This document shows, one piece after another, positions 1 to 44,751 of a stretch of 44,751 nt of DNA (positions within the stretch are counted from its first letter, which is position 1; each line of letters starts with the position of its first letter). Below the pieces are notes generated by a model that saw nothing but the letters and a program-made list of their open reading frames with translations, searched no databases and was not told where the DNA came from. The translations under genes and the position numbers were made by a program. The DNA is from Sphingopyxis sp. KK2 (GTDB taxonomy: Bacteria; Pseudomonadota; Alphaproteobacteria; Sphingomonadales; Sphingomonadaceae), in contig NZ_LYVN01000018.1 of NCBI RefSeq assembly GCF_001990265.1, positions 1 through 44,751 on the forward strand, in the 5' to 3' direction.

Positions 1-5
1 TCCTG

Positions 6-875
6 ATGCCGCTGCCCTTGGGATTCACTGGCGCGCGGCTCGACCGCGCCGACCAGGTTCGCACCGATGCTGCGGCCTTCGCGGCGGCGGTCGGCGATCC
101 GCGCGCGCTGTGCCTCGTCCTCGACGGGATCGACTTCGTGCCGGGCGAGGGCGGAGGCCTGCGCTGGGAGCCGTTCGACCCCGCCGACGAGCGCGCGCCG
201 ATGCTGCTCGGCATCGACGACGCCGGGGTGCCGCATTTCGTGCGCGAGCCCGCACCCGGCCAGCGGATCGACGCGCGCTCGCGCACGGTGATGCGGCTAC
301 TGCCGCTGCTGTCGGGGGAGGAGGCGGCGCTTTATGGCGGCGCGCGCAGCCTGGTCGACTGGCACGCGCGGCACCGCTTCTGCGCCGTGTGCGGCAGTCC
401 GAGCGACCTGTTTCGCGGGGGCTGGGGCCGCAAGTGCGGCAGCTGCGGTTCCGAACATTTTCCGCGCGTCGACCCGGTGGTCATCATGCTCGCCGAATGC
501 GGGGACCGCGTGCTCGTCGGGCGACAGGGCGGTTTCCCGCCGGGTTTTTTCTCGGCGCTCGCGGGTTTCGTCGAGCCCGGCGAATCGCTCGAAGAGGCAG
601 TGGCGCGCGAATTGTTCGAGGAGGCGGGCATCCGCGTCACCGACGTCTCCTATGTGGCGAGCCAGCCCTGGCCCTTTCCCTCGTCGCTGATGATCGGCGC
701 GCGCGCGGTGACCAGCGACCCGGCGCTGACGCTCGACACGACCGAGATCGAGGCGGCGATGTGGGTCGACCGCGCCGAGGTCCGTGCCGCGCTGGCGGGC
801 GAGATGGGCGCAAGCTTCATGGCGCCGCCGCCGCTGGCGATCGCGCGTTATCTGCTGGAAGATTGGGCGGGTTGA
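6..875 (+). CDS. nudC: NADH pyrophosphatase (NudC-type Nudix hydrolase)
   Basis: Predicted to cleave NAD(H) into NMN(H) and AMP in the cytoplasm; NudC enzymes also remove NAD caps from RNA. The 289-residue protein has the usual three-part build: an N-terminal domain, a zinc ribbon with four cysteines (C126, C129, C144, C147), and a Nudix domain whose box runs from about residue 187 (GFVEPGES) to 209 (EEAGI) with the REL..EE core. Just after it comes SQPWPFPSS (219-227), the signature that separates NudC from other Nudix families. The start lies six bases into the window, so the upstream region and ribosome site cannot be judged. Two hairpins follow directly after the stop. Family assignment is very secure. 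Confidence 0.95.
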   Translation: MPLPLGFTGARLDRADQVRTDAAAFAAAVGDPRALCLVLDGIDFVPGEGGGLRWEPFDPADERAPMLLGIDDAGVPHFVREPAPGQRIDARSRTVMRLLPLLSGEEAALYGGARSLVDWHARHRFCAVCGSPSDLFRGGWGRKCGSCGSEHFPRVDPVVIMLAECGDRVLVGRQGGFPPGFFSALAGFVEPGESLEEAVARELFEEAGIRVTDVSYVASQPWPFPSSLMIGARAVTSDPALTLDTTEIEAAMWVDRAEVRAALAGEMGASFMAPPPLAIARYLLEDWAG

Positions 876-931
876 CGAAGAGGAGGAAGCATATCCTCTT
901 CGAGAGGGCCGGCATCTCCTATATGCCGGCC
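876..931. repeat. Two back-to-back perfect inverted repeats after nudC
   Basis: Immediately after the nudC stop are two hairpins. The first has 9-bp arms CGAAGAGGA/TCCTCTTCG (876-884 and 894-902). The second has 9-bp arms GGCCGGCAT/ATGCCGGCC (907-915 and 923-931). There is no T-tract, so a classical intrinsic terminator is not shown. They could stabilise the nudC mRNA end or act as an attenuator. Confidence 0.5.
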
Positions 932-1132
932 AGTATGACGGGCTGCGTCCTGGCTTTCCTCTATATCGGATTGGCCGGCCTGTTGATCATCGTGCCGCAG
1001 CTGCTCTTTCCCGACAGCGGGGTTATCCGGCTGTCAGATAGCGACATTTCTTTTGTTCTGGTGGTGGGGCCTGCGCTTTGCCAAGCGGCACAGCGCCTAG
1101 CGACGCGCGGATCGGCTATCGACGCAGCTTAG
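923..1132 (+). CDS. Small hypothetical membrane protein
   Basis: A 69-codon frame starting MPASMTGCVLAFLYIG. Residues about 6-29 (TGCVLAFLYIGLAGLLIIV) are strongly hydrophobic, and a second weaker hydrophobic stretch lies around 44-55 (ISFVLVVGPAL), so one or two membrane helices are likely. The same frame is open back to a TTG at 872 that overlaps the nudC stop, which would add 17 basic residues, but that extension is made of the two hairpin repeats, so I prefer the internal ATG. The end overlaps the end of the convergent PopZ-like gene by four bases. I do not recognise a family, and it may not be expressed. Confidence 0.35.
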   Translation: MPASMTGCVLAFLYIGLAGLLIIVPQLLFPDSGVIRLSDSDISFVLVVGPALCQAAQRLATRGSAIDAA

Positions 1133-1569
1133 AGCCGGTTGCCGGTGATGCGCTTTATTTCCTTGGCGACCATCGCTTCTACGAGCGTCGGCAGATTGGC
1201 GTCTAGCCAGTCCTTGAGCATCGGCCGCAGCGCGTCGAGCACGACATCTTCCATCGTGCGGCCGCCGGCAGGCGACGCCGCGACCGCGGCGCTGACCGCC
1301 GGCGCGACCGCAGCGGTCAGCGCTTCGAGCGACTGGCGCGCGGCGTCGGCGCTCGCGGCGGAAACAAGCTCTTCGGTGTCCATGGTCTCAGCCGGGCTTG
1401 GAGGTGCCACCTCGGCCCCCTGTTCCTGATCGTGGAGTTCGAGGATTTCCTCGACCTGCGCGGGCGCGCGGACGTCGCGCACAGTGCCGGGCGCCTCGTC
1501 GCGTGCGATGACGCGCCGAATCGACGACAATATGTCTTCCATCGATGGCTCTCGCGAAAGATCGCCCAT
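1129..1569 (-). CDS. popZ: PopZ-like polar organising protein (DUF2497)
   Basis: A 146-residue acidic protein with the PopZ/DUF2497 layout. A short conserved N-terminal helix (REPSMEDILSSIRRVIA, about residues 5-21) is followed by a low-complexity Ala/Glu/Pro-rich middle and a conserved C-terminal helical oligomerisation region (from EDVVLDALRPMLKDWL to AKEIKRI). In Caulobacter, PopZ forms the polar matrix that anchors the chromosome origin and recruits cell-cycle factors; that role here is by family. The ATG at 1569 is chosen over one four codons upstream because a G-rich ribosome site (GGGGG) sits just before it. It lies downstream of tolC on the same strand; this order is common in sphingomonads. 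Confidence 0.85.
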   Translation of the reverse strand: MGDLSREPSMEDILSSIRRVIARDEAPGTVRDVRAPAQVEEILELHDQEQGAEVAPPSPAETMDTEELVSAASADAARQSLEALTAAVAPAVSAAVAASPAGGRTMEDVVLDALRPMLKDWLDANLPTLVEAMVAKEIKRITGNRL

Positions 1570-1669
1570 TACTGCCCCCATTTGTCCGGTCAGGACCCCA
1601 CGATATCAGGGCCGCCCTTACAGGCGGTTAACCATCATCTTACTTGTCGGCGGCGGCGCTTGCCAAGCT

Positions 1670-3148
1670 TTATTGTGGGGCGTTGGCCGGCACGCTCGCG
1701 TCGGCGGCGGGTACCGCGCGGGTGTCGGTCGCGACCTGCTGCGGCTTGGGATCGTCGTCCCAGTCGAAAATCTTGCCCTTGACCCGTTCGTAATTGACCT
1801 CCGGATCATAGAGCGCGCCGCCCTCGATGCCCAGGTCGCGGGCCTCGGCCTTGCCCATCGCGGCGAGCACCGAGAAAGCGGCGACATAGCTGTTGCGCCG
1901 CGCCGACACGAGCTGGACCTGCGTGTTCAGATATTCCTGTTCGGCGTTCAAGATGTCGAGGATCGATCGGGTGCCGACGCTGTTTTCGGCGCGGACGCCT
2001 TCGAGCGACAGGCCATTGGCGCTGACGGCCTGCTGCGTCGCGGCGATGATTCGCTCGTTCGCCTGCCACGCGGCATAGGCGCCGCGCGTCTGGGCGATGA
2101 CGCCGCGTTCGGTCGCGACGTAATTTTCGATCGCCTGGCTGGTACGCGACTGCGCCTGGCGGACCTGCGCGGCGGGGCGGCCGCCTTGGAAGATCGGGAT
2201 GGTCAGCGACAGGCCACCGACCGCGCTGGTCGTGGTGTTCCGGACCGCAAGGATGTCACTCGAAATCGAGTTGAGGAAATTATTGTAACCCCCGCCGAGC
2301 GTCGCCGACAGCTTGGGCAAACGCCCGGCGCGCGCGGTGCCGATGTCGGCGCGGTTGGCTTTGACGAGTTCGTTCGCGGCCTCGATGTCGGGATTGTTAT
2401 TGAGCGCGATCGCGACCGCTTCCTCGGGATTCGCTGGCAGGTTCGGCAGCGGCGGCGGCAGTTCGAGGTCGACCGGCGCCTCGCCAACGAGGCGCGCATA
2501 GGATTCGCGGCTGCCGATCAGATTGGCTTCGGCGGTGCGCAGGTCGCCCTCGGCGAGCGCGAGCCGTGCCTCCGACTGGGCAACATCGGTGCGCGTCAGG
2601 TCGCCGATCTCGAAGCGGTCGCTGGTTGCCTGCAGATTGGTGCGCAGCACCGCGACATTCTTTTGGTTGAGCTGGACGATCGCCTGGTCGCGCAGCACAT
2701 CCATATAGGCGCCGACGACCTGCGCGAAGATGCTCGCCTCGGTCGCGCGCAAATCGGCCTGCCCTGCCTCGACGCGATATTTCGCGGCCTTGACCGCGCT
2801 GCGCACCGCGCCGCCCTGATAGATCGGAACCGACATCTGCGCGCCGAGCGACAAGACGCGACCAGGCGAGGTCGGACTGTTACCGGGGATGACGAGATTT
2901 TCCTGATAGTCCCCGGTCGCCCCTACACTGGGCAGCCCGCCGGCGCGCTGGATCGGCACATTCTCGTCGTTCGCGCGCTGGCCGGCGCGGGCGGCGGTCA
3001 GCGTGGGATTGTTCTCATAGGCCTTGGCGAGCGCCCCTTGCAGCGTTTCGGCGTGCGCGCCGCCCGAGAGCGTCAGCGCACCGACCGCGAGGCCCGCGAG
3101 CCAGCGGCTGCGGCGTGCGGAAGAAATCGTCTTGCGGTCGTGCGTCAT
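1670..3148 (-). CDS. tolC: TolC family outer-membrane efflux protein
   Basis: A 492-residue outer-membrane channel for type I secretion or RND-type efflux. A basic start (MTHDRKTISSARRSRW) and hydrophobic core ending in AHA form a signal peptide of about 40 residues. Next comes the typical TolC opening ETLQGALAKAYENNPTL, and then two repeated outer-membrane-efflux domains (about 42-250 and 260-450), each with long Ala/Gln/Glu-rich helices; the second domain repeats the pattern (AVAIALNNNPDIEAANE). The open frame continues about 1.4 kb upstream of this start, but that extension has no signal peptide and runs through the PIMT gene, so it is rejected. The protein closely follows the PIMT-like gene (36 bases), suggesting one transcript, and popZ lies downstream. 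Confidence 0.93.
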   Translation of the reverse strand: MTHDRKTISSARRSRWLAGLAVGALTLSGGAHAETLQGALAKAYENNPTLTAARAGQRANDENVPIQRAGGLPSVGATGDYQENLVIPGNSPTSPGRVLSLGAQMSVPIYQGGAVRSAVKAAKYRVEAGQADLRATEASIFAQVVGAYMDVLRDQAIVQLNQKNVAVLRTNLQATSDRFEIGDLTRTDVAQSEARLALAEGDLRTAEANLIGSRESYARLVGEAPVDLELPPPLPNLPANPEEAVAIALNNNPDIEAANELVKANRADIGTARAGRLPKLSATLGGGYNNFLNSISSDILAVRNTTTSAVGGLSLTIPIFQGGRPAAQVRQAQSRTSQAIENYVATERGVIAQTRGAYAAWQANERIIAATQQAVSANGLSLEGVRAENSVGTRSILDILNAEQEYLNTQVQLVSARRNSYVAAFSVLAAMGKAEARDLGIEGGALYDPEVNYERVKGKIFDWDDDPKPQQVATDTRAVPAADASVPANAPQ

Positions 3149-3183
3149 CGTTGCAGCCTGGAACTGAGGGGAAGGGAAGGCGG

Positions 3184-3852
3184 TCAGAACCGGAATCCGG
3201 CCGGCCGCGCAAAACCCGGCAGCGGCGCGACGTCCATGTCGGCAAAGGGGCGCAGCGCCAGGGTGCCGCCGGTCTTCACCCCCTGGACGAGGCGCGACAC
3301 CGCGCCGTCGCGGATCGCGGCGACGAGCCGGCCGCCCTCGACCAGCTGGTCGACGAGCGCCGCGGGCAGCGCCTCGATCGCGCCCTCGATGATGATGCGA
3401 TCGAACGGCGGCTGGTCGGGGGCGCCGGCGCCGAGCGGTCCGGCGATCCAGTTGATCCGGTCGTCTGCCGGCGCCATCGCGGCGAGATCGGCCGATTCTT
3501 CGAGCGCGACGACTTCGACGCCAAGCTCGGCGAGGCAGGCCGCCGCATAGCCGGTCGCAGCGCCGACGAGCAGCACGCGCATCGCGGGCCGCAGCGACGC
3601 AGCGACGAGCAGGCGTCCGGTGACCAGCGGTGCGTTGAGCGCGCGGCCGCTGCCGAGCGGGATGGCACGGTCCATATAAGCGACACCCGCCATTGCGGGC
3701 GGCACATGATCCTCGCGCGCGACCGCGCCCATCGCGGCGACGATCGCCGGATCGATGACGTCGTTGGTGCGCAACTGGCTGTCGACCATCGCCGCGCGCA
3801 TCTCGGCGGCTGTTGCCTCGTTCAATTTGGGCTCGCTCAATTTCGTCGCCAT
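3184..3852 (-). CDS. Protein-L-isoaspartate O-methyltransferase family protein
   Basis: A 222-residue SAM-dependent methyltransferase of the PIMT family, which in the canonical case methylates isoaspartyl residues for protein repair. The N-terminal helical region with VDSQLRTNDV and the downstream RAIPLGSG resemble PIMT sequences. The SAM-binding motif I is LLVGAATGYAAA (about residues 114-125), with VVALEES as the acidic second strand. The usual PIMT motif is less conserved here, so it may be a divergent family member with another substrate. It is the first gene of a likely PIMT-tolC-popZ transcription unit; this linkage to tolC is frequent in alphaproteobacteria. Confidence 0.85.
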   Translation of the reverse strand: MATKLSEPKLNEATAAEMRAAMVDSQLRTNDVIDPAIVAAMGAVAREDHVPPAMAGVAYMDRAIPLGSGRALNAPLVTGRLLVAASLRPAMRVLLVGAATGYAAACLAELGVEVVALEESADLAAMAPADDRINWIAGPLGAGAPDQPPFDRIIIEGAIEALPAALVDQLVEGGRLVAAIRDGAVSRLVQGVKTGGTLALRPFADMDVAPLPGFARPAGFRF

Positions 3853-4105
3853 CAGCGCTGTCCGATTCCTGAAAATGATCCTCTTTGCGGGATGCTCTAG
3901 CCGAAGCGATGCTGTATTGCAATGCTAATACAGCAAGGACGCCCGCAGCGCCGCGCATAGCTGGCCAGCCCGGCTTCGCCAAGGCCCATCGGCGAATCCC
4001 GCCCCCGCATTTGGGGAATCCTTGACAAGCCGGGCAAAGCCCATCACTAGCGCGGTCCGTCCAACACCCGGCCCATCCGTCAGCGGATGCGGCATATTGG
4101 CATGA

Positions 4106-4179
4106 GGCCCGATGGCGGAGTGGTGACGCAGCGGACTGCAAATCCGCGCACGCCGGTTCGATTCCGGCTCGGGCCTCCA
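4106..4179 (+). tRNA. tRNA-Cys (GCA)
   Basis: A complete cloverleaf of 74 bases. The acceptor stem GGCCCGA (4106-4112) pairs with TCGGGCC (4169-4175), followed by discriminator T and an encoded CCA (4177-4179). The anticodon stem GCGGA/TCCGC encloses loop CTGCAAA with anticodon GCA at 4138-4140. The T-arm is CCGG-TTCGATT-CCGG. A degenerate copy of its 3' end lies about 820 bp downstream (4972-4999), so this tRNA may have served as an integration target. Confidence 0.96.
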
Positions 4180-4397
4180 CCAATTTTTTCCTTTGAAAAC
4201 AATAACTTAGCGGAATTTGGTATTCGCCCACATGTCCGTGGGTTACGGCGATATCGCGCCGCTGTTTCGCTCTTAAGAGACTGAAATTGAGAGGAAAATA
4301 CGCCGTAGTTCTGCGCCGGAATGGGTAGAGTCTCTGCCGCCAAATGTGCAGTGACGGATTCGATTTCTGAGTATCGGTTTGAGCTATCCAGGGAGGA

Positions 4398-4748
4398 CTA
4401 TCGGTAAGGCTCACATGCGATGCCATCGCCATCGCCGTCCATGCCTTCGCGATAGCCGGGCTCCCCGTGATAGATGGGGGCAGTGCCGGCCGCTCGAGCA
4501 TCATCGCATCCGGACCATCGATCACCTGCTTGCGGTGCCCGCGCTCGCATAGCCCCCGTTTCTATGGCGATCTCTTTGGCGGTTGATATGACGGCGGCAT
4601 GCTGTTCCGGGCTTGCAAATGCCCAGCCGCCACCTGCGACGGCGCCGATCAATCCCAGTCCGATTACCATGCCGCCCGACGACGAGGAATTATTCTTGCG
4701 CCGTTGATTGTACCGGCGGGGCTCGTGATAGGTTCGTCGGTGTCTCAT
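4398..4748 (-). CDS. Excalibur calcium-binding domain protein
   Basis: A 116-residue protein with a basic N-terminus (RRTYHEPRRYNQRRKNN), one hydrophobic segment at about residues 27-46 (MVIGLGLIGAVAGGGWAFA) and a C-terminal Excalibur domain. The domain has a WSGCDDARAAG opening, GYREGMD, and the signature DGDGDGIACE, an EF-hand-like calcium loop with a disulfide cysteine. It is probably anchored in the inner membrane with the domain outside the cytoplasm. Excalibur domains are usually attached to nucleases or cell-wall proteins, but here no other domain is present. It lies alone between tRNA-Cys and the ubiquitin-like operon. Confidence 0.8.
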   Translation of the reverse strand: MRHRRTYHEPRRYNQRRKNNSSSSGGMVIGLGLIGAVAGGGWAFASPEQHAAVISTAKEIAIETGAMRARAPQAGDRWSGCDDARAAGTAPIYHGEPGYREGMDGDGDGIACEPYR

Positions 4749-5249
4749 TCCCTAAAGGTAACGCAGGATAGTAAAAGAGCGGTTCCCTGAATCCGACGCC
4801 CCGAGTTACACCACACGAAAGCTCGGTCGAGCGGGCGGATTTTCGAACCGGTCTCCAACGACAGAAGACGCTAATATCATTGCTCGGCCGGGCCGACAGG
4901 GCGCGGTAAGAGCTCGTGCAATGAGCGTTAAGTTACTGGTTCAGATCACTTTCTGACAAAGCATTGCGGTCGGTTCGAGTCAGATGCGTGCCTCCAACCA
5001 TATTCATCGAACCAGAGAATGTGCTGTTTCGGCCGCGAAATGGCGCAATTGCGCGCCCCATCCGTCACGCATCAGTCTCTGCAGGGCGCCATTTCGGTTC
5101 GAAACCAACCCGAAAGGTCCAGAGTCTCTGGCCGCTTTTCTGCAGCTACGGATATGAGAATTGTCTGTGATGGGCCGATCGCCGATAAGGCAAGTTTGGG
5201 CAGCCTGATGGGTTTAGCTGAAATTCCCTCAGGAGGTGCGCGAAGCCCG
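4749..5249. other. Intergenic stretch with degenerate tRNA 3'-end
   Basis: I see no convincing gene here. The one notable element is at 4972-4999: GGTTCGAGTC, eight bases, then GCCTCCA. This is the same spacing as GGTTCGATTC-N8-GCCTCCA at the 3' end of the tRNA-Cys at 4155-4179. The arms in between do not match, so it is not a functional tRNA. It could be a decayed attachment-site copy marking one edge of inserted DNA. Confidence 0.35.
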
Positions 5250-5684
5250 TTAACCAAATAGCCAGCGGTATGTTGTCCAGAGCCAATGCCGAACCCAACG
5301 TAGCGACCGCACCACGATCGACGGACGATGTGCCGATGTGACGGGCACGTATGGACGTTTCAGCTCGCGGTCCTGTTGACGGCTCTTTTCGATCGCTGCC
5401 CGGTTCATCTGTCCTGCCCAGACGATGCGGCCCTTCCTGATTAGATAGTGGGAAGCGCAGGCGAAGTCGTGATTGCCAACAGACGGCCAAATCGAAGCGT
5501 TGTCGCCCTCCATGGTTAGGCTGTACTCAGTCCGCACGAGCGGCGTCGAAACCTCCTCCCCGCATCCGCACGCGCAATTGTGCAAGGCGACCTTGCATGT
5601 GTGCGAGACATACAGGATGCCATCATCGAGAACCTCCGGGATCTCGTCGACGAACACAGTCTCAAGTCTTTCCATCCGGCTCAT
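5250..5684 (-). CDS. DUF6527 family protein of ubiquitin-like operon
   Basis: A 144-residue protein with the DUF6527 pattern: HTCKVALHNCACGCG (28-42) with a cysteine cluster that looks like a metal site, then WPSVGNHDFACASHYLI (66-82) and GRIVWAG. The conserved Ser/His/Cys residues around S68, C76, S78 and H79 are candidates for a catalytic or zinc centre. DUF6527 genes are known from bacterial ubiquitin-like operons, where they are thought to act in Ubl processing in place of a JAB peptidase; that role here is inferred from context. The start codon overlaps the stop of the E1-like gene (ATGA), so the two are translationally coupled. The C-terminal tail (from about 110) is basic and Trp-rich (LRWVRHWLWTTYRWLFG) and may bind membrane or partner. 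Confidence 0.8.
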   Translation of the reverse strand: MSRMERLETVFVDEIPEVLDDGILYVSHTCKVALHNCACGCGEEVSTPLVRTEYSLTMEGDNASIWPSVGNHDFACASHYLIRKGRIVWAGQMNRAAIEKSRQQDRELKRPYVPVTSAHRPSIVVRSLRWVRHWLWTTYRWLFG

Positions 5685-6871
5685 GCCGCAGTCCGATTGG
5701 CGATGTTATTGCCCTCGATCATGTAGACCGAGTTCATCTCGCCGCGTTCGTCACGGAAGTAGCTCATCCAACGCTGCCAACGCATCACCGCCATCACGGC
5801 GCTCAGCGAGTTGACCGCGGCGATCTGGATGTCCGCCCGGTAGATCGCATCCTCCTCATTGTCGTCTCCGAACGGCAGCAACCTCGCTACGTCCGCCCAC
5901 GGGGTGCCGGGACGGATGAACGTTGCGCGCGCGCAGCCGTCCAGGCACCCCTCCTCCAAGCCGACTCCGATACCGGTGTCGACGAACGGTATGCCCATCT
6001 GCAGCAGGCCCTGCGCGATCGTCCGACGCGCCGAACCCTTGTCGACGCAGACGAACACGAAGTCAAAGCCCTCGAGCTCGCCAATGTTGGATTCCGTGAG
6101 CTTCACTGGGTGCGGAGAGATGCCGGTGTGCATCCTGGCATAGACCTCGGCGTAGTAGTTCACCTTGAACGGAAACGCCTTCAGTAGCGCCGGCTCCGGC
6201 GAGCCTGGTGACCGAAAAAGGTTGTGGTTGAGCAGCTGGTCGCCATCGTAAAGGTGGATCTCCGTCACCCACGTCTTCGACAGGATGTCCAGCAGGAAGG
6301 ATCCTGTGCCGCCAAGGCCGATAATCGCGACCCGGCCCATCAGCTTCCGGTTCACAGCGCCGATCCGATAGCGGGCCGACGCGGAATCCGGGATTGCGAA
6401 GGGGCTGTCATCGTTGGCGATGATGCCCCGTGCGTCGGTCCGAGCGTTGGCCGTCGAGTCGAGCGACCGGGCCGCACCGCCTATCATTCGTTCGTACGCA
6501 ACCACCTTGTCGTAGATGTTGTCGTAGCGCTGGGTGACCTCCGGTTTCGAAGACAGGTAGTGATCGACGTCCAACTCGCCACAGCGCTGGCGGCACGAAC
6601 TGTTGACGATGTTCACCATAGGGGAGCCGTCGCGATGGCACGGCATCTCCCCGGCGAAATACATGGTGTGGTCCAGCTGCGGCGTCGCCGTCAGGCCCGT
6701 CGCCGCATCAAGCGAGAGGGCGCACGTGAGAATCCCCCGCGCCAACGCGCGAGCCCTCGTGACGTAGGGGATGCCGTGAACAATCAGATGCGAGTTGTTC
6801 AGCGCCAGCTCGAAGCCCTCGTCAACAAGGCGCTTCAGGTGCGGATCAAGACTTGTCAGAGCGGCGGACAT
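5681..6871 (-). CDS. E1-like ThiF adenylyltransferase with N-terminal extension
   Basis: A 396-residue E1-like enzyme expected to adenylate the C-terminus of the ubiquitin-like protein encoded just upstream. The ThiF domain begins about residue 178: nucleotide loop IIGLGGTGS (183-191), acidic LYDGDQ (207-212), NHNLFR (215-220) as the ATP-contacting Asn/Arg, and VCVDKGSARR (274-283) carrying the catalytic Asp region. Cysteines C309 and C313 (EGCLDGC) are candidate transfer residues. The first 175 residues are not ThiF; HTMYFAGEMPCHRDGSP resembles the DUF6791-type region found before ThiF domains and could supply the missing E2-like activity, which is inference. The start overlaps the multi-Ubl gene by 26 bases, and the stop overlaps the DUF6527 start by four. 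Confidence 0.88.
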   Translation of the reverse strand: MSAALTSLDPHLKRLVDEGFELALNNSHLIVHGIPYVTRARALARGILTCALSLDAATGLTATPQLDHTMYFAGEMPCHRDGSPMVNIVNSSCRQRCGELDVDHYLSSKPEVTQRYDNIYDKVVAYERMIGGAARSLDSTANARTDARGIIANDDSPFAIPDSASARYRIGAVNRKLMGRVAIIGLGGTGSFLLDILSKTWVTEIHLYDGDQLLNHNLFRSPGSPEPALLKAFPFKVNYYAEVYARMHTGISPHPVKLTESNIGELEGFDFVFVCVDKGSARRTIAQGLLQMGIPFVDTGIGVGLEEGCLDGCARATFIRPGTPWADVARLLPFGDDNEEDAIYRADIQIAAVNSLSAVMAVMRWQRWMSYFRDERGEMNSVYMIEGNNIANRTAA

Positions 6872-7514
6872 TGAACACCATCCCGTTCTTCACCTTGATG
6901 GTTTCGCCCTCGACGAGATCGCCCTCGGCGCTATGCACGCCGTGGAGATAGGTGATCGTGTAGTTGAATTTGTCGAAGTCGGGGTTCGGATAGGCGATTG
7001 CCGCGATCTCGCGGTAGGAGTGCGGGCGCTTCTCAACTGTCCGAGAGCGACCATTGACCTTGATGGTCACGGTCTTGGCCTCCCGGCTGCGGACACGTTC
7101 CACGCCCGGCCGGTCCAGATTGACCTCGCCGTCGTGGGGGATGACGGAATCGCCCGCGCTGTCGAGGATCAGCTCGAAGTCGTCGGGCAGACCCGCATAG
7201 CGAAGGATGTCGACCGCGGCGATCGCCGGCGCCCCCCATTCCCAGCCGCGCTCGTCCACCGAGAAGGTGAAGATGCGGTCGCTCCGGAAGGACAGGAAGA
7301 CAGCGGTTTGCCCCTTCTCGAACGTCACCGTGTCCTCGAGGCCGATCGAGCAAGCGACGCCATCGACGATCTGGATCAGGACGAATTCGCTCGTCGGCGT
7401 CAGGCCCGCGGTGGCTCTGATCTGATCGCCGAGCTCGATCTTGTCATTGGTGCCATGCGGCTTACCATCGACGGTATACCGAAAGCGTTCGTCGCTACGC
7501 GCCAAGTCAGTCAT
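6846..7514 (-). CDS. Multiubiquitin domain protein (three tandem Ubl repeats)
   Basis: A 222-residue protein made of three beta-grasp ubiquitin-like repeats, about residues 11-77, 81-145 and 147-222. Each begins with a strand of the type FRYTVDGK / FTFSVDER / VTIKVNGR and ends with a similar strand. It is the modifier of this operon, the substrate of the E1-like enzyme. The C-terminus is FNVRRSDKS, with no Gly-Gly. A conventional glycine thioester is therefore not available unless the tail is trimmed or another terminal residue is used. It is the first gene of a tightly overlapping three-gene operon (Ubl, E1, DUF6527). A GGAG ribosome site lies just before the ATG at 7514. Confidence 0.85.
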   Translation of the reverse strand: MTDLARSDERFRYTVDGKPHGTNDKIELGDQIRATAGLTPTSEFVLIQIVDGVACSIGLEDTVTFEKGQTAVFLSFRSDRIFTFSVDERGWEWGAPAIAAVDILRYAGLPDDFELILDSAGDSVIPHDGEVNLDRPGVERVRSREAKTVTIKVNGRSRTVEKRPHSYREIAAIAYPNPDFDKFNYTITYLHGVHSAEGDLVEGETIKVKNGMVFNVRRSDKS

Positions 7515-7676
7515 TTCTCACTCCATCTGCCGACCCGAACTAAGGGAGACTGCCAGCGGCCGGCTGCTGCCATCAATTTGGGATGCGCAGCCGATCGGGT
7601 ATTCGGATGCGAATCTTTTCACGTCCGAATTTCGGGGCAACGGCGCATTAGCTAGAGGCGGCAACAGGAGAGCCTA
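7515..7676. promoter_or_regulatory. Divergent promoter region between Ubl operon and sigma cassette
   Basis: This 162-bp gap separates two divergently read operons. It contains ATTCGGA (7601-7607) and its reverse complement TCCGAAT (7624-7630), spaced by 16 bases, with a nested ATTCG-GATG-CGAAT dyad. This is a candidate binding site for a shared regulator, possibly the sigma factor cassette itself. A GGAG ribosome site precedes the GTG at 7677. No -35/-10 pair can be assigned with confidence. Confidence 0.35.
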
Positions 7677-8291
7677 GTGATTGCTGAAGATGACGATCAG
7701 GACCCGGACGATGAGCGGGGCTGCCGAAAGTACACCTTCGAAGAGGTGGTGGAAGGGCTCCGGAGCCTCGGCGCGCCGCAGTTCGCCATCCTGAATGGGG
7801 TCAGCAGGGGTCTTGCTGGCACGGCAGGGATGGAACCCGACGAGCTCATGAACGAGGCGTTCGTCCGGGTCATCGATGCGCGCACCTGCCCCGTCGACGT
7901 CGACATGGTCGGTTTCTGTATCATGACCATGAAGAGCATCGCGTCGACCGCCCACCGCAAGCGCAAGAAGGAGGTTGCCGAGGGGACGAAGCACGTCCCG
8001 ATAGCCGCGAACGACGGCGCCCTGGACCCAGCCGATGATGCCGTGTCACCAGAAAATGAGGCACTCTCCCGGATCTTCCATGGCGAGTGCCTAGCGAGGG
8101 TGGACGCGGCAATCTCCGACGACGAAGAGTTGCAGCTGCTGGTGATGGGCCTCTGCGATAACCTGATTGGCAAAAAGCTCGAGGAGCTCCTCGGCACCAA
8201 CACAAAGGGTTTGGCTGCTGCCCGGAAGCGGCTCGCTAAGCGCCTGGCGAAGGCGTTTCCTGCAGGATCGCCCGTTAGATCGAAGGACTGA
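7677..8291 (+). CDS. Sigma-70 family RNA polymerase sigma factor-like protein
   Basis: A 204-residue protein with the two-part layout of small sigma factors. Residues about 40-105 resemble region 2 (MEPDELMNEAFVRVID, then FCIMTMKSIASTAHRKRKK), and residues about 150-192 resemble region 4 (EELQLLVMGLCDNLIGKKLEELLGTN followed by a basic recognition helix with AARKRLAKRL). The start is GTG, preceded by AGGAG. It heads a three-gene plus-strand operon with a small acidic protein and an ImmA/IrrE protease. That suggests a switch in which proteolysis frees or removes a regulator, an inference from the gene set. The match is clear in pattern but weak in detail, so it could be a sigma-like DNA-binding protein that no longer works with polymerase. 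Confidence 0.7.
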   Translation: MIAEDDDQDPDDERGCRKYTFEEVVEGLRSLGAPQFAILNGVSRGLAGTAGMEPDELMNEAFVRVIDARTCPVDVDMVGFCIMTMKSIASTAHRKRKKEVAEGTKHVPIAANDGALDPADDAVSPENEALSRIFHGECLARVDAAISDDEELQLLVMGLCDNLIGKKLEELLGTNTKGLAAARKRLAKRLAKAFPAGSPVRSKD

Positions 8292-8293
8292 AG

Positions 8294-8683
8294 ATGGAGG
8301 ACAAGAAGAATCTGGACCGGCTGCATGATGTGGTGATCGAGGAATTCCTGGCGATGTCCCCCGAGGAGGTGATGGAGTTCACCACGCAGGAGGATCTCGA
8401 TTCAGTGAAGTCGAACCTCGAGGACGCCATCGCGCAGGTCGGTCGCGCGCGTCTTGCGCGCGCCAAGGCCGCGGCGGCCACAGATGCCCGGCGGCCGCGA
8501 CCAGTGGGATCTACCGGCGGGGGCGACGCTCTGCGCGCCGCGCGCGCCAACGATGCAGACTTCGACAAGAAGCTCACCCTTGCGGCCCGCAAGGGAGGCG
8601 CGAGCTACGAAGCCGATCGCGTTGGGATCGAGGAGGACCTCGACGAACTCCGCCGTTGGCATGAAGACGAGGATTCGGTTTGA
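8294..8683 (+). CDS. Small acidic hypothetical protein between sigma-like factor and protease
   Basis: A 129-residue protein that I do not recognise. The N-terminal part is acidic and helical (RLHDVVIEEFLAMSPEEVMEFTT, about 9-31). A basic Ala-rich helix follows (VGRARLARAKAAAATDARR), then a Gly/Ala linker, and a second acidic C-terminal segment (GIEEDLDELRRWHEDEDSV). It starts two bases after the sigma-like gene and its stop overlaps the TTG start of the protease gene, so the three are one operon. By position it is a candidate anti-sigma or protease substrate, but nothing in the sequence proves this. Confidence 0.7.
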   Translation: MEDKKNLDRLHDVVIEEFLAMSPEEVMEFTTQEDLDSVKSNLEDAIAQVGRARLARAKAAAATDARRPRPVGSTGGGDALRAARANDADFDKKLTLAARKGGASYEADRVGIEEDLDELRRWHEDEDSV

Positions 8684-9456
8684 ACCTTCCCTTTACCCAT
8701 CCCGAGAGGCTTCTGAAGAGTTTCGGGATTCGACAGCCAGATGAGATCGATCTCGAAGCTATCGCGTGGGAACTCGGGGCGAAGATAAGGTTCCGCGCAC
8801 TCAACACGTGCGAGGCCAGACTGGTGGGCGCAAACGGAAAGGCGATCATCACAGTCGATGCAAGGATGCCGGTCACAAGGCGCCGGTTCTCGATCGGGCA
8901 CGAGATCGGTCATTGGTGCCACCACCGCGGCCGGTGTCTCGTTTGCCGGCCCGAGGACATCGGTGGAGTCGGCAGCCGCAGAGCGGATGATCCCGAGCGG
9001 GTGGCCGACGAGTACGCGTCCGACCTCATCCTCCCGCGCTACCTGTTGACGCCACTGCTGAGGGATGTCCCCCGGCTCACCGTCGATGCGCTCGTCGAGG
9101 TCGCGGTCGAATTCAAGGCCAGCAGGACCGCGACACTCCGCAAGATCGTGGACATCGATCGCTACCCGGTGATGATGGTCTGCAGTAGCCGCTCCAAGCG
9201 CAGATATTTCCGGGGATCGCCGTCGGTCCCGGACAAGTGGTTCCCACGCAATGAGGTCTCGCCTGAAAGCTCGGCGTTCGACATGCTCTTCGGCTCAGCG
9301 ACCGAGCAGTCGGCTCCACGTCCGGTGAAGGCGACGGCCTGGTTCGACCGCCAAGACGCTGGCGGCTTCATGCTTCAGGAGCAGAGCTTCGGCCTCCCCG
9401 GTAACGAGGTCATGACCGTGCTCACGTTCACGGACAGGAAGATGCTCGCGGCCTAG
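8680..9456 (+). CDS. ImmA/IrrE family metallo-endopeptidase
   Basis: A 258-residue protein with the ImmA/IrrE zinc-protease core. The motif HEIGH (H74, E75, H78) lies in the context RRRFSIGHEIGHWC, and the third ligand is in ADEYASDLILP (E111), the classic second motif of this family. ImmA cleaves a phage repressor and IrrE/PprI cleaves the DdrO repressor, so this protein likely cleaves a small regulator, perhaps its operon partner. The C-terminal 100 residues contain FRGSPSVPDKWFPRNEV and ATAWF, a separate sensing-type domain. The start is TTG overlapping the previous stop. The gene ends 14 bases before the end of the convergent dcd-like gene. Confidence 0.9.
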   Translation: MNLPFTHPERLLKSFGIRQPDEIDLEAIAWELGAKIRFRALNTCEARLVGANGKAIITVDARMPVTRRRFSIGHEIGHWCHHRGRCLVCRPEDIGGVGSRRADDPERVADEYASDLILPRYLLTPLLRDVPRLTVDALVEVAVEFKASRTATLRKIVDIDRYPVMMVCSSRSKRRYFRGSPSVPDKWFPRNEVSPESSAFDMLFGSATEQSAPRPVKATAWFDRQDAGGFMLQEQSFGLPGNEVMTVLTFTDRKMLAA

Positions 9457-9469
9457 CCGACCGGGCGCT

Positions 9470-10105
9470 TCAATCGGAGATGAGCTTGCGCAGCTTCGTG
9501 GCGGTCAGGGGATCCGACAGCCGCCGCGGCACCATGTCCACGGTTCCGGTGTACTGCGCGTGCTCCGCCGCCTCGGACGATGGCTCTCCCTTCGAGTTCT
9601 CCACTCTGTGGAAGAAGAGCTGCGCGACCGTCTGACCCGGGTAGAGGGTCAAGGGCGTCTCGCCGAGGTTTCGAAGCTCGAGGGTCAGGCTGCCGGCGAA
9701 ACCTGGGTGGATGCCCACGGCGGTTGCCACGATGAGCCCCAGCCGTCCCCAAGTCGATCGCCCCACCACATAGGCCATGAGATCGGATGGAAGCCGCAGA
9801 TACTCGAGCGTCTGGGCCAAGAGAAACTGGTGGGGATGAATGACGATATTCTTGCCGAACGGCACGAATTCTTTCCGGTACAGGGTGGACAGAGAGAGCG
9901 GCGTGTCGCCGCTGCCGAACTCGTCAATCGATCCGTGGCGGGAGGGAGAGACAAGCCCGAAGTCGAAGCCTAATCGGACGTCGATCGCCGCCTGTCCAGG
10001 CTTGGCCTGCGAGGCCTCGTCGAGAAGAGGACTGACTATCAGTCGCTTCGAGAGATCCTCCGCGTTCAACCTCTGGCGTATCGCCTCGGACGACAGCGCG
10101 CTCAT
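9470..10105 (-). CDS. dcd: dCTP deaminase / dUTPase-fold protein
   Basis: A 211-residue protein of the trimeric dCTP deaminase/dUTPase fold. The signature motif is GRSTWGRLGLIV (115-126), followed by VGIHPGFAGSLTLELRN (130-146). E143 is in the position of the catalytic glutamate of Dcd, and the family motif PLTLYPGQTVAQLFF closes the core. Housekeeping Dcd makes dUTP for thymidylate synthesis; here it sits in an accessory island, overlapping a metalloprotease gene by four bases. Nucleotide-depleting deaminases are known phage-defence effectors, so a defensive role is possible but not shown. A bifunctional or dUTPase activity cannot be excluded from sequence. Confidence 0.82.
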   Translation of the reverse strand: MSALSSEAIRQRLNAEDLSKRLIVSPLLDEASQAKPGQAAIDVRLGFDFGLVSPSRHGSIDEFGSGDTPLSLSTLYRKEFVPFGKNIVIHPHQFLLAQTLEYLRLPSDLMAYVVGRSTWGRLGLIVATAVGIHPGFAGSLTLELRNLGETPLTLYPGQTVAQLFFHRVENSKGEPSSEAAEHAQYTGTVDMVPRRLSDPLTATKLRKLISD

Positions 10106-11385
10106 ACCTGCTCTTCCCAGATCATCCGCGCCTCTGATAGCTCGACGGCCTTGAGCAGCAGCTCGTGCAGCTTCTCCATCTTGGCGGGAAGCTCGTTGTC
10201 AGTCGAGACGCCCGAGGGCGTTGGTATTCTGTCCAGCTGAGTCAAAAGTCCCGCCCACCCGACATTCAGGATGCCCGCCAGCGATGTCGCATGGACCGCG
10301 CCTCCCTTCCGAATCTCGATCGGAGGGACAAGGTGACGCAGCGGCTCGAGATGCTCGGCAAGATCTTCCCGGAGCCGGGCCGCATCGTAAACCATGCCCG
10401 GCTTAGCCGCCCGAACGACCCGTTCGGCCTCATCGAACACCAGAGGCGCGACTGCTTCCGCGAAGGGCATAAGCGCGACGCATATCGCCGCCGTCTCTGC
10501 TCCATGCTTCTGCTTGAGCTCCAGGTAAAGGTCGTCCGGGGACGGCAACGGCCTCAGGTGAGGGCTGTTCAAATCCGCGGTGAGTTCTGTCCCGGTCATC
10601 TCCTTGAACACCTCGACTTGGCTAGGCGAACTCTGTGCGAGCCGGTCGAGCACCAAGCGGCGCCGCATCTCGGACGGCGGGTGGGATGGCCCAATCCCAT
10701 AGCCACCGCCAGAGAGCTCGAAGAACGCGCCGAGTGCGAATAAAAAGGCAGGACCGGCCAAGATGCAGCCGATCGCGTCGGATTTCATCTCGTTGACCCA
10801 CGAAGCGAGCACCTTCTGAGTCATCATCAGATGCGCGGACGTCGAAAGTGTAATCCCTTCCGACGCCAGCCTCGCAGCTAGGTTGTTGATCACCGTTGCT
10901 GTGTCGATACTCGAGAGATCGACCTTGATGTCGTTTTGGATCGCATGGCCGAGTTCGTGGCCGACTATCGCGAAATGGGGGAGCATCCCCATTGCTTGGC
11001 TGGGGACTGTGACCCGGAGGAATGGCCAAGTGACCGCATCGGCAGCATCGATGAGCGTCTGGCTTGCATCGTTGATGTTGTTTACGAGGGGACGCAGATC
11101 GAACCTCGCAAGCTCATAGTTCGCCACATGATCGGCGCGGAAGAAGATAGTGTTGGTGATGCCCAGACCGTCCACCCAGCGCTGAAAAGGTCCGACGATC
11201 TGGTGCGGGATTTGTCCGGCATCTGTGCCATGCAGCCTTTGAAGGAAGCTGTAGGCGTGATTGGCGATCATTTCGGAATCGGTGATCAGCAAGGACGCAT
11301 CGGCATCTGGCAGGGTGGTGTCTGCGGCCTTGGAGAGATATCCCTTGCCCGTGTCAATGAGGCCGGAGACCAAGTCGAGCCACAT
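10102..11385 (-). CDS. M48-like zinc metalloprotease, cytoplasmic
   Basis: A protein of 427 residues from the first ATG. The gluzincin motif HELGH is at 143-147. The third ligand region NEMKSDAIGC (198-207) has the E-x3-D pattern of M48 peptidases, and SHPPSEMRRRL (234-244) matches the HPP..R element seen downstream of the active site in that family. No membrane segments or signal peptide are seen, unlike HtpX. The reading frame stays open 35 further codons upstream (ESARQSSAFFLTRLEAEVAR) to an ATT codon at 11490 with an AGGA site before it, so the true protein may be 462 residues. It overlaps the dcd-like gene by ATGA, which ties the two into one operon. Confidence 0.75.
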   Translation of the reverse strand: MWLDLVSGLIDTGKGYLSKAADTTLPDADASLLITDSEMIANHAYSFLQRLHGTDAGQIPHQIVGPFQRWVDGLGITNTIFFRADHVANYELARFDLRPLVNNINDASQTLIDAADAVTWPFLRVTVPSQAMGMLPHFAIVGHELGHAIQNDIKVDLSSIDTATVINNLAARLASEGITLSTSAHLMMTQKVLASWVNEMKSDAIGCILAGPAFLFALGAFFELSGGGYGIGPSHPPSEMRRRLVLDRLAQSSPSQVEVFKEMTGTELTADLNSPHLRPLPSPDDLYLELKQKHGAETAAICVALMPFAEAVAPLVFDEAERVVRAAKPGMVYDAARLREDLAEHLEPLRHLVPPIEIRKGGAVHATSLAGILNVGWAGLLTQLDRIPTPSGVSTDNELPAKMEKLHELLLKAVELSEARMIWEEQV

Positions 11386-11497
11386 TCCCGGGCCTGGATG
11401 ATGCCCAGGGTATGTCTGCCCCCGCAGCCTCGCAACCTCGGCCTCCAGGCGCGTCAGGAAAAACGCGCTGGACTGACGGGCGCTCTCAATGGCGATC

Positions 11498-11929
11498 CTA
11501 CTGGAAATTGTAGTCCCGCATGGTCGGGAGCGGCGTCAGGGACCGTTCGCGCTCAAGGGCCTCTAGAAGCCTCGTGAGGAGCTCGTTCACCTGCTGTACG
11601 TCCTCCTGCTGGACGTCCTCGCCTGCCTCGACGCGCGTCAGCGTAGTCTTGGCTTCCGCCAGTCGCGCCGGCAAATCCGCGAAGGCATCGCTGAGATAGC
11701 GGACGAAGAGAGAGAAGCGCTCGAACGCGGGCTTGTTGTCCAGAGCGAAGGTGAGGTTCTGGGCGTTGAGTACATCGGCACCACGGTCCGCGTCGGTGAC
11801 GATCTCGAGAAGACCGTGGAGTACACGGTCGCGACCCTGAGGCGGTTCGATGCCCTTCAGCACGGAGATACCGTTCCGCAACACGTGCCTGAGTCCGAGA
11901 TCTTGAGAGGGCTCCATTTCGAATCGCAT
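11498..11929 (-). CDS. Helical hypothetical protein heading the metalloprotease-dcd operon
   Basis: A 143-residue protein that I do not recognise. It begins MRFEMEPSQDLGLRHVLRNG and is mostly alpha-helical. The C-terminal half is likely coiled coil (LPARLAEAKTTLTRVEAGED and VNELLTRLLEALERERSL), and it ends TMRDYNFQ. The start at 11929 is chosen over an ATG 44 codons upstream because GGGGGAG sits about six bases before it and the extra N-terminus is not protein-like. The next gene's frame opens directly after this stop. It may serve as a partner or substrate for the downstream M48-like protease. Confidence 0.65.
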   Translation of the reverse strand: MRFEMEPSQDLGLRHVLRNGISVLKGIEPPQGRDRVLHGLLEIVTDADRGADVLNAQNLTFALDNKPAFERFSLFVRYLSDAFADLPARLAEAKTTLTRVEAGEDVQQEDVQQVNELLTRLLEALERERSLTPLPTMRDYNFQ

Positions 11930-12003
11930 ATTGTCTCCCCCGGCTGAACTTACAGTGGCACCACGTGGTTGCCTCCGTCCAGCATCGACATTTCTTCCTT
12001 CAG

Positions 12004-12025
12004 TTTTGTTAACATAAGAACAAAA
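12004..12025. promoter_or_regulatory. Inverted repeat upstream of the minus-strand operon
   Basis: TTTTGTT (12004-12010) and AACAAAA (12019-12025) are separated by eight bases in an AT-rich stretch between the divergent helical-protein and MerR-like genes. It is a plausible second operator or promoter element for the minus-strand operon starting at 11929. Confidence 0.3.
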
Positions 12026-12066
12026 AGTGAACAAATCAAGTTGCCAACGCCGTTCGACCACGGCAC

Positions 12067-12097
12067 TATTTTGAGTTATGTAGCATAACTCAAAATA
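12067..12097. promoter_or_regulatory. Perfect 31-bp dyad at MerR-like gene start
   Basis: Fourteen-base arms, TATTTTGAGTTATG (12067-12080) and CATAACTCAAAATA (12084-12097), flank the trinucleotide TAG. The last base of the dyad is the A of the ATG of the MerR-like gene. There is no Shine-Dalgarno sequence in front of that ATG, so the transcript may be leaderless or poorly translated. A dimeric regulator binding here would occlude its own gene; autoregulation is the natural reading. Confidence 0.6.
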
Positions 12098-12543
12098 TGA
12101 CCCAAGAAGTTTCCTTCCCTGCTGTGACCATCGCGAAAGCCGCTGAACTCAGCGGTTTGAAGCAACACATGATCACCTATTTGGGGCGAATCGACGTCAT
12201 GAAACCGAGTGGCGCATCGGGCCGCGGGCGCACGCGTCGCTACACGTTCAACGACGTTCTCTTTCTCCGCGTAATTGCAGAGCTCCTGCGGAGAGGGATT
12301 GAAGTAAAGCGCCTAGGAGCCGCGTTGCGACGTGCAAAGGAAGAGGCGGATGCGTGGGAGGACATCCGTTCGGCGCCGGGTCACTTCCTCGTGACCGATG
12401 GTACGGACGTGTACCTCCGTCGTAAGGGGCGCCTAGAATCCAAGAACGTGGACGGTCAATTTGCCTTCGCCTTTGTTTTGGACCTGGCATATGCCCACGG
12501 ACCTCTGACGGATGATTGGCCTCGAAACGAGGCTAGCAATTGA
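12097..12543 (+). CDS. MerR-like HTH transcriptional regulator
   Basis: A 148-residue protein with a MerR-type N-terminal DNA-binding domain. The recognition region is VTIAKAAELSGLKQHMITYL (about residues 10-29), then a wing with GRGRTRRYTFNDVLFLRVIAELLRRGIEVKRL (about 41-72), the usual MerR helix pair. The C-terminal 70 residues (SAPGHFLVTDGTDVYLRRKG) are not a known effector domain to me. The gene is divergent from the minus-strand operon that starts at 11929, and its start sits on a perfect dyad, so it probably controls both. Base composition is a little lower in GC than the chromosomal genes, consistent with island DNA. Confidence 0.75.
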   Translation: MTQEVSFPAVTIAKAAELSGLKQHMITYLGRIDVMKPSGASGRGRTRRYTFNDVLFLRVIAELLRRGIEVKRLGAALRRAKEEADAWEDIRSAPGHFLVTDGTDVYLRRKGRLESKNVDGQFAFAFVLDLAYAHGPLTDDWPRNEASN

Positions 12544-12750
12544 GGCTGCGACGATGGAGGTGACCAGTTCACCACACGACGTTTTATAAATCCGACGCCA
12601 GGGATCGAACAGCATCGTGCTCCGAATTGGTCGCTCACCGACCTGCGTACGAGTAGGTTCGAACTAATTCCATGGCAGGTTTCGGGAACTTCTGCAGATG
12701 AGTCGAACGACCAGTTACAGGCGCAAACCCGCCTCACGATGGGTACGATC

Positions 12751-13617
12751 TTATGGTCTGACCTCGGCTTCATGGGCCGCCACTGCTAAACGAAATGTCT
12801 CAAGGATGTCCGCGATACATTCGTGAAGCGCGTTTAAACGAGTTTGAAGAATTTCGGCCAGCCGACGTTCGTCGCCGCGGTCTGCGATCCGCAGATCTTC
12901 TCCTCCACCCGCCATGCGGTGGCCAAACGAACCAATGTTGATGAAGCCCGCCTGTATAGATTCGCGATGTGCAATCTTGTCCCGAGTGGATGTGCCACGC
13001 TCTGTCCCGATCACAAATGAGAATTGATCGATATGCCGAGCGCAGGCTGCCGACAGAGCGGTCGCCACTGGCGCTGGGTGATATTTGGGCAGGGCTTTAG
13101 CAAACTGTCTGAATGAGGATTGATCGACCTTTAGATACGTCGAGATTCCCCAAGTCAGACTGTCTAACGCGCGACGATAGGCGAGGACAAAGGCCTGATA
13201 CTCGAACGCCCATCGACGAGTGTTTCCGATCCCCGCAACGCTGTTGGGATGCACGGATTTTGAAAAGTCAAAGCGTGCGAGAATCAAGTGCAGCGCGTCT
13301 TCAATCTCTTGGATGCGGCCAAGGTGATAAACGCATGCGCGTAGGGCATCGCGGGACGCTTCGAGGCCTGTCATGAAGCGTACATAGCGTCGCTGCTCCG
13401 TGGCCGGATCGCTACGCCAAAGGGCGATAAATTCAGGGCGGGTATTCACCCATGCTATGAATTCGACAAATGGCCGATTGTACGCGGCGCTCATCTCAAA
13501 ATCGGCGACGGATGCAATCTCTTCGATAGCGGTCGATATGTCGTCCCCAAGCAGCAGGCGTAATGTGTCGCGATGTTCGATAAGAAAGTCGTAGGCGACA
13601 TTGAGATTGTCATTCAT
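12751..13617 (-). CDS. HEPN-like helical protein
   Basis: A protein of about 288 residues, almost entirely alpha-helical, that I do not recognise by family. The sequence STRDKIAHRESI in the second half gives R-x4-H (RDKIAH), the catalytic pattern of HEPN ribonucleases, and the surrounding TERGTSTRDKIAHR looks like Cthe_2314-type HEPN proteins. If the motif is genuine it may cut RNA or be a toxin or abortive-infection component; this is inference from one motif. The start is placed at MNDNLNVAYDFL; a longer start 11 codons upstream is possible. It is lower in GC than neighbours and stands alone between the MerR-like gene and the recombinase end of the island. Confidence 0.5.
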   Translation of the reverse strand: MNDNLNVAYDFLIEHRDTLRLLLGDDISTAIEEIASVADFEMSAAYNRPFVEFIAWVNTRPEFIALWRSDPATEQRRYVRFMTGLEASRDALRACVYHLGRIQEIEDALHLILARFDFSKSVHPNSVAGIGNTRRWAFEYQAFVLAYRRALDSLTWGISTYLKVDQSSFRQFAKALPKYHPAPVATALSAACARHIDQFSFVIGTERGTSTRDKIAHRESIQAGFINIGSFGHRMAGGGEDLRIADRGDERRLAEILQTRLNALHECIADILETFRLAVAAHEAEVRP

Positions 13618-13699
13618 TGTTTTCACCAAGCGATGCAAGGGCTGCGGCAATGGCCTGAAGCAGGGCGTGCACGCGAAGGGTGGTTCCTAGTGCCGGGAG

Positions 13700-13936
13700 C
13701 TAACTCCACCCGCGCGCTACTGCTTGCGCGGCCGCGACCAGCAATGCCATATCGTCAACAGCGACGGCAAGCCGATCAAGTCGCGCGTGGATCGCGTTCA
13801 CGTCTCCGCGCCCATCGAGCGCGATCAGACTCACTTCTTCCATGATCATGCCGACCTGCGTGCAGAGGCTGACTATGAGGTCGCGGCGATCATCGTCCAT
13901 GCGAGTACGAAGGGGCATGCCGTCAGGGAAGTCCAT
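13700..13936 (-). CDS. Small hypothetical protein downstream of recombinase
   Basis: A 78-residue protein beginning MDFPDGMPLRTRMDDDRRDL. Helical, with a hydrophobic C-terminal half (LDRLAVAVDDMALLVAAAQAVA). Its start lies nine bases downstream of the recombinase stop on the same strand, so it is part of the same unit. Small proteins of this type often follow large serine recombinases in sphingomonad mobile elements, in my recollection, but I cannot name a family. Confidence 0.55.
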   Translation of the reverse strand: MDFPDGMPLRTRMDDDRRDLIVSLCTQVGMIMEEVSLIALDGRGDVNAIHARLDRLAVAVDDMALLVAAAQAVARGWS

Positions 13937-13944
13937 AACCAGCT

Positions 13945-14930
13945 TCACGCCGCCTTCTCGAATATCGCCCGCTGCGCCCCCCAGTCGAATGGCCACTCCT
14001 GCGCCAGCATCCACTCGGGCGTGACATGGCCCGGCGCTGCTCCGGTCAGCAGCGCGCGCTGAATATCGGGAGCGAGTAGGCCGATAATAATCCGCTGCCG
14101 GATCCAGTCCGTCGCAGGCGCTTTCATGTTGGCGTGCCCGGATGTCGCCATAGGCGATGCGCCTATCTCGTCGAGCCGCAGGTGCGCAGTGCGAACAAGC
14201 GCGGCAAGGTCGGCCTTGATTTCGGTGCTGGCCATGCCCTTGTCGGGCGATGCTTTGGTCCGTCCCCGCCGATCGGGCGGGAGCGGGACCGATAGGTGTA
14301 GCCTGCCATCGTCGATCTTCGCGTCAGCGTCGATCAGCTCGGCGCGGCGGAGCAGCCGCGTGGCGCCAAGCGCGCTATCGTCGGCGATCTGTTCGACGTC
14401 GATCTCGACAAACAGCCGGTCGCCCAGCGCCGTAACCTTGGTGATGGCGTCGAACAGATCCGCGTCATGCTGGTCGACAATGAGGTCTTTGAGCCCGGTG
14501 CTGATCGCGCGCTCGATCCGGGAGGCCGAGAACCGCTGCCCCTCGCGGTTGGTGGGGATGTTCGCTGTACGGGGAAGAAGGCAGTCGCTGATATAGTAGC
14601 GGTACATCTTCTTCCCGCGCCCGTACGAGAAACTCACGCTCATTGGCTGGCCGTCGGAATCATGGATCTTACCGGTGAGCGGCGAGGAGGCCGCGCGGGT
14701 CTTGCGGGTGCTGCGCTTGACCCGGTTCGCCTCGAGTTGGTCCTGCGCGGCGTTGAACAGCCCGGCCGGAACGATCGCCTCATGCTCGCCCGCATGCGCC
14801 TTGCCCTTGTGAACGGCGAAGCCGCGGTAGACCTTGTTCCGAAGGATATGGGCGAGCGCCCCGACATGGAATGGCAGCCCGCCGTGGGTCTTGCCCGCGC
14901 GCGAGGTCCAACGCTTTGACCGTATAGGGG
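13945..14930 (-). pseudogene. C-terminal fragment of a large serine recombinase
   Basis: About 325 codons are open. The sequence reads IRSKRWTSRAGKTHGGLPF, then GALAHILRNKVYRGFAVHKGK and GEHEAIVPAGLF, the Recombinase domain found in large serine recombinases. SFSYGRGKKMYRYYISDC follows, the recombinase beta-ribbon region, and then a long C-terminal domain. The N-terminal resolvase domain with its catalytic serine is absent. At about 14915-14930 the sequence turns into flgI, so the gene has lost its 5' end by a rearrangement and cannot catalyse recombination. It most likely marks the end of the element that brought in the island. Confidence 0.8.
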
Positions 14931-15340
14931 CGCTGGTCGGGGCCGAGAAGCGGCGTCATCAACAAAGTGCCGCCTGCGAGCGAGCGCGCATCGCCGATCG
15001 ACGAGATGCTGATATCTATCCGGTCGCCAGGATTGGCGGACGCGGGCAGGACCGCAGTCACGATAACGACGGCGACGTTGCGGCTGTTGATCTGCTCCTC
15101 AGTCACCGCGGTTCCGAGCCGCGCCAGAACGTTGCGCAGCGCCTGACGGGTCACTTCGCTGCGGCGCGTGTCGCCCGATCCGGCAAGACCAGTGACCAGT
15201 CCATAGCCGATCAGCGCATTCTGGCGCCAACCGGCAAATCGTCCTAGCGCCGTCAACTGGACTTCACTGGCCGCGGCGGGGGCAGGGGCTGCCGTGACGA
15301 CGACGGCCGCCGCAACAAGAAGGGAGAGAAGGCGACGCAT
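14921..15340 (-). pseudogene. flgI: Truncated flagellar P-ring protein FlgI
   Basis: The first about 140 residues are a normal FlgI start: a signal peptide (MRRLLSLLVAAAVVVTAAPAPAAA), then ALIGYGLVTGLAGSGDT, TRQALRNVLARLG, NVAVVIVTAVLP and LAGGTLLMTPLLGPDQRPY. Full-length FlgI is about 360 residues. After RPY the DNA becomes the recombinase gene, read in a different frame, and the flgI frame runs on to a chance stop at 14780. The P-ring cannot be made from this gene. It starts one base upstream of the flgH stop codon region and belongs to the flgFGAHI order. Confidence 0.85.
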
Positions 15341-15341
15341 G

Positions 15342-15926
15342 TTAGCCGATCCCGAGGAAGCTGAAGATGCGGTTGATGAGGCCAGGCTTGGCGCTCCGGC
15401 TCACGAAGCCTTTGCCGTCGAAATCGATCTGCGCGTCGGCGATCCGCGAGGAGATGACGCTGTTGTCGGCATCGATATCGACGGGCCGAATCCGCCCGCG
15501 GATGCGAATATTCCGATGCTCGCCGTTGACCAGCATATTATGCTGGCCCTCGACGAGGAAATCGCCGTTTGGTGCAAGCCCCGTCACTTGCGCCGTGATG
15601 CGAGCTACGAGCTGTTCCGAACGGGACACTTCGCCGGTGCCGCTGAAGGTGCCACCAAATCCCAGGCTTCCGCTCTCGTCGATCGAACCGGCGCGCAGCC
15701 CTCCCTGCAATTGGGTCTGCTTGCTCGTCCGATTGGTGACCCGGTTCAATGCGCTCGCATTTTCGAAAATGACAATGGTGACCGCATCGCCGACTGCGCC
15801 GGCTTTGATGTCGGAGGCGATCGATGGAAAGGACCCGCCCTTGTACAAATCCTCGGCGGCGGCGCCTCCTCCGGCACTGGCGACCGGCAGCAGCGCCGCA
15901 AGCGCGATCATCCTATTGCGTGTCAT
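15342..15926 (-). CDS. flgH: Flagellar L-ring protein FlgH
   Basis: A 194-residue protein: signal peptide MTRNRMIALAALLPVASA, then SIASDIKAGAVGDAVTIVIFENASA, LGFGGTFSGTGEVSR and the conserved end NGDFLVEGQHNMLVNGEHRNIRIRGRIRPVDI. FlgH forms the outer-membrane L-ring of the flagellar rod. Canonical FlgH is a lipoprotein, but no lipobox cysteine is present here, so it would be processed by signal peptidase I. The ATG at 15926 overlaps the end of flgA by 14 bases and has a G-rich ribosome site; a start 15 codons earlier lies inside flgA. It can only function if a partner flagellar set exists elsewhere, since flgI beside it is broken. Confidence 0.88.
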   Translation of the reverse strand: MTRNRMIALAALLPVASAGGGAAAEDLYKGGSFPSIASDIKAGAVGDAVTIVIFENASALNRVTNRTSKQTQLQGGLRAGSIDESGSLGFGGTFSGTGEVSRSEQLVARITAQVTGLAPNGDFLVEGQHNMLVNGEHRNIRIRGRIRPVDIDADNSVISSRIADAQIDFDGKGFVSRSAKPGLINRIFSFLGIG

Positions 15927-16599
15927 GAGGCCCCCCATCGTCCGCCAGCGGAGCGGATATGATTTTTCCATCGGACAATCGTACGAAGGCGTGCCGTCCT
16001 GCCCGCCCGGGTTGCACCAGAACAGCGGCGCGATCGATCGTCATCGGTCCTACCCGCGTGCGCAGCGTCATCGTCTGTCCCGTCGGTTGCGGCAGCAAGC
16101 TGGGCAAGGCGACCGGACCGAGGTAGCTGCCAGCTGCCAGCGCGACCGCCGACACGGGCGCGCGTGACGCCAGATCATAAGAGAGGCGTACCCGTTGCCT
16201 GCTAGCGTCGCATGCTATGGGGGTTGCACCCCCAGCGTCGATCGGTTCGCCCGCTGCGACGGGCTGGTTGAGCTCGAAGCAGGTGCGCGACGTAGCGCCC
16301 ATGGCACGCTCGAAGTCGATGCGCAGTGTGCGGGGCTGTTGCGGGGCAAGTTTTACGTTCGGCAAGCGTCGGCGAATGAGCTCTCGCTGATCGGTCTCGG
16401 TCAGCAGGATGGTCCGGGCGCCGCCGGGTACGCGAAGCAGCCGCAGGTCACCGGACGTGCTCGCGGGCAGCGTTTCGGTCGCAACCAGGTGGCGCAGCAA
16501 GAGATAGTCGCCGCGAACCACGAGGACTTCCTCCCCCGGAACAGCGTCAGCCACAGGCAGGGCTGCGGCCTGCAGCCATAGAAGCCACATCATGGACAA
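15913..16599 (-). CDS. flgA: Flagellar P-ring assembly chaperone FlgA
   Basis: A 228-residue protein with a short hydrophobic N-terminus (MSMMWLLWLQAAALPVADA) acting as a signal peptide and a C-terminal SAF/FlgA-like domain: RAPVSAVALAAGSYLGPVALP, PTGQTMTLRTRVGPMTIDRAAVLVQPG. FlgA is the periplasmic chaperone for FlgI polymerisation. The middle region (VRGDYLLLRHLVATETLPAS, LLTETDQRELIRRRLP) is divergent, and the call depends partly on position between flgG and flgH. The start is one base downstream of the flgG stop. Confidence 0.75.
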   Translation of the reverse strand: MSMMWLLWLQAAALPVADAVPGEEVLVVRGDYLLLRHLVATETLPASTSGDLRLLRVPGGARTILLTETDQRELIRRRLPNVKLAPQQPRTLRIDFERAMGATSRTCFELNQPVAAGEPIDAGGATPIACDASRQRVRLSYDLASRAPVSAVALAAGSYLGPVALPSLLPQPTGQTMTLRTRVGPMTIDRAAVLVQPGRAGRHAFVRLSDGKIISAPLADDGGPHDTQ

Positions 16600-16600
16600 A

Positions 16601-17374
16601 TTACCTTTTCAGGCTATTTGTGATGCCCGCCAGTTGATCCGCGGCCTGAATGATCTGGGCACTCGCCGCAAAAGCCCGCTGGACGGTCAGCAGGTCGACC
16701 ATCTCTTCGCTGAGATCGACGTTCGAACTCTCGATCCGGCCCTGCGCGAATAATCCTGCGCCATCCTCTCCCGGTGCGGCATCGATCAACCTCGCACCTT
16801 CGGCCGGACGATAGAGGCTGCGGTCGAGGCGATCGATATCATTTTCGCTTGCGACGCGAACCAGCGAGAGTTGGCCGAGTTCGACCCCTTGGCTCTCGGG
16901 CAGGTCGGCCTTGATCGTGCCGTCCGCCATGATTTCCAGGTTGGTCGCATCGTCGGGAATGGTAATATTCGCGCGCAGCGCATGGCCGCTGTCGCTGGCT
17001 AGCAGCCCGTCATCGAGCACCTTGAGCGTCCCGCCTCGCCAAAGCAGAAGCTGGCCGTCCGGACCCATCAGTTCGATGAAGCCCGCGCCCTCAATCGCAA
17101 GATCGAGACGATTGCCGGTGACGCGGATATCGCCCTGATGAAAAATCATCTCGCGCGGCGCAAATCGCACGCCGCCGGTGAGGAGATGGTCCTGAGAAGC
17201 GAGCAAGGCCGTCTGACTCATCGGCTGCATCTGCCGTGCCATGACCTCGGTAAAATCGCCGTCGACCCGTTTGTATGTCGGAGTATTTACATTGGCGACG
17301 TTGTTGGCGATCGTGTCGAGTGCGCGCTGCTGAGCCCGAAGGGCCACGGCGCCGATATCCATTGCCCCGTTCAT
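16601..17374 (-). CDS. flgG: Flagellar basal-body rod protein FlgG
   Basis: A 257-residue protein of the rod/hook family. The N-terminal rod motif is ALRAQQRALDTIANNVANVNTPTYKR (about 11-36). The middle is beta-rich with DIRVTGNRLDLAIEGAGFIELM, and the C-terminal rod motif is GRIESSNVDLSEEMVDLLTVQRAFAASAQIIQAADQL. FlgG makes the distal rod. It overlaps the upstream flgF-like gene by four bases. Assignment to FlgG rather than FlgF rests on order and length; the two are paralogues. Confidence 0.85.
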   Translation of the reverse strand: MNGAMDIGAVALRAQQRALDTIANNVANVNTPTYKRVDGDFTEVMARQMQPMSQTALLASQDHLLTGGVRFAPREMIFHQGDIRVTGNRLDLAIEGAGFIELMGPDGQLLLWRGGTLKVLDDGLLASDSGHALRANITIPDDATNLEIMADGTIKADLPESQGVELGQLSLVRVASENDIDRLDRSLYRPAEGARLIDAAPGEDGAGLFAQGRIESSNVDLSEEMVDLLTVQRAFAASAQIIQAADQLAGITNSLKR

Positions 17375-18081
17375 CGGCCTGCCCTCGCAAAGGTGGTGAT
17401 CGCTTGCCCAATAAGTTGATCATAATACCGCACGAGCTGGGCGGCACCCTCGGCTTGGCGGACATTTGCCATCATTGCGACCATCTCGTCGCTAAGCACG
17501 ACATTGGACGACTCGAGCATGCCCTGCCGAATCTCGAAATCGCCTTCTTCGGCGGCGACGGGTTCGTTACTCGCCGGCATGAGGCCACCGAGCGAAAGCT
17601 CGCTCGTGCCCTGCGGGGACGTGAACACACCGATCGCGCCGACCGGCGCTCCGCTGTCAAGCATCGTGCCGTCACTCAATATCTTGATGTCGTCGCTTTC
17701 CATTATGGCATCGCCGCCGCCGGCGACTTGCAGCACCATGGCGTTCGCATCGCGCAAGCTGCCGTCCGGGCCTTTTGAGAATTGACCCGCGCGGGTGAAG
17801 AAATACTGATCGTAATGGCGAACGAGAAAATGACCGTGTCCCACGATAGAAATATCGAGCGGATTTCCGGTTTGTTTCAATGTGCCAGTAGAAGAATCCA
17901 CGACAAACGCCTGCGAAGGGCGAAATAAATATGATCGATTCGAATCTTCGGATATGTGAGAAATATCGATATTTCTCTTAAATCCTGGGGTCGAAATATT
18001 TGCTATGTTTTTAGAAATACTATCAATTTTTCTCTCGGTATGAATCAAAATTGATGCTGCTGTGTCGATTAAATCGCCCAA
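17371..18081 (-). CDS. flgF: Flagellar basal-body rod protein FlgF
   Basis: A 236-residue rod protein. The N-terminal motif is ERKIDSISKNIANISTPGFKR (about 16-36), the core is LDISIVGHGHFLVRHYDQYFFTRAGQF, and the C-terminal motif is GMLESSNVVLSDEMVAMMANVRQAEGAAQLVRYYDQL. Start codon TTG at 18081, preceded by a GGGGGG ribosome site. The first 150 bp is markedly AT-rich compared with neighbouring genes, which suggests a different origin or relaxed selection. It is the first gene of the remnant flgFGAHI operon; the normal upstream neighbours flgB, flgC, flgD and flgE are absent. Confidence 0.82.
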   Translation of the reverse strand: MGDLIDTAASILIHTERKIDSISKNIANISTPGFKRNIDISHISEDSNRSYLFRPSQAFVVDSSTGTLKQTGNPLDISIVGHGHFLVRHYDQYFFTRAGQFSKGPDGSLRDANAMVLQVAGGGDAIMESDDIKILSDGTMLDSGAPVGAIGVFTSPQGTSELSLGGLMPASNEPVAAEEGDFEIRQGMLESSNVVLSDEMVAMMANVRQAEGAAQLVRYYDQLIGQAITTFARAGR

Positions 18082-18641
18082 AGTTGTACCCCCCGTGTAT
18101 GCACAACAAATCGCCGCTACAGCCAGTGTGAGTCAAGAGCGCGAATGTAGCAATCGGATGAGCTGAGTTCACGATCTGTCATCGCGGCAGCAAGATTTAA
18201 TACTTGAAGGCTGGGCTAGGTGGCGGCCACGACGAATGAAGTATGACGGGCTGCTGCGACAGCGCCACCTCCGGCTAGGGCAGCGCGCAAAGGTCCACCC
18301 ATGACGTGGCCTCGCGCCTAGGAGTTTACCTCACAATATCCCGCTATTCTCCACTCAGCTGGGCGAGCTTCGGGTGCCCGGCTCTTTGCGGCATTTGCTC
18401 CCGCATCGCCGGGCTGGCCGTGTTCGGCGGTTTCCGAAAAGGGGCTGGAAACGGGCTGCTGTCCGCCAAGCGGAACCGTATTTCACAAATGTGAAAACGA
18501 TATTCCCAATATTGAAATGCGGCAGGCCGGTAGGTATCGGCCGTGATCATGAGTCGGAATTGGGGGCAGGCGGACGCGTTGCGGCCATTCTGTTGCCGAT
18601 CCCGGTATCTTCCTTTGGCTATCAAGTTCGGAGAAGCCGCT
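18082..18641. other. Intergenic region with two palindromes upstream of acyl-CoA dehydrogenase
   Basis: No gene is supported in this 560-bp stretch. Two dyads lie close together: TTTCACA-AA-TGTGAAA (18481-18496) and ATATT-CCC-AATAT (18500-18512), about 130-160 bases before the dehydrogenase start. They are good candidates for a regulator site and promoter of that operon. The flagellar side of the gap shows only the ribosome site of flgF. Confidence 0.4.
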
Positions 18642-19811
18642 ATGATCAATGCCGGAATGGACGCCGAAGTCTTCGACCAGTTCATCGAGCAGCTCGAACG
18701 CTATGTGAAGGAGCGGCTGATCCCGGCTGAACGCGAGATCGTCGAGACCGACCGGATCCCCGACGAAATTTTGGCCGAATTGCGCGATATGGGTCTTTTC
18801 GGCCTGACGATCCCCGAAGAATTTGGCGGCGCCGGAATGAACGTCAGCCAATATATCAGGACGATCCATAGGATCAGCCAGGCCATGCCGGCCTTTCGCT
18901 CGATCATCTCGATCAACATCGGCATGTTCGCCTCGGCGCTCAAGAATGGCGGGACCGAGGCGCAAAAGGCCGAATGGCTGCCGCGCGTCGCATCGGGCGA
19001 TATTGCCGCATTCGGGCTGACCGAGCCGGGTTCGGGGTCCGATTCGGCGGGGCTTCAGACGACTGCCGTCGCGACCGACAACGGCTGGGTCCTGAACGGC
19101 ACCAAAAGATATATCACCAATGCCCCTTTCGCGAAGATCGGCCTGATCATGGCGCGGACCAGCAAGGAGAATCTGCCGAAGAACGCCCATGTTTCCGCCT
19201 TTATCGTTCCCCTGGATGCACCCGGCGTTTCGATCGGCAAGTCGGACAAGAAGATGGGGCAGTCGGGCAGCCATATCGCGGACATCATCATGGAGGATGT
19301 CCGCGTCGGGGGCGAGGCGCTGCTTGGCGGGGAACTTGGCAAGGGCTTCGCTTATGCGATGATGAGCCTCGACAATGGCCGCATGTCGGTCGGCGCTGCG
19401 GCTACCGCCTATGCCCGCCGCGCGCTCGACAGCGCGCTGCGCTACGCGACCGAGCGCAAGGCGTTCGGCGAACCGATCGCCAATTTCCAGCTGATCCAGC
19501 AGATGCTGGCGGAGAGCGAGATCGATATCTACGCCGCCGAGTGCATGATGGAGGATGTTACGCGCCGCGCCGATGCGGGCGAGAATGTCCTTCGCAAGGC
19601 GGCGGCGTTCAAGGTGTTCGCCTCCGAGATGTGCGGGCGCGTCGTCGATGCCTGTGTGCAGGTCTATGGCGGTGCGGGTTATCTGGCCGAATATGATGCC
19701 GAGCGATTCTTCCGCGATGCGCGCATCTATCGCATCTATGAAGGCACGACCCAGATATTGCAGCTCCAGATCGCCAAACATATGTTGCGCGAATTCTCGG
19801 CGGCGGCGTGA
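18642..19811 (+). CDS. Acyl-CoA dehydrogenase
   Basis: A 389-residue FAD-dependent acyl-CoA dehydrogenase with all family landmarks: FGLTIPEEFGGAGM in the N-terminal helical domain, AFGLTEPGSGSDSAGL (FAD/substrate loop), GTKRYITNAPFA, ATERKAFGEPIANFQ, VQVYGGAGYLAEY and RIYEGTTQI, where the Glu of YEGT is the catalytic base. It catalyses alpha,beta-desaturation of an acyl-CoA, with electrons passing to ETF; chain-length preference cannot be read. The ATG at 18642 has GGAG eight bases before it, so longer upstream frames are rejected. A second dehydrogenase follows 52 bases downstream, probably co-transcribed. Confidence 0.93.
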   Translation: MINAGMDAEVFDQFIEQLERYVKERLIPAEREIVETDRIPDEILAELRDMGLFGLTIPEEFGGAGMNVSQYIRTIHRISQAMPAFRSIISINIGMFASALKNGGTEAQKAEWLPRVASGDIAAFGLTEPGSGSDSAGLQTTAVATDNGWVLNGTKRYITNAPFAKIGLIMARTSKENLPKNAHVSAFIVPLDAPGVSIGKSDKKMGQSGSHIADIIMEDVRVGGEALLGGELGKGFAYAMMSLDNGRMSVGAAATAYARRALDSALRYATERKAFGEPIANFQLIQQMLAESEIDIYAAECMMEDVTRRADAGENVLRKAAAFKVFASEMCGRVVDACVQVYGGAGYLAEYDAERFFRDARIYRIYEGTTQILQLQIAKHMLREFSAAA

Positions 19812-19863
19812 TCCTGTCGGCCCCGGCCTGGCGAGGTCATGCGCCGCGCGCGGATGAGGCGCG

Positions 19864-21459
19864 TTGATCATGGACCAGTTCGATCGTGCCCTCCAAGCGG
19901 CGCAAAGCTATCGCGCTGCGGCGCTGGCGGCGCTGGCGGCGCGGCTGGAGACCATGTCCATCGACCGCGAGCAGCGCGCCGCGCATGGCTTTGCCTGGGT
20001 CGCAACAACCGTCGCGGCACTGGAAGCGACGTTGGCGTGGCACGAAGCGAGCAGCGGACAGCGCGTCGACGCGCTGGTCACCGAAATCGCCTTTGCCGAA
20101 GGAATCGGCCAGCTCGTCGGCGGGCTGCCGATGGGGCAGAATGAGATTTTCCGCCCGGCTGACCTGGGATTGGTGAAAGCGGCTGCGAAGCTGGCGGCGG
20201 ATTGCGCGGCGCTGCTCGACGCCGACCAGGCGACGGCGCGCGCCGAACTCGCGGCGCTGCTCGCCGCCGGGCAATGGCCGAGCGAAACGCTGCATGAAGC
20301 CGATCTCGACGCGATCCGCGATCAATATCGGCGCTTCACCGACGCCGAGATCGTTCCGCACGCGCATGGCTGGCATCTCGCCAATGCGCTGATCCCCGAT
20401 AAGACGGTGGCGGCGATGGCCGATCTCGGCACCTTCGGTGTCTGCATTCCCGAAGAATTTGGCGGGCTCGGCCTCGGCAAGCTGGTCATGTGCATCGTCA
20501 CCGAGGAATTGTCGCGCGGCTGGATCGGCACCGGGTCGCTCGGCACGCGGTCGGAGATCGCGGGCGAACTGATCGTGCTCGGCGGCACCGACGCGCAAAA
20601 GGCCGACTGGCTGCCGCGGATCGCGAGCGGCGAGATATTGCCGACCGCGGTGTTCACCGAACCCGATGTCGGCTCCGACCTCGGCTCGCTGCAAACGCGG
20701 GCGCGCCGCGACGGCGATCATTGGGTCATCGACGGCGCCAAGACCTGGATCACCCACGCCGCACGATCCGACCTGATGACCCTGCTCGCGCGCACCGTCC
20801 CCGATGCGAAGGGCTATGCGGGCCTTTCCATGCTGCTTGTCCCGAAGCCGCGCGGCAGCGAGGACGCCCCCTTCCCCGCAGAGGGCATGAGCGGCAGCGA
20901 GATCGAGGTGCTCGGCTATCGCGGGATGCGCGAATATGCGCTCCAGTTCGATGCGATGCACGCGCCCGCCGATGCGCTGCTCGGCGGCGAGGAGGGGCAA
21001 GGGTTCAAGCAGCTGATGCGCACCTTCGAAGGCGCGCGCATCCAGACCGCCGCGCGCGCCGTCGGGGTCGCGCGCCGCGCGCTCGAACTCGGGCTCGACT
21101 ATGCGGTGACGCGCAAGCAGTTCGGCAAGGCGATCATCCATTTCCCGCGCGTGTCGGACAAGCTCGCGATGAGCCTCGTCGATTTCGTCACCGCGCGCGA
21201 ACTCTCCTACGCCGCGGCGCGTGCCAAGGACGGCGGCAAGCGCTGCGACATCGAGGCGGGCATGGCCAAGCTGCTCGGCGCGCGCGCGGCCTGGTCGAAC
21301 GCCGACGCCAGCCTGCAGATCCACGGCGGCAACGGCTATGCGATGGAATATGAGATCAGCCGGGTGCTGTGCGACGCCCGCATCCTCAACATCTTCGAAG
21401 GTGCAGCCGAGATCCAGGCGCAGGTGATCGCGCGCGGACTGGTTGGCGGCCGCAACTGA
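19864..21459 (+). CDS. Acyl-CoA dehydrogenase with long N-terminal extension (Mcd-like)
   Basis: A 531-residue acyl-CoA dehydrogenase. The first about 155 residues are an extra helical domain (HGFAWVATTVAALEATLAWHE, FAEGIGQLVGGLPMGQ). The usual core follows: FGVCIPEEFGGLGLG, TAVFTEPDVGSDLGSLQTRA, GAKTWITHAARSD, VTRKQFGKAIIHFPR, LQIHGGNGYAMEYEI and NIFEGAAEIQ with the catalytic Glu. This extended build is typical of methylsuccinyl-CoA dehydrogenase of the ethylmalonyl-CoA pathway and relatives, so the substrate may be a branched dicarboxylyl-CoA; other pathway genes are not in the window. The start is TTG at 19864, or ATG two codons later. It is downstream of another dehydrogenase and ends against the convergent rtcR. 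Confidence 0.88.
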   Translation: MIMDQFDRALQAAQSYRAAALAALAARLETMSIDREQRAAHGFAWVATTVAALEATLAWHEASSGQRVDALVTEIAFAEGIGQLVGGLPMGQNEIFRPADLGLVKAAAKLAADCAALLDADQATARAELAALLAAGQWPSETLHEADLDAIRDQYRRFTDAEIVPHAHGWHLANALIPDKTVAAMADLGTFGVCIPEEFGGLGLGKLVMCIVTEELSRGWIGTGSLGTRSEIAGELIVLGGTDAQKADWLPRIASGEILPTAVFTEPDVGSDLGSLQTRARRDGDHWVIDGAKTWITHAARSDLMTLLARTVPDAKGYAGLSMLLVPKPRGSEDAPFPAEGMSGSEIEVLGYRGMREYALQFDAMHAPADALLGGEEGQGFKQLMRTFEGARIQTAARAVGVARRALELGLDYAVTRKQFGKAIIHFPRVSDKLAMSLVDFVTARELSYAAARAKDGGKRCDIEAGMAKLLGARAAWSNADASLQIHGGNGYAMEYEISRVLCDARILNIFEGAAEIQAQVIARGLVGGRN

Positions 21460-21467
21460 TCGCGGCT

Positions 21468-21486
21468 ACCGGCGGCCTCCGCCGGT
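21468..21486. terminator. Hairpin between convergent dehydrogenase and rtcR
   Basis: ACCGGCGG-CCT-CCGCCGGT is a perfect stem of eight bp with a three-base loop, placed in the 40-bp gap between two converging genes. There is no T-run, but the position and symmetry suit a bidirectional terminator. Confidence 0.5.
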
Positions 21487-21499
21487 CGCGACCAATTGG

Positions 21500-23086
21500 T
21501 CAGGCGCGAATAGAAGACCAGTTGAGCTCGAAGCGCGCGAGATATTTGCGGAGGCGGTCGGCGTCGTTGGTGCTCTTGCGCACGGAGCGCGAGGCCGCGA
21601 ACAGGCTACGCCCCGCGTCGGACAACGATGCCGCGCCGCGGCACGCCTCGATGACGAAGGCGAGCTGGACACGGTCGAAGGGGTCGATCGCGGCGAGCCG
21701 GTCGGGGCCGAGGATCGCATCGAGGCCGTCGCCGGGCGACGGCTCGCCGCTCCACGTCGCGTGCAGCCGCGCGATTTCGAGTCCCACCGCGTCGCTGTCG
21801 ATCCGCCCGGTGGCGCTCAGCGTCGCCATGCGGGTGACGCTGGCGGCGAGGTCGCGAAAATTGCCCTGCCATTTCGCTGTCGTGCTTTCGGCGAAACCGA
21901 GGTAGCGGTCGCGCGCTTCCTTGTTGAAGGTGACCCGCGCGCCCTCGCGCTCGGCGAAGCGTTCGAGTTCATAGTCGAGGTTGGGGGCGATGTCCTCGCG
22001 CCGCGCGGCGAGCCCGGGCAGCGAAAAGGTCCACAGGTTGAGACGAGCGAACAGATCGTCGCGAAAGCGCCCCGTCGCGACCTCGCCCACGAGGTCGCGG
22101 TTAGTCCCTGCGATCAGTTGGAAATCGCTCTTCGCCTCGCTGTCGGCGCCGACTGGGAGGAAGCGGCCTTCCTCGATCGCGCGCAGGATCATCGCCTGTT
22201 CGTCGAGGCCGAGTTCGCCGATTTCGTCGAGGAAGAGCAACCCCTTGTCGGCGCTCTTGAGCAGCCCCGGACGGTCCTGCGCAGCGCCGGTGAAGGCGCC
22301 TTTGCGGTGGCCGAACAGCGCCGACATCGCGCTGTCGCCCTTCAAGGTCGCGCAATTGACCTCGACGAACGGTCCGCTGATCTGGTGGCGCAGCTTCTTG
22401 AGCTCGTAGATCTTGCGGGCGAGCTGGCTCTTTCCCGCGCCGGTCGGCCCCATCAGCAGGATCGGCGCGCGGCTGCGCACCGCGACCTGCTCGATCTCCT
22501 CGATCATCCGGTTGAAAGCGGGATTGCGCGTCTCGATCCCGCTTTTCAGGAAATTCGCGCTCTCGGCGCTCGCCTCGGCAAAGCGGGTCGCTATCGAATC
22601 ATAGCGCGACAGGTCGAGGTCGATGACGTTCCACGTCCCGATCGGCTGCGGCGCGCCGCGCTGCGGCTGGGTCTGGAGCAGCCGGCCGGGCAGATAGCGC
22701 GCCTCGGTGAGCAGAAAGAGGCAGATCTGTGCGACATGGGTGCCGGTCGTGATGTGGACCAGATAATCCTGCGCATCGGGGTCGAAAGGAAAGTCGCGCG
22801 CGAAATCGAGCAGCTTGCCGTAAACTTCTTCGAAATCCCAGGGGTCGTCGAAGTCGAGCAGTTGCTGCACGACCTCGGTCTCGGGCGAGACGTCGCGGAT
22901 ATCGTCCATGACGAATTCGGCGAGGCGGCGATGATGGCTGCCGTGGAGCAGGATGAAGCGATCGACGCGCAGATCCTCCTGCATGCAGATGCTCACTGTC
23001 GGGCGCCACTTGTTCCAGCGCGACGGGCCGAATTTGGCGGCGTCGAGAGTCGAGCCGAGGAATCCGATGACGGTGACGGGCTTCAT
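21500..23086 (-). CDS. rtcR: RtcR, sigma-54-dependent activator of RNA repair operon
   Basis: A 528-residue activator. The N-terminal CARF domain (VTVIGFLGSTLDAAK, DYLVHITTGTHVAQICLFLLTEARYLPG) is the sensor; in studied RtcR proteins it binds tRNA fragments with 2',3'-cyclic phosphate ends. The central AAA+ domain has Walker A GPTGAGKS, the sigma-54 contact loop GAFTGA, and Walker B LLFLDEIGEL, with sensor arginines in RFRDDLFARLN. The C-terminal part is helical and DNA-binding. The start at 23086 (MKPVTVIGFLG) is preferred to an ATG 12 codons earlier, since MKPVTVIGFLGS matches the family. It is divergent from rsr and faces a sigma-54 promoter. Confidence 0.95.
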   Translation of the reverse strand: MKPVTVIGFLGSTLDAAKFGPSRWNKWRPTVSICMQEDLRVDRFILLHGSHHRRLAEFVMDDIRDVSPETEVVQQLLDFDDPWDFEEVYGKLLDFARDFPFDPDAQDYLVHITTGTHVAQICLFLLTEARYLPGRLLQTQPQRGAPQPIGTWNVIDLDLSRYDSIATRFAEASAESANFLKSGIETRNPAFNRMIEEIEQVAVRSRAPILLMGPTGAGKSQLARKIYELKKLRHQISGPFVEVNCATLKGDSAMSALFGHRKGAFTGAAQDRPGLLKSADKGLLFLDEIGELGLDEQAMILRAIEEGRFLPVGADSEAKSDFQLIAGTNRDLVGEVATGRFRDDLFARLNLWTFSLPGLAARREDIAPNLDYELERFAEREGARVTFNKEARDRYLGFAESTTAKWQGNFRDLAASVTRMATLSATGRIDSDAVGLEIARLHATWSGEPSPGDGLDAILGPDRLAAIDPFDRVQLAFVIEACRGAASLSDAGRSLFAASRSVRKSTNDADRLRKYLARFELNWSSIRA

Positions 23087-23228
23087 GATTTGATTTATAC
23101 TGTGATATAAATCACGATACAAGATGATCGTATTCCCGATTATGCGCGATCATTCGTTTCGGGTCGGCGATTTTTTCTATTGATTAAAAACAATAAGTTA
23201 CCTGAATTTTGGATGCTCGCCATCCAAT

Positions 23229-23244
23229 TGGCACGCCTCGTGCA
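23229..23244 (+). promoter_or_regulatory. Sigma-54 promoter of rsr-rtcBA operon
   Basis: TGGCACGCCTCGTGCA has GG, ten bases, then GC, the exact -24/-12 spacing of a sigma-54 promoter, and lies 107 bases upstream of the rsr start. A sigma-54 promoter is expected because RtcR, encoded divergently, is a sigma-54 activator with an intact GAFTGA loop. Confidence 0.85.
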
Positions 23245-23350
23245 GTTCTGTTGGCGTCGGGTTCACGTCCCCGGCAGCAGCGGAGCAAGGGGCGGCCGGA
23301 ATGGGCCGGCCGCCCCCAAGCTCCCGAGAGATTTTCGAAGGAGTTGGACG

Positions 23351-24898
23351 ATGGCCAACAAGACCCTTTTTTCGGCGGCGCTGTCGCGCTTCCTGCCGCG
23401 CACCGACACGGTGAACGACGCCGGCGGCGCGGCCTATGCCTATGGCCCCGAAGCCAGGCTCGCGCAGCTTGCCGCGACCGGCACGCTGTCGGACGGCTTC
23501 TATTCGGGCGCCGACGCGCAGCTCGCCGACGTTCTGGCGGCAGCGCAGGCGGTGTCGCCCGATTTCGTCGCCAAGGCCGCGGTCTATGCGCGCAAGGCGG
23601 GTGCGATGAAGGATATGCCGGCGCTGCTCGCCGCTTACCTGACCGTCGCCGACCCCGACCTCGCGGTCCCGGTTTTCGGCCGCGTGATCGACAACGGCCG
23701 CATGCTGCGCAACTTCGTGCAGATCATGCGATCGGGCCAGGTCGGCCGGCGTTCGCTCGGCTCGCGTCCGAAGCGGATGGTGCGCGAATGGCTGGAGAAG
23801 GCCTCGATGCCGCAGCTGATGGCCGCGGCGACGGGCAATGATCCCAGCCTCGCGGATATCGTCCGCATGGTCCACCCGGCACCGGCCTCGGCCGAACGCC
23901 GCGCCTTTTACGGCTGGCTGATCGGCAAGCCCTATGATGTCGCGGCGCTGCCGGCGGAAATCGCGGCGTTCGAAGCCTGGAAGCGCGATCCCAAAGGGTC
24001 GTTGCCCCCGGTGCCGTTCGAATGGCTGACCGCCTTTCCGCTGACCGCGGAGCAATGGGCCGAGCTTGCGGGCCGCATGGGCTGGCAGGCGCTGCGCATG
24101 AACCTCAACACGCTGGCGCGCAACGGCGCGTTCGACGTGAAGGGGACGACCGACAAGGTCGCGGCGCGGCTGTCGGATGCCGATACGATCGCGCGGGTTC
24201 GCCCGGCACCGTATCAGCTGATGGTCGCGCTCGATCAGATCGGCGATGCGGTTCCGCTTCGCGTGCACGCGGCGCTCGAAGAGGCACTCGAACTGTCGCT
24301 CGCGACGGTTCCGGTCCTCGCGGGCCATGTCGTGGTCTGTCCGGACGTCTCGGGCTCGATGAGCTGGGCGGCGACCGGCCAGCGCAAGGGTGCGACCTCG
24401 GCGGTTCGCTGCATCGACATCGCGGCGCTGGTCGCGGCGGCGGTGCTGCGCACCAACCGCCAGGCGCGGGTAATGCCCTTCGATGTCGACGTGGTCGGCA
24501 TGGCGCTCGATCCCAAGGCGCGGGTCGCGGTCAACGCGGCACGGCTGGCGGCGATCGGCGGCGGCGGCACCAATGTGTCGGCTCCGCTCGCCCGGCTGAA
24601 CGCCGAGCGCGCAAGCGTCGATACGGTGGTGATCGTCTCGGACAATGAAAGCTGGATCGATCCGACCCGGCGCGGCGCCACGGCGACGATGAACGAGTGG
24701 AACAGACTGAAGGCCCGAAACCCGGGCGCGAAGCTGATCTGCATCGACATCCAGCCCTATGGCACCACGCAGGCGAAGGATCGCCAGGACATCATGAATG
24801 TCGGTGGCTTCACCGACGCGGTCTTCGACGCGATGGCGCGCTTCGCTTCCGGCGAAACGCGCGACTGGGTCCAGATCGTCAACGAAACGGAGGTTTGA
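23351..24898 (+). CDS. rsr: Ro60-like TROVE/vWA RNA-binding protein (Rsr)
   Basis: A 515-residue bacterial Ro orthologue. The N-terminal TROVE domain of HEAT-like helical repeats (about 20-310) forms an RNA-binding ring (LLAAYLTVADPD, NGRMLRNFVQIMRSGQVGRRSLGSRPKRMVREWL). The C-terminal vWA domain has a MIDAS metal site DVSGSMS starting at D332, with GGTN and SDNESW later. Ro proteins bind Y RNAs on the outside of the ring and misfolded or single-stranded RNA ends in the cavity, and work with nucleases. An AAGGAG site precedes the ATG. Six structured RNAs follow directly after its stop, and rtcB after them, so the whole set is likely one operon under RtcR. Confidence 0.95.
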   Translation: MANKTLFSAALSRFLPRTDTVNDAGGAAYAYGPEARLAQLAATGTLSDGFYSGADAQLADVLAAAQAVSPDFVAKAAVYARKAGAMKDMPALLAAYLTVADPDLAVPVFGRVIDNGRMLRNFVQIMRSGQVGRRSLGSRPKRMVREWLEKASMPQLMAAATGNDPSLADIVRMVHPAPASAERRAFYGWLIGKPYDVAALPAEIAAFEAWKRDPKGSLPPVPFEWLTAFPLTAEQWAELAGRMGWQALRMNLNTLARNGAFDVKGTTDKVAARLSDADTIARVRPAPYQLMVALDQIGDAVPLRVHAALEEALELSLATVPVLAGHVVVCPDVSGSMSWAATGQRKGATSAVRCIDIAALVAAAVLRTNRQARVMPFDVDVVGMALDPKARVAVNAARLAAIGGGGTNVSAPLARLNAERASVDTVVIVSDNESWIDPTRRGATATMNEWNRLKARNPGAKLICIDIQPYGTTQAKDRQDIMNVGGFTDAVFDAMARFASGETRDWVQIVNETEV

Positions 24899-24900
24899 AA

Positions 24901-25034
24901 GGGTCGTGGCGAATGCAGGCAGGACTACATTCCAAGGCGCTTGATCCATTGGGGATGCGCGGGGAGGGATCCTTGCGAGCGGGTTCGATTCCCGTCTGGC
25001 GAAAATGTCTTGTCGATACTCGTCGCCACGACCC
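24901..25034 (+). ncRNA. Y RNA candidate 1 of 6
   Basis: Starts two bases after the rsr stop. A 12-bp terminal stem, GGGTCGTGGCGA (24901-24912) with TCGCCACGACCC (25023-25034), encloses 134 nt. Inside is the shared motif: GGCGA-ATGCA, helix strand GGCA, GGACT, ACATT on the 5' side, and AATGT, CT, TGTC, then CTCG on the 3' side. Helices ACATT/AATGT and GGCA/TGTC flank an asymmetric internal loop GGACT/CT. The cargo includes a hairpin near 24938-24960 and a tRNA T-arm-like hairpin CGGG-TTCGATT-CCCG. It is the longest terminal stem of the array. Confidence 0.85.
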
Positions 25035-25044
25035 ATCATGACCA

Positions 25045-25173
25045 TTACGGCGAATGCCGGGAAGGACTACAGACGGTCGCGGGTTCGAATCCCGCCGGGT
25101 CTTCCTATGGCCCGTAGCTCAGTGGGAGAGCATCAGCCTTCGGGTGTGTCTTTTCTGATTCTCGTCGCCGTGA
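25045..25173 (+). ncRNA. Y RNA candidate 2 of 6, permuted tRNA cargo
   Basis: Terminal stem TTACGGCGA/TCGCCGTGA (one G-U). Shared motif GGCGA-ATGCC, strand GGGAA, GGACT, ACA, with TGT, CT, TTTCT and CTCG on the 3' side. The cargo holds tRNA parts in permuted order: T-arm GCGGG-TTCGAAT-CCCGC, then an acceptor-like stem CGGGTC/GGCCCG closed by a seven-base loop, then a full D-arm GCTC-AGTGGGA-GAGC, then a small TTCG hairpin. That order is what results if a tRNA's ends are joined and it is opened in the anticodon region, where the Y stem attaches. Confidence 0.85.
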
Positions 25174-25197
25174 CCCGGCTTGAATTTTGACAGGGTA

Positions 25198-25350
25198 TCG
25201 CAGCGAATGCCGGTGGGACTACATCGGCACCATGAAGGCCCGACGAGTAAAGCGCCCCGGCTCCCCAAAAGGGACCGGGGAGATGCGGGTTCGAATCCCG
25301 CCTTGCCATGTAGCTTAAGGGCCGCGTCTCACCATCTCTCGTCGCTGCGA
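25198..25350 (+). ncRNA. Y RNA candidate 3 of 6
   Basis: Terminal stem TCGCAGCGA/TCGCTGCGA. Motif AGCGA-ATGCC, strand GGTG, GGACT, ACA with CT, CACC and CTCG on the 3' side; the ACA/TGT helix is weakened (CGT). An alternative helix CTACAT(c)GGCA with TGCCATGTAG (10 bp, one bulge) closes the cargo instead. Cargo: a strong hairpin CCCCGG...CCGGGG with A-rich loop and a T-arm GCGGG-TTCGAAT-CCCGC, here at the 3' side. It is the most divergent of the six and the longest (153 nt). Confidence 0.75.
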
Positions 25351-25361
25351 GATCCTTGTCG

Positions 25362-25442
25362 GCCGGCGGATGCCGGACGGGACTACACCTTCCAACGGAG
25401 CCCCATGCGGGGCAATGTCTCGTCCAAATCCTCGCCGCCGGC
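25362..25442 (+). ncRNA. Y RNA candidate 4 of 6, minimal form
   Basis: Only 81 nt. Terminal stem GCCGGCGG/CCGCCGGC. Motif GGCGG-ATGCC, strand GGACG, GGACT, ACA with TGT, CT, CGTCC and CTCG on the 3' side; the GGACG/CGTCC helix is five perfect pairs. The cargo is just one hairpin, GCCCC-ATGC-GGGGC, with no tRNA-like arms. It shows that the stem and loop motif, not the tRNA module, is the constant part of the array. Confidence 0.8.
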
Positions 25443-25453
25443 ACCCCTTTCAC

Positions 25454-25597
25454 GCTGGCGAATGCCGGTGGGACTACATCAGGGCACCTGAAACGCCGGT
25501 TCGAATCCGGTCGGGTCAGCACCGCGAAAGCGGACTGACGCGTCGTCTAGCGGTCGAGGACGCAGGTCGAATGTCTCACCATAACTTCGTCGCCAGC
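25454..25597 (+). ncRNA. Y RNA candidate 5 of 6, permuted tRNA cargo with GAAA cap
   Basis: Terminal stem GCTGGCGA/TCGCCAGC. Motif GGCGA-ATGCC, strand GGTG, GGACT, ACAT with ATGT, CT, CACC on the 3' side. Cargo in order: small hairpin TCAGG-GCA-CCTGA, T-arm CCGG-TTCGAAT-CCGG, a long acceptor-like stem GTCAG-CA-CCGC capped by a GAAA tetraloop and returning GCGG-A-CTGAC, then a D-arm-like GCGTC...GACGC with GTCTAGCGGT. A capped acceptor is the feature reported for the tRNA-mimic domain of bacterial YrlA RNAs. Confidence 0.85.
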
Positions 25598-25608
25598 ACC
25601 GATAACAA

Positions 25609-25738
25609 GTCGGCGAATGCCGGCGGGACTACAGGGTCAGAGCGTCCATCCCAAGGGGTGGGAGGTCGGCGGTTCAAGTCCGCCCCCGGCTTGCCGGAGT
25701 AGCTCAGGAAAAATGTCTCGCCACGCCTCGTCGCCGGC
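25609..25738 (+). ncRNA. Y RNA candidate 6 of 6, tRNA opened in D loop
   Basis: Terminal stem GTCGGCGA/TCGCCGGC (one G-U). Motif GGCGA-ATGCC, strand GGCG, GGACT, ACA with TGT, CT, CGCC and CTCG on the 3' side. Cargo in order: GAGC, an anticodon-arm-like hairpin CATCC-CAAG-GGGTG, a variable segment, T-arm GGCGG-TTCAAGT-CCGCC, a short acceptor-like stem CCGG-CTTG-CCGG, then TAGCTCAG whose GCTC can pair back with the first GAGC as a D-stem. So nearly a whole tRNA is present, opened at the D loop. It ends 32 bases before rtcB. Confidence 0.83.
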
Positions 25739-25769
25739 ACCATGAAGATGAAGAAGAAGGAGGTCAGCC

Positions 25770-26996
25770 ATGACCCAGACGACCTATGAAGTGCTGAATG
25801 TCGAGGGCGGACGCCCGGTCAAGATGTGGACCCGCGGCGTGCCCGTCGAGGACATGGCGCGCGACCAGCTTCGCAAGGCGGCGAGGATGCCGTTCGTGTT
25901 CAAGCATGTCGCGGCGATGCCCGACGTCCATGTCGGCATCGGCGCCACCGTCGGATCGGTGATCCCGACCAAGGGCGCGGTGATCCCGGCAGCGGTCGGG
26001 GTCGACATCGGCTGCGGCATGATGGCCGCGCGCACCACGCTGATGGCACACGACCTGCCCGACAACCTCGAGGGCATTCGCAGCGCGATCGAAGCGGCGG
26101 TCCCGCACGGCCGCTCGGTCGGACGCGGCAAGCGCGACAGCGGGTCGTGGGGCGATCCTCCGGCGGCGATCGTCGACGCCTGGGCGACGCTCGCCGAGCG
26201 GTTCGGGCGCATCGTCGCCAAGCACCCGCGCCTGAAGAACACCAACAACCTCACGCATCTGGGGACGCTCGGGACGGGAAACCATTTCATCGAGCTGTGC
26301 CTCGATACCGAGGCGCGGGTGTGGGTGATGCTGCATTCGGGATCGCGCGGCGTCGGCAACGCGATCGGCACCTACTTCATCGAACTGGCGAAGAAGGACA
26401 TGCGCAAATGGTTCATCAACCTGCCCGACGAAGATCTGGCGTACTTCCCGGAAGGGACCGATCATTTCGACGATTATGTCGAGGCGGTCGGCTGGGCGCA
26501 GGACTTTGCGGCGCTGAACCGGCGCATGATGATGGCGAATGTCATCGCCGCGCTCCGGTTCCAGATCGCCAAGCCCTTCGAGGCCGAGGCCGAAGCGGTG
26601 AACTGCCATCACAATTATGTGACGCGCGAGAACCATTTCGGCGAGAATGTGCTCGTGACCCGCAAGGGGGCGGTGCGCGCGGCGAAAGGCACGATGGGAA
26701 TCATCCCGGGTTCGATGGGCGCGAAATCGTTCATCGTGCGCGGGCTGGGTAACCCGGAAAGCTTCGATAGCTGCAGCCATGGCGCGGGCCGCGTCATGAG
26801 TCGCACCGCGGCGAAAAAACTCGTCACGCTCGACGAGCATATCGCCGACACCGCGGGCGTCGAATGCCGCAAGGACGAAGGCGTCATCGACGAGACGCCG
26901 AAGGCGTACAAGCCGATCGAGGCGGTGATGGCGGCGCAGGCCGACCTCGTCGAGATCGTCCATACGCTGAAGCAGGTGGTGTGCGTGAAGGGGTGA
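25770..26996 (+). CDS. rtcB: RNA-splicing ligase RtcB
   Basis: A 408-residue RtcB, the same length as the E. coli enzyme. It joins 2',3'-cyclic phosphate (or 3'-phosphate) to 5'-OH RNA ends using GTP and Mn2+. Metal-site motif GVDIGCGMMAART (77-89, with D79 and C82), GTGNHFIEL, MLHSGSRGVGN, NCHHNYV, and CSHGAGRVMSR, in which H337 is the histidine that carries GMP in characterised enzymes. An AAGGAGG ribosome site precedes the ATG. It is the core repair enzyme of the operon and lies directly after the RNA array. Confidence 0.97.
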   Translation: MTQTTYEVLNVEGGRPVKMWTRGVPVEDMARDQLRKAARMPFVFKHVAAMPDVHVGIGATVGSVIPTKGAVIPAAVGVDIGCGMMAARTTLMAHDLPDNLEGIRSAIEAAVPHGRSVGRGKRDSGSWGDPPAAIVDAWATLAERFGRIVAKHPRLKNTNNLTHLGTLGTGNHFIELCLDTEARVWVMLHSGSRGVGNAIGTYFIELAKKDMRKWFINLPDEDLAYFPEGTDHFDDYVEAVGWAQDFAALNRRMMMANVIAALRFQIAKPFEAEAEAVNCHHNYVTRENHFGENVLVTRKGAVRAAKGTMGIIPGSMGAKSFIVRGLGNPESFDSCSHGAGRVMSRTAAKKLVTLDEHIADTAGVECRKDEGVIDETPKAYKPIEAVMAAQADLVEIVHTLKQVVCVKG

Positions 26997-27025
26997 TCCC
27001 CTTCACGCCGCCGTCGGGGGAAGGC

Positions 27026-27421
27026 ATGCACATAATGACCTGCAAGCGATGCGGAGCCGGGCTTTCCCGGCCTGTTTTGCGCGTGCTTTGCGAAGATGCC
27101 GAGAGCAGGATCCTTGGCGCTGGAGATTGGCCTGTTGTTCTGGCTTATGAGTTCCAGTGCGAACGAAAGTCGCCGCGCGGTTACATATACCCGCCCGATG
27201 CGCGCCACGTCACGGCGTTCTGGCTGCATCCAGATGCCATCGTGACGGGTGCGGTGCTTGACGATCGGGCCCTCGATGAACCGTTGCCCGAAGAACATTA
27301 CGATCCCGTGCTGCATTGTGGCTGCGGCCAGCGATTTGCGTCGTTCGAGTCAATTTTCGACGCGGTGCCGCATGTTGAAGTGCATGAGCCTGACATCCAA
27401 TGGAAACCAGAAGAAAAGTGA
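27026..27421 (+). CDS. Cys-rich protein of unknown function in the RNA-repair operon
   Basis: A 131-residue protein that I do not recognise. Two cysteine pairs, CKRC near the N-terminus (C6, C9) and CGC near the C-terminus (HCGCGQRF), suggest a split zinc ribbon. The middle is beta-rich (VVLAYEFQCERKSPRGYIYPPDARHVTAFWL). The ATG at 27026 follows GGGGGAAGG; an internal ATG three codons on (27035) is also possible. Its stop overlaps the start of the nucleotidyltransferase gene (TGATG), so it is translationally coupled and a likely operon member. A role in RNA repair is inference from position alone. Confidence 0.7.
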   Translation: MHIMTCKRCGAGLSRPVLRVLCEDAESRILGAGDWPVVLAYEFQCERKSPRGYIYPPDARHVTAFWLHPDAIVTGAVLDDRALDEPLPEEHYDPVLHCGCGQRFASFESIFDAVPHVEVHEPDIQWKPEEK

Positions 27422-28200
27422 TGACCATCGCACCCGCTATCCGCCGTGAAATCGAAACCCGCCTGGCTGCCGTCGAGGCGGAGGATGACGTGCGGCTTTT
27501 GCTCGCGATCGAATCGGGGTCGCGCGCCTGGGGCTTTCCCTCGCCCGACAGCGATTATGACGTGCGCTTTCTCTACGTCCGGCTGCGTCGCGACTATCTG
27601 GCGCTCAGCCCGGTGCGCGACGTGATCGAGCGGGAGATCGTCGACGAGATCGACCTCAACGGTTGGGATGTCCGCAAGGCGCTCGGGCTGATGCTGCGCA
27701 ACAATTCGGTGCTGTCCGAATGGATCGAATCACCGATCCGCTATCGCGACCCCCACCCGGTGATCGCGCGGATGGCCGAGCTCAAGGATCGCCATTTCGA
27801 TCCCAACGGCTTTGCGCTGCACTATGCCAAGCTCGGCCGGACGGCGATCGCGCGCTGGATGCAGGATGCGCATGAGGTCGCGGTGAAGCGCTATTTCTAT
27901 GCGCTGCGCCCGGCGCTCGCGATCCGCGTGCTGCGGCGCGATCCGTCGCGCCGGCCGCCGATGCAATTGCAGCAATTGATGGCCGAGGCGGACTTGCCGC
28001 GATCGGCCACCGAGGAAATCGAGCGGCTGGTGGCGATGAAGGCGGACACGCGCGAGGCGGGACCGATCGCGCGCGTATCCGAAATCGACGCGCTGATCGC
28101 CGACGAATTGACGCGCGCCGACGAGGTCCCCGCTCGGCCGCCAAGCGAAGCATTCGCGGCGCAAGCGAATGCGCTGTTTCTGGATTTGGTAGAAGAATAA
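27421..28200 (+). CDS. RlaP-like nucleotidyltransferase (DNA polymerase beta fold)
   Basis: A 259-residue predicted nucleotidyltransferase of the YcgL/RlaP type found in RNA-repair operons. The catalytic signature is ESGSRAWGFPSPDSDYDVRF (31-50): GS at 33-34 and the metal-binding acids D45 and D47. The rest is helical, including LRNNSVLSEWIESPIRY and AVKRYFYALRPALAIRVL, typical of the family. It probably adds nucleotides to damaged RNA ends or modifies RNA before ligation; the substrate is unknown. The ATG is fused to the preceding stop, and rtcA begins two bases after its own stop. Confidence 0.88.
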   Translation: MTIAPAIRREIETRLAAVEAEDDVRLLLAIESGSRAWGFPSPDSDYDVRFLYVRLRRDYLALSPVRDVIEREIVDEIDLNGWDVRKALGLMLRNNSVLSEWIESPIRYRDPHPVIARMAELKDRHFDPNGFALHYAKLGRTAIARWMQDAHEVAVKRYFYALRPALAIRVLRRDPSRRPPMQLQQLMAEADLPRSATEEIERLVAMKADTREAGPIARVSEIDALIADELTRADEVPARPPSEAFAAQANALFLDLVEE

Positions 28201-28202
28201 CA

Positions 28203-29225
28203 ATGATCATCATCGACGGATCGGAAGGCGAAGGCGGGGGGCAGGTGCTGCGCTATGCGTGTGCGCTCGCGCTGCTCACCGGCACGCCCTTCACGATCGA
28301 GAATATCCGCGGCGGGCGGGAGAAGCCGGGGCTCATGCGCCAGCATGTGACCGCGATCGAGGCCGCATGCGTGATCGGCGGCGCCGAATGCTCGGGGCTG
28401 GCGGTCGGGTCGAACAGCATCAGCTTCCGTCCCGGGCGTGTGACGCCGGGCGACTATCATTTCGCGGTCGGCACCGCGGGCAGCACCGGGCTCGTCCTTC
28501 AGGCGATCCTCGTGCCGCTGATGATGGCCGATGGCCCGTCGCGTATCGTGATCGAGGGCGGCACGCACGCGATGGCGGCGCCGCCGTTCGAATTCACCGA
28601 ACGCACGCTGCTGCCGATCATCAATCGCATGGGACCGACGGTGCAGGCGCGGCTGATTCGCCACGGCTTTTTCCCGCGCGGCGGCGGGCGGATCGAGATC
28701 GATATCGCGCCCGCCCCGCTGCGCGCGATCGAGTGTATCGAGCGCGGCGAAGCATACGGGCGTTCGGTGACGGCGCTGGTCGCGGGCATCCCGTTCGATG
28801 TCGCCGAGCGCGAGCTCAAGACGGCGCGCAAGATACTGGCGGACTGGCCTGCCGAAGCCTTTGCTACGCGCCAGCTTCCCGCCGAGTTCGGCCCGGGCAA
28901 TGCGCTGCTGATCGAAACCGCCTTCGAGCATGTCACCGAGGTGATGTCGGGTTTCGGCAAGCTCGGCGTGCCTGCAGAGCGGCTCGCACAGACCGCGTCG
29001 CGGCGTGCGGCGGGCTATGTCGGATCGGGTGCCTTTGCCGGACCCTATCTGCAGGACCAGCTGCTGCTGCCCTTTGCGATGGCGGGCGGCGGGGTGTTCA
29101 CGACGGTCAAGATCAGCCAGCATTCGCGGACCGCGATTGAGCTGATCCGCCGCTTCATCGGGATCGACACCGCGATTGTCGAGGTCGAAGATGGCCCGTG
29201 CCGGGTCGCGGTCGGCAAGGCCTGA
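28203..29225 (+). CDS. rtcA: RNA 3'-terminal phosphate cyclase RtcA
   Basis: A 340-residue RtcA, which converts RNA 3'-phosphate to 2',3'-cyclic phosphate with ATP. Family motifs: IDGSEGEGGGQVLRYA at the start, NIRGGREKPGLMRQH, VGTAGSTGLVLQA, RHGFFPRGGG and VKISQHSRTA, where H307 aligns with the adenylated histidine of E. coli RtcA (H309). It is the last gene of the rsr-RNA array-rtcB-unknown-RlaP-rtcA operon. The next gene starts about 120 bases downstream without an obvious shared role. Confidence 0.96.
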   Translation: MIIIDGSEGEGGGQVLRYACALALLTGTPFTIENIRGGREKPGLMRQHVTAIEAACVIGGAECSGLAVGSNSISFRPGRVTPGDYHFAVGTAGSTGLVLQAILVPLMMADGPSRIVIEGGTHAMAAPPFEFTERTLLPIINRMGPTVQARLIRHGFFPRGGGRIEIDIAPAPLRAIECIERGEAYGRSVTALVAGIPFDVAERELKTARKILADWPAEAFATRQLPAEFGPGNALLIETAFEHVTEVMSGFGKLGVPAERLAQTASRRAAGYVGSGAFAGPYLQDQLLLPFAMAGGGVFTTVKISQHSRTAIELIRRFIGIDTAIVEVEDGPCRVAVGKA

Positions 29226-29341
29226 TCCTGCGCGGTGCCGCAAAATAATTAGCAATCTAACTATTGTGGCTCGAGGCCGCTTGTCGCATGGTCGCACGCC
29301 GCATCGCTGATGCGGCGTGCGATTGCGGGAGGGAGCGACCA

Positions 29342-30847
29342 GTGCAGATCATCACCGACGACCGGGCCATCGACGGCGCAGCGCTCAGCGAGCGGGTCGA
29401 CCGCGCTGCGGGCGCGCTCGCGGCGCGCGGGGTCGGAGCAGGCGACTGCGTCGCGATCCTGCTGCGCAACGACATCGCCTTCATCGAGGCGAGCCTCGCG
29501 TGCCGGCGGCTCGGCGCCTATTGCGTGCCGGTGAACTGGCATTTTTCGGCCGAGGAAATCCTCTATGTCGTCGCCGATTGCGGGGCGCGGCTGCTGGTTG
29601 CGCACGCCGACCTGCTCGCGCGCGTCGCCGATGCCTTGCCCTGCCCGGCGATTGGCGTGCCGGTGCCGCCGGCGATTGCCGCCGCCTATCGGCTGGCGCC
29701 GGTGGCGGGGACGGGCGAAGATTGGGATGCCGTGCTCGCCGCGGCTGAGCCCTGGACCCTGCCGTCGCCGCCGGTGGCCGAATCACTGATCTATACCTCG
29801 GGTACCAGCGGCCATCCCAAGGGGGTGAAACGCCGGCCGCCGCAGCCAGACCAGGTCGCGGCGAGCGAGGCGATGCGGTCGCTTATCTATGGCATTGGCG
29901 CCGGGGCGCGGGTGATGGTGCCCGCGCCGCTCTATCACACCGCGCCGAACCTGTTCGCGCACCGCGCCGCGGCGCTTGCCGACCTGCTCGTGCTGCCGCC
30001 GCGCTTCGACCCGCTGCGCCTGCTCGCCGATATCGAGACGCACCGGATCACACATCTCTATGCCGTGCCCGCGATGTTCAGCCGGCTGCTCGCGCTGAGC
30101 GAGGACCAGCGCCGTGCGCACGACCTCTCGTCGCTGCAATTCGTGCTGCACGCGGGCGGGCCGTGCGGGCCCGACGTCAAGGCGCGGATGATCGGCTGGC
30201 TGGGGCCGGTGATCGAGGAATATTATGGCTCGACCGAGGCGGGGCCGATCACCCATGTGTCGAGCGGCGAGTGGTCAGCCTGTCCGGGTACGGTGGGTCA
30301 GGCGATCCCCGGGGTCGAGATTCGCATCGTCGACGAGGCGGGCGACGCGGTGCCGGTCGGCGAGGTCGGCGAGGTGCAGTCGCGCAATCCGGGCTACCCC
30401 GATTTCACCTATCTGGGGCGCGAGGCCGACCGCGCCGCGCTCGACCGCGGCGGCTACCTCGCGTCGGGCGACCTCGGCTATCTCGACGCCGACGGGCGGC
30501 TGTTCCTCTGCGACCGCAAGCGTGACCTCGTGATCTCGGGGGGCGTCAACATCTACCCCGCCGAGATCGAGGCGGCGCTGCAGACGGTTGACGGCGTCGC
30601 CGACTGTGCGGTGTTCGGCATTCCCGACGACATCAACGGCGAATCACTGCTTGCGGTTGTCGAGCCGGTGGCGGGCGCGGTGCTGACGGCGGAGGGCATC
30701 GGCGCGGCGCTGCGCAGCCGGATCGCATCGTACAAGGTGCCGCGGCATATCGAACTCACCGACGCGCTGCCGCGCGAGGAAACGGGGAAGATCCGCAAGC
30801 GGCTGCTGCGCGATCCCTATTGGGCGGCGGCGGGGCGGAGCATCTGA
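29342..30847 (+). CDS. Acyl-CoA synthetase (AMP-binding, FadD-like)
   Basis: A 501-residue ANL-superfamily ligase that activates a carboxylic acid as acyl-AMP and then acyl-CoA. Motifs: SLIYTSGTSGHPKGV (P-loop), YGSTEAG, YLASGDLGYLDADGRLFLCDRKRDLVISGGVNIYPAEIE (hinge and GGVN), and the C-terminal PREETGKIRKR with the catalytic Lys. The start is set at GTG 29342 because GGGAGGGAG lies before it; an in-frame ATG 26 codons upstream gives an unlikely leader. The relatives are fatty, bile-acid or terpenoid-type ligases; the substrate cannot be fixed. It converges with an OsmC gene three bases after its stop. Confidence 0.92.
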   Translation: MQIITDDRAIDGAALSERVDRAAGALAARGVGAGDCVAILLRNDIAFIEASLACRRLGAYCVPVNWHFSAEEILYVVADCGARLLVAHADLLARVADALPCPAIGVPVPPAIAAAYRLAPVAGTGEDWDAVLAAAEPWTLPSPPVAESLIYTSGTSGHPKGVKRRPPQPDQVAASEAMRSLIYGIGAGARVMVPAPLYHTAPNLFAHRAAALADLLVLPPRFDPLRLLADIETHRITHLYAVPAMFSRLLALSEDQRRAHDLSSLQFVLHAGGPCGPDVKARMIGWLGPVIEEYYGSTEAGPITHVSSGEWSACPGTVGQAIPGVEIRIVDEAGDAVPVGEVGEVQSRNPGYPDFTYLGREADRAALDRGGYLASGDLGYLDADGRLFLCDRKRDLVISGGVNIYPAEIEAALQTVDGVADCAVFGIPDDINGESLLAVVEPVAGAVLTAEGIGAALRSRIASYKVPRHIELTDALPREETGKIRKRLLRDPYWAAAGRSI

Positions 30848-30850
30848 CGC

Positions 30851-31234
30851 TCAGACCAGCTTGGTATCGATCGGCAGCCCGCCCTTCAGCGTCAGCGTGA
30901 CCGGGGTGCGCTCGGCGATGTCGGCGAGGCGCGCCGATTGTTCGGCATCGAGACCGGCGATCTTGAGCGTACGGTCGATGCGGCGGTCGGGATGCTGGCC
31001 CGAGAGGCGGAGACCCACCTCGACCGATTCGAGCGGCCATAGCTTGCGGTCGGCGTACATGCGCAGCGTGATCGCGGTGCAGGCGCCGAGGCTGGCGAGC
31101 AGCAGGTCGTAGGGCGCGGGGCCGACCGCGCCGCCGCCGAGCGCGGGCGGTTCGTCCGACACCAGCTTGTGGCCGCCGACGTCGATCTCGGTGCGATAGC
31201 GGTCCTTGCCGATGATCGCGCTGCCATGCGCCAT
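30851..31234 (-). CDS. OsmC family protein
   Basis: A 127-residue OsmC-type protein: YRTEIDVGGHKLVSDEPPALGGGAVGPAPYDLLLASLGACTAITLRMYADRK, with the conserved Cys of GACT as the peroxidatic residue, and PVTLTLKGGLPIDTKL at the end. The family reduces organic hydroperoxides or acts as a thiol-dependent scavenger; the second resolving cysteine of Ohr is not seen, so this is an OsmC/YhfA-like branch. It is preceded on the same strand by a frameshifted hydrolase gene, 21 bases upstream. Confidence 0.88.
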   Translation of the reverse strand: MAHGSAIIGKDRYRTEIDVGGHKLVSDEPPALGGGAVGPAPYDLLLASLGACTAITLRMYADRKLWPLESVEVGLRLSGQHPDRRIDRTLKIAGLDAEQSARLADIAERTPVTLTLKGGLPIDTKLV

Positions 31235-31255
31235 GCTGATGTCTCCTGTCGTGGG

Positions 31256-32226
31256 TCAGGCGGCGATGGTGCGCCGGAGCCAGGGAATGAGCAAGGCCTC
31301 GACCTCGGCGGCACGCTCGGCCTGAGTCCAGTGGCCGCAGCCTTCGAGCATATGCGCCTCGAGATCGGGGACGACCGCACGCATCAGCGGGACCGGGTCG
31401 GCGGTGCCGAGCACCAGCGCGGGGTCGCTGCTGCCGCCGATGAACAGCGCGGGGCGGCGGATGACCGGGTCGAAATGACCGGCCCACTCGAAATCGCGGC
31501 CGTGGTTGCGATAGCGATTGAGCGCGCCCGCGAAACCGGTGCGTTCGAAAGTTGCGGCAGCATGGGCGAAATAGCTGGGGTCGAGCCAGCCGGGGAGCGT
31601 GTCGGGAAAGCTTATGCCGTCGAGAAGCTGCGCGCCGTGCGGCTTGTCGTTCGGCCAGTCGCCCGGCGCGGCATCGCCCGAGATGCTGTGGTAAAAGGCG
31701 TGGAGAAAGCGCGCGGGGTCGGCCTCCAACTCGGCCTCGGCGACGCCGGGTTCCTGGAAATAGGCCTGGTAAAAAAAGCGCCCCTTGTCGGTAAAGCGGC
31801 GCTTGAACATCGCATCGAAGGGCGCGGCGGCGCGGCCGAGCCAAGGGATCGACAGCGCGGCGACCGCGCCGAAGCGGTCGGGGCGCGCCATGATCGCATT
31901 CCAGACGATCGAGGCGCCCCAATCGTGGCCGACCAGTGTTACGCGTTCGCCGGGCGCGAGCGCATCGGCGACCGCGGCGAGATCGGCGACGATCGCCTCA
32001 ATGCGATAGGCCTCGACCGCTTCGGGCCGGTCGCTGTCGCATAGCCGCGCACGTCGATCGCCGCGGTGCGATAACCCGCCGCGACAGACGCCGCAGTGAG
32101 GCGCTGCCACGACTGGCGCAGTTCGGGAAAGCCGTGGACGAAGAGGACGAGCGGCCCCGATCCGGCGACGTCGGCGGCGATGCGGACGCCGTCGGGCGCG
32201 GTGACGTAAGTTGGTGCCTTGCTCAT
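31256..32226 (-). pseudogene. Epoxide-hydrolase-like alpha/beta hydrolase, frameshifted
   Basis: Two overlapping frames together give a whole alpha/beta hydrolase of about 323 residues. The N-terminal frame starts at 32226 (MSKAPTYVTAPDGVRIAADV, FVHGFPELRQSW, AIDVRGY). The remainder is in another frame from about 32040 (DSDRPEAVEAY, VGHDWGASIVW with the nucleophile Asp, and a C-terminal GCGHWTQ with the catalytic His). The expected GYGDSDRP is broken because one G is missing near 32040 (tat-gc-gac where tat-ggc-gac is expected). It is either a recent pseudogene or a sequencing error. Confidence 0.85.
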
Positions 32227-32248
32227 TCCGCCCCGCTTGTCTCGTCGT

Positions 32249-33106
32249 CTACCGCCAGGCGGTATCGCCCGGAAGACCGAGGCGCAAGGCGGCCTGCCAC
32301 GCGGGCGAGGTCGGGTCCTTGCGGCGGTCGGCGAGCTTGCCCATCGCCTTGACCATGATCCGGTCGCGGGCGCCGAGGTCGTGCTCGGGGCCGAGTTCGA
32401 GCCGCTCGCGCACCACGGGCGGGAGCAGCGACACCGCCGCGCGCGCGAGCGCCTTGTGCAGGAAGCGCGGCACCGAGGGCGCGGCGCGGCCCGAACGGAT
32501 CATGTCGAGGAATTCGCTGTTGATCGGGTGCGGCTCGAAGCGCGGCAGCAATTGCTCCATCATCGCCAGGAATTCGGCTTCGGACTTGGGCGTGCGCGTG
32601 ACGCCGTACAGTTCGGCGACGGGCTGGCCGTCGGCCCAGAAGCGCGCCTGCTCGGCCGCCGACAGCGGGCGCACGAAGCGGTGATAGGCGGTGAGGAAAC
32701 CATATTGCGCCGTGGCATAGACCCAGTTCAAAAGCTCGGGATCGAGCGCCGTATAGGCCTCGCCCTTCGGCGTCTCGCCCGACACCTTGGCGTGCATGCG
32801 ATTGACCCCGCCGATGACGCGGCGCGCGGCGCTGGCCGGGCCGTAGACTCCGACCATCGCCGCCATGCCGGTGCGCTGCGAGCGGCCGATCGGATCGACC
32901 TTGTAGATCGAATGGTCCCACACCCCAGAGCGAATGCGCGCGTCGGCGAATTCGAGCAGCACCGCCGCGACCCCGCCGACCGCCATCGCGATCGGGTTCT
33001 TGAAGATGCGCCATTGCAGCGAATCGGGCGCAAGCAGCGAGGCTTCGCCGAACGGCTTGGTGAAATCGATCGCCATCGCCGGCGGCGTGTTGCTCATGCG
33101 GTTCAT
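32249..33106 (-). CDS. DUF2236 (MpaB/latex-clearing-like) oxygenase family protein
   Basis: A 285-residue protein of the DUF2236 family (oxygenase MpaB family), haem-associated relatives of latex-clearing protein. Typical strings: SLQWRIFKNPIAMAVGGVAAVLLEFADARIRSGVWDHS, DPIGRSQRTG, MAAMVGVYG, MHAKVSGETPKGEAYTALDPELLNWVYATAQYGFLTAYHRFV and a C-terminal helical region. The family function is mostly unknown; roles in terpenoid or sterol oxidation are suggested for some members. A TetR-type operator (33149-33164) lies between this gene and the divergent acyl-CoA dehydrogenase, so both are likely co-regulated. Confidence 0.85.
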   Translation of the reverse strand: MNRMSNTPPAMAIDFTKPFGEASLLAPDSLQWRIFKNPIAMAVGGVAAVLLEFADARIRSGVWDHSIYKVDPIGRSQRTGMAAMVGVYGPASAARRVIGGVNRMHAKVSGETPKGEAYTALDPELLNWVYATAQYGFLTAYHRFVRPLSAAEQARFWADGQPVAELYGVTRTPKSEAEFLAMMEQLLPRFEPHPINSEFLDMIRSGRAAPSVPRFLHKALARAAVSLLPPVVRERLELGPEHDLGARDRIMVKAMGKLADRRKDPTSPAWQAALRLGLPGDTAWR

Positions 33107-33148
33107 CGGCTTAGCGTCCCATCACAATTGACCTCTTCGCCAAAGTTG

Positions 33149-33164
33149 TTATCAGATGTGATAA
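33149..33164. promoter_or_regulatory. TetR-type operator TTATCA-N4-TGATAA
   Basis: TTATCA-GATG-TGATAA sits between the divergent DUF2236 and acyl-CoA dehydrogenase genes, 21 bases before the latter's ATG. The same dyad with a different spacer recurs at 35712-35727 and 36441-36456. Confidence 0.75.
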
Positions 33165-33184
33165 TAGCTTGCAATGGATGCGAT

Positions 33185-34396
33185 ATGAACCTCGACTGGA
33201 GTGACGAAGAAACCGCCTTTGCGGCCGAGATGCGCGACATTCTTGCACACGCGCTGACGCCGGAGCTGCGCGCGGGGGCCGAGGGAGCGACCAGCGTCTA
33301 TCCCGACCATCATGTCTCGATGGACTGGCAGGCGCGGCTGCACGCCGAGGGGCTGGCGGCGCCGCACTGGCTGCCTGAACATGGCGGGCGAGACTGGACC
33401 CCGGCGCAATATTATCTCTACGCCCGCGAACGCGCGCGCGCCGGGGCGCCGTCGGTTTCGCCGATGGGCATCCACATGGTCGCGCATGTGATCGCGGCCT
33501 TCGGCACCGACGAGCAGAGGGCCTATTTCCTGCCGCGCATCCTGACGGGCGAGGTGTTTTTCTGCCAGGGCTATTCGGAGCCGGGGTCGGGCTCGGACCT
33601 TGCGTCGCTCCAGATGAGCGCGGTGCCCGACGGCGACGACTTCCTGCTCAACGGCTCGAAGATCTGGACGACGCATGCGAGCGAGGCGAACTGGATCTTC
33701 TGCCTCGTCCGCACGTCGAAGCATGAGCGGCCGCAGCAGGGGATCACCTTCCTGCTCGTGCCGATGGACCAGCCGGGGGTGACGGTGCGCCCGCTGACGA
33801 TGATCTCGGGCGAGCAGATCCAGGCCGAGGTCTTCTTCGACGACGCCCGCTCGGCGCGGTCGAACGTGATCGGCGAGGTCGATCGCGGCTGGACCGTCGC
33901 CAAATATCTGCTCGAATTCGAACGCGGCGGCTCCGCGCACGCCCCCGCGCTGGCGATGCGCGTCGATTCGCTGGCGAGGCAGGCGGGTGAGACCATGGCA
34001 GGCGACCAGGTCTTTGCGCAGAAGCTGGCGCGTGCGCGCATCCGGGTCGACATATTGGAGATGATCGAGCTCAAGCTGCTGTCGGGTGCGGGGCAGGGCG
34101 AGAGCGTCGGGGTTATGGCGTCGATGCTCAAGATCATGTCGACCGAGCTGGCGCAGCATATCACCGAACTCGCCTGTGAGGCTGCGGGGCCGGCGGGGCT
34201 GGCGTTCCAGCCGCATGCGGGCATGCCGGGCGCCGAGGTGCCGGTGCATGTCGTGCCGGCCGATGGGTATGTGACGGGCGAGCCGTGGCAGGCGATCGCG
34301 CCGCTGCGCTATTTCAACGAGCGCGCGGGATCGATCTATGCCGGGTCGAACGAGATTCAGCGGAATATCCTGGCAAAGGCGGTGCTGGGGTTGTGA
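33185..34396 (+). CDS. Acyl-CoA dehydrogenase (FadE26/28-like)
   Basis: A 403-residue acyl-CoA dehydrogenase with GLAAPHWLPEHGGRDW, FFCQGYSEPGSGSDLASL, GSKIWTTHAS, IGEVDRGWTVAKYLLEFERGG and SIYAGSNEIQRNI. In place of the Glu of YEGT it has Ala, as in dehydrogenases of sterol side-chain and related pathways, which form heteromeric complexes with a second, degenerate subunit. The start is ATG 33185, right after the TetR-type operator; the longer upstream frame crosses the antisense DUF2236 gene and is rejected. A partner is probably the dehydrogenase at 34592-35683, also under the same operator. Confidence 0.92.
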   Translation: MNLDWSDEETAFAAEMRDILAHALTPELRAGAEGATSVYPDHHVSMDWQARLHAEGLAAPHWLPEHGGRDWTPAQYYLYARERARAGAPSVSPMGIHMVAHVIAAFGTDEQRAYFLPRILTGEVFFCQGYSEPGSGSDLASLQMSAVPDGDDFLLNGSKIWTTHASEANWIFCLVRTSKHERPQQGITFLLVPMDQPGVTVRPLTMISGEQIQAEVFFDDARSARSNVIGEVDRGWTVAKYLLEFERGGSAHAPALAMRVDSLARQAGETMAGDQVFAQKLARARIRVDILEMIELKLLSGAGQGESVGVMASMLKIMSTELAQHITELACEAAGPAGLAFQPHAGMPGAEVPVHVVPADGYVTGEPWQAIAPLRYFNERAGSIYAGSNEIQRNILAKAVLGL

Positions 34397-34400
34397 TCGG

Positions 34401-34595
34401 ATAATCCTCCCTGTCGCGAAGCGATGGGGAGTGCAGGGTTGGATTGCCCCCGGCAATCCAAGTCCAGTCCGGGGGACTGGACGACCCAGCACTCTCGCGA
34501 AGCGAGTGGTGGAGGGGCTCGCAACGTCTCATTTTTGCCCCTCCGTCAGCGCTTCGGCTGCCACCTCCCCATGGCTTCGCCACAGGGAGGATTAT
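34401..34595. repeat. Mosaic intergenic inverted repeat
   Basis: A 195-bp element between two convergent dehydrogenase genes. Outer arms of 31 bases (34401-34431 and 34565-34595) match at 29 positions. Inside are smaller dyads, GGATTGC/GCAATCC and GTCCAGTCC-GGG-GGACTGGAC (34462-34482). The right arm covers the stop codon of the minus-strand dehydrogenase. It is the kind of dispersed palindromic repeat seen in sphingomonads and likely acts as a bidirectional terminator. Confidence 0.7.
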
Positions 34596-35683
34596 AAGAC
34601 CATCCCCGCCGCATAACGTGCAGCGTGGAAATCGCCCGTCCCCAGCCTTTGCTCGATCGCGGTGGCGCGCTTGAAATAATGGCCGACGCGCAGTTCCTCG
34701 GTCATGCCCATCGCGCCATGGAGTTGCACCGCTTCCTGCCCGATCTTGCGCAGCGCGTCGCCGATCGTCGCCTTGGCGGCGGCGGTCGCCTGCGCATCGC
34801 CGGGCTTGAGCGCCGCAAGCAGCGCGGCGGCGGCGATCGATTCGCGCAGCATCAGCATATCGACCATCCGGTGCTGGAGGGCCTGGAAGCTCGACAGTGT
34901 CGCGCCGAACTGCTTTCGCTGCTTGGCATAGAGCAAGGTGTCGTCGAGCAGGACACGCGCGAGGCCCGAGGCCTCGGCGGCAAGCGCGGCGATGGCCGTG
35001 TCGACCGCAGCTTGCAGCGCCGCTTCGCCGTCCTGCCCGCGCCCGATCTCGGCCGCGCTGTCGATCCATAGCCCATCGAGGTCGATGTCGGCGGCGGGCG
35101 TGTCGTCGATCGTCCAATAAGGCTGGAGACGGTCCGCGAGCGATGCCGCGGGCACGAGGAAGAGGCGCAGATTGTGCTCGGCATCGCGCGCGGGGATGAC
35201 CACATGATCGGCCTCGGCAGCAAAGGCGACCGCGACCTTGCGTCCGGTGAGCATCCAGCCATCGTCGGCGGGCGTTGCGTGCGCCGCGACCGCGCCGATA
35301 TCGCCGCGCGTTGCGGGTTCCTCGATCGCGGTGACGACCAGTGCTTCGCCTCGCCCGATCACGGCGGCGCGCGCCGTCTCGCCGAGCGCCAGCAGCAATT
35401 CGCCGGTCAGGACATGGCAGTCGATATAGGGGGTGACCGCGAGCGCCGCGCCGAGTTCCTCGGCGACGATCATCGCCGCGACGCGCCCGCCGCCGAAGCC
35501 GCCGACACTGGCCGGCAGTGCTGCCGCGCCGATACCGATGCCGCTGTCGGCCGCGCGCCACAGTGCGAGCTGCGCCGCCGGATTGCGCATCGCGCGGCGC
35601 GTTTCGAACGGCAATTGCTGCGACAGGAAACGCGCGAGCGTGTCGCGCAACATCCGCTGGTCGTCGTCATATTCGAGGTTCAT
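34592..35683 (-). CDS. Acyl-CoA dehydrogenase, partner-type subunit
   Basis: A 363-residue acyl-CoA dehydrogenase homologue. It has the N-terminal helical domain (MNLEYDDDQRMLRDTLARFL, SVGGFGGGRVAAMIVAEELG), the middle domain (AIEEPATRG, GWMLTGRKVAVAFAAEADHVV) and the C-terminal domain (YAKQRKQFGATLSSFQALQHRMVDM, VQLHGAMGMTEELRVGHYFKR). The YEGT-type catalytic Glu is missing, as in the non-catalytic subunit of heterotetrameric dehydrogenases. Together with the enzyme at 33185 it probably makes one such complex; this is inference. The operator at 35712-35727 lies just upstream of its start. Its 3' end is covered by the mosaic repeat. Confidence 0.88.
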   Translation of the reverse strand: MNLEYDDDQRMLRDTLARFLSQQLPFETRRAMRNPAAQLALWRAADSGIGIGAAALPASVGGFGGGRVAAMIVAEELGAALAVTPYIDCHVLTGELLLALGETARAAVIGRGEALVVTAIEEPATRGDIGAVAAHATPADDGWMLTGRKVAVAFAAEADHVVIPARDAEHNLRLFLVPAASLADRLQPYWTIDDTPAADIDLDGLWIDSAAEIGRGQDGEAALQAAVDTAIAALAAEASGLARVLLDDTLLYAKQRKQFGATLSSFQALQHRMVDMLMLRESIAAAALLAALKPGDAQATAAAKATIGDALRKIGQEAVQLHGAMGMTEELRVGHYFKRATAIEQRLGTGDFHAARYAAGMVL

Positions 35684-35711
35684 GCGCGGCTTATGCGGCG
35701 CGTTAGCTCAA

Positions 35712-35727
35712 TTATCAAGGCTGATAA
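35712..35727. promoter_or_regulatory. TetR-type operator upstream of minus-strand dehydrogenase
   Basis: TTATCA-AGGC-TGATAA, with the dyad extending to eight-base arms (35710-35729). It overlaps the stop codon of the tetR gene and sits 29 bases upstream of the dehydrogenase start at 35683. Confidence 0.75.
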
Positions 35728-36362
35728 TTTTTGACGAGGCCGGCTAGCAATGTCTCGACCGTGTGTTGACGATAGCGCGCGTGGAGGTCGTCGTCGGCGT
35801 GGGGTTTGCCTTGAAACACCACCTGCAAAGTCAGGCGGTTCGAATAGAGGCCGTCGGCGGCGCCGATCGTGTTGAAATAGAAAAGCTTTGGATCGACCGG
35901 GTGAAATTCGCCCGCGGCGATGCCTTCCTCGATCATCCGCGCCTGCGCCCCTGCGATTTTCTTGAGCAACTCGTCGCCGATGTGGCGGACGCGCTCGGGC
36001 TCGGCGTCGCGGACCATATATTGGATCAGCCGGTTGAGGTAAGGGATGCGGTAGTAGGTATCAACGATGCCCTCCAGATGGATGCGCATGCGTTCGGTCG
36101 GGGTGACGGGCAGGCGGAATAGCGCGTCGAGTTGGCCGATCGCGCGTAGCACGTCGCGGTCGAGCAGGGCGGCGAGCATGCCTTCCTTGTCGCCGAAATA
36201 ATAGCGGATCATGCCGTGGTTGACCCCGGCGCGTGCCGCGATCTCGACGATCCCGATATCGATCTTGTCCTGTTCGCGCATCAGCGCGCTTGCCGCGTCG
36301 AGCAGGGCATCGCGGATCGATCCGCGCGTCCGGCTTTCCGCCTTGTCACTTCGGGTGGCCAT
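35715..36362 (-). CDS. TetR family transcriptional regulator
   Basis: A 215-residue repressor. The N-terminal TetR HTH is at about residues 14-58: SIRDALLDAASALMREQ, IVEIAARAGVNHGMIRYYFGDKEGMLAALLDRDV. The rest is the helical ligand-binding and dimer domain. The start is set at MATRSDKAES (36362), which has AAGGAG before it; the ATG 23 codons upstream falls in the operator region. Operators TTATCA-N4-TGATAA flank it on both sides and also lie before the 33185 dehydrogenase, so this protein is the probable repressor of the whole dehydrogenase/TonB set, with an acyl-CoA or substrate as inducer. Confidence 0.9.
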   Translation of the reverse strand: MATRSDKAESRTRGSIRDALLDAASALMREQDKIDIGIVEIAARAGVNHGMIRYYFGDKEGMLAALLDRDVLRAIGQLDALFRLPVTPTERMRIHLEGIVDTYYRIPYLNRLIQYMVRDAEPERVRHIGDELLKKIAGAQARMIEEGIAAGEFHPVDPKLFYFNTIGAADGLYSNRLTLQVVFQGKPHADDDLHARYRQHTVETLLAGLVKNYQP

Positions 36363-36424
36363 TATCGCTCCTTGCCGCCGACAGACCATCATTGCGCGCG
36401 AAATGCAATTGCCGGTTGCATTAT

Positions 36425-36456
36425 CTATCATGATTGATAATTATCATATCTGATAA
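36425..36456. promoter_or_regulatory. Tandem TetR-type operators between tetR and TonB receptor
   Basis: Two adjoining dyads: CTATCA-TGAT-TGATAA (36425-36440, first arm one base off) and TTATCA-TATC-TGATAA (36441-36456). They lie between the divergent tetR gene and the TonB receptor, whose ATG is 25 bases downstream. Confidence 0.75.
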
Positions 36457-36480
36457 TAAGCTCGATCAGGGAGAGAGACG

Positions 36481-38952
36481 ATGGCGGTTGCGGTGCGTGC
36501 AATGGGTCTGGCCGGGGTGGCATGGGCGGCGATGGTGGCGAGCCAGCCGGCGCTGGCGCAGGATGCGCCTCCCGCAGCAGAGGCCGAGGTGGCGGACGAT
36601 GGCGTGATCGTGGTCACCGCGCAGCGCCGCGCCGAGAGCATCAACGACGTCGGCATCGCGATCCAGGCCTTTTCGGGCGACACGCTCGAAAACCTGCGCG
36701 TCACCTCGACCGAGGATCTGCAGGCGGTGGTGCCCAGCCTCAACGTGTCGCGCGGTTACCAGGGCATTCCGATCTACACGCTGCGCGGGATCGGCTTCAA
36801 CACGATCAACCTGTCGGCGACCTCGACCGTCGGCACCTATCAGGATGAGGTCGCGCTCGCCTATCCCTTCATGAACAGCGGCCCGGTCTACGACCTCGAG
36901 CGCGTCGAGGTCTTGAAGGGCCCGCAGGGCACCCTCTACGGCCGCAACACCACCGGCGGGCTGGTCAATTTCATCACAGCCAAGCCAAAGTTCGGCGAAT
37001 TTTCGGGCGGCGTCGCGGTCGATGTCGGCAGCGAAAAGACGCTGAACAGCGAGGGTCATCTCAACATCCCGCTCGGCGACGCGGTCGCGATCCGCGCCGC
37101 CTTCCGCACCGAGGACAGCTGGGACGGGTGGCAGAAGAGCATCTCGCGCGACGAGAGCCTTGGCGAAGTGCACCGCTATGGCGGCCGCCTGACGCTCACC
37201 GCCGAGCCGGTCGACGGCATGAAGATCGAACTTGGCGGCAATTTCTGGATCAACAAGTCCGACACGCTGGCGGGGCAGGCGGTGGGTTTCACCCCCAACA
37301 CCGATCCCGCCAACGGCACCATCTTCAGCCTGTTCAACGCGCCGGGGCTTCCCGCCTATGTCGCGGCGAACGGCACCAAATGGGATTCGAACAGCGCCGA
37401 CTGGGCGCCGCTGTCGCAGCGCGGCCCCAATATCGGGCGCGGCACCGGGATCGACGGGCCGCTGCAGGAGGACAGCGACTTCATCGGGCTGCGCGGCCTG
37501 ATCCAGTTCGACCTGACGAGCGATCTGAGCTTCATCTCGTTGACCGGCTACAACCGTGTGAAGCGCGACGCGACCTATGACTGGAGCGGCGCGCCCTATG
37601 AGATCCTGATCCAGCGGGCGCAGGGCAAGATCGAGAGCTTCTCGCAGGAGATGCGCTTCCAGGGTTCGACCGGCCCCGCCGAATGGGTCGTCGGCGGCTA
37701 TTATGCAAAGGATGTCGTTAGCGACACCAACCAGACCTTGTTGGGGCAGAATGCCAATGTCGGCGCGATCCGCGCGCTGATCCTCCAGCTCGGCCTTTTG
37801 AACACGCCCTTCAACAGCCCCGGCTACACCGCCGCCGATGTCGCAACCTCGTTCCGCACCTATCGCGACGTCGCCGATTTCGACACCGAGACCTTCAGCC
37901 TGTTTGCGAGCGCCGACTGGGAACTCGCCGATACGCTGAAGCTCACCACCGGGGTGCGCTATACCGAGGACCGGCAGGACTATCAGGGCTGCTCGCGCGA
38001 CTTCAACGGATCGATGCTGCCCAACGTCAACCTGTTCAACCGCGCCTTCTTCTTCCAGGTCTATGGCGCCTTCACCGCGCCGATCAGCGCGAATCAGTGC
38101 AACACCTTCGACGTCGACACCGGGACCTTCGGGATCGTCACCTCGAACCTCAAGGAAGACAATGTCGCGTGGCGCGGCGCGCTGACGTGGGAGCCGACCG
38201 ACGACACGCTCGTCTATGCTTCGGTCAGCCGCGGCTATAAATCGGGATCGACCCCGGTCAACGCCGCGAATATCGCGACGCAGAACCGCCCGGCGAAGCA
38301 GGAGGAACTGACCGCCTATGAAGTCGGGACCAAGCTCGGGCTCGCCGACCGCAAGGTGCACCTCAATCTGGCGGCCTTCTATTATGATTATCGCGACAAG
38401 CAGCTCGCGGTCTATTTCGCCGATCCGATCTACACGACGCTGCTCCGCCTCGATAATATCCCCAAGTCGCGCGCCTATGGCCTCGACGGCGATATCAGCA
38501 TCCAGGCGACCGACAGCCTCAATGTCACGCTCGCGGGGACGTGGCTCAAGACCGAGCTTCAGGGCTATGTCGGGATCAACGCCGCGGGGGCGCCGTTCGA
38601 CTTCGACGGTTTCGCCTTCCCCTACAGCCCGAAATTCTCGGGCGCGGCGACGGTCACCTACGACACGCCGGTGGGGAACGACCTCGGCATCCGGGCGATC
38701 GTCAACGGCCGCTACCAGTCGAAGACCGGCAGCACGATCGAGGATTTCGCGCCGCTGCAGATCAAGGGCTATGGCATCCTCAACGCCAGCCTCGCGCTCT
38801 ACCAGCAGGATGGCAAATGGGAGGTCTCGCTGTGGGGCAAGAATATCACCGACACCTATTACTGGATGTCGGCGGCGACGAACGCGAACACCGCGGTGCG
38901 CTTTCCGGGACGTAGCCCGTCCTACGGGCTGAGCGCCAAGTTCAACTTCTAG
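36481..38952 (+). CDS. TonB-dependent outer-membrane receptor
   Basis: An 823-residue TonB-dependent receptor. The signal peptide ends in QPALAQD (about residue 28). A TonB-box-like stretch DDGVIVVTAQRRAES follows, then the plug domain (INDVGIAIQAFSGDTLENLRVTSTEDLQAVVPSL, VEVLKGPQGTLYGRNTTGGLVNF) and a 22-strand barrel ending in the C-terminal signature FPGRSPSYGLSAKFNF with terminal Phe. It imports a substrate across the outer membrane using energy from TonB. Because it shares operators with a TetR gene and acyl-CoA dehydrogenases, the cargo is probably a hydrophobic carbon source rather than iron. GGGAGAGAG precedes the ATG. It converges with the glxA-like gene, sharing four bases. Confidence 0.95.
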   Translation: MAVAVRAMGLAGVAWAAMVASQPALAQDAPPAAEAEVADDGVIVVTAQRRAESINDVGIAIQAFSGDTLENLRVTSTEDLQAVVPSLNVSRGYQGIPIYTLRGIGFNTINLSATSTVGTYQDEVALAYPFMNSGPVYDLERVEVLKGPQGTLYGRNTTGGLVNFITAKPKFGEFSGGVAVDVGSEKTLNSEGHLNIPLGDAVAIRAAFRTEDSWDGWQKSISRDESLGEVHRYGGRLTLTAEPVDGMKIELGGNFWINKSDTLAGQAVGFTPNTDPANGTIFSLFNAPGLPAYVAANGTKWDSNSADWAPLSQRGPNIGRGTGIDGPLQEDSDFIGLRGLIQFDLTSDLSFISLTGYNRVKRDATYDWSGAPYEILIQRAQGKIESFSQEMRFQGSTGPAEWVVGGYYAKDVVSDTNQTLLGQNANVGAIRALILQLGLLNTPFNSPGYTAADVATSFRTYRDVADFDTETFSLFASADWELADTLKLTTGVRYTEDRQDYQGCSRDFNGSMLPNVNLFNRAFFFQVYGAFTAPISANQCNTFDVDTGTFGIVTSNLKEDNVAWRGALTWEPTDDTLVYASVSRGYKSGSTPVNAANIATQNRPAKQEELTAYEVGTKLGLADRKVHLNLAAFYYDYRDKQLAVYFADPIYTTLLRLDNIPKSRAYGLDGDISIQATDSLNVTLAGTWLKTELQGYVGINAAGAPFDFDGFAFPYSPKFSGAATVTYDTPVGNDLGIRAIVNGRYQSKTGSTIEDFAPLQIKGYGILNASLALYQQDGKWEVSLWGKNITDTYYWMSAATNANTAVRFPGRSPSYGLSAKFNF

Positions 38953-39962
38953 GCGACGCTCGCCAGTGATTCGGTCGAGAATCGCTGGCGATAGTCGTTC
39001 GGCGACAGGCCGGTGATGCGGTGGAACAGGCGGCGGAACGCCGCCGCATCCTCGTATCCGACCGCCCACGCGATCTGGTCGACGGTGCGGCGCGTGAACT
39101 CGAGCAGTTCGCGCGCCTTGCCGACGCGCAGATGCTGCGAATATTCGATCGGGGTCATGCCCGTCGCGGCCTTGAAGCGGCGCTGGAAGGTGCGTTCCTC
39201 AAGCCCCGCCTCGGCGGCCAGTTCGGCGACCCCCGCCATGCGGCCTTCTTTCGACTGGAGCCAGTGCTGTGCCTTGAGGATTGCCTCGTCGCCGTGGGTC
39301 AGGCGCGGGGCGAAGCTCGCGTAGTTCTTCTGCTCGCGGCCGCCGGGGTCGATCAGGAAGAAGCGCGCGGTCTCCATCATCACCGTCGGGCCGAGCAGCC
39401 GCTCGACGATGCGCAGGCCGAGGTCGGTCCAGGCCATGAGGCCGCCGGCGGTGATGATGTCGCCGTCGTCGATCAGCATGCGGTCCGATTCCATGCGCAC
39501 GTCGGGGAAGCGCGCGCGGAACTCGTCGGCGTAAAACCAGTGTGTCGTCGCGGCGCGTCCCGCGAGCAGGCCCGTGGCGGCGAGAGCGAAAGCACCGCCG
39601 CAGTTGGAGGCGAGCGTCGTGCCCTGCGCATGGCGGTCGAGCAGCCAGCGGGCGTAGGGGACGACCTCGTCGGCTTCTAGCAGCTTGTGCAGGCTGCCCG
39701 GCGCGATGAGGTAGGTCGGGGCGGTGGTGCAGGGTTCGTCGGGATGGCTGTCGTAGCAGCGCGCAAAGCCGCCTGTGTCCTGGAGGCGCCAGTGGCTGAC
39801 GCGGATGCCCAAGCGCTCATGCTCGGCGGCAAAGCGGCCGGCGACGTGGAAGAGGTCGGTGATGCCGCTGACCATGCCCATCTGGCAGTCGGGGTAGAGC
39901 ATCAGGCCGACCTCGGGCATCTTGGGTGCCGGATTCTGCGGATGTTGGCGAAGGTGCCGCAT
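38949..39962 (-). CDS. GlxA family AraC-type transcriptional regulator
   Basis: A 337-residue regulator. Residues about 15-205 form a DJ-1/PfpI-like domain (EVGLMLYPDCQMGMVSGITDLFHVAG, TLASNCGGAFALAATGLLAGR, the nucleophile-elbow Cys). Residues about 235-330 form the AraC HTH pair (VAELAAEAGLEERTFQRRFKAATGMTPIEYSQHLRVGKARELLEFTRRTVDQIAWAVGYEDAAAFRRLFHRITGLSPNDYRQRF, in short segments). The start is MRHLRQHPQNPAP; a longer open frame upstream crosses the divergent hydrolase and is rejected. It probably controls the divergent chloroperoxidase-like gene. Confidence 0.9.
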   Translation of the reverse strand: MRHLRQHPQNPAPKMPEVGLMLYPDCQMGMVSGITDLFHVAGRFAAEHERLGIRVSHWRLQDTGGFARCYDSHPDEPCTTAPTYLIAPGSLHKLLEADEVVPYARWLLDRHAQGTTLASNCGGAFALAATGLLAGRAATTHWFYADEFRARFPDVRMESDRMLIDDGDIITAGGLMAWTDLGLRIVERLLGPTVMMETARFFLIDPGGREQKNYASFAPRLTHGDEAILKAQHWLQSKEGRMAGVAELAAEAGLEERTFQRRFKAATGMTPIEYSQHLRVGKARELLEFTRRTVDQIAWAVGYEDAAAFRRLFHRITGLSPNDYRQRFSTESLASVA

Positions 39963-40094
39963 AGCGTGACTTTCGTTTGTCGGATTTGGCTCGCATAATG
40001 TCGTTTCCGCCAATGTCGCGCAAGCGAAACCTCGCCTAGATAGAAGGCACAGGGACGGAGGGTTCCGCCCCACCCAAGTGAAAGGAACCACGAC

Positions 40095-40922
40095 ATGACC
40101 ACGATCACCACCAAGGACGGCACGCACATCTTCTACAAGGACTGGGGTCCGAAGGACGGGCAGCCGATCATCTTTTCGCACGGCTGGCCGCTGAGCGCCG
40201 ACGCCTGGGACGCGCAGATGGTGTATTTCGCCAATCAGGGCTTTCGCACCATCGCCCACGACCGCCGCAGCCATGGCCGCTCGGACCAGGTCTGGGAGAA
40301 CAACACTATGGATCAATATGCCGACGACCTCGGCGAACTGATCGAACAGTTGGGCCTGAAAGATGTCATCCTCGTCGGCCACTCGACCGGCGGCGGCGAA
40401 GTCACCCGCTATATCGGCCGGCACGGCACGGATCGTGTCGCCAAGGTCGCGCTGATCGGTGCGGTCCCCCCGCTGATGCTCAAGACCGAAGCCAACCCGG
40501 GCGGCCTGCCGCTCGACGTGTTCGACGGCATCCGCAAGGGCACGTTCGACAACCGCCCGCAGTTTTTCAAGGACCTGACGCTCCCCTTCTACGGCTATAA
40601 CCGCGAAGGCGCCGTCATCAGCGAAGCGATCCGCGACGATTTCGTGCGGCAGGGCCTGAACGGCGGCCTGAAAGGTCTGCTCGACAGCATCCGCGCCTTT
40701 TCGGAAAGCGACTTCCACGAAGATCTGAAGCGCTTCGACAAGCCGACGCTCGTCCTCCATGGCGACGACGACCAGATCGTGCCGATCGGCGCCGCAGCGC
40801 TGTCGACGGTCAAGATCGTCAAGCATGCCGTGCTCAAGGTCTATGAAGGCGCCGACCATGGCCTGACGGTCACCCACCAGGACCGGTTCAACGCCGACCT
40901 TCTCGACTTCATCAACAGCTGA
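40095..40922 (+). CDS. Non-haem chloroperoxidase-like alpha/beta hydrolase
   Basis: A 275-residue hydrolase with the perhydrolase/chloroperoxidase layout: [16 protein letters not shown] (oxyanion region), [25 protein letters not shown] with the nucleophile S97, [10 protein letters not shown] with the catalytic Asp, and GADHGL with the His. Homologues are esterases that also make peracids. An AAAGGA site precedes the ATG. It is transcribed divergently from the glxA-type regulator, and a membrane-protein gene lies 60 bases downstream with a GGAG site, likely in the same transcript. Confidence 0.92.
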
Positions 40923-40981
40923 TAGGCAGCGGGGCGCGGGCACCAGGTCCGCGCCCCCTCCTGCCAAGAAGGAGACGTGCC

Positions 40982-41479
40982 ATGATCCTCGGTCTCACCA
41001 TCCCGCAATTCACCTTGCTCCACGTCGCGATCAGCCTCGTCGCCATCCTCGCCGGGCTGGTGGCGCTTCCCGCCTTTGCGCGCGGGTCGATCCTGCCCCG
41101 CGTCACCGGCGTCTTCCTGTGGATGACCTTGCTCACCAGCCTGACGGGCTTCCTCTTCCCGATCGCGAGCTTCACCCCCGCGCTCGGCTTCGGCATCCTC
41201 TCGACCTTGCTCCTCGCGGCGAGCTTCTGGGCCTGGTACGGTCGCAAGCTCGCTGGCCGCGCCCGGACGATCTATGCGGTGACCGCGACGATCGCGCTGT
41301 GGCTCAACCTGTTCGTGCTGATCGTGCAGAGCTTCCTGAAGGTCCCCGCGCTCAACGCGCTCGCGCCGAACGGCAATGAGCCGCCGTTCCTGATCGCGCA
41401 GCTGCTGTTGCTGCTCGGCGTCGCCTTCCTCGGCTATCGCGCGGTGAAGAGCGGGCGCCCGGCGACCGTCGCCGCCTGA
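40982..41479 (+). CDS. Hypothetical four-helix integral membrane protein
   Basis: A 165-residue protein with four hydrophobic segments: about residues 7-31, 40-62, 66-86 and 97-119, plus a possible fifth near 135-154 (FLIAQLLLLLGVAFLGY). Loops include RGSILPRVTG and YGRKLAGRARTI. I know no function. It follows the chloroperoxidase-like gene and has a GGAG site before the ATG. Confidence 0.85.
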   Translation: MILGLTIPQFTLLHVAISLVAILAGLVALPAFARGSILPRVTGVFLWMTLLTSLTGFLFPIASFTPALGFGILSTLLLAASFWAWYGRKLAGRARTIYAVTATIALWLNLFVLIVQSFLKVPALNALAPNGNEPPFLIAQLLLLLGVAFLGYRAVKSGRPATVAA

Positions 41480-41497
41480 CCTCCTGGCTGCCACCAA

Positions 41498-41533
41498 GGC
41501 CCGCGTCTGTCATCGAGATGACAAGCGCGGGCC
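41498..41533. terminator. Hairpin after membrane-protein gene
   Basis: GGCCCGCG (41498-41505) pairs with CGCGGGCC (41526-41533), and the inner TGTCAT/ATGACA adds a second stem with a CGAG loop. It lies between the membrane-protein stop and the glucosidase start. There is no T-run. Confidence 0.5.
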
Positions 41534-41546
41534 CTAGCGCGTCGGT

Positions 41547-43166
41547 ATGACGATGACCGCCTGCCCTGAAGACGCCGCGCCTTGGTGGAAGGGCGCGACG
41601 CTCTATCAAATCTATCCGCGCAGCTTTGCCGACAGCAATGGCGACGGCGTCGGCGACCTCGCGGGTATCGCGGCGCGGCTCGATCATGTCGCGACGCTCG
41701 GCGCCGATGCGATCTGGCTGTCGCCCTTCTACCCCTCGCCGATGGATGATTTCGGCTATGACGTCGCCGATTATTGCGACGTCGACCCGGTCTTCGGCTG
41801 CCTCGCCGATTTCGATGCGCTGGTCGCGCGGGCGCATGCGCTGGGGCTGCGGGTGATTATCGACCTCGTCTTTGCGCATACGTCGGATCGCCATGACTGG
41901 TTCGCCGAAAGCCGCGCGAGCCGCGAGAACGCCAAGGCCGACTGGTATGTGTGGGCCGACGCCAAGCCCGACGGCACCCCGCCGAGCAACTGGCAGTCGG
42001 TGTTCGGCGGCCCCGCCTGGACATGGGACGCGCGGCGCGGCCAATATTATATGCACAATTTCCTGGCCAGCCAGCCGCAGCTCAACCTGCACGAGCCGGC
42101 AGTGCAGGAGGCGCTACTCGACGCCGCGCGTTTCTGGCTCGACCGCGGGGTCGACGGCTTTCGCCTCGATGCGATCAATTTCGCGATGCACGATCCGATG
42201 CTGCGCGACAATCCGCCCGCGCCGCCGTCGGGCCGGCCGCGCAGCCGGCCGTTCGATTTCCAGCACAAGCTCCACAACCAGTCGCACCCTGGCATCGCGG
42301 CCTTCCTCGAACATATCCGCGCGCTGACAGATCTTTATCCCGGCCGCTTCACCGTCGCCGAAGTGCCGGGCGAGGAGGCTGCGTGCGAGATGAAGGCCTT
42401 CACCGCGGGCGAGGGGCGGCTGAACAGCGCCTATGGGTTCGATTTTCTCTATGCCGACCGGCTGACCCCGGCGCTGGTCCAAACGGCCGTCGGCGCGTGG
42501 GACGATGCCGCGGGGACGGGCTGGCCGAGTTGGGCGTTCGAGAATCACGACGCGCCGCGCGCGCTATCGCGTTGGGCGATCGCCGGGGTCGAGGCCGCCG
42601 CGCTGGCGCGGATGAAGATGGCGCTGCTCTGCGCGCTGCGCGGGACGATCATCGTCTATCAGGGCGAGGAACTCGGGCTGGGGCAGGTCGAGATTCCGTT
42701 CGAGCGGCTGAAGGATCCCGAGGCGATCCGCAACTGGCCGCTGACCCTGTCGCGCGACGGCGCGCGGACGCCGATGCCGTGGATCGCCGACGCGGCGCAT
42801 GCCGGATTTTCGGACGCCGAACCATGGTTGCCGCTCGGCGACGACCATGTGTCGCTCGCGGTCGACCGGCAGGCGGCGGACAAGGGCTCGCTGCTGCACT
42901 GGACGCGGCGCCTGCTGGCGCTGCGCGCCGCGCACCCGGCGCTTCGGCTGGGGGCGACCGAGCGCTGGGTGGTCGAGGGCGACCTGCTGGGATTCGACCG
43001 GGCGCTGGGCGGGGAGCGGCTGCGCTGCCTGTTCAACCTCGGCGCCGGGACGATCGACGTCGCGGCGCATATCGGCAGCGGCGCACCGCTGCTGCAGGTC
43101 AATGGCGCCGATGCGGCGATGCTGCCGCCCGCGGGGGCGCTGTGGCTCGACCGGGCAGGGGGATGA
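41547..43166 (+). CDS. GH13 alpha-glucosidase
   Basis: A 539-residue GH13 enzyme of the oligo-1,6-glucosidase/alpha-glucosidase group. It opens WWKGATLYQIYPRSFADSNGDGVGDLAGI. Catalytic residues are D208 in GFRLDAINF (nucleophile), E272 in TVAEVPG (acid/base) and D335 in ENHDAPR (third acid), with VIIDLVFAHTSD as the conserved region I. It has no signal peptide, so it is cytoplasmic and hydrolyses small malto-oligosaccharides taken up by the cell. The C-terminal beta domain is short. No sugar transporter gene is in the window. Confidence 0.93.
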   Translation: MTMTACPEDAAPWWKGATLYQIYPRSFADSNGDGVGDLAGIAARLDHVATLGADAIWLSPFYPSPMDDFGYDVADYCDVDPVFGCLADFDALVARAHALGLRVIIDLVFAHTSDRHDWFAESRASRENAKADWYVWADAKPDGTPPSNWQSVFGGPAWTWDARRGQYYMHNFLASQPQLNLHEPAVQEALLDAARFWLDRGVDGFRLDAINFAMHDPMLRDNPPAPPSGRPRSRPFDFQHKLHNQSHPGIAAFLEHIRALTDLYPGRFTVAEVPGEEAACEMKAFTAGEGRLNSAYGFDFLYADRLTPALVQTAVGAWDDAAGTGWPSWAFENHDAPRALSRWAIAGVEAAALARMKMALLCALRGTIIVYQGEELGLGQVEIPFERLKDPEAIRNWPLTLSRDGARTPMPWIADAAHAGFSDAEPWLPLGDDHVSLAVDRQAADKGSLLHWTRRLLALRAAHPALRLGATERWVVEGDLLGFDRALGGERLRCLFNLGAGTIDVAAHIGSGAPLLQVNGADAAMLPPAGALWLDRAGG

Positions 43167-43205
43167 TCGCCCGTATGCCGACCGCGCCGCCCGGGGCGAC
43201 GGCGG

Positions 43206-43239
43206 CCCGTAGCTGAGGGAAGCCAAGCTCAGCTACGGG
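43206..43239. terminator. 12-bp perfect inverted repeat after glucosidase
   Basis: CCCGTAGCTGAG (43206-43217) and CTCAGCTACGGG (43228-43239) with a ten-base loop, 40 bases after the glucosidase stop. No T-run follows, so terminator is likely but not sure; an operator for the next gene is possible. Confidence 0.5.
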
Positions 43240-43368
43240 TCGCAACAGTATCTCTACTGCTTTGGTAGAGTGACAGCGCGGTCCGATTCTGGCTAGACGG
43301 GAGTCGTTCCGAACGGCGCGGCAAAGCCTCCGTTCATCGCCGCAAGGAGCCGGACCGGACCGACGCCC

Positions 43369-44067
43369 ATGACCAAGACGGGACTCATCATCCGGCATGT
43401 GCCGCACGAGGGGATTGCGGGATTTCGCGAGCCGATCGAGGCGGCGGGCTATGCGCTCGACCGGATCGACGTCGGCGACCCCGAGTTCGGGCGGATCGAC
43501 CTGAGCGAGCCCGATCTGCTCATCATGATGGGCGGGCCGATGGGGGTCTATGAACAGGCCGAGCATCCATGGATTGCGTGCCAGCTGCGCCGGCTCGCGC
43601 GCCGGCTCGAGGCGGGACGGCCGACGCTCGGCGTGTGTTTCGGGGCGCAGATGATCGCCGCGGCGATGGGCGCGCGCGTCTATCCGGGGCCGGCGAAGGA
43701 GGTGGGGTTCGACGCGCTGACGATCCTCGATTCCGCATCGCCGCTCGGCCAGCTGGCCGATGTGCCGGTGCTGCACTGGCATGGCGACACTTTCGACCTG
43801 CCCGAGGATGTCGAACTGCTCGCGTCGAGCGCGGCCTATCCGCACCAGGCGTTCCGGCGCGGGCGCCATATCCTGGCGTTGCAGTTCCACGCCGAAATGG
43901 GGCTCGACCCGCGCTTCGAGCATTGGGTCGAGCAATGGCCCGAGGCGCTGGTGGAGGTCGGGCGTTCGCCGGATGCGATGCGCGCGGACCATGCGCGGCT
44001 GGGGCCGGGCGCGGTCGACGCGGGGCGGCGGATGGTGGCGCAGTGGTTGGGGGAATTGGCGGGGTAG
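43369..44067 (+). CDS. Class I glutamine amidotransferase-like protein
   Basis: A 232-residue GATase1-type protein. The nucleophile is C90 in GVCFGAQM, and the His/Glu pair is H174 and E176 in LQFHAEM, so the triad is complete. The oxyanion loop is LLIMMGGPMGVYE. There is no synthase partner gene nearby; solitary members include gamma-glutamyl hydrolase-like and GMP synthase-like proteins. AAGGAG lies upstream of the ATG, with nine bases between. A remnant of a second copy of its 3' end lies 530 bases downstream. Confidence 0.9.
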   Translation: MTKTGLIIRHVPHEGIAGFREPIEAAGYALDRIDVGDPEFGRIDLSEPDLLIMMGGPMGVYEQAEHPWIACQLRRLARRLEAGRPTLGVCFGAQMIAAAMGARVYPGPAKEVGFDALTILDSASPLGQLADVPVLHWHGDTFDLPEDVELLASSAAYPHQAFRRGRHILALQFHAEMGLDPRFEHWVEQWPEALVEVGRSPDAMRADHARLGPGAVDAGRRMVAQWLGELAG

Positions 44068-44082
44068 GGGAAGCCGGCGCCT

Positions 44083-44541
44083 TCAGCCGTCGCGATGCGG
44101 CGACGTTGCTATAGTGTCGAAGCGCGCCTCGCCGATCTCTGATTCATGGCGCGACGCGAAGCGGTAGACGAGTGTCGCGATAACCACCGTGCCGAGCAGG
44201 ATCAGTCCCGGAACGATGAAGCCTGTCGGCCAATCCGCTCCCTGCGAAAAGACGATCGCTGCCGCGACTCCGCAAACGGCCACGACGGCCGTGCCACTGC
44301 GTGCAGGACCTGGATCCTTATAGGCCGCCTTGTTGCCGGGCGCCGTGGCGCACCACGCGACGAACAGGATCCACCATCCGAGCTGGACGTCGTGACGAAG
44401 ATCTTTGAGGAAATCCACCGACGGCATGTGCGTGGCGATATAGGAAACGACCAGCCAGGCACCCGTCGCGATCAGGAAGAAGGCTTGCGTGACCGGCCTC
44501 CAGAATTGTCTGGTAGCCAGCTTGCGAATTGAAAAATCCAT
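44083..44541 (-). CDS. Hypothetical small membrane protein
   Basis: A 152-residue protein starting MDFSIRKLATRQFWR. Hydrophobic segments lie at about 19-35 (AFFLIATGAWLVVSYIA), 54-66 (WWILFVAWCATAP), 84-98 (TAVVAVCGVAAAIVF) and 107-126 (FIVPGLILLGTVVIATLVY), so four membrane helices. The C-terminus is a short soluble tail (ESEIGEARFDTIATSPHRDG). I recognise no family. A longer start 36 codons upstream gives an Arg/Pro-rich leader and is less likely. It converges with the amidotransferase gene. Confidence 0.75.
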   Translation of the reverse strand: MDFSIRKLATRQFWRPVTQAFFLIATGAWLVVSYIATHMPSVDFLKDLRHDVQLGWWILFVAWCATAPGNKAAYKDPGPARSGTAVVAVCGVAAAIVFSQGADWPTGFIVPGLILLGTVVIATLVYRFASRHESEIGEARFDTIATSPHRDG

Positions 44542-44600
44542 TGGCGCGCTCGCATCCTTTCGAGGTCTGGGCAGGATGCACCAAAGGGAAGACGTCCGCA

Positions 44601-44699
44601 ATCGGTCGGGCGCGAACCGGATCCGGTGTGCGGATGGGATCGGGCGCAATCGACGCGGCGACGATGGTGGCGCATCGGCTGGCGGAGGTTGCGGGGTAG
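44601..44699 (+). pseudogene. 3' remnant of a second amidotransferase gene
   Basis: The frame ending at TAG 44697-44699 reads RMGSGAIDAATMVAHRLAEV followed by AG. It aligns with RLGPGAVDAGRRMVAQWLGE then LAG at the C-terminus of the amidotransferase at 43369-44067. No start or catalytic domain precedes it; the DNA before it is the 5' region of the divergent membrane-protein gene. It is most likely the tail of a decayed tandem paralogue. Confidence 0.6.
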
Positions 44700-44722
44700 G
44701 GGTCGTTGGCGGACCTTGCTCT

Positions 44723-44744
44723 CCCCTCCCGCAGGCGGGAGGGG
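44723..44744. repeat. GC-rich perfect palindrome at the window end
   Basis: CCCCTCCCGC-AG-GCGGGAGGGG, ten-base arms around two bases, followed by a G-rich run. Such palindromes are frequent intergenic repeats in sphingomonads. Confidence 0.55.
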
Positions 44745-44751
44745 TTGGGGG

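Follow-up and report, generated by a model that had tools for sequence, protein, structure and literature searches.

Six tandem Y-RNA-like units with diverse, partly tRNA-like inserts between rsr and rtcB in Sphingopyxis sp. KK2

The rsr-rtcB locus

The window analysed here is a stretch of 44,751 nucleotides from Sphingopyxis sp. KK2 (contig NZ_LYVN01000018.1). It contains, in this order, rtcR on the other strand, rsr, the array described below, rtcB, a 185-aa ORF, RlaP and rtcA (Table 1). The gap between rsr and rtcB measures 871 bases and holds six tandem Y-RNA-like units at about 24901-25740; all six structured RNAs that a preliminary description had placed between the two genes were found. 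The solved structure closest to the window Rsr is that of Deinococcus Rsr (2nvo, E 4e-15), and PNPase is encoded in the genome. The 185-aa ORF, for which a Pfam search gave no match, is likely an uncharacterised operon gene with a later start.

With the divergent rtcR, a sigma54-like site, rtcB and rtcA, the locus has the composition of an RtcR-controlled repair operon with a predicted promoter. The gene set and the site before rsr agree with the earlier placement of the array inside such an operon. The site has one mismatch to the sigma54 consensus. Within 23100-26000 a scan for sigma70-type sites returned none (0.4 expected), and a scan of the same region gave no terminator-like site on the plus strand inside the array. 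The gene set and regulator are those of the Salmonella rsr-yrlBA-rtcBA operon under RtcR, as described in an excerpt of PMC7790460; the window differs in having six Y units instead of two and in the RlaP gene and the 185-aa ORF that stand between rtcB and rtcA.

Table 1. Features of the locus in window coordinates
Feature	Position	Strand	Evidence
rtcR, CARF-type sigma54 activator	21500..23122	-	Pfam RtcR 275.9 bits, Sigma54_activat 169.6 bits
Putative sigma54-like promoter site TGGCACG-CCTC-GTGCA, upstream of rsr	23229..23244	+	read from sequence
rsr, bacterial Ro60 (TROVE + vWA)	23351..24898	+	Pfam vWA_Ro60 56.9 bits, TROVE 27.4 bits
Y unit 1, divergent, weakly class B-like	24904..25031	+	R2 60.8 bits
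Y unit 2, class A with the classical YrlA layout; resembles tRNA-Arg/Met once un-permuted	25045..25173	+	Rfam YrlA 60 bits
Y unit 3, class B (D-stem AAGC:GCTT, T-arm, proposed pseudoknot)	25198..25350	+	R2 152.2 bits, model row
Unit 3, proposed pseudoknot, 5' strand GGCA	25226..25229	+	register-free pairing test
Unit 3, proposed pseudoknot, 3' strand TGCC	25304..25307	+	register-free pairing test
Y unit 4, YrlB-like short form	25361..25443	+	YrlB 22.3 bits (E 0.098, gathering score 97); R1 37.5 bits, R2 40 bits
Y unit 5, laid out as class A; resembles tRNA-Glu once un-permuted; module about 25479-25569	25453..25598	+	tRNA alignment
Y unit 6, class D, D-loop-opened permuted tRNA; module about 25634-25708	25608..25739	+	R1 124.3 bits, model row
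rtcB, RNA ligase	25770..26996	+	Pfam RtcB 427.9 bits
185-aa ORF, overlaps the rtcB 3' end, followed by RlaP	26864..27421	+	true start uncertain
RlaP, RNA-repair-associated polymerase-beta family protein	27400..28200	+	Pfam RlaP 249.6 bits
rtcA, RNA 3'-phosphate cyclase	28203..29225	+	Pfam RTC 239 bits

The six units

All six units start with a 5' strand of the GGCGAATGCC type. One or two changes had been allowed for in copies 1, 3 and 4; these are the deviating copies, with a single change in each (GGCGAATGCA in copy 1, AGCGAATGCC in copy 3 and GGCGGATGCC in copy 4). The conserved element GGACTACA and the TCGCC-type 3' strand which closes the terminal stem are present in six of six units, just as first reported. 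The lengths, first put at 81-153 nt, become 83-153 nt when taken from the covariance models; if longer stems are counted they come to 85-165 nt. The terminal stem of Y RNAs, formed by GGCGAAUGC- and UCGUCGCC-type strands from the 5' and 3' ends, is present in every unit, and the array adjoins rsr, as is expected of a Y RNA gene. The six units thus have a common Ro-type stem and different inserts, which is how the loops had been described before; by class, their order is X-A-B-short-A3-D.

An extractor written for such units finds six in the window gap, compared with a maximum of one and a mean of 0.008 in 1000 dinucleotide shuffles. Folded on their own, the units have z values between -2.3 and -3.5 (100 shuffles each). 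In Rfam, five units resemble YrlA with 26.7-60 bits, all below the gathering score of 69, and copy 4 is a short form devoid of the tRNA-like part for which YrlB is the closest family. At Rfam gathering scores only a tRNA-Cys gene was found in the window and no Y unit. Running the YrlA and Y RNA models over the locus, a check proposed with the preliminary description, gives matches to YrlA and YrlB that stay below the cut-offs. Because the Rfam cut-offs miss every unit of the window, arrays of this type are probably under-annotated. Our own covariance models, R1 from class D units and R2 from class B units (see below for the classes), each recover all six; copy 6 is a row of R1 and copy 3 a row of R2, so that these two matches are given by construction.

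Arrays in related genomes

We collected 80 loci by likeness of rsr, the closest of them from Sphingopyxis, and added 23 rows from 396 genomes of the order (the window's own included) and the window gap. These 104 loci, which are not a random sample because they were chosen by likeness to the window rsr, reduce to 95 distinct gaps when identical ones are merged. The extractor found 341 units in 94 of the 95 gaps, and 0-3 units per set in ten shuffled sets. No unit was found in one gap (L078, where the contig stops at rsr), one unit in seven gaps, two in seven, three in 27, four in 29, five in 21 and six in three. These counts are lower bounds, since some short Pseudomonas units in the model lists were missed by the extractor (e.g. 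L103, 7665-7755). The earlier expectation of usually one or two Y RNAs per genome does not hold for these loci, as 80 of the 95 distinct gaps contain at least three. Two loci from genomes outside this set, L178 and L179, have seven units each.

In 81 sources (1.08 Mb) R1 gave 296 matches and R2 298 matches at E <= 0.01. By a reading of the list, five of the R1 matches lie outside the gaps, all with at most 27.4 bits, and the three that were checked all touch a tRNA gene; for R2 a reading of the list gave no match outside the gaps among the 298. Among 289 genomes of the taxonomic class, R2 matches in six and R1 in 57 at E <= 1e-4, most of the R1 matches listed being below 47 bits; among 398 genomes of the phylum R1 matches in 13 at E <= 1e-6. 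We examined 16 places matched by R1: ten have rsr, one has rtcB only and five have neither, and these five overlap tRNA genes, in one case a run of four. In locus L188 (G791, about 5944-6087) R1 matches extend across adjacent tRNA genes. As the matches there span neighbouring tRNA genes, this hints that the D-loop-opened forms described below could have arisen from tandem tRNA genes.

Within the genus, 60 genomes contain seven with R2 matches and eight with rsr. All seven are among these eight, and the eighth carries only rsr residues 1-163. DNA similar to the locus also occurs in plasmid records of Rhizobium (17), Novosphingobium (2) and Methylosinus (2). Two Rhizobium plasmid records that were examined contain rtcR, the gene of an RNA-binding protein and an array, with an annotated RtcB in one. 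A Rhizobium leguminosarum plasmid (L400, CP050516.1) carries in succession rtcR, a gene resembling rsr, an array of five Y units, RtcB and a gene annotated as barnase inhibitor.

Some units stand apart from rsr. In L185 (G531 contig 107, 5270-5352) a Y unit lies immediately 5' of rtcB and no rsr was found on that stretch. In L418 (G291, contig 9, about 172754-172823, minus strand) an apparent orphan short Y unit is on a contig other than that of rsr and, by eye, adjoins an integrase-like ORF.

The units could in principle be cis-acting structures of the rsr-rtcB mRNA that serve in processing or translation control, and not free Y RNAs. Such a role would agree with their position in one untranslated stretch between operon genes and with the lack, in the scan, of a sigma70-like site of their own. 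We nevertheless regard it as quite improbable, as the stem matches known Y RNA families and as the unit in L418 appears to occur alone, off the rsr contig.

Viral contigs were scanned as well. They contain no stretch with the class B pattern and 87 stretches with the class D pattern, and R1 matches none of the 80 listed among these 87; the Leu pattern occurs in at least 80 stretches, and the 80 listed gave one match of 23.6 bits. Myxococcus phage Mx1 (L402) encodes an Rsr relative that is 44% identical along its full length. An annotated tRNA-Gly and a peptidyl-tRNA hydrolase come next; the extractor finds no Y unit in the 797 bases after the rsr relative.

Classes of inserts and their order

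The inserts were clustered by alignment score. At a cut-off of 0.8, picked after viewing 1.05, 0.9 and 0.7, we obtain class A (136 units in 87 loci), class B (60 units in 60 loci), class C (48 in 47) and class D (46 in 46), further a short class S with 14 units and small groups. The partition depends on the cut-off; at 0.9 the largest cluster takes up 241 of the 341 units and most classes are merged. Classes B and D occur with one copy per locus. B precedes C in 42 cases against none and D in 41 against none, and C and D have no fixed order (14:14). This copy number, together with the position of B ahead of C and D, points to distinct and conserved roles.

Among the 60 genomes searched, the rsr most similar to that of the window (94%) is from G1072. 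This genome has six units collinear with those of the window, with identities of 0.92, 0.88, 0.94, 0.95, 0.59 and 0.97 for units 1 to 6. In unit 2 the acceptor strands of the two genomes differ, yet pair in each of them. At position 5 the terminal strands of the window and of the nearest relative found are near-identical and the insert is different, the other five units being orthologous. By sequence, all six units have the common terminal stem and the inner helix that are typical of bacterial Y RNAs, their inserts differ, and relatives keep orthologous classes. Unit 1 of L027 (about 7574-7685) looks by eye like a recombinant, its front part being of class A and its back part of class B, with the joint in the T-arm.

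The first account had called the RNAs interchangeable. One exchange on a conserved stem (copy 5 of the window against copy 5 of L413) does support this; as a general rule interchangeability is not supported, given that B and D are present once per locus and B comes before C and D. It had further proposed that the units act as RNA guides; in such a reading the loops would base-pair with substrates and so aim the Ro ring. A common stem with different inserts, and a module exchanged on the same stem, would suit guides, but the inserts that can be read are structured and tRNA-like, and the ordered single copies of B and D also speak against them. We thus consider guides highly improbable.

Likeness to tRNA

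We scored the module of each window unit against tRNAs, with 30 shuffles per unit. Unit 2 scores 32.5 with tRNA-Arg(CCT), 30.5 with the next type and 21.5 in its native order (shuffle maximum 23.0), and unit 5 scores 32.0 with tRNA-Glu(CTC) and 21.5 with the next isotype (shuffle maximum 17.0). For unit 6 the score with tRNA-Met is 25.5 against a shuffle maximum of 17.0, and for unit 3 it is 19.0 against 16.5 for the shuffles. Units 1 and 4 score no higher than their shuffles; the module of unit 1 reaches 16.5 with the genome's own tRNAs, which equals the shuffle maximum of 16.5 and is no likeness beyond chance. A clear tRNA isotype can be called for 71 of 320 modules.

All 136 class A units score higher as tRNA once un-permuted, with breaks at tRNA positions 26-39 (10-90 percentiles). 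In class C rotation helps in 29 of 47, and barely. According to an excerpt of PMC11472068, YrlA superposes on tRNA as a circular permutation. By sequence, the class A inserts are permuted tRNAs opened in the anticodon arm, which is the published YrlA layout.

Single units of other loci also resemble particular tRNAs. One unit each in L178 (5677-5804) and L179 (5477-5610) is like a permuted tRNA-Leu with its variable arm, with Leu scores of 27.5 and 30.5 against 16.0 and 25.0 for the next type. Weaker Leu-like units are found in L180 (5957-6092; 22.0 against 19.0) and L065 (3287-3428; 19.0 against 18.0), and one unit of L178 resembles tRNA-Met and tRNA-Pro (26.5 and 25.5).

Compared with YrlA (RF02553; Salmonella YrlA, PDB 6CU1), the window array has in common the Ro-type stem and the site beside rsr. 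The tRNA-like module of YrlA, with T-arm, acceptor and D-arm in permuted order, corresponds to the layout of units 2 and 5, where the opening likewise falls in the anticodon arm. The topology of units 3 and 6 (classes B and D) is a different one. The best unit of the window remains below the YrlA gathering score, which is reached by six matches in 11 relatives' loci. Class D differs from YrlA in being opened in the D-loop and in keeping the anticodon stem, class B in its proposed pseudoknot, and the array in having several classes side by side. Unit 4 is short and has no tRNA-like part, as is the case for YrlB (RF02565), to which its likeness is weak and far below the gathering score. In the literature searched we found no description of class B, class D or such arrays; the principal bacterial Y RNA papers lie outside this literature and may hold one.

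Structure of class D

The class D alignment comprises 42 of the 46 units, four with wrong or odd ends being omitted. In it 96.8% of cells are paired and 21 of 34 pairs are changed on both sides. None of 500 shuffles reaches any of five measures, and in slid controls 33-50% is paired. Covariation is seen in the stem at the anticodon position, the T-stem and the acceptor hairpin. The D-stem GAGC:GCTC is invariant and hence provides no covariation support of its own; for this stem we rely on the resemblance to tRNA and on window unit 6, which was folded by itself. Of 41 rows, 19 lack the fifth acceptor pair.

Once un-permuted, 46 of 46 units score higher against the tRNAs of their genome, and 44 of 46 still do so with a stricter tRNA set and free rotation; the break point lies at tRNA positions 15-19 (10-90 percentiles). 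The tRNA core letters A14, G15, A21, C48, U54 and A58 are present in 42 of 42 rows and C56 in 41. A script counted the GG in 35 of 42, six of the seven misses show GG in the rows, and only L051 is truly without it. At position 55, however, 17 of 42 rows have a C, with which the usual pseudouridine would be lost. By a simple best-hairpin search, 25 of 42 acceptors are capped by a loop of the GNRA type and 28 of 42 anticodon stems end in a four-base loop; for unit 6 the evidence consists of its own minimum-energy fold, the R1 match and rotation tests. The class thus presents a tRNA body closed at both ends, and it is at the D-loop that the Y stem is attached. By sequence, class D is a permuted tRNA opened in the D-loop, in which the anticodon stem is kept with a short loop and the acceptor is closed by a hairpin loop.

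This structure bears on whether the inserts are decoys, which would draw anticodon nucleases or other enzymes that attack tRNA away from the tRNAs themselves, Rsr doing no more than stabilise the decoys. Hughes et al. propose a decoy role for the tRNA-like domain of YrlA, which is reported to be uncut by nuclease (excerpt of PMC7790460). Class D keeps the tRNA body and, since 28 of the 42 anticodon stems end in a 4-nt loop, would give a nuclease no ordinary 7-nt anticodon loop as a target; more than one tRNA type is mimicked, namely Glu in window unit 5 and Leu and Pro in L178/L179. An RNA which has no anticodon loop would, on the other hand, be poor bait for enzymes that read this loop, and the conserved Ro-type stem and the co-occurrence with rsr suggest that Rsr matters beyond stability. 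In our view a pure decoy role is rather unlikely.

Structure of class B

In the 60 class B units 91.2% of cells are paired and 23 of 37 pairs are changed on both sides. The strands of the D-stem flank the T-arm on both sides, and this stem covaries: one pair is AU in 51 and GC in eight, the next is AU in 57 and UA in two. A further helix can be formed by the bases after ACUACA with the bases before GUAGCUU; it crosses the D-stem and would therefore be a pseudoknot. In fixed alignment columns 63.3% of its cells are paired, the low value being due to register shifts. A register-free test with 57 of the 60 sequences gave 3.83 for the own partner against 3.00 +- 0.11 for shuffled partners (0 of 2000) and no effect in a neighbouring control region; the shuffle ignores relatedness, and this test is the sole support for the pseudoknot. 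The layout of class B resembles that of class D. Rotation against tRNAs gives no gain for class B (0 of 60), which makes a tRNA origin less certain for B than for D.

The preliminary description had made its case depend on covariance support in aligned homologues, and classes B and D do covary. Decayed tRNA genes, or a run of chance hairpins, have next to no chance of accounting for the array. There are clear tRNA pieces in it, in an order unlike that of a tRNA gene, but the shuffle control, the pair-keeping double changes across 42 and 60 relatives and the orthologous order speak against both. ARAGORN finds no tRNA gene in the gap, and decayed tRNA genes were rejected there. A coding region was rejected as well: the array is crossed by ORFs in more than one frame, but its variation, which is rich in indels and preserves pairs, fits RNA.

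Proposed role of the array

We consider it likely that the array consists of six Y RNA genes in an RtcR/sigma54 operon and that Rsr particles present the tRNA-like inserts to partners. Two known systems serve as models. In Salmonella RtcR binds 5' tRNA halves with a cyclic phosphate and switches on rsr-yrlBA-rtcBA, and in Deinococcus a Y RNA tethers Rsr to PNPase in the RYPER complex, as far as the excerpts of PMC7790460 and of PMC8394870 and PMC4726728 go. The homologue of the Deinococcus Rsr and PNPase, the two proteins of a putative RYPER, are both present in this genome. The earlier suggestion that RNA damage would induce all the units leans on the Salmonella operon and, in the window, on the rtcR gene and the sigma54-like site.

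We suggest that the array could work in the following steps. By analogy with Salmonella, tRNA damage would lead RtcR to switch on the array as one transcript with the operon. This transcript would be cut into single Y RNAs, each of which would bind Rsr through the common stem. The insert might then present a tRNA body, above all the elbow, to PNPase or to some other enzyme that handles tRNA. A cell with damaged tRNA would thus possess several kinds of Rsr particles, unlike one another in geometry or in partner. In our opinion the classes would expose the tRNA elbow in different contexts and to different partners.

One can go further and picture the array as a modular panel of tRNA impostors. 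Here tRNA bodies would be mounted on Y stems in at least two circular permutations, opened in the anticodon arm or in the D-loop, and from several tRNA types (Arg/Met, Glu and Ala-like ones; in other loci also Pro and Leu, the latter with its long variable arm). With the acceptor and anticodon ends shut, the elbow would be the sole readable part. Every impostor would recruit a single enzyme that handles tRNA to the Ro ring, or protect tRNAs against a single attacker, and the modules would be swappable on the conserved stem. We offer this extension tentatively, as a possibility that may well prove wrong.

In summary, the array places side by side classes of Y-RNA-like units that are opened at different points of the tRNA. 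This makes roles of Y RNAs beyond the gating or tethering of Rsr, as well as the tRNA mimicry of YrlA, testable. The array also offers natural permuted tRNAs that have no usable anticodon loop or free acceptor end and that may serve as tools for the study of enzymes which read only the elbow.
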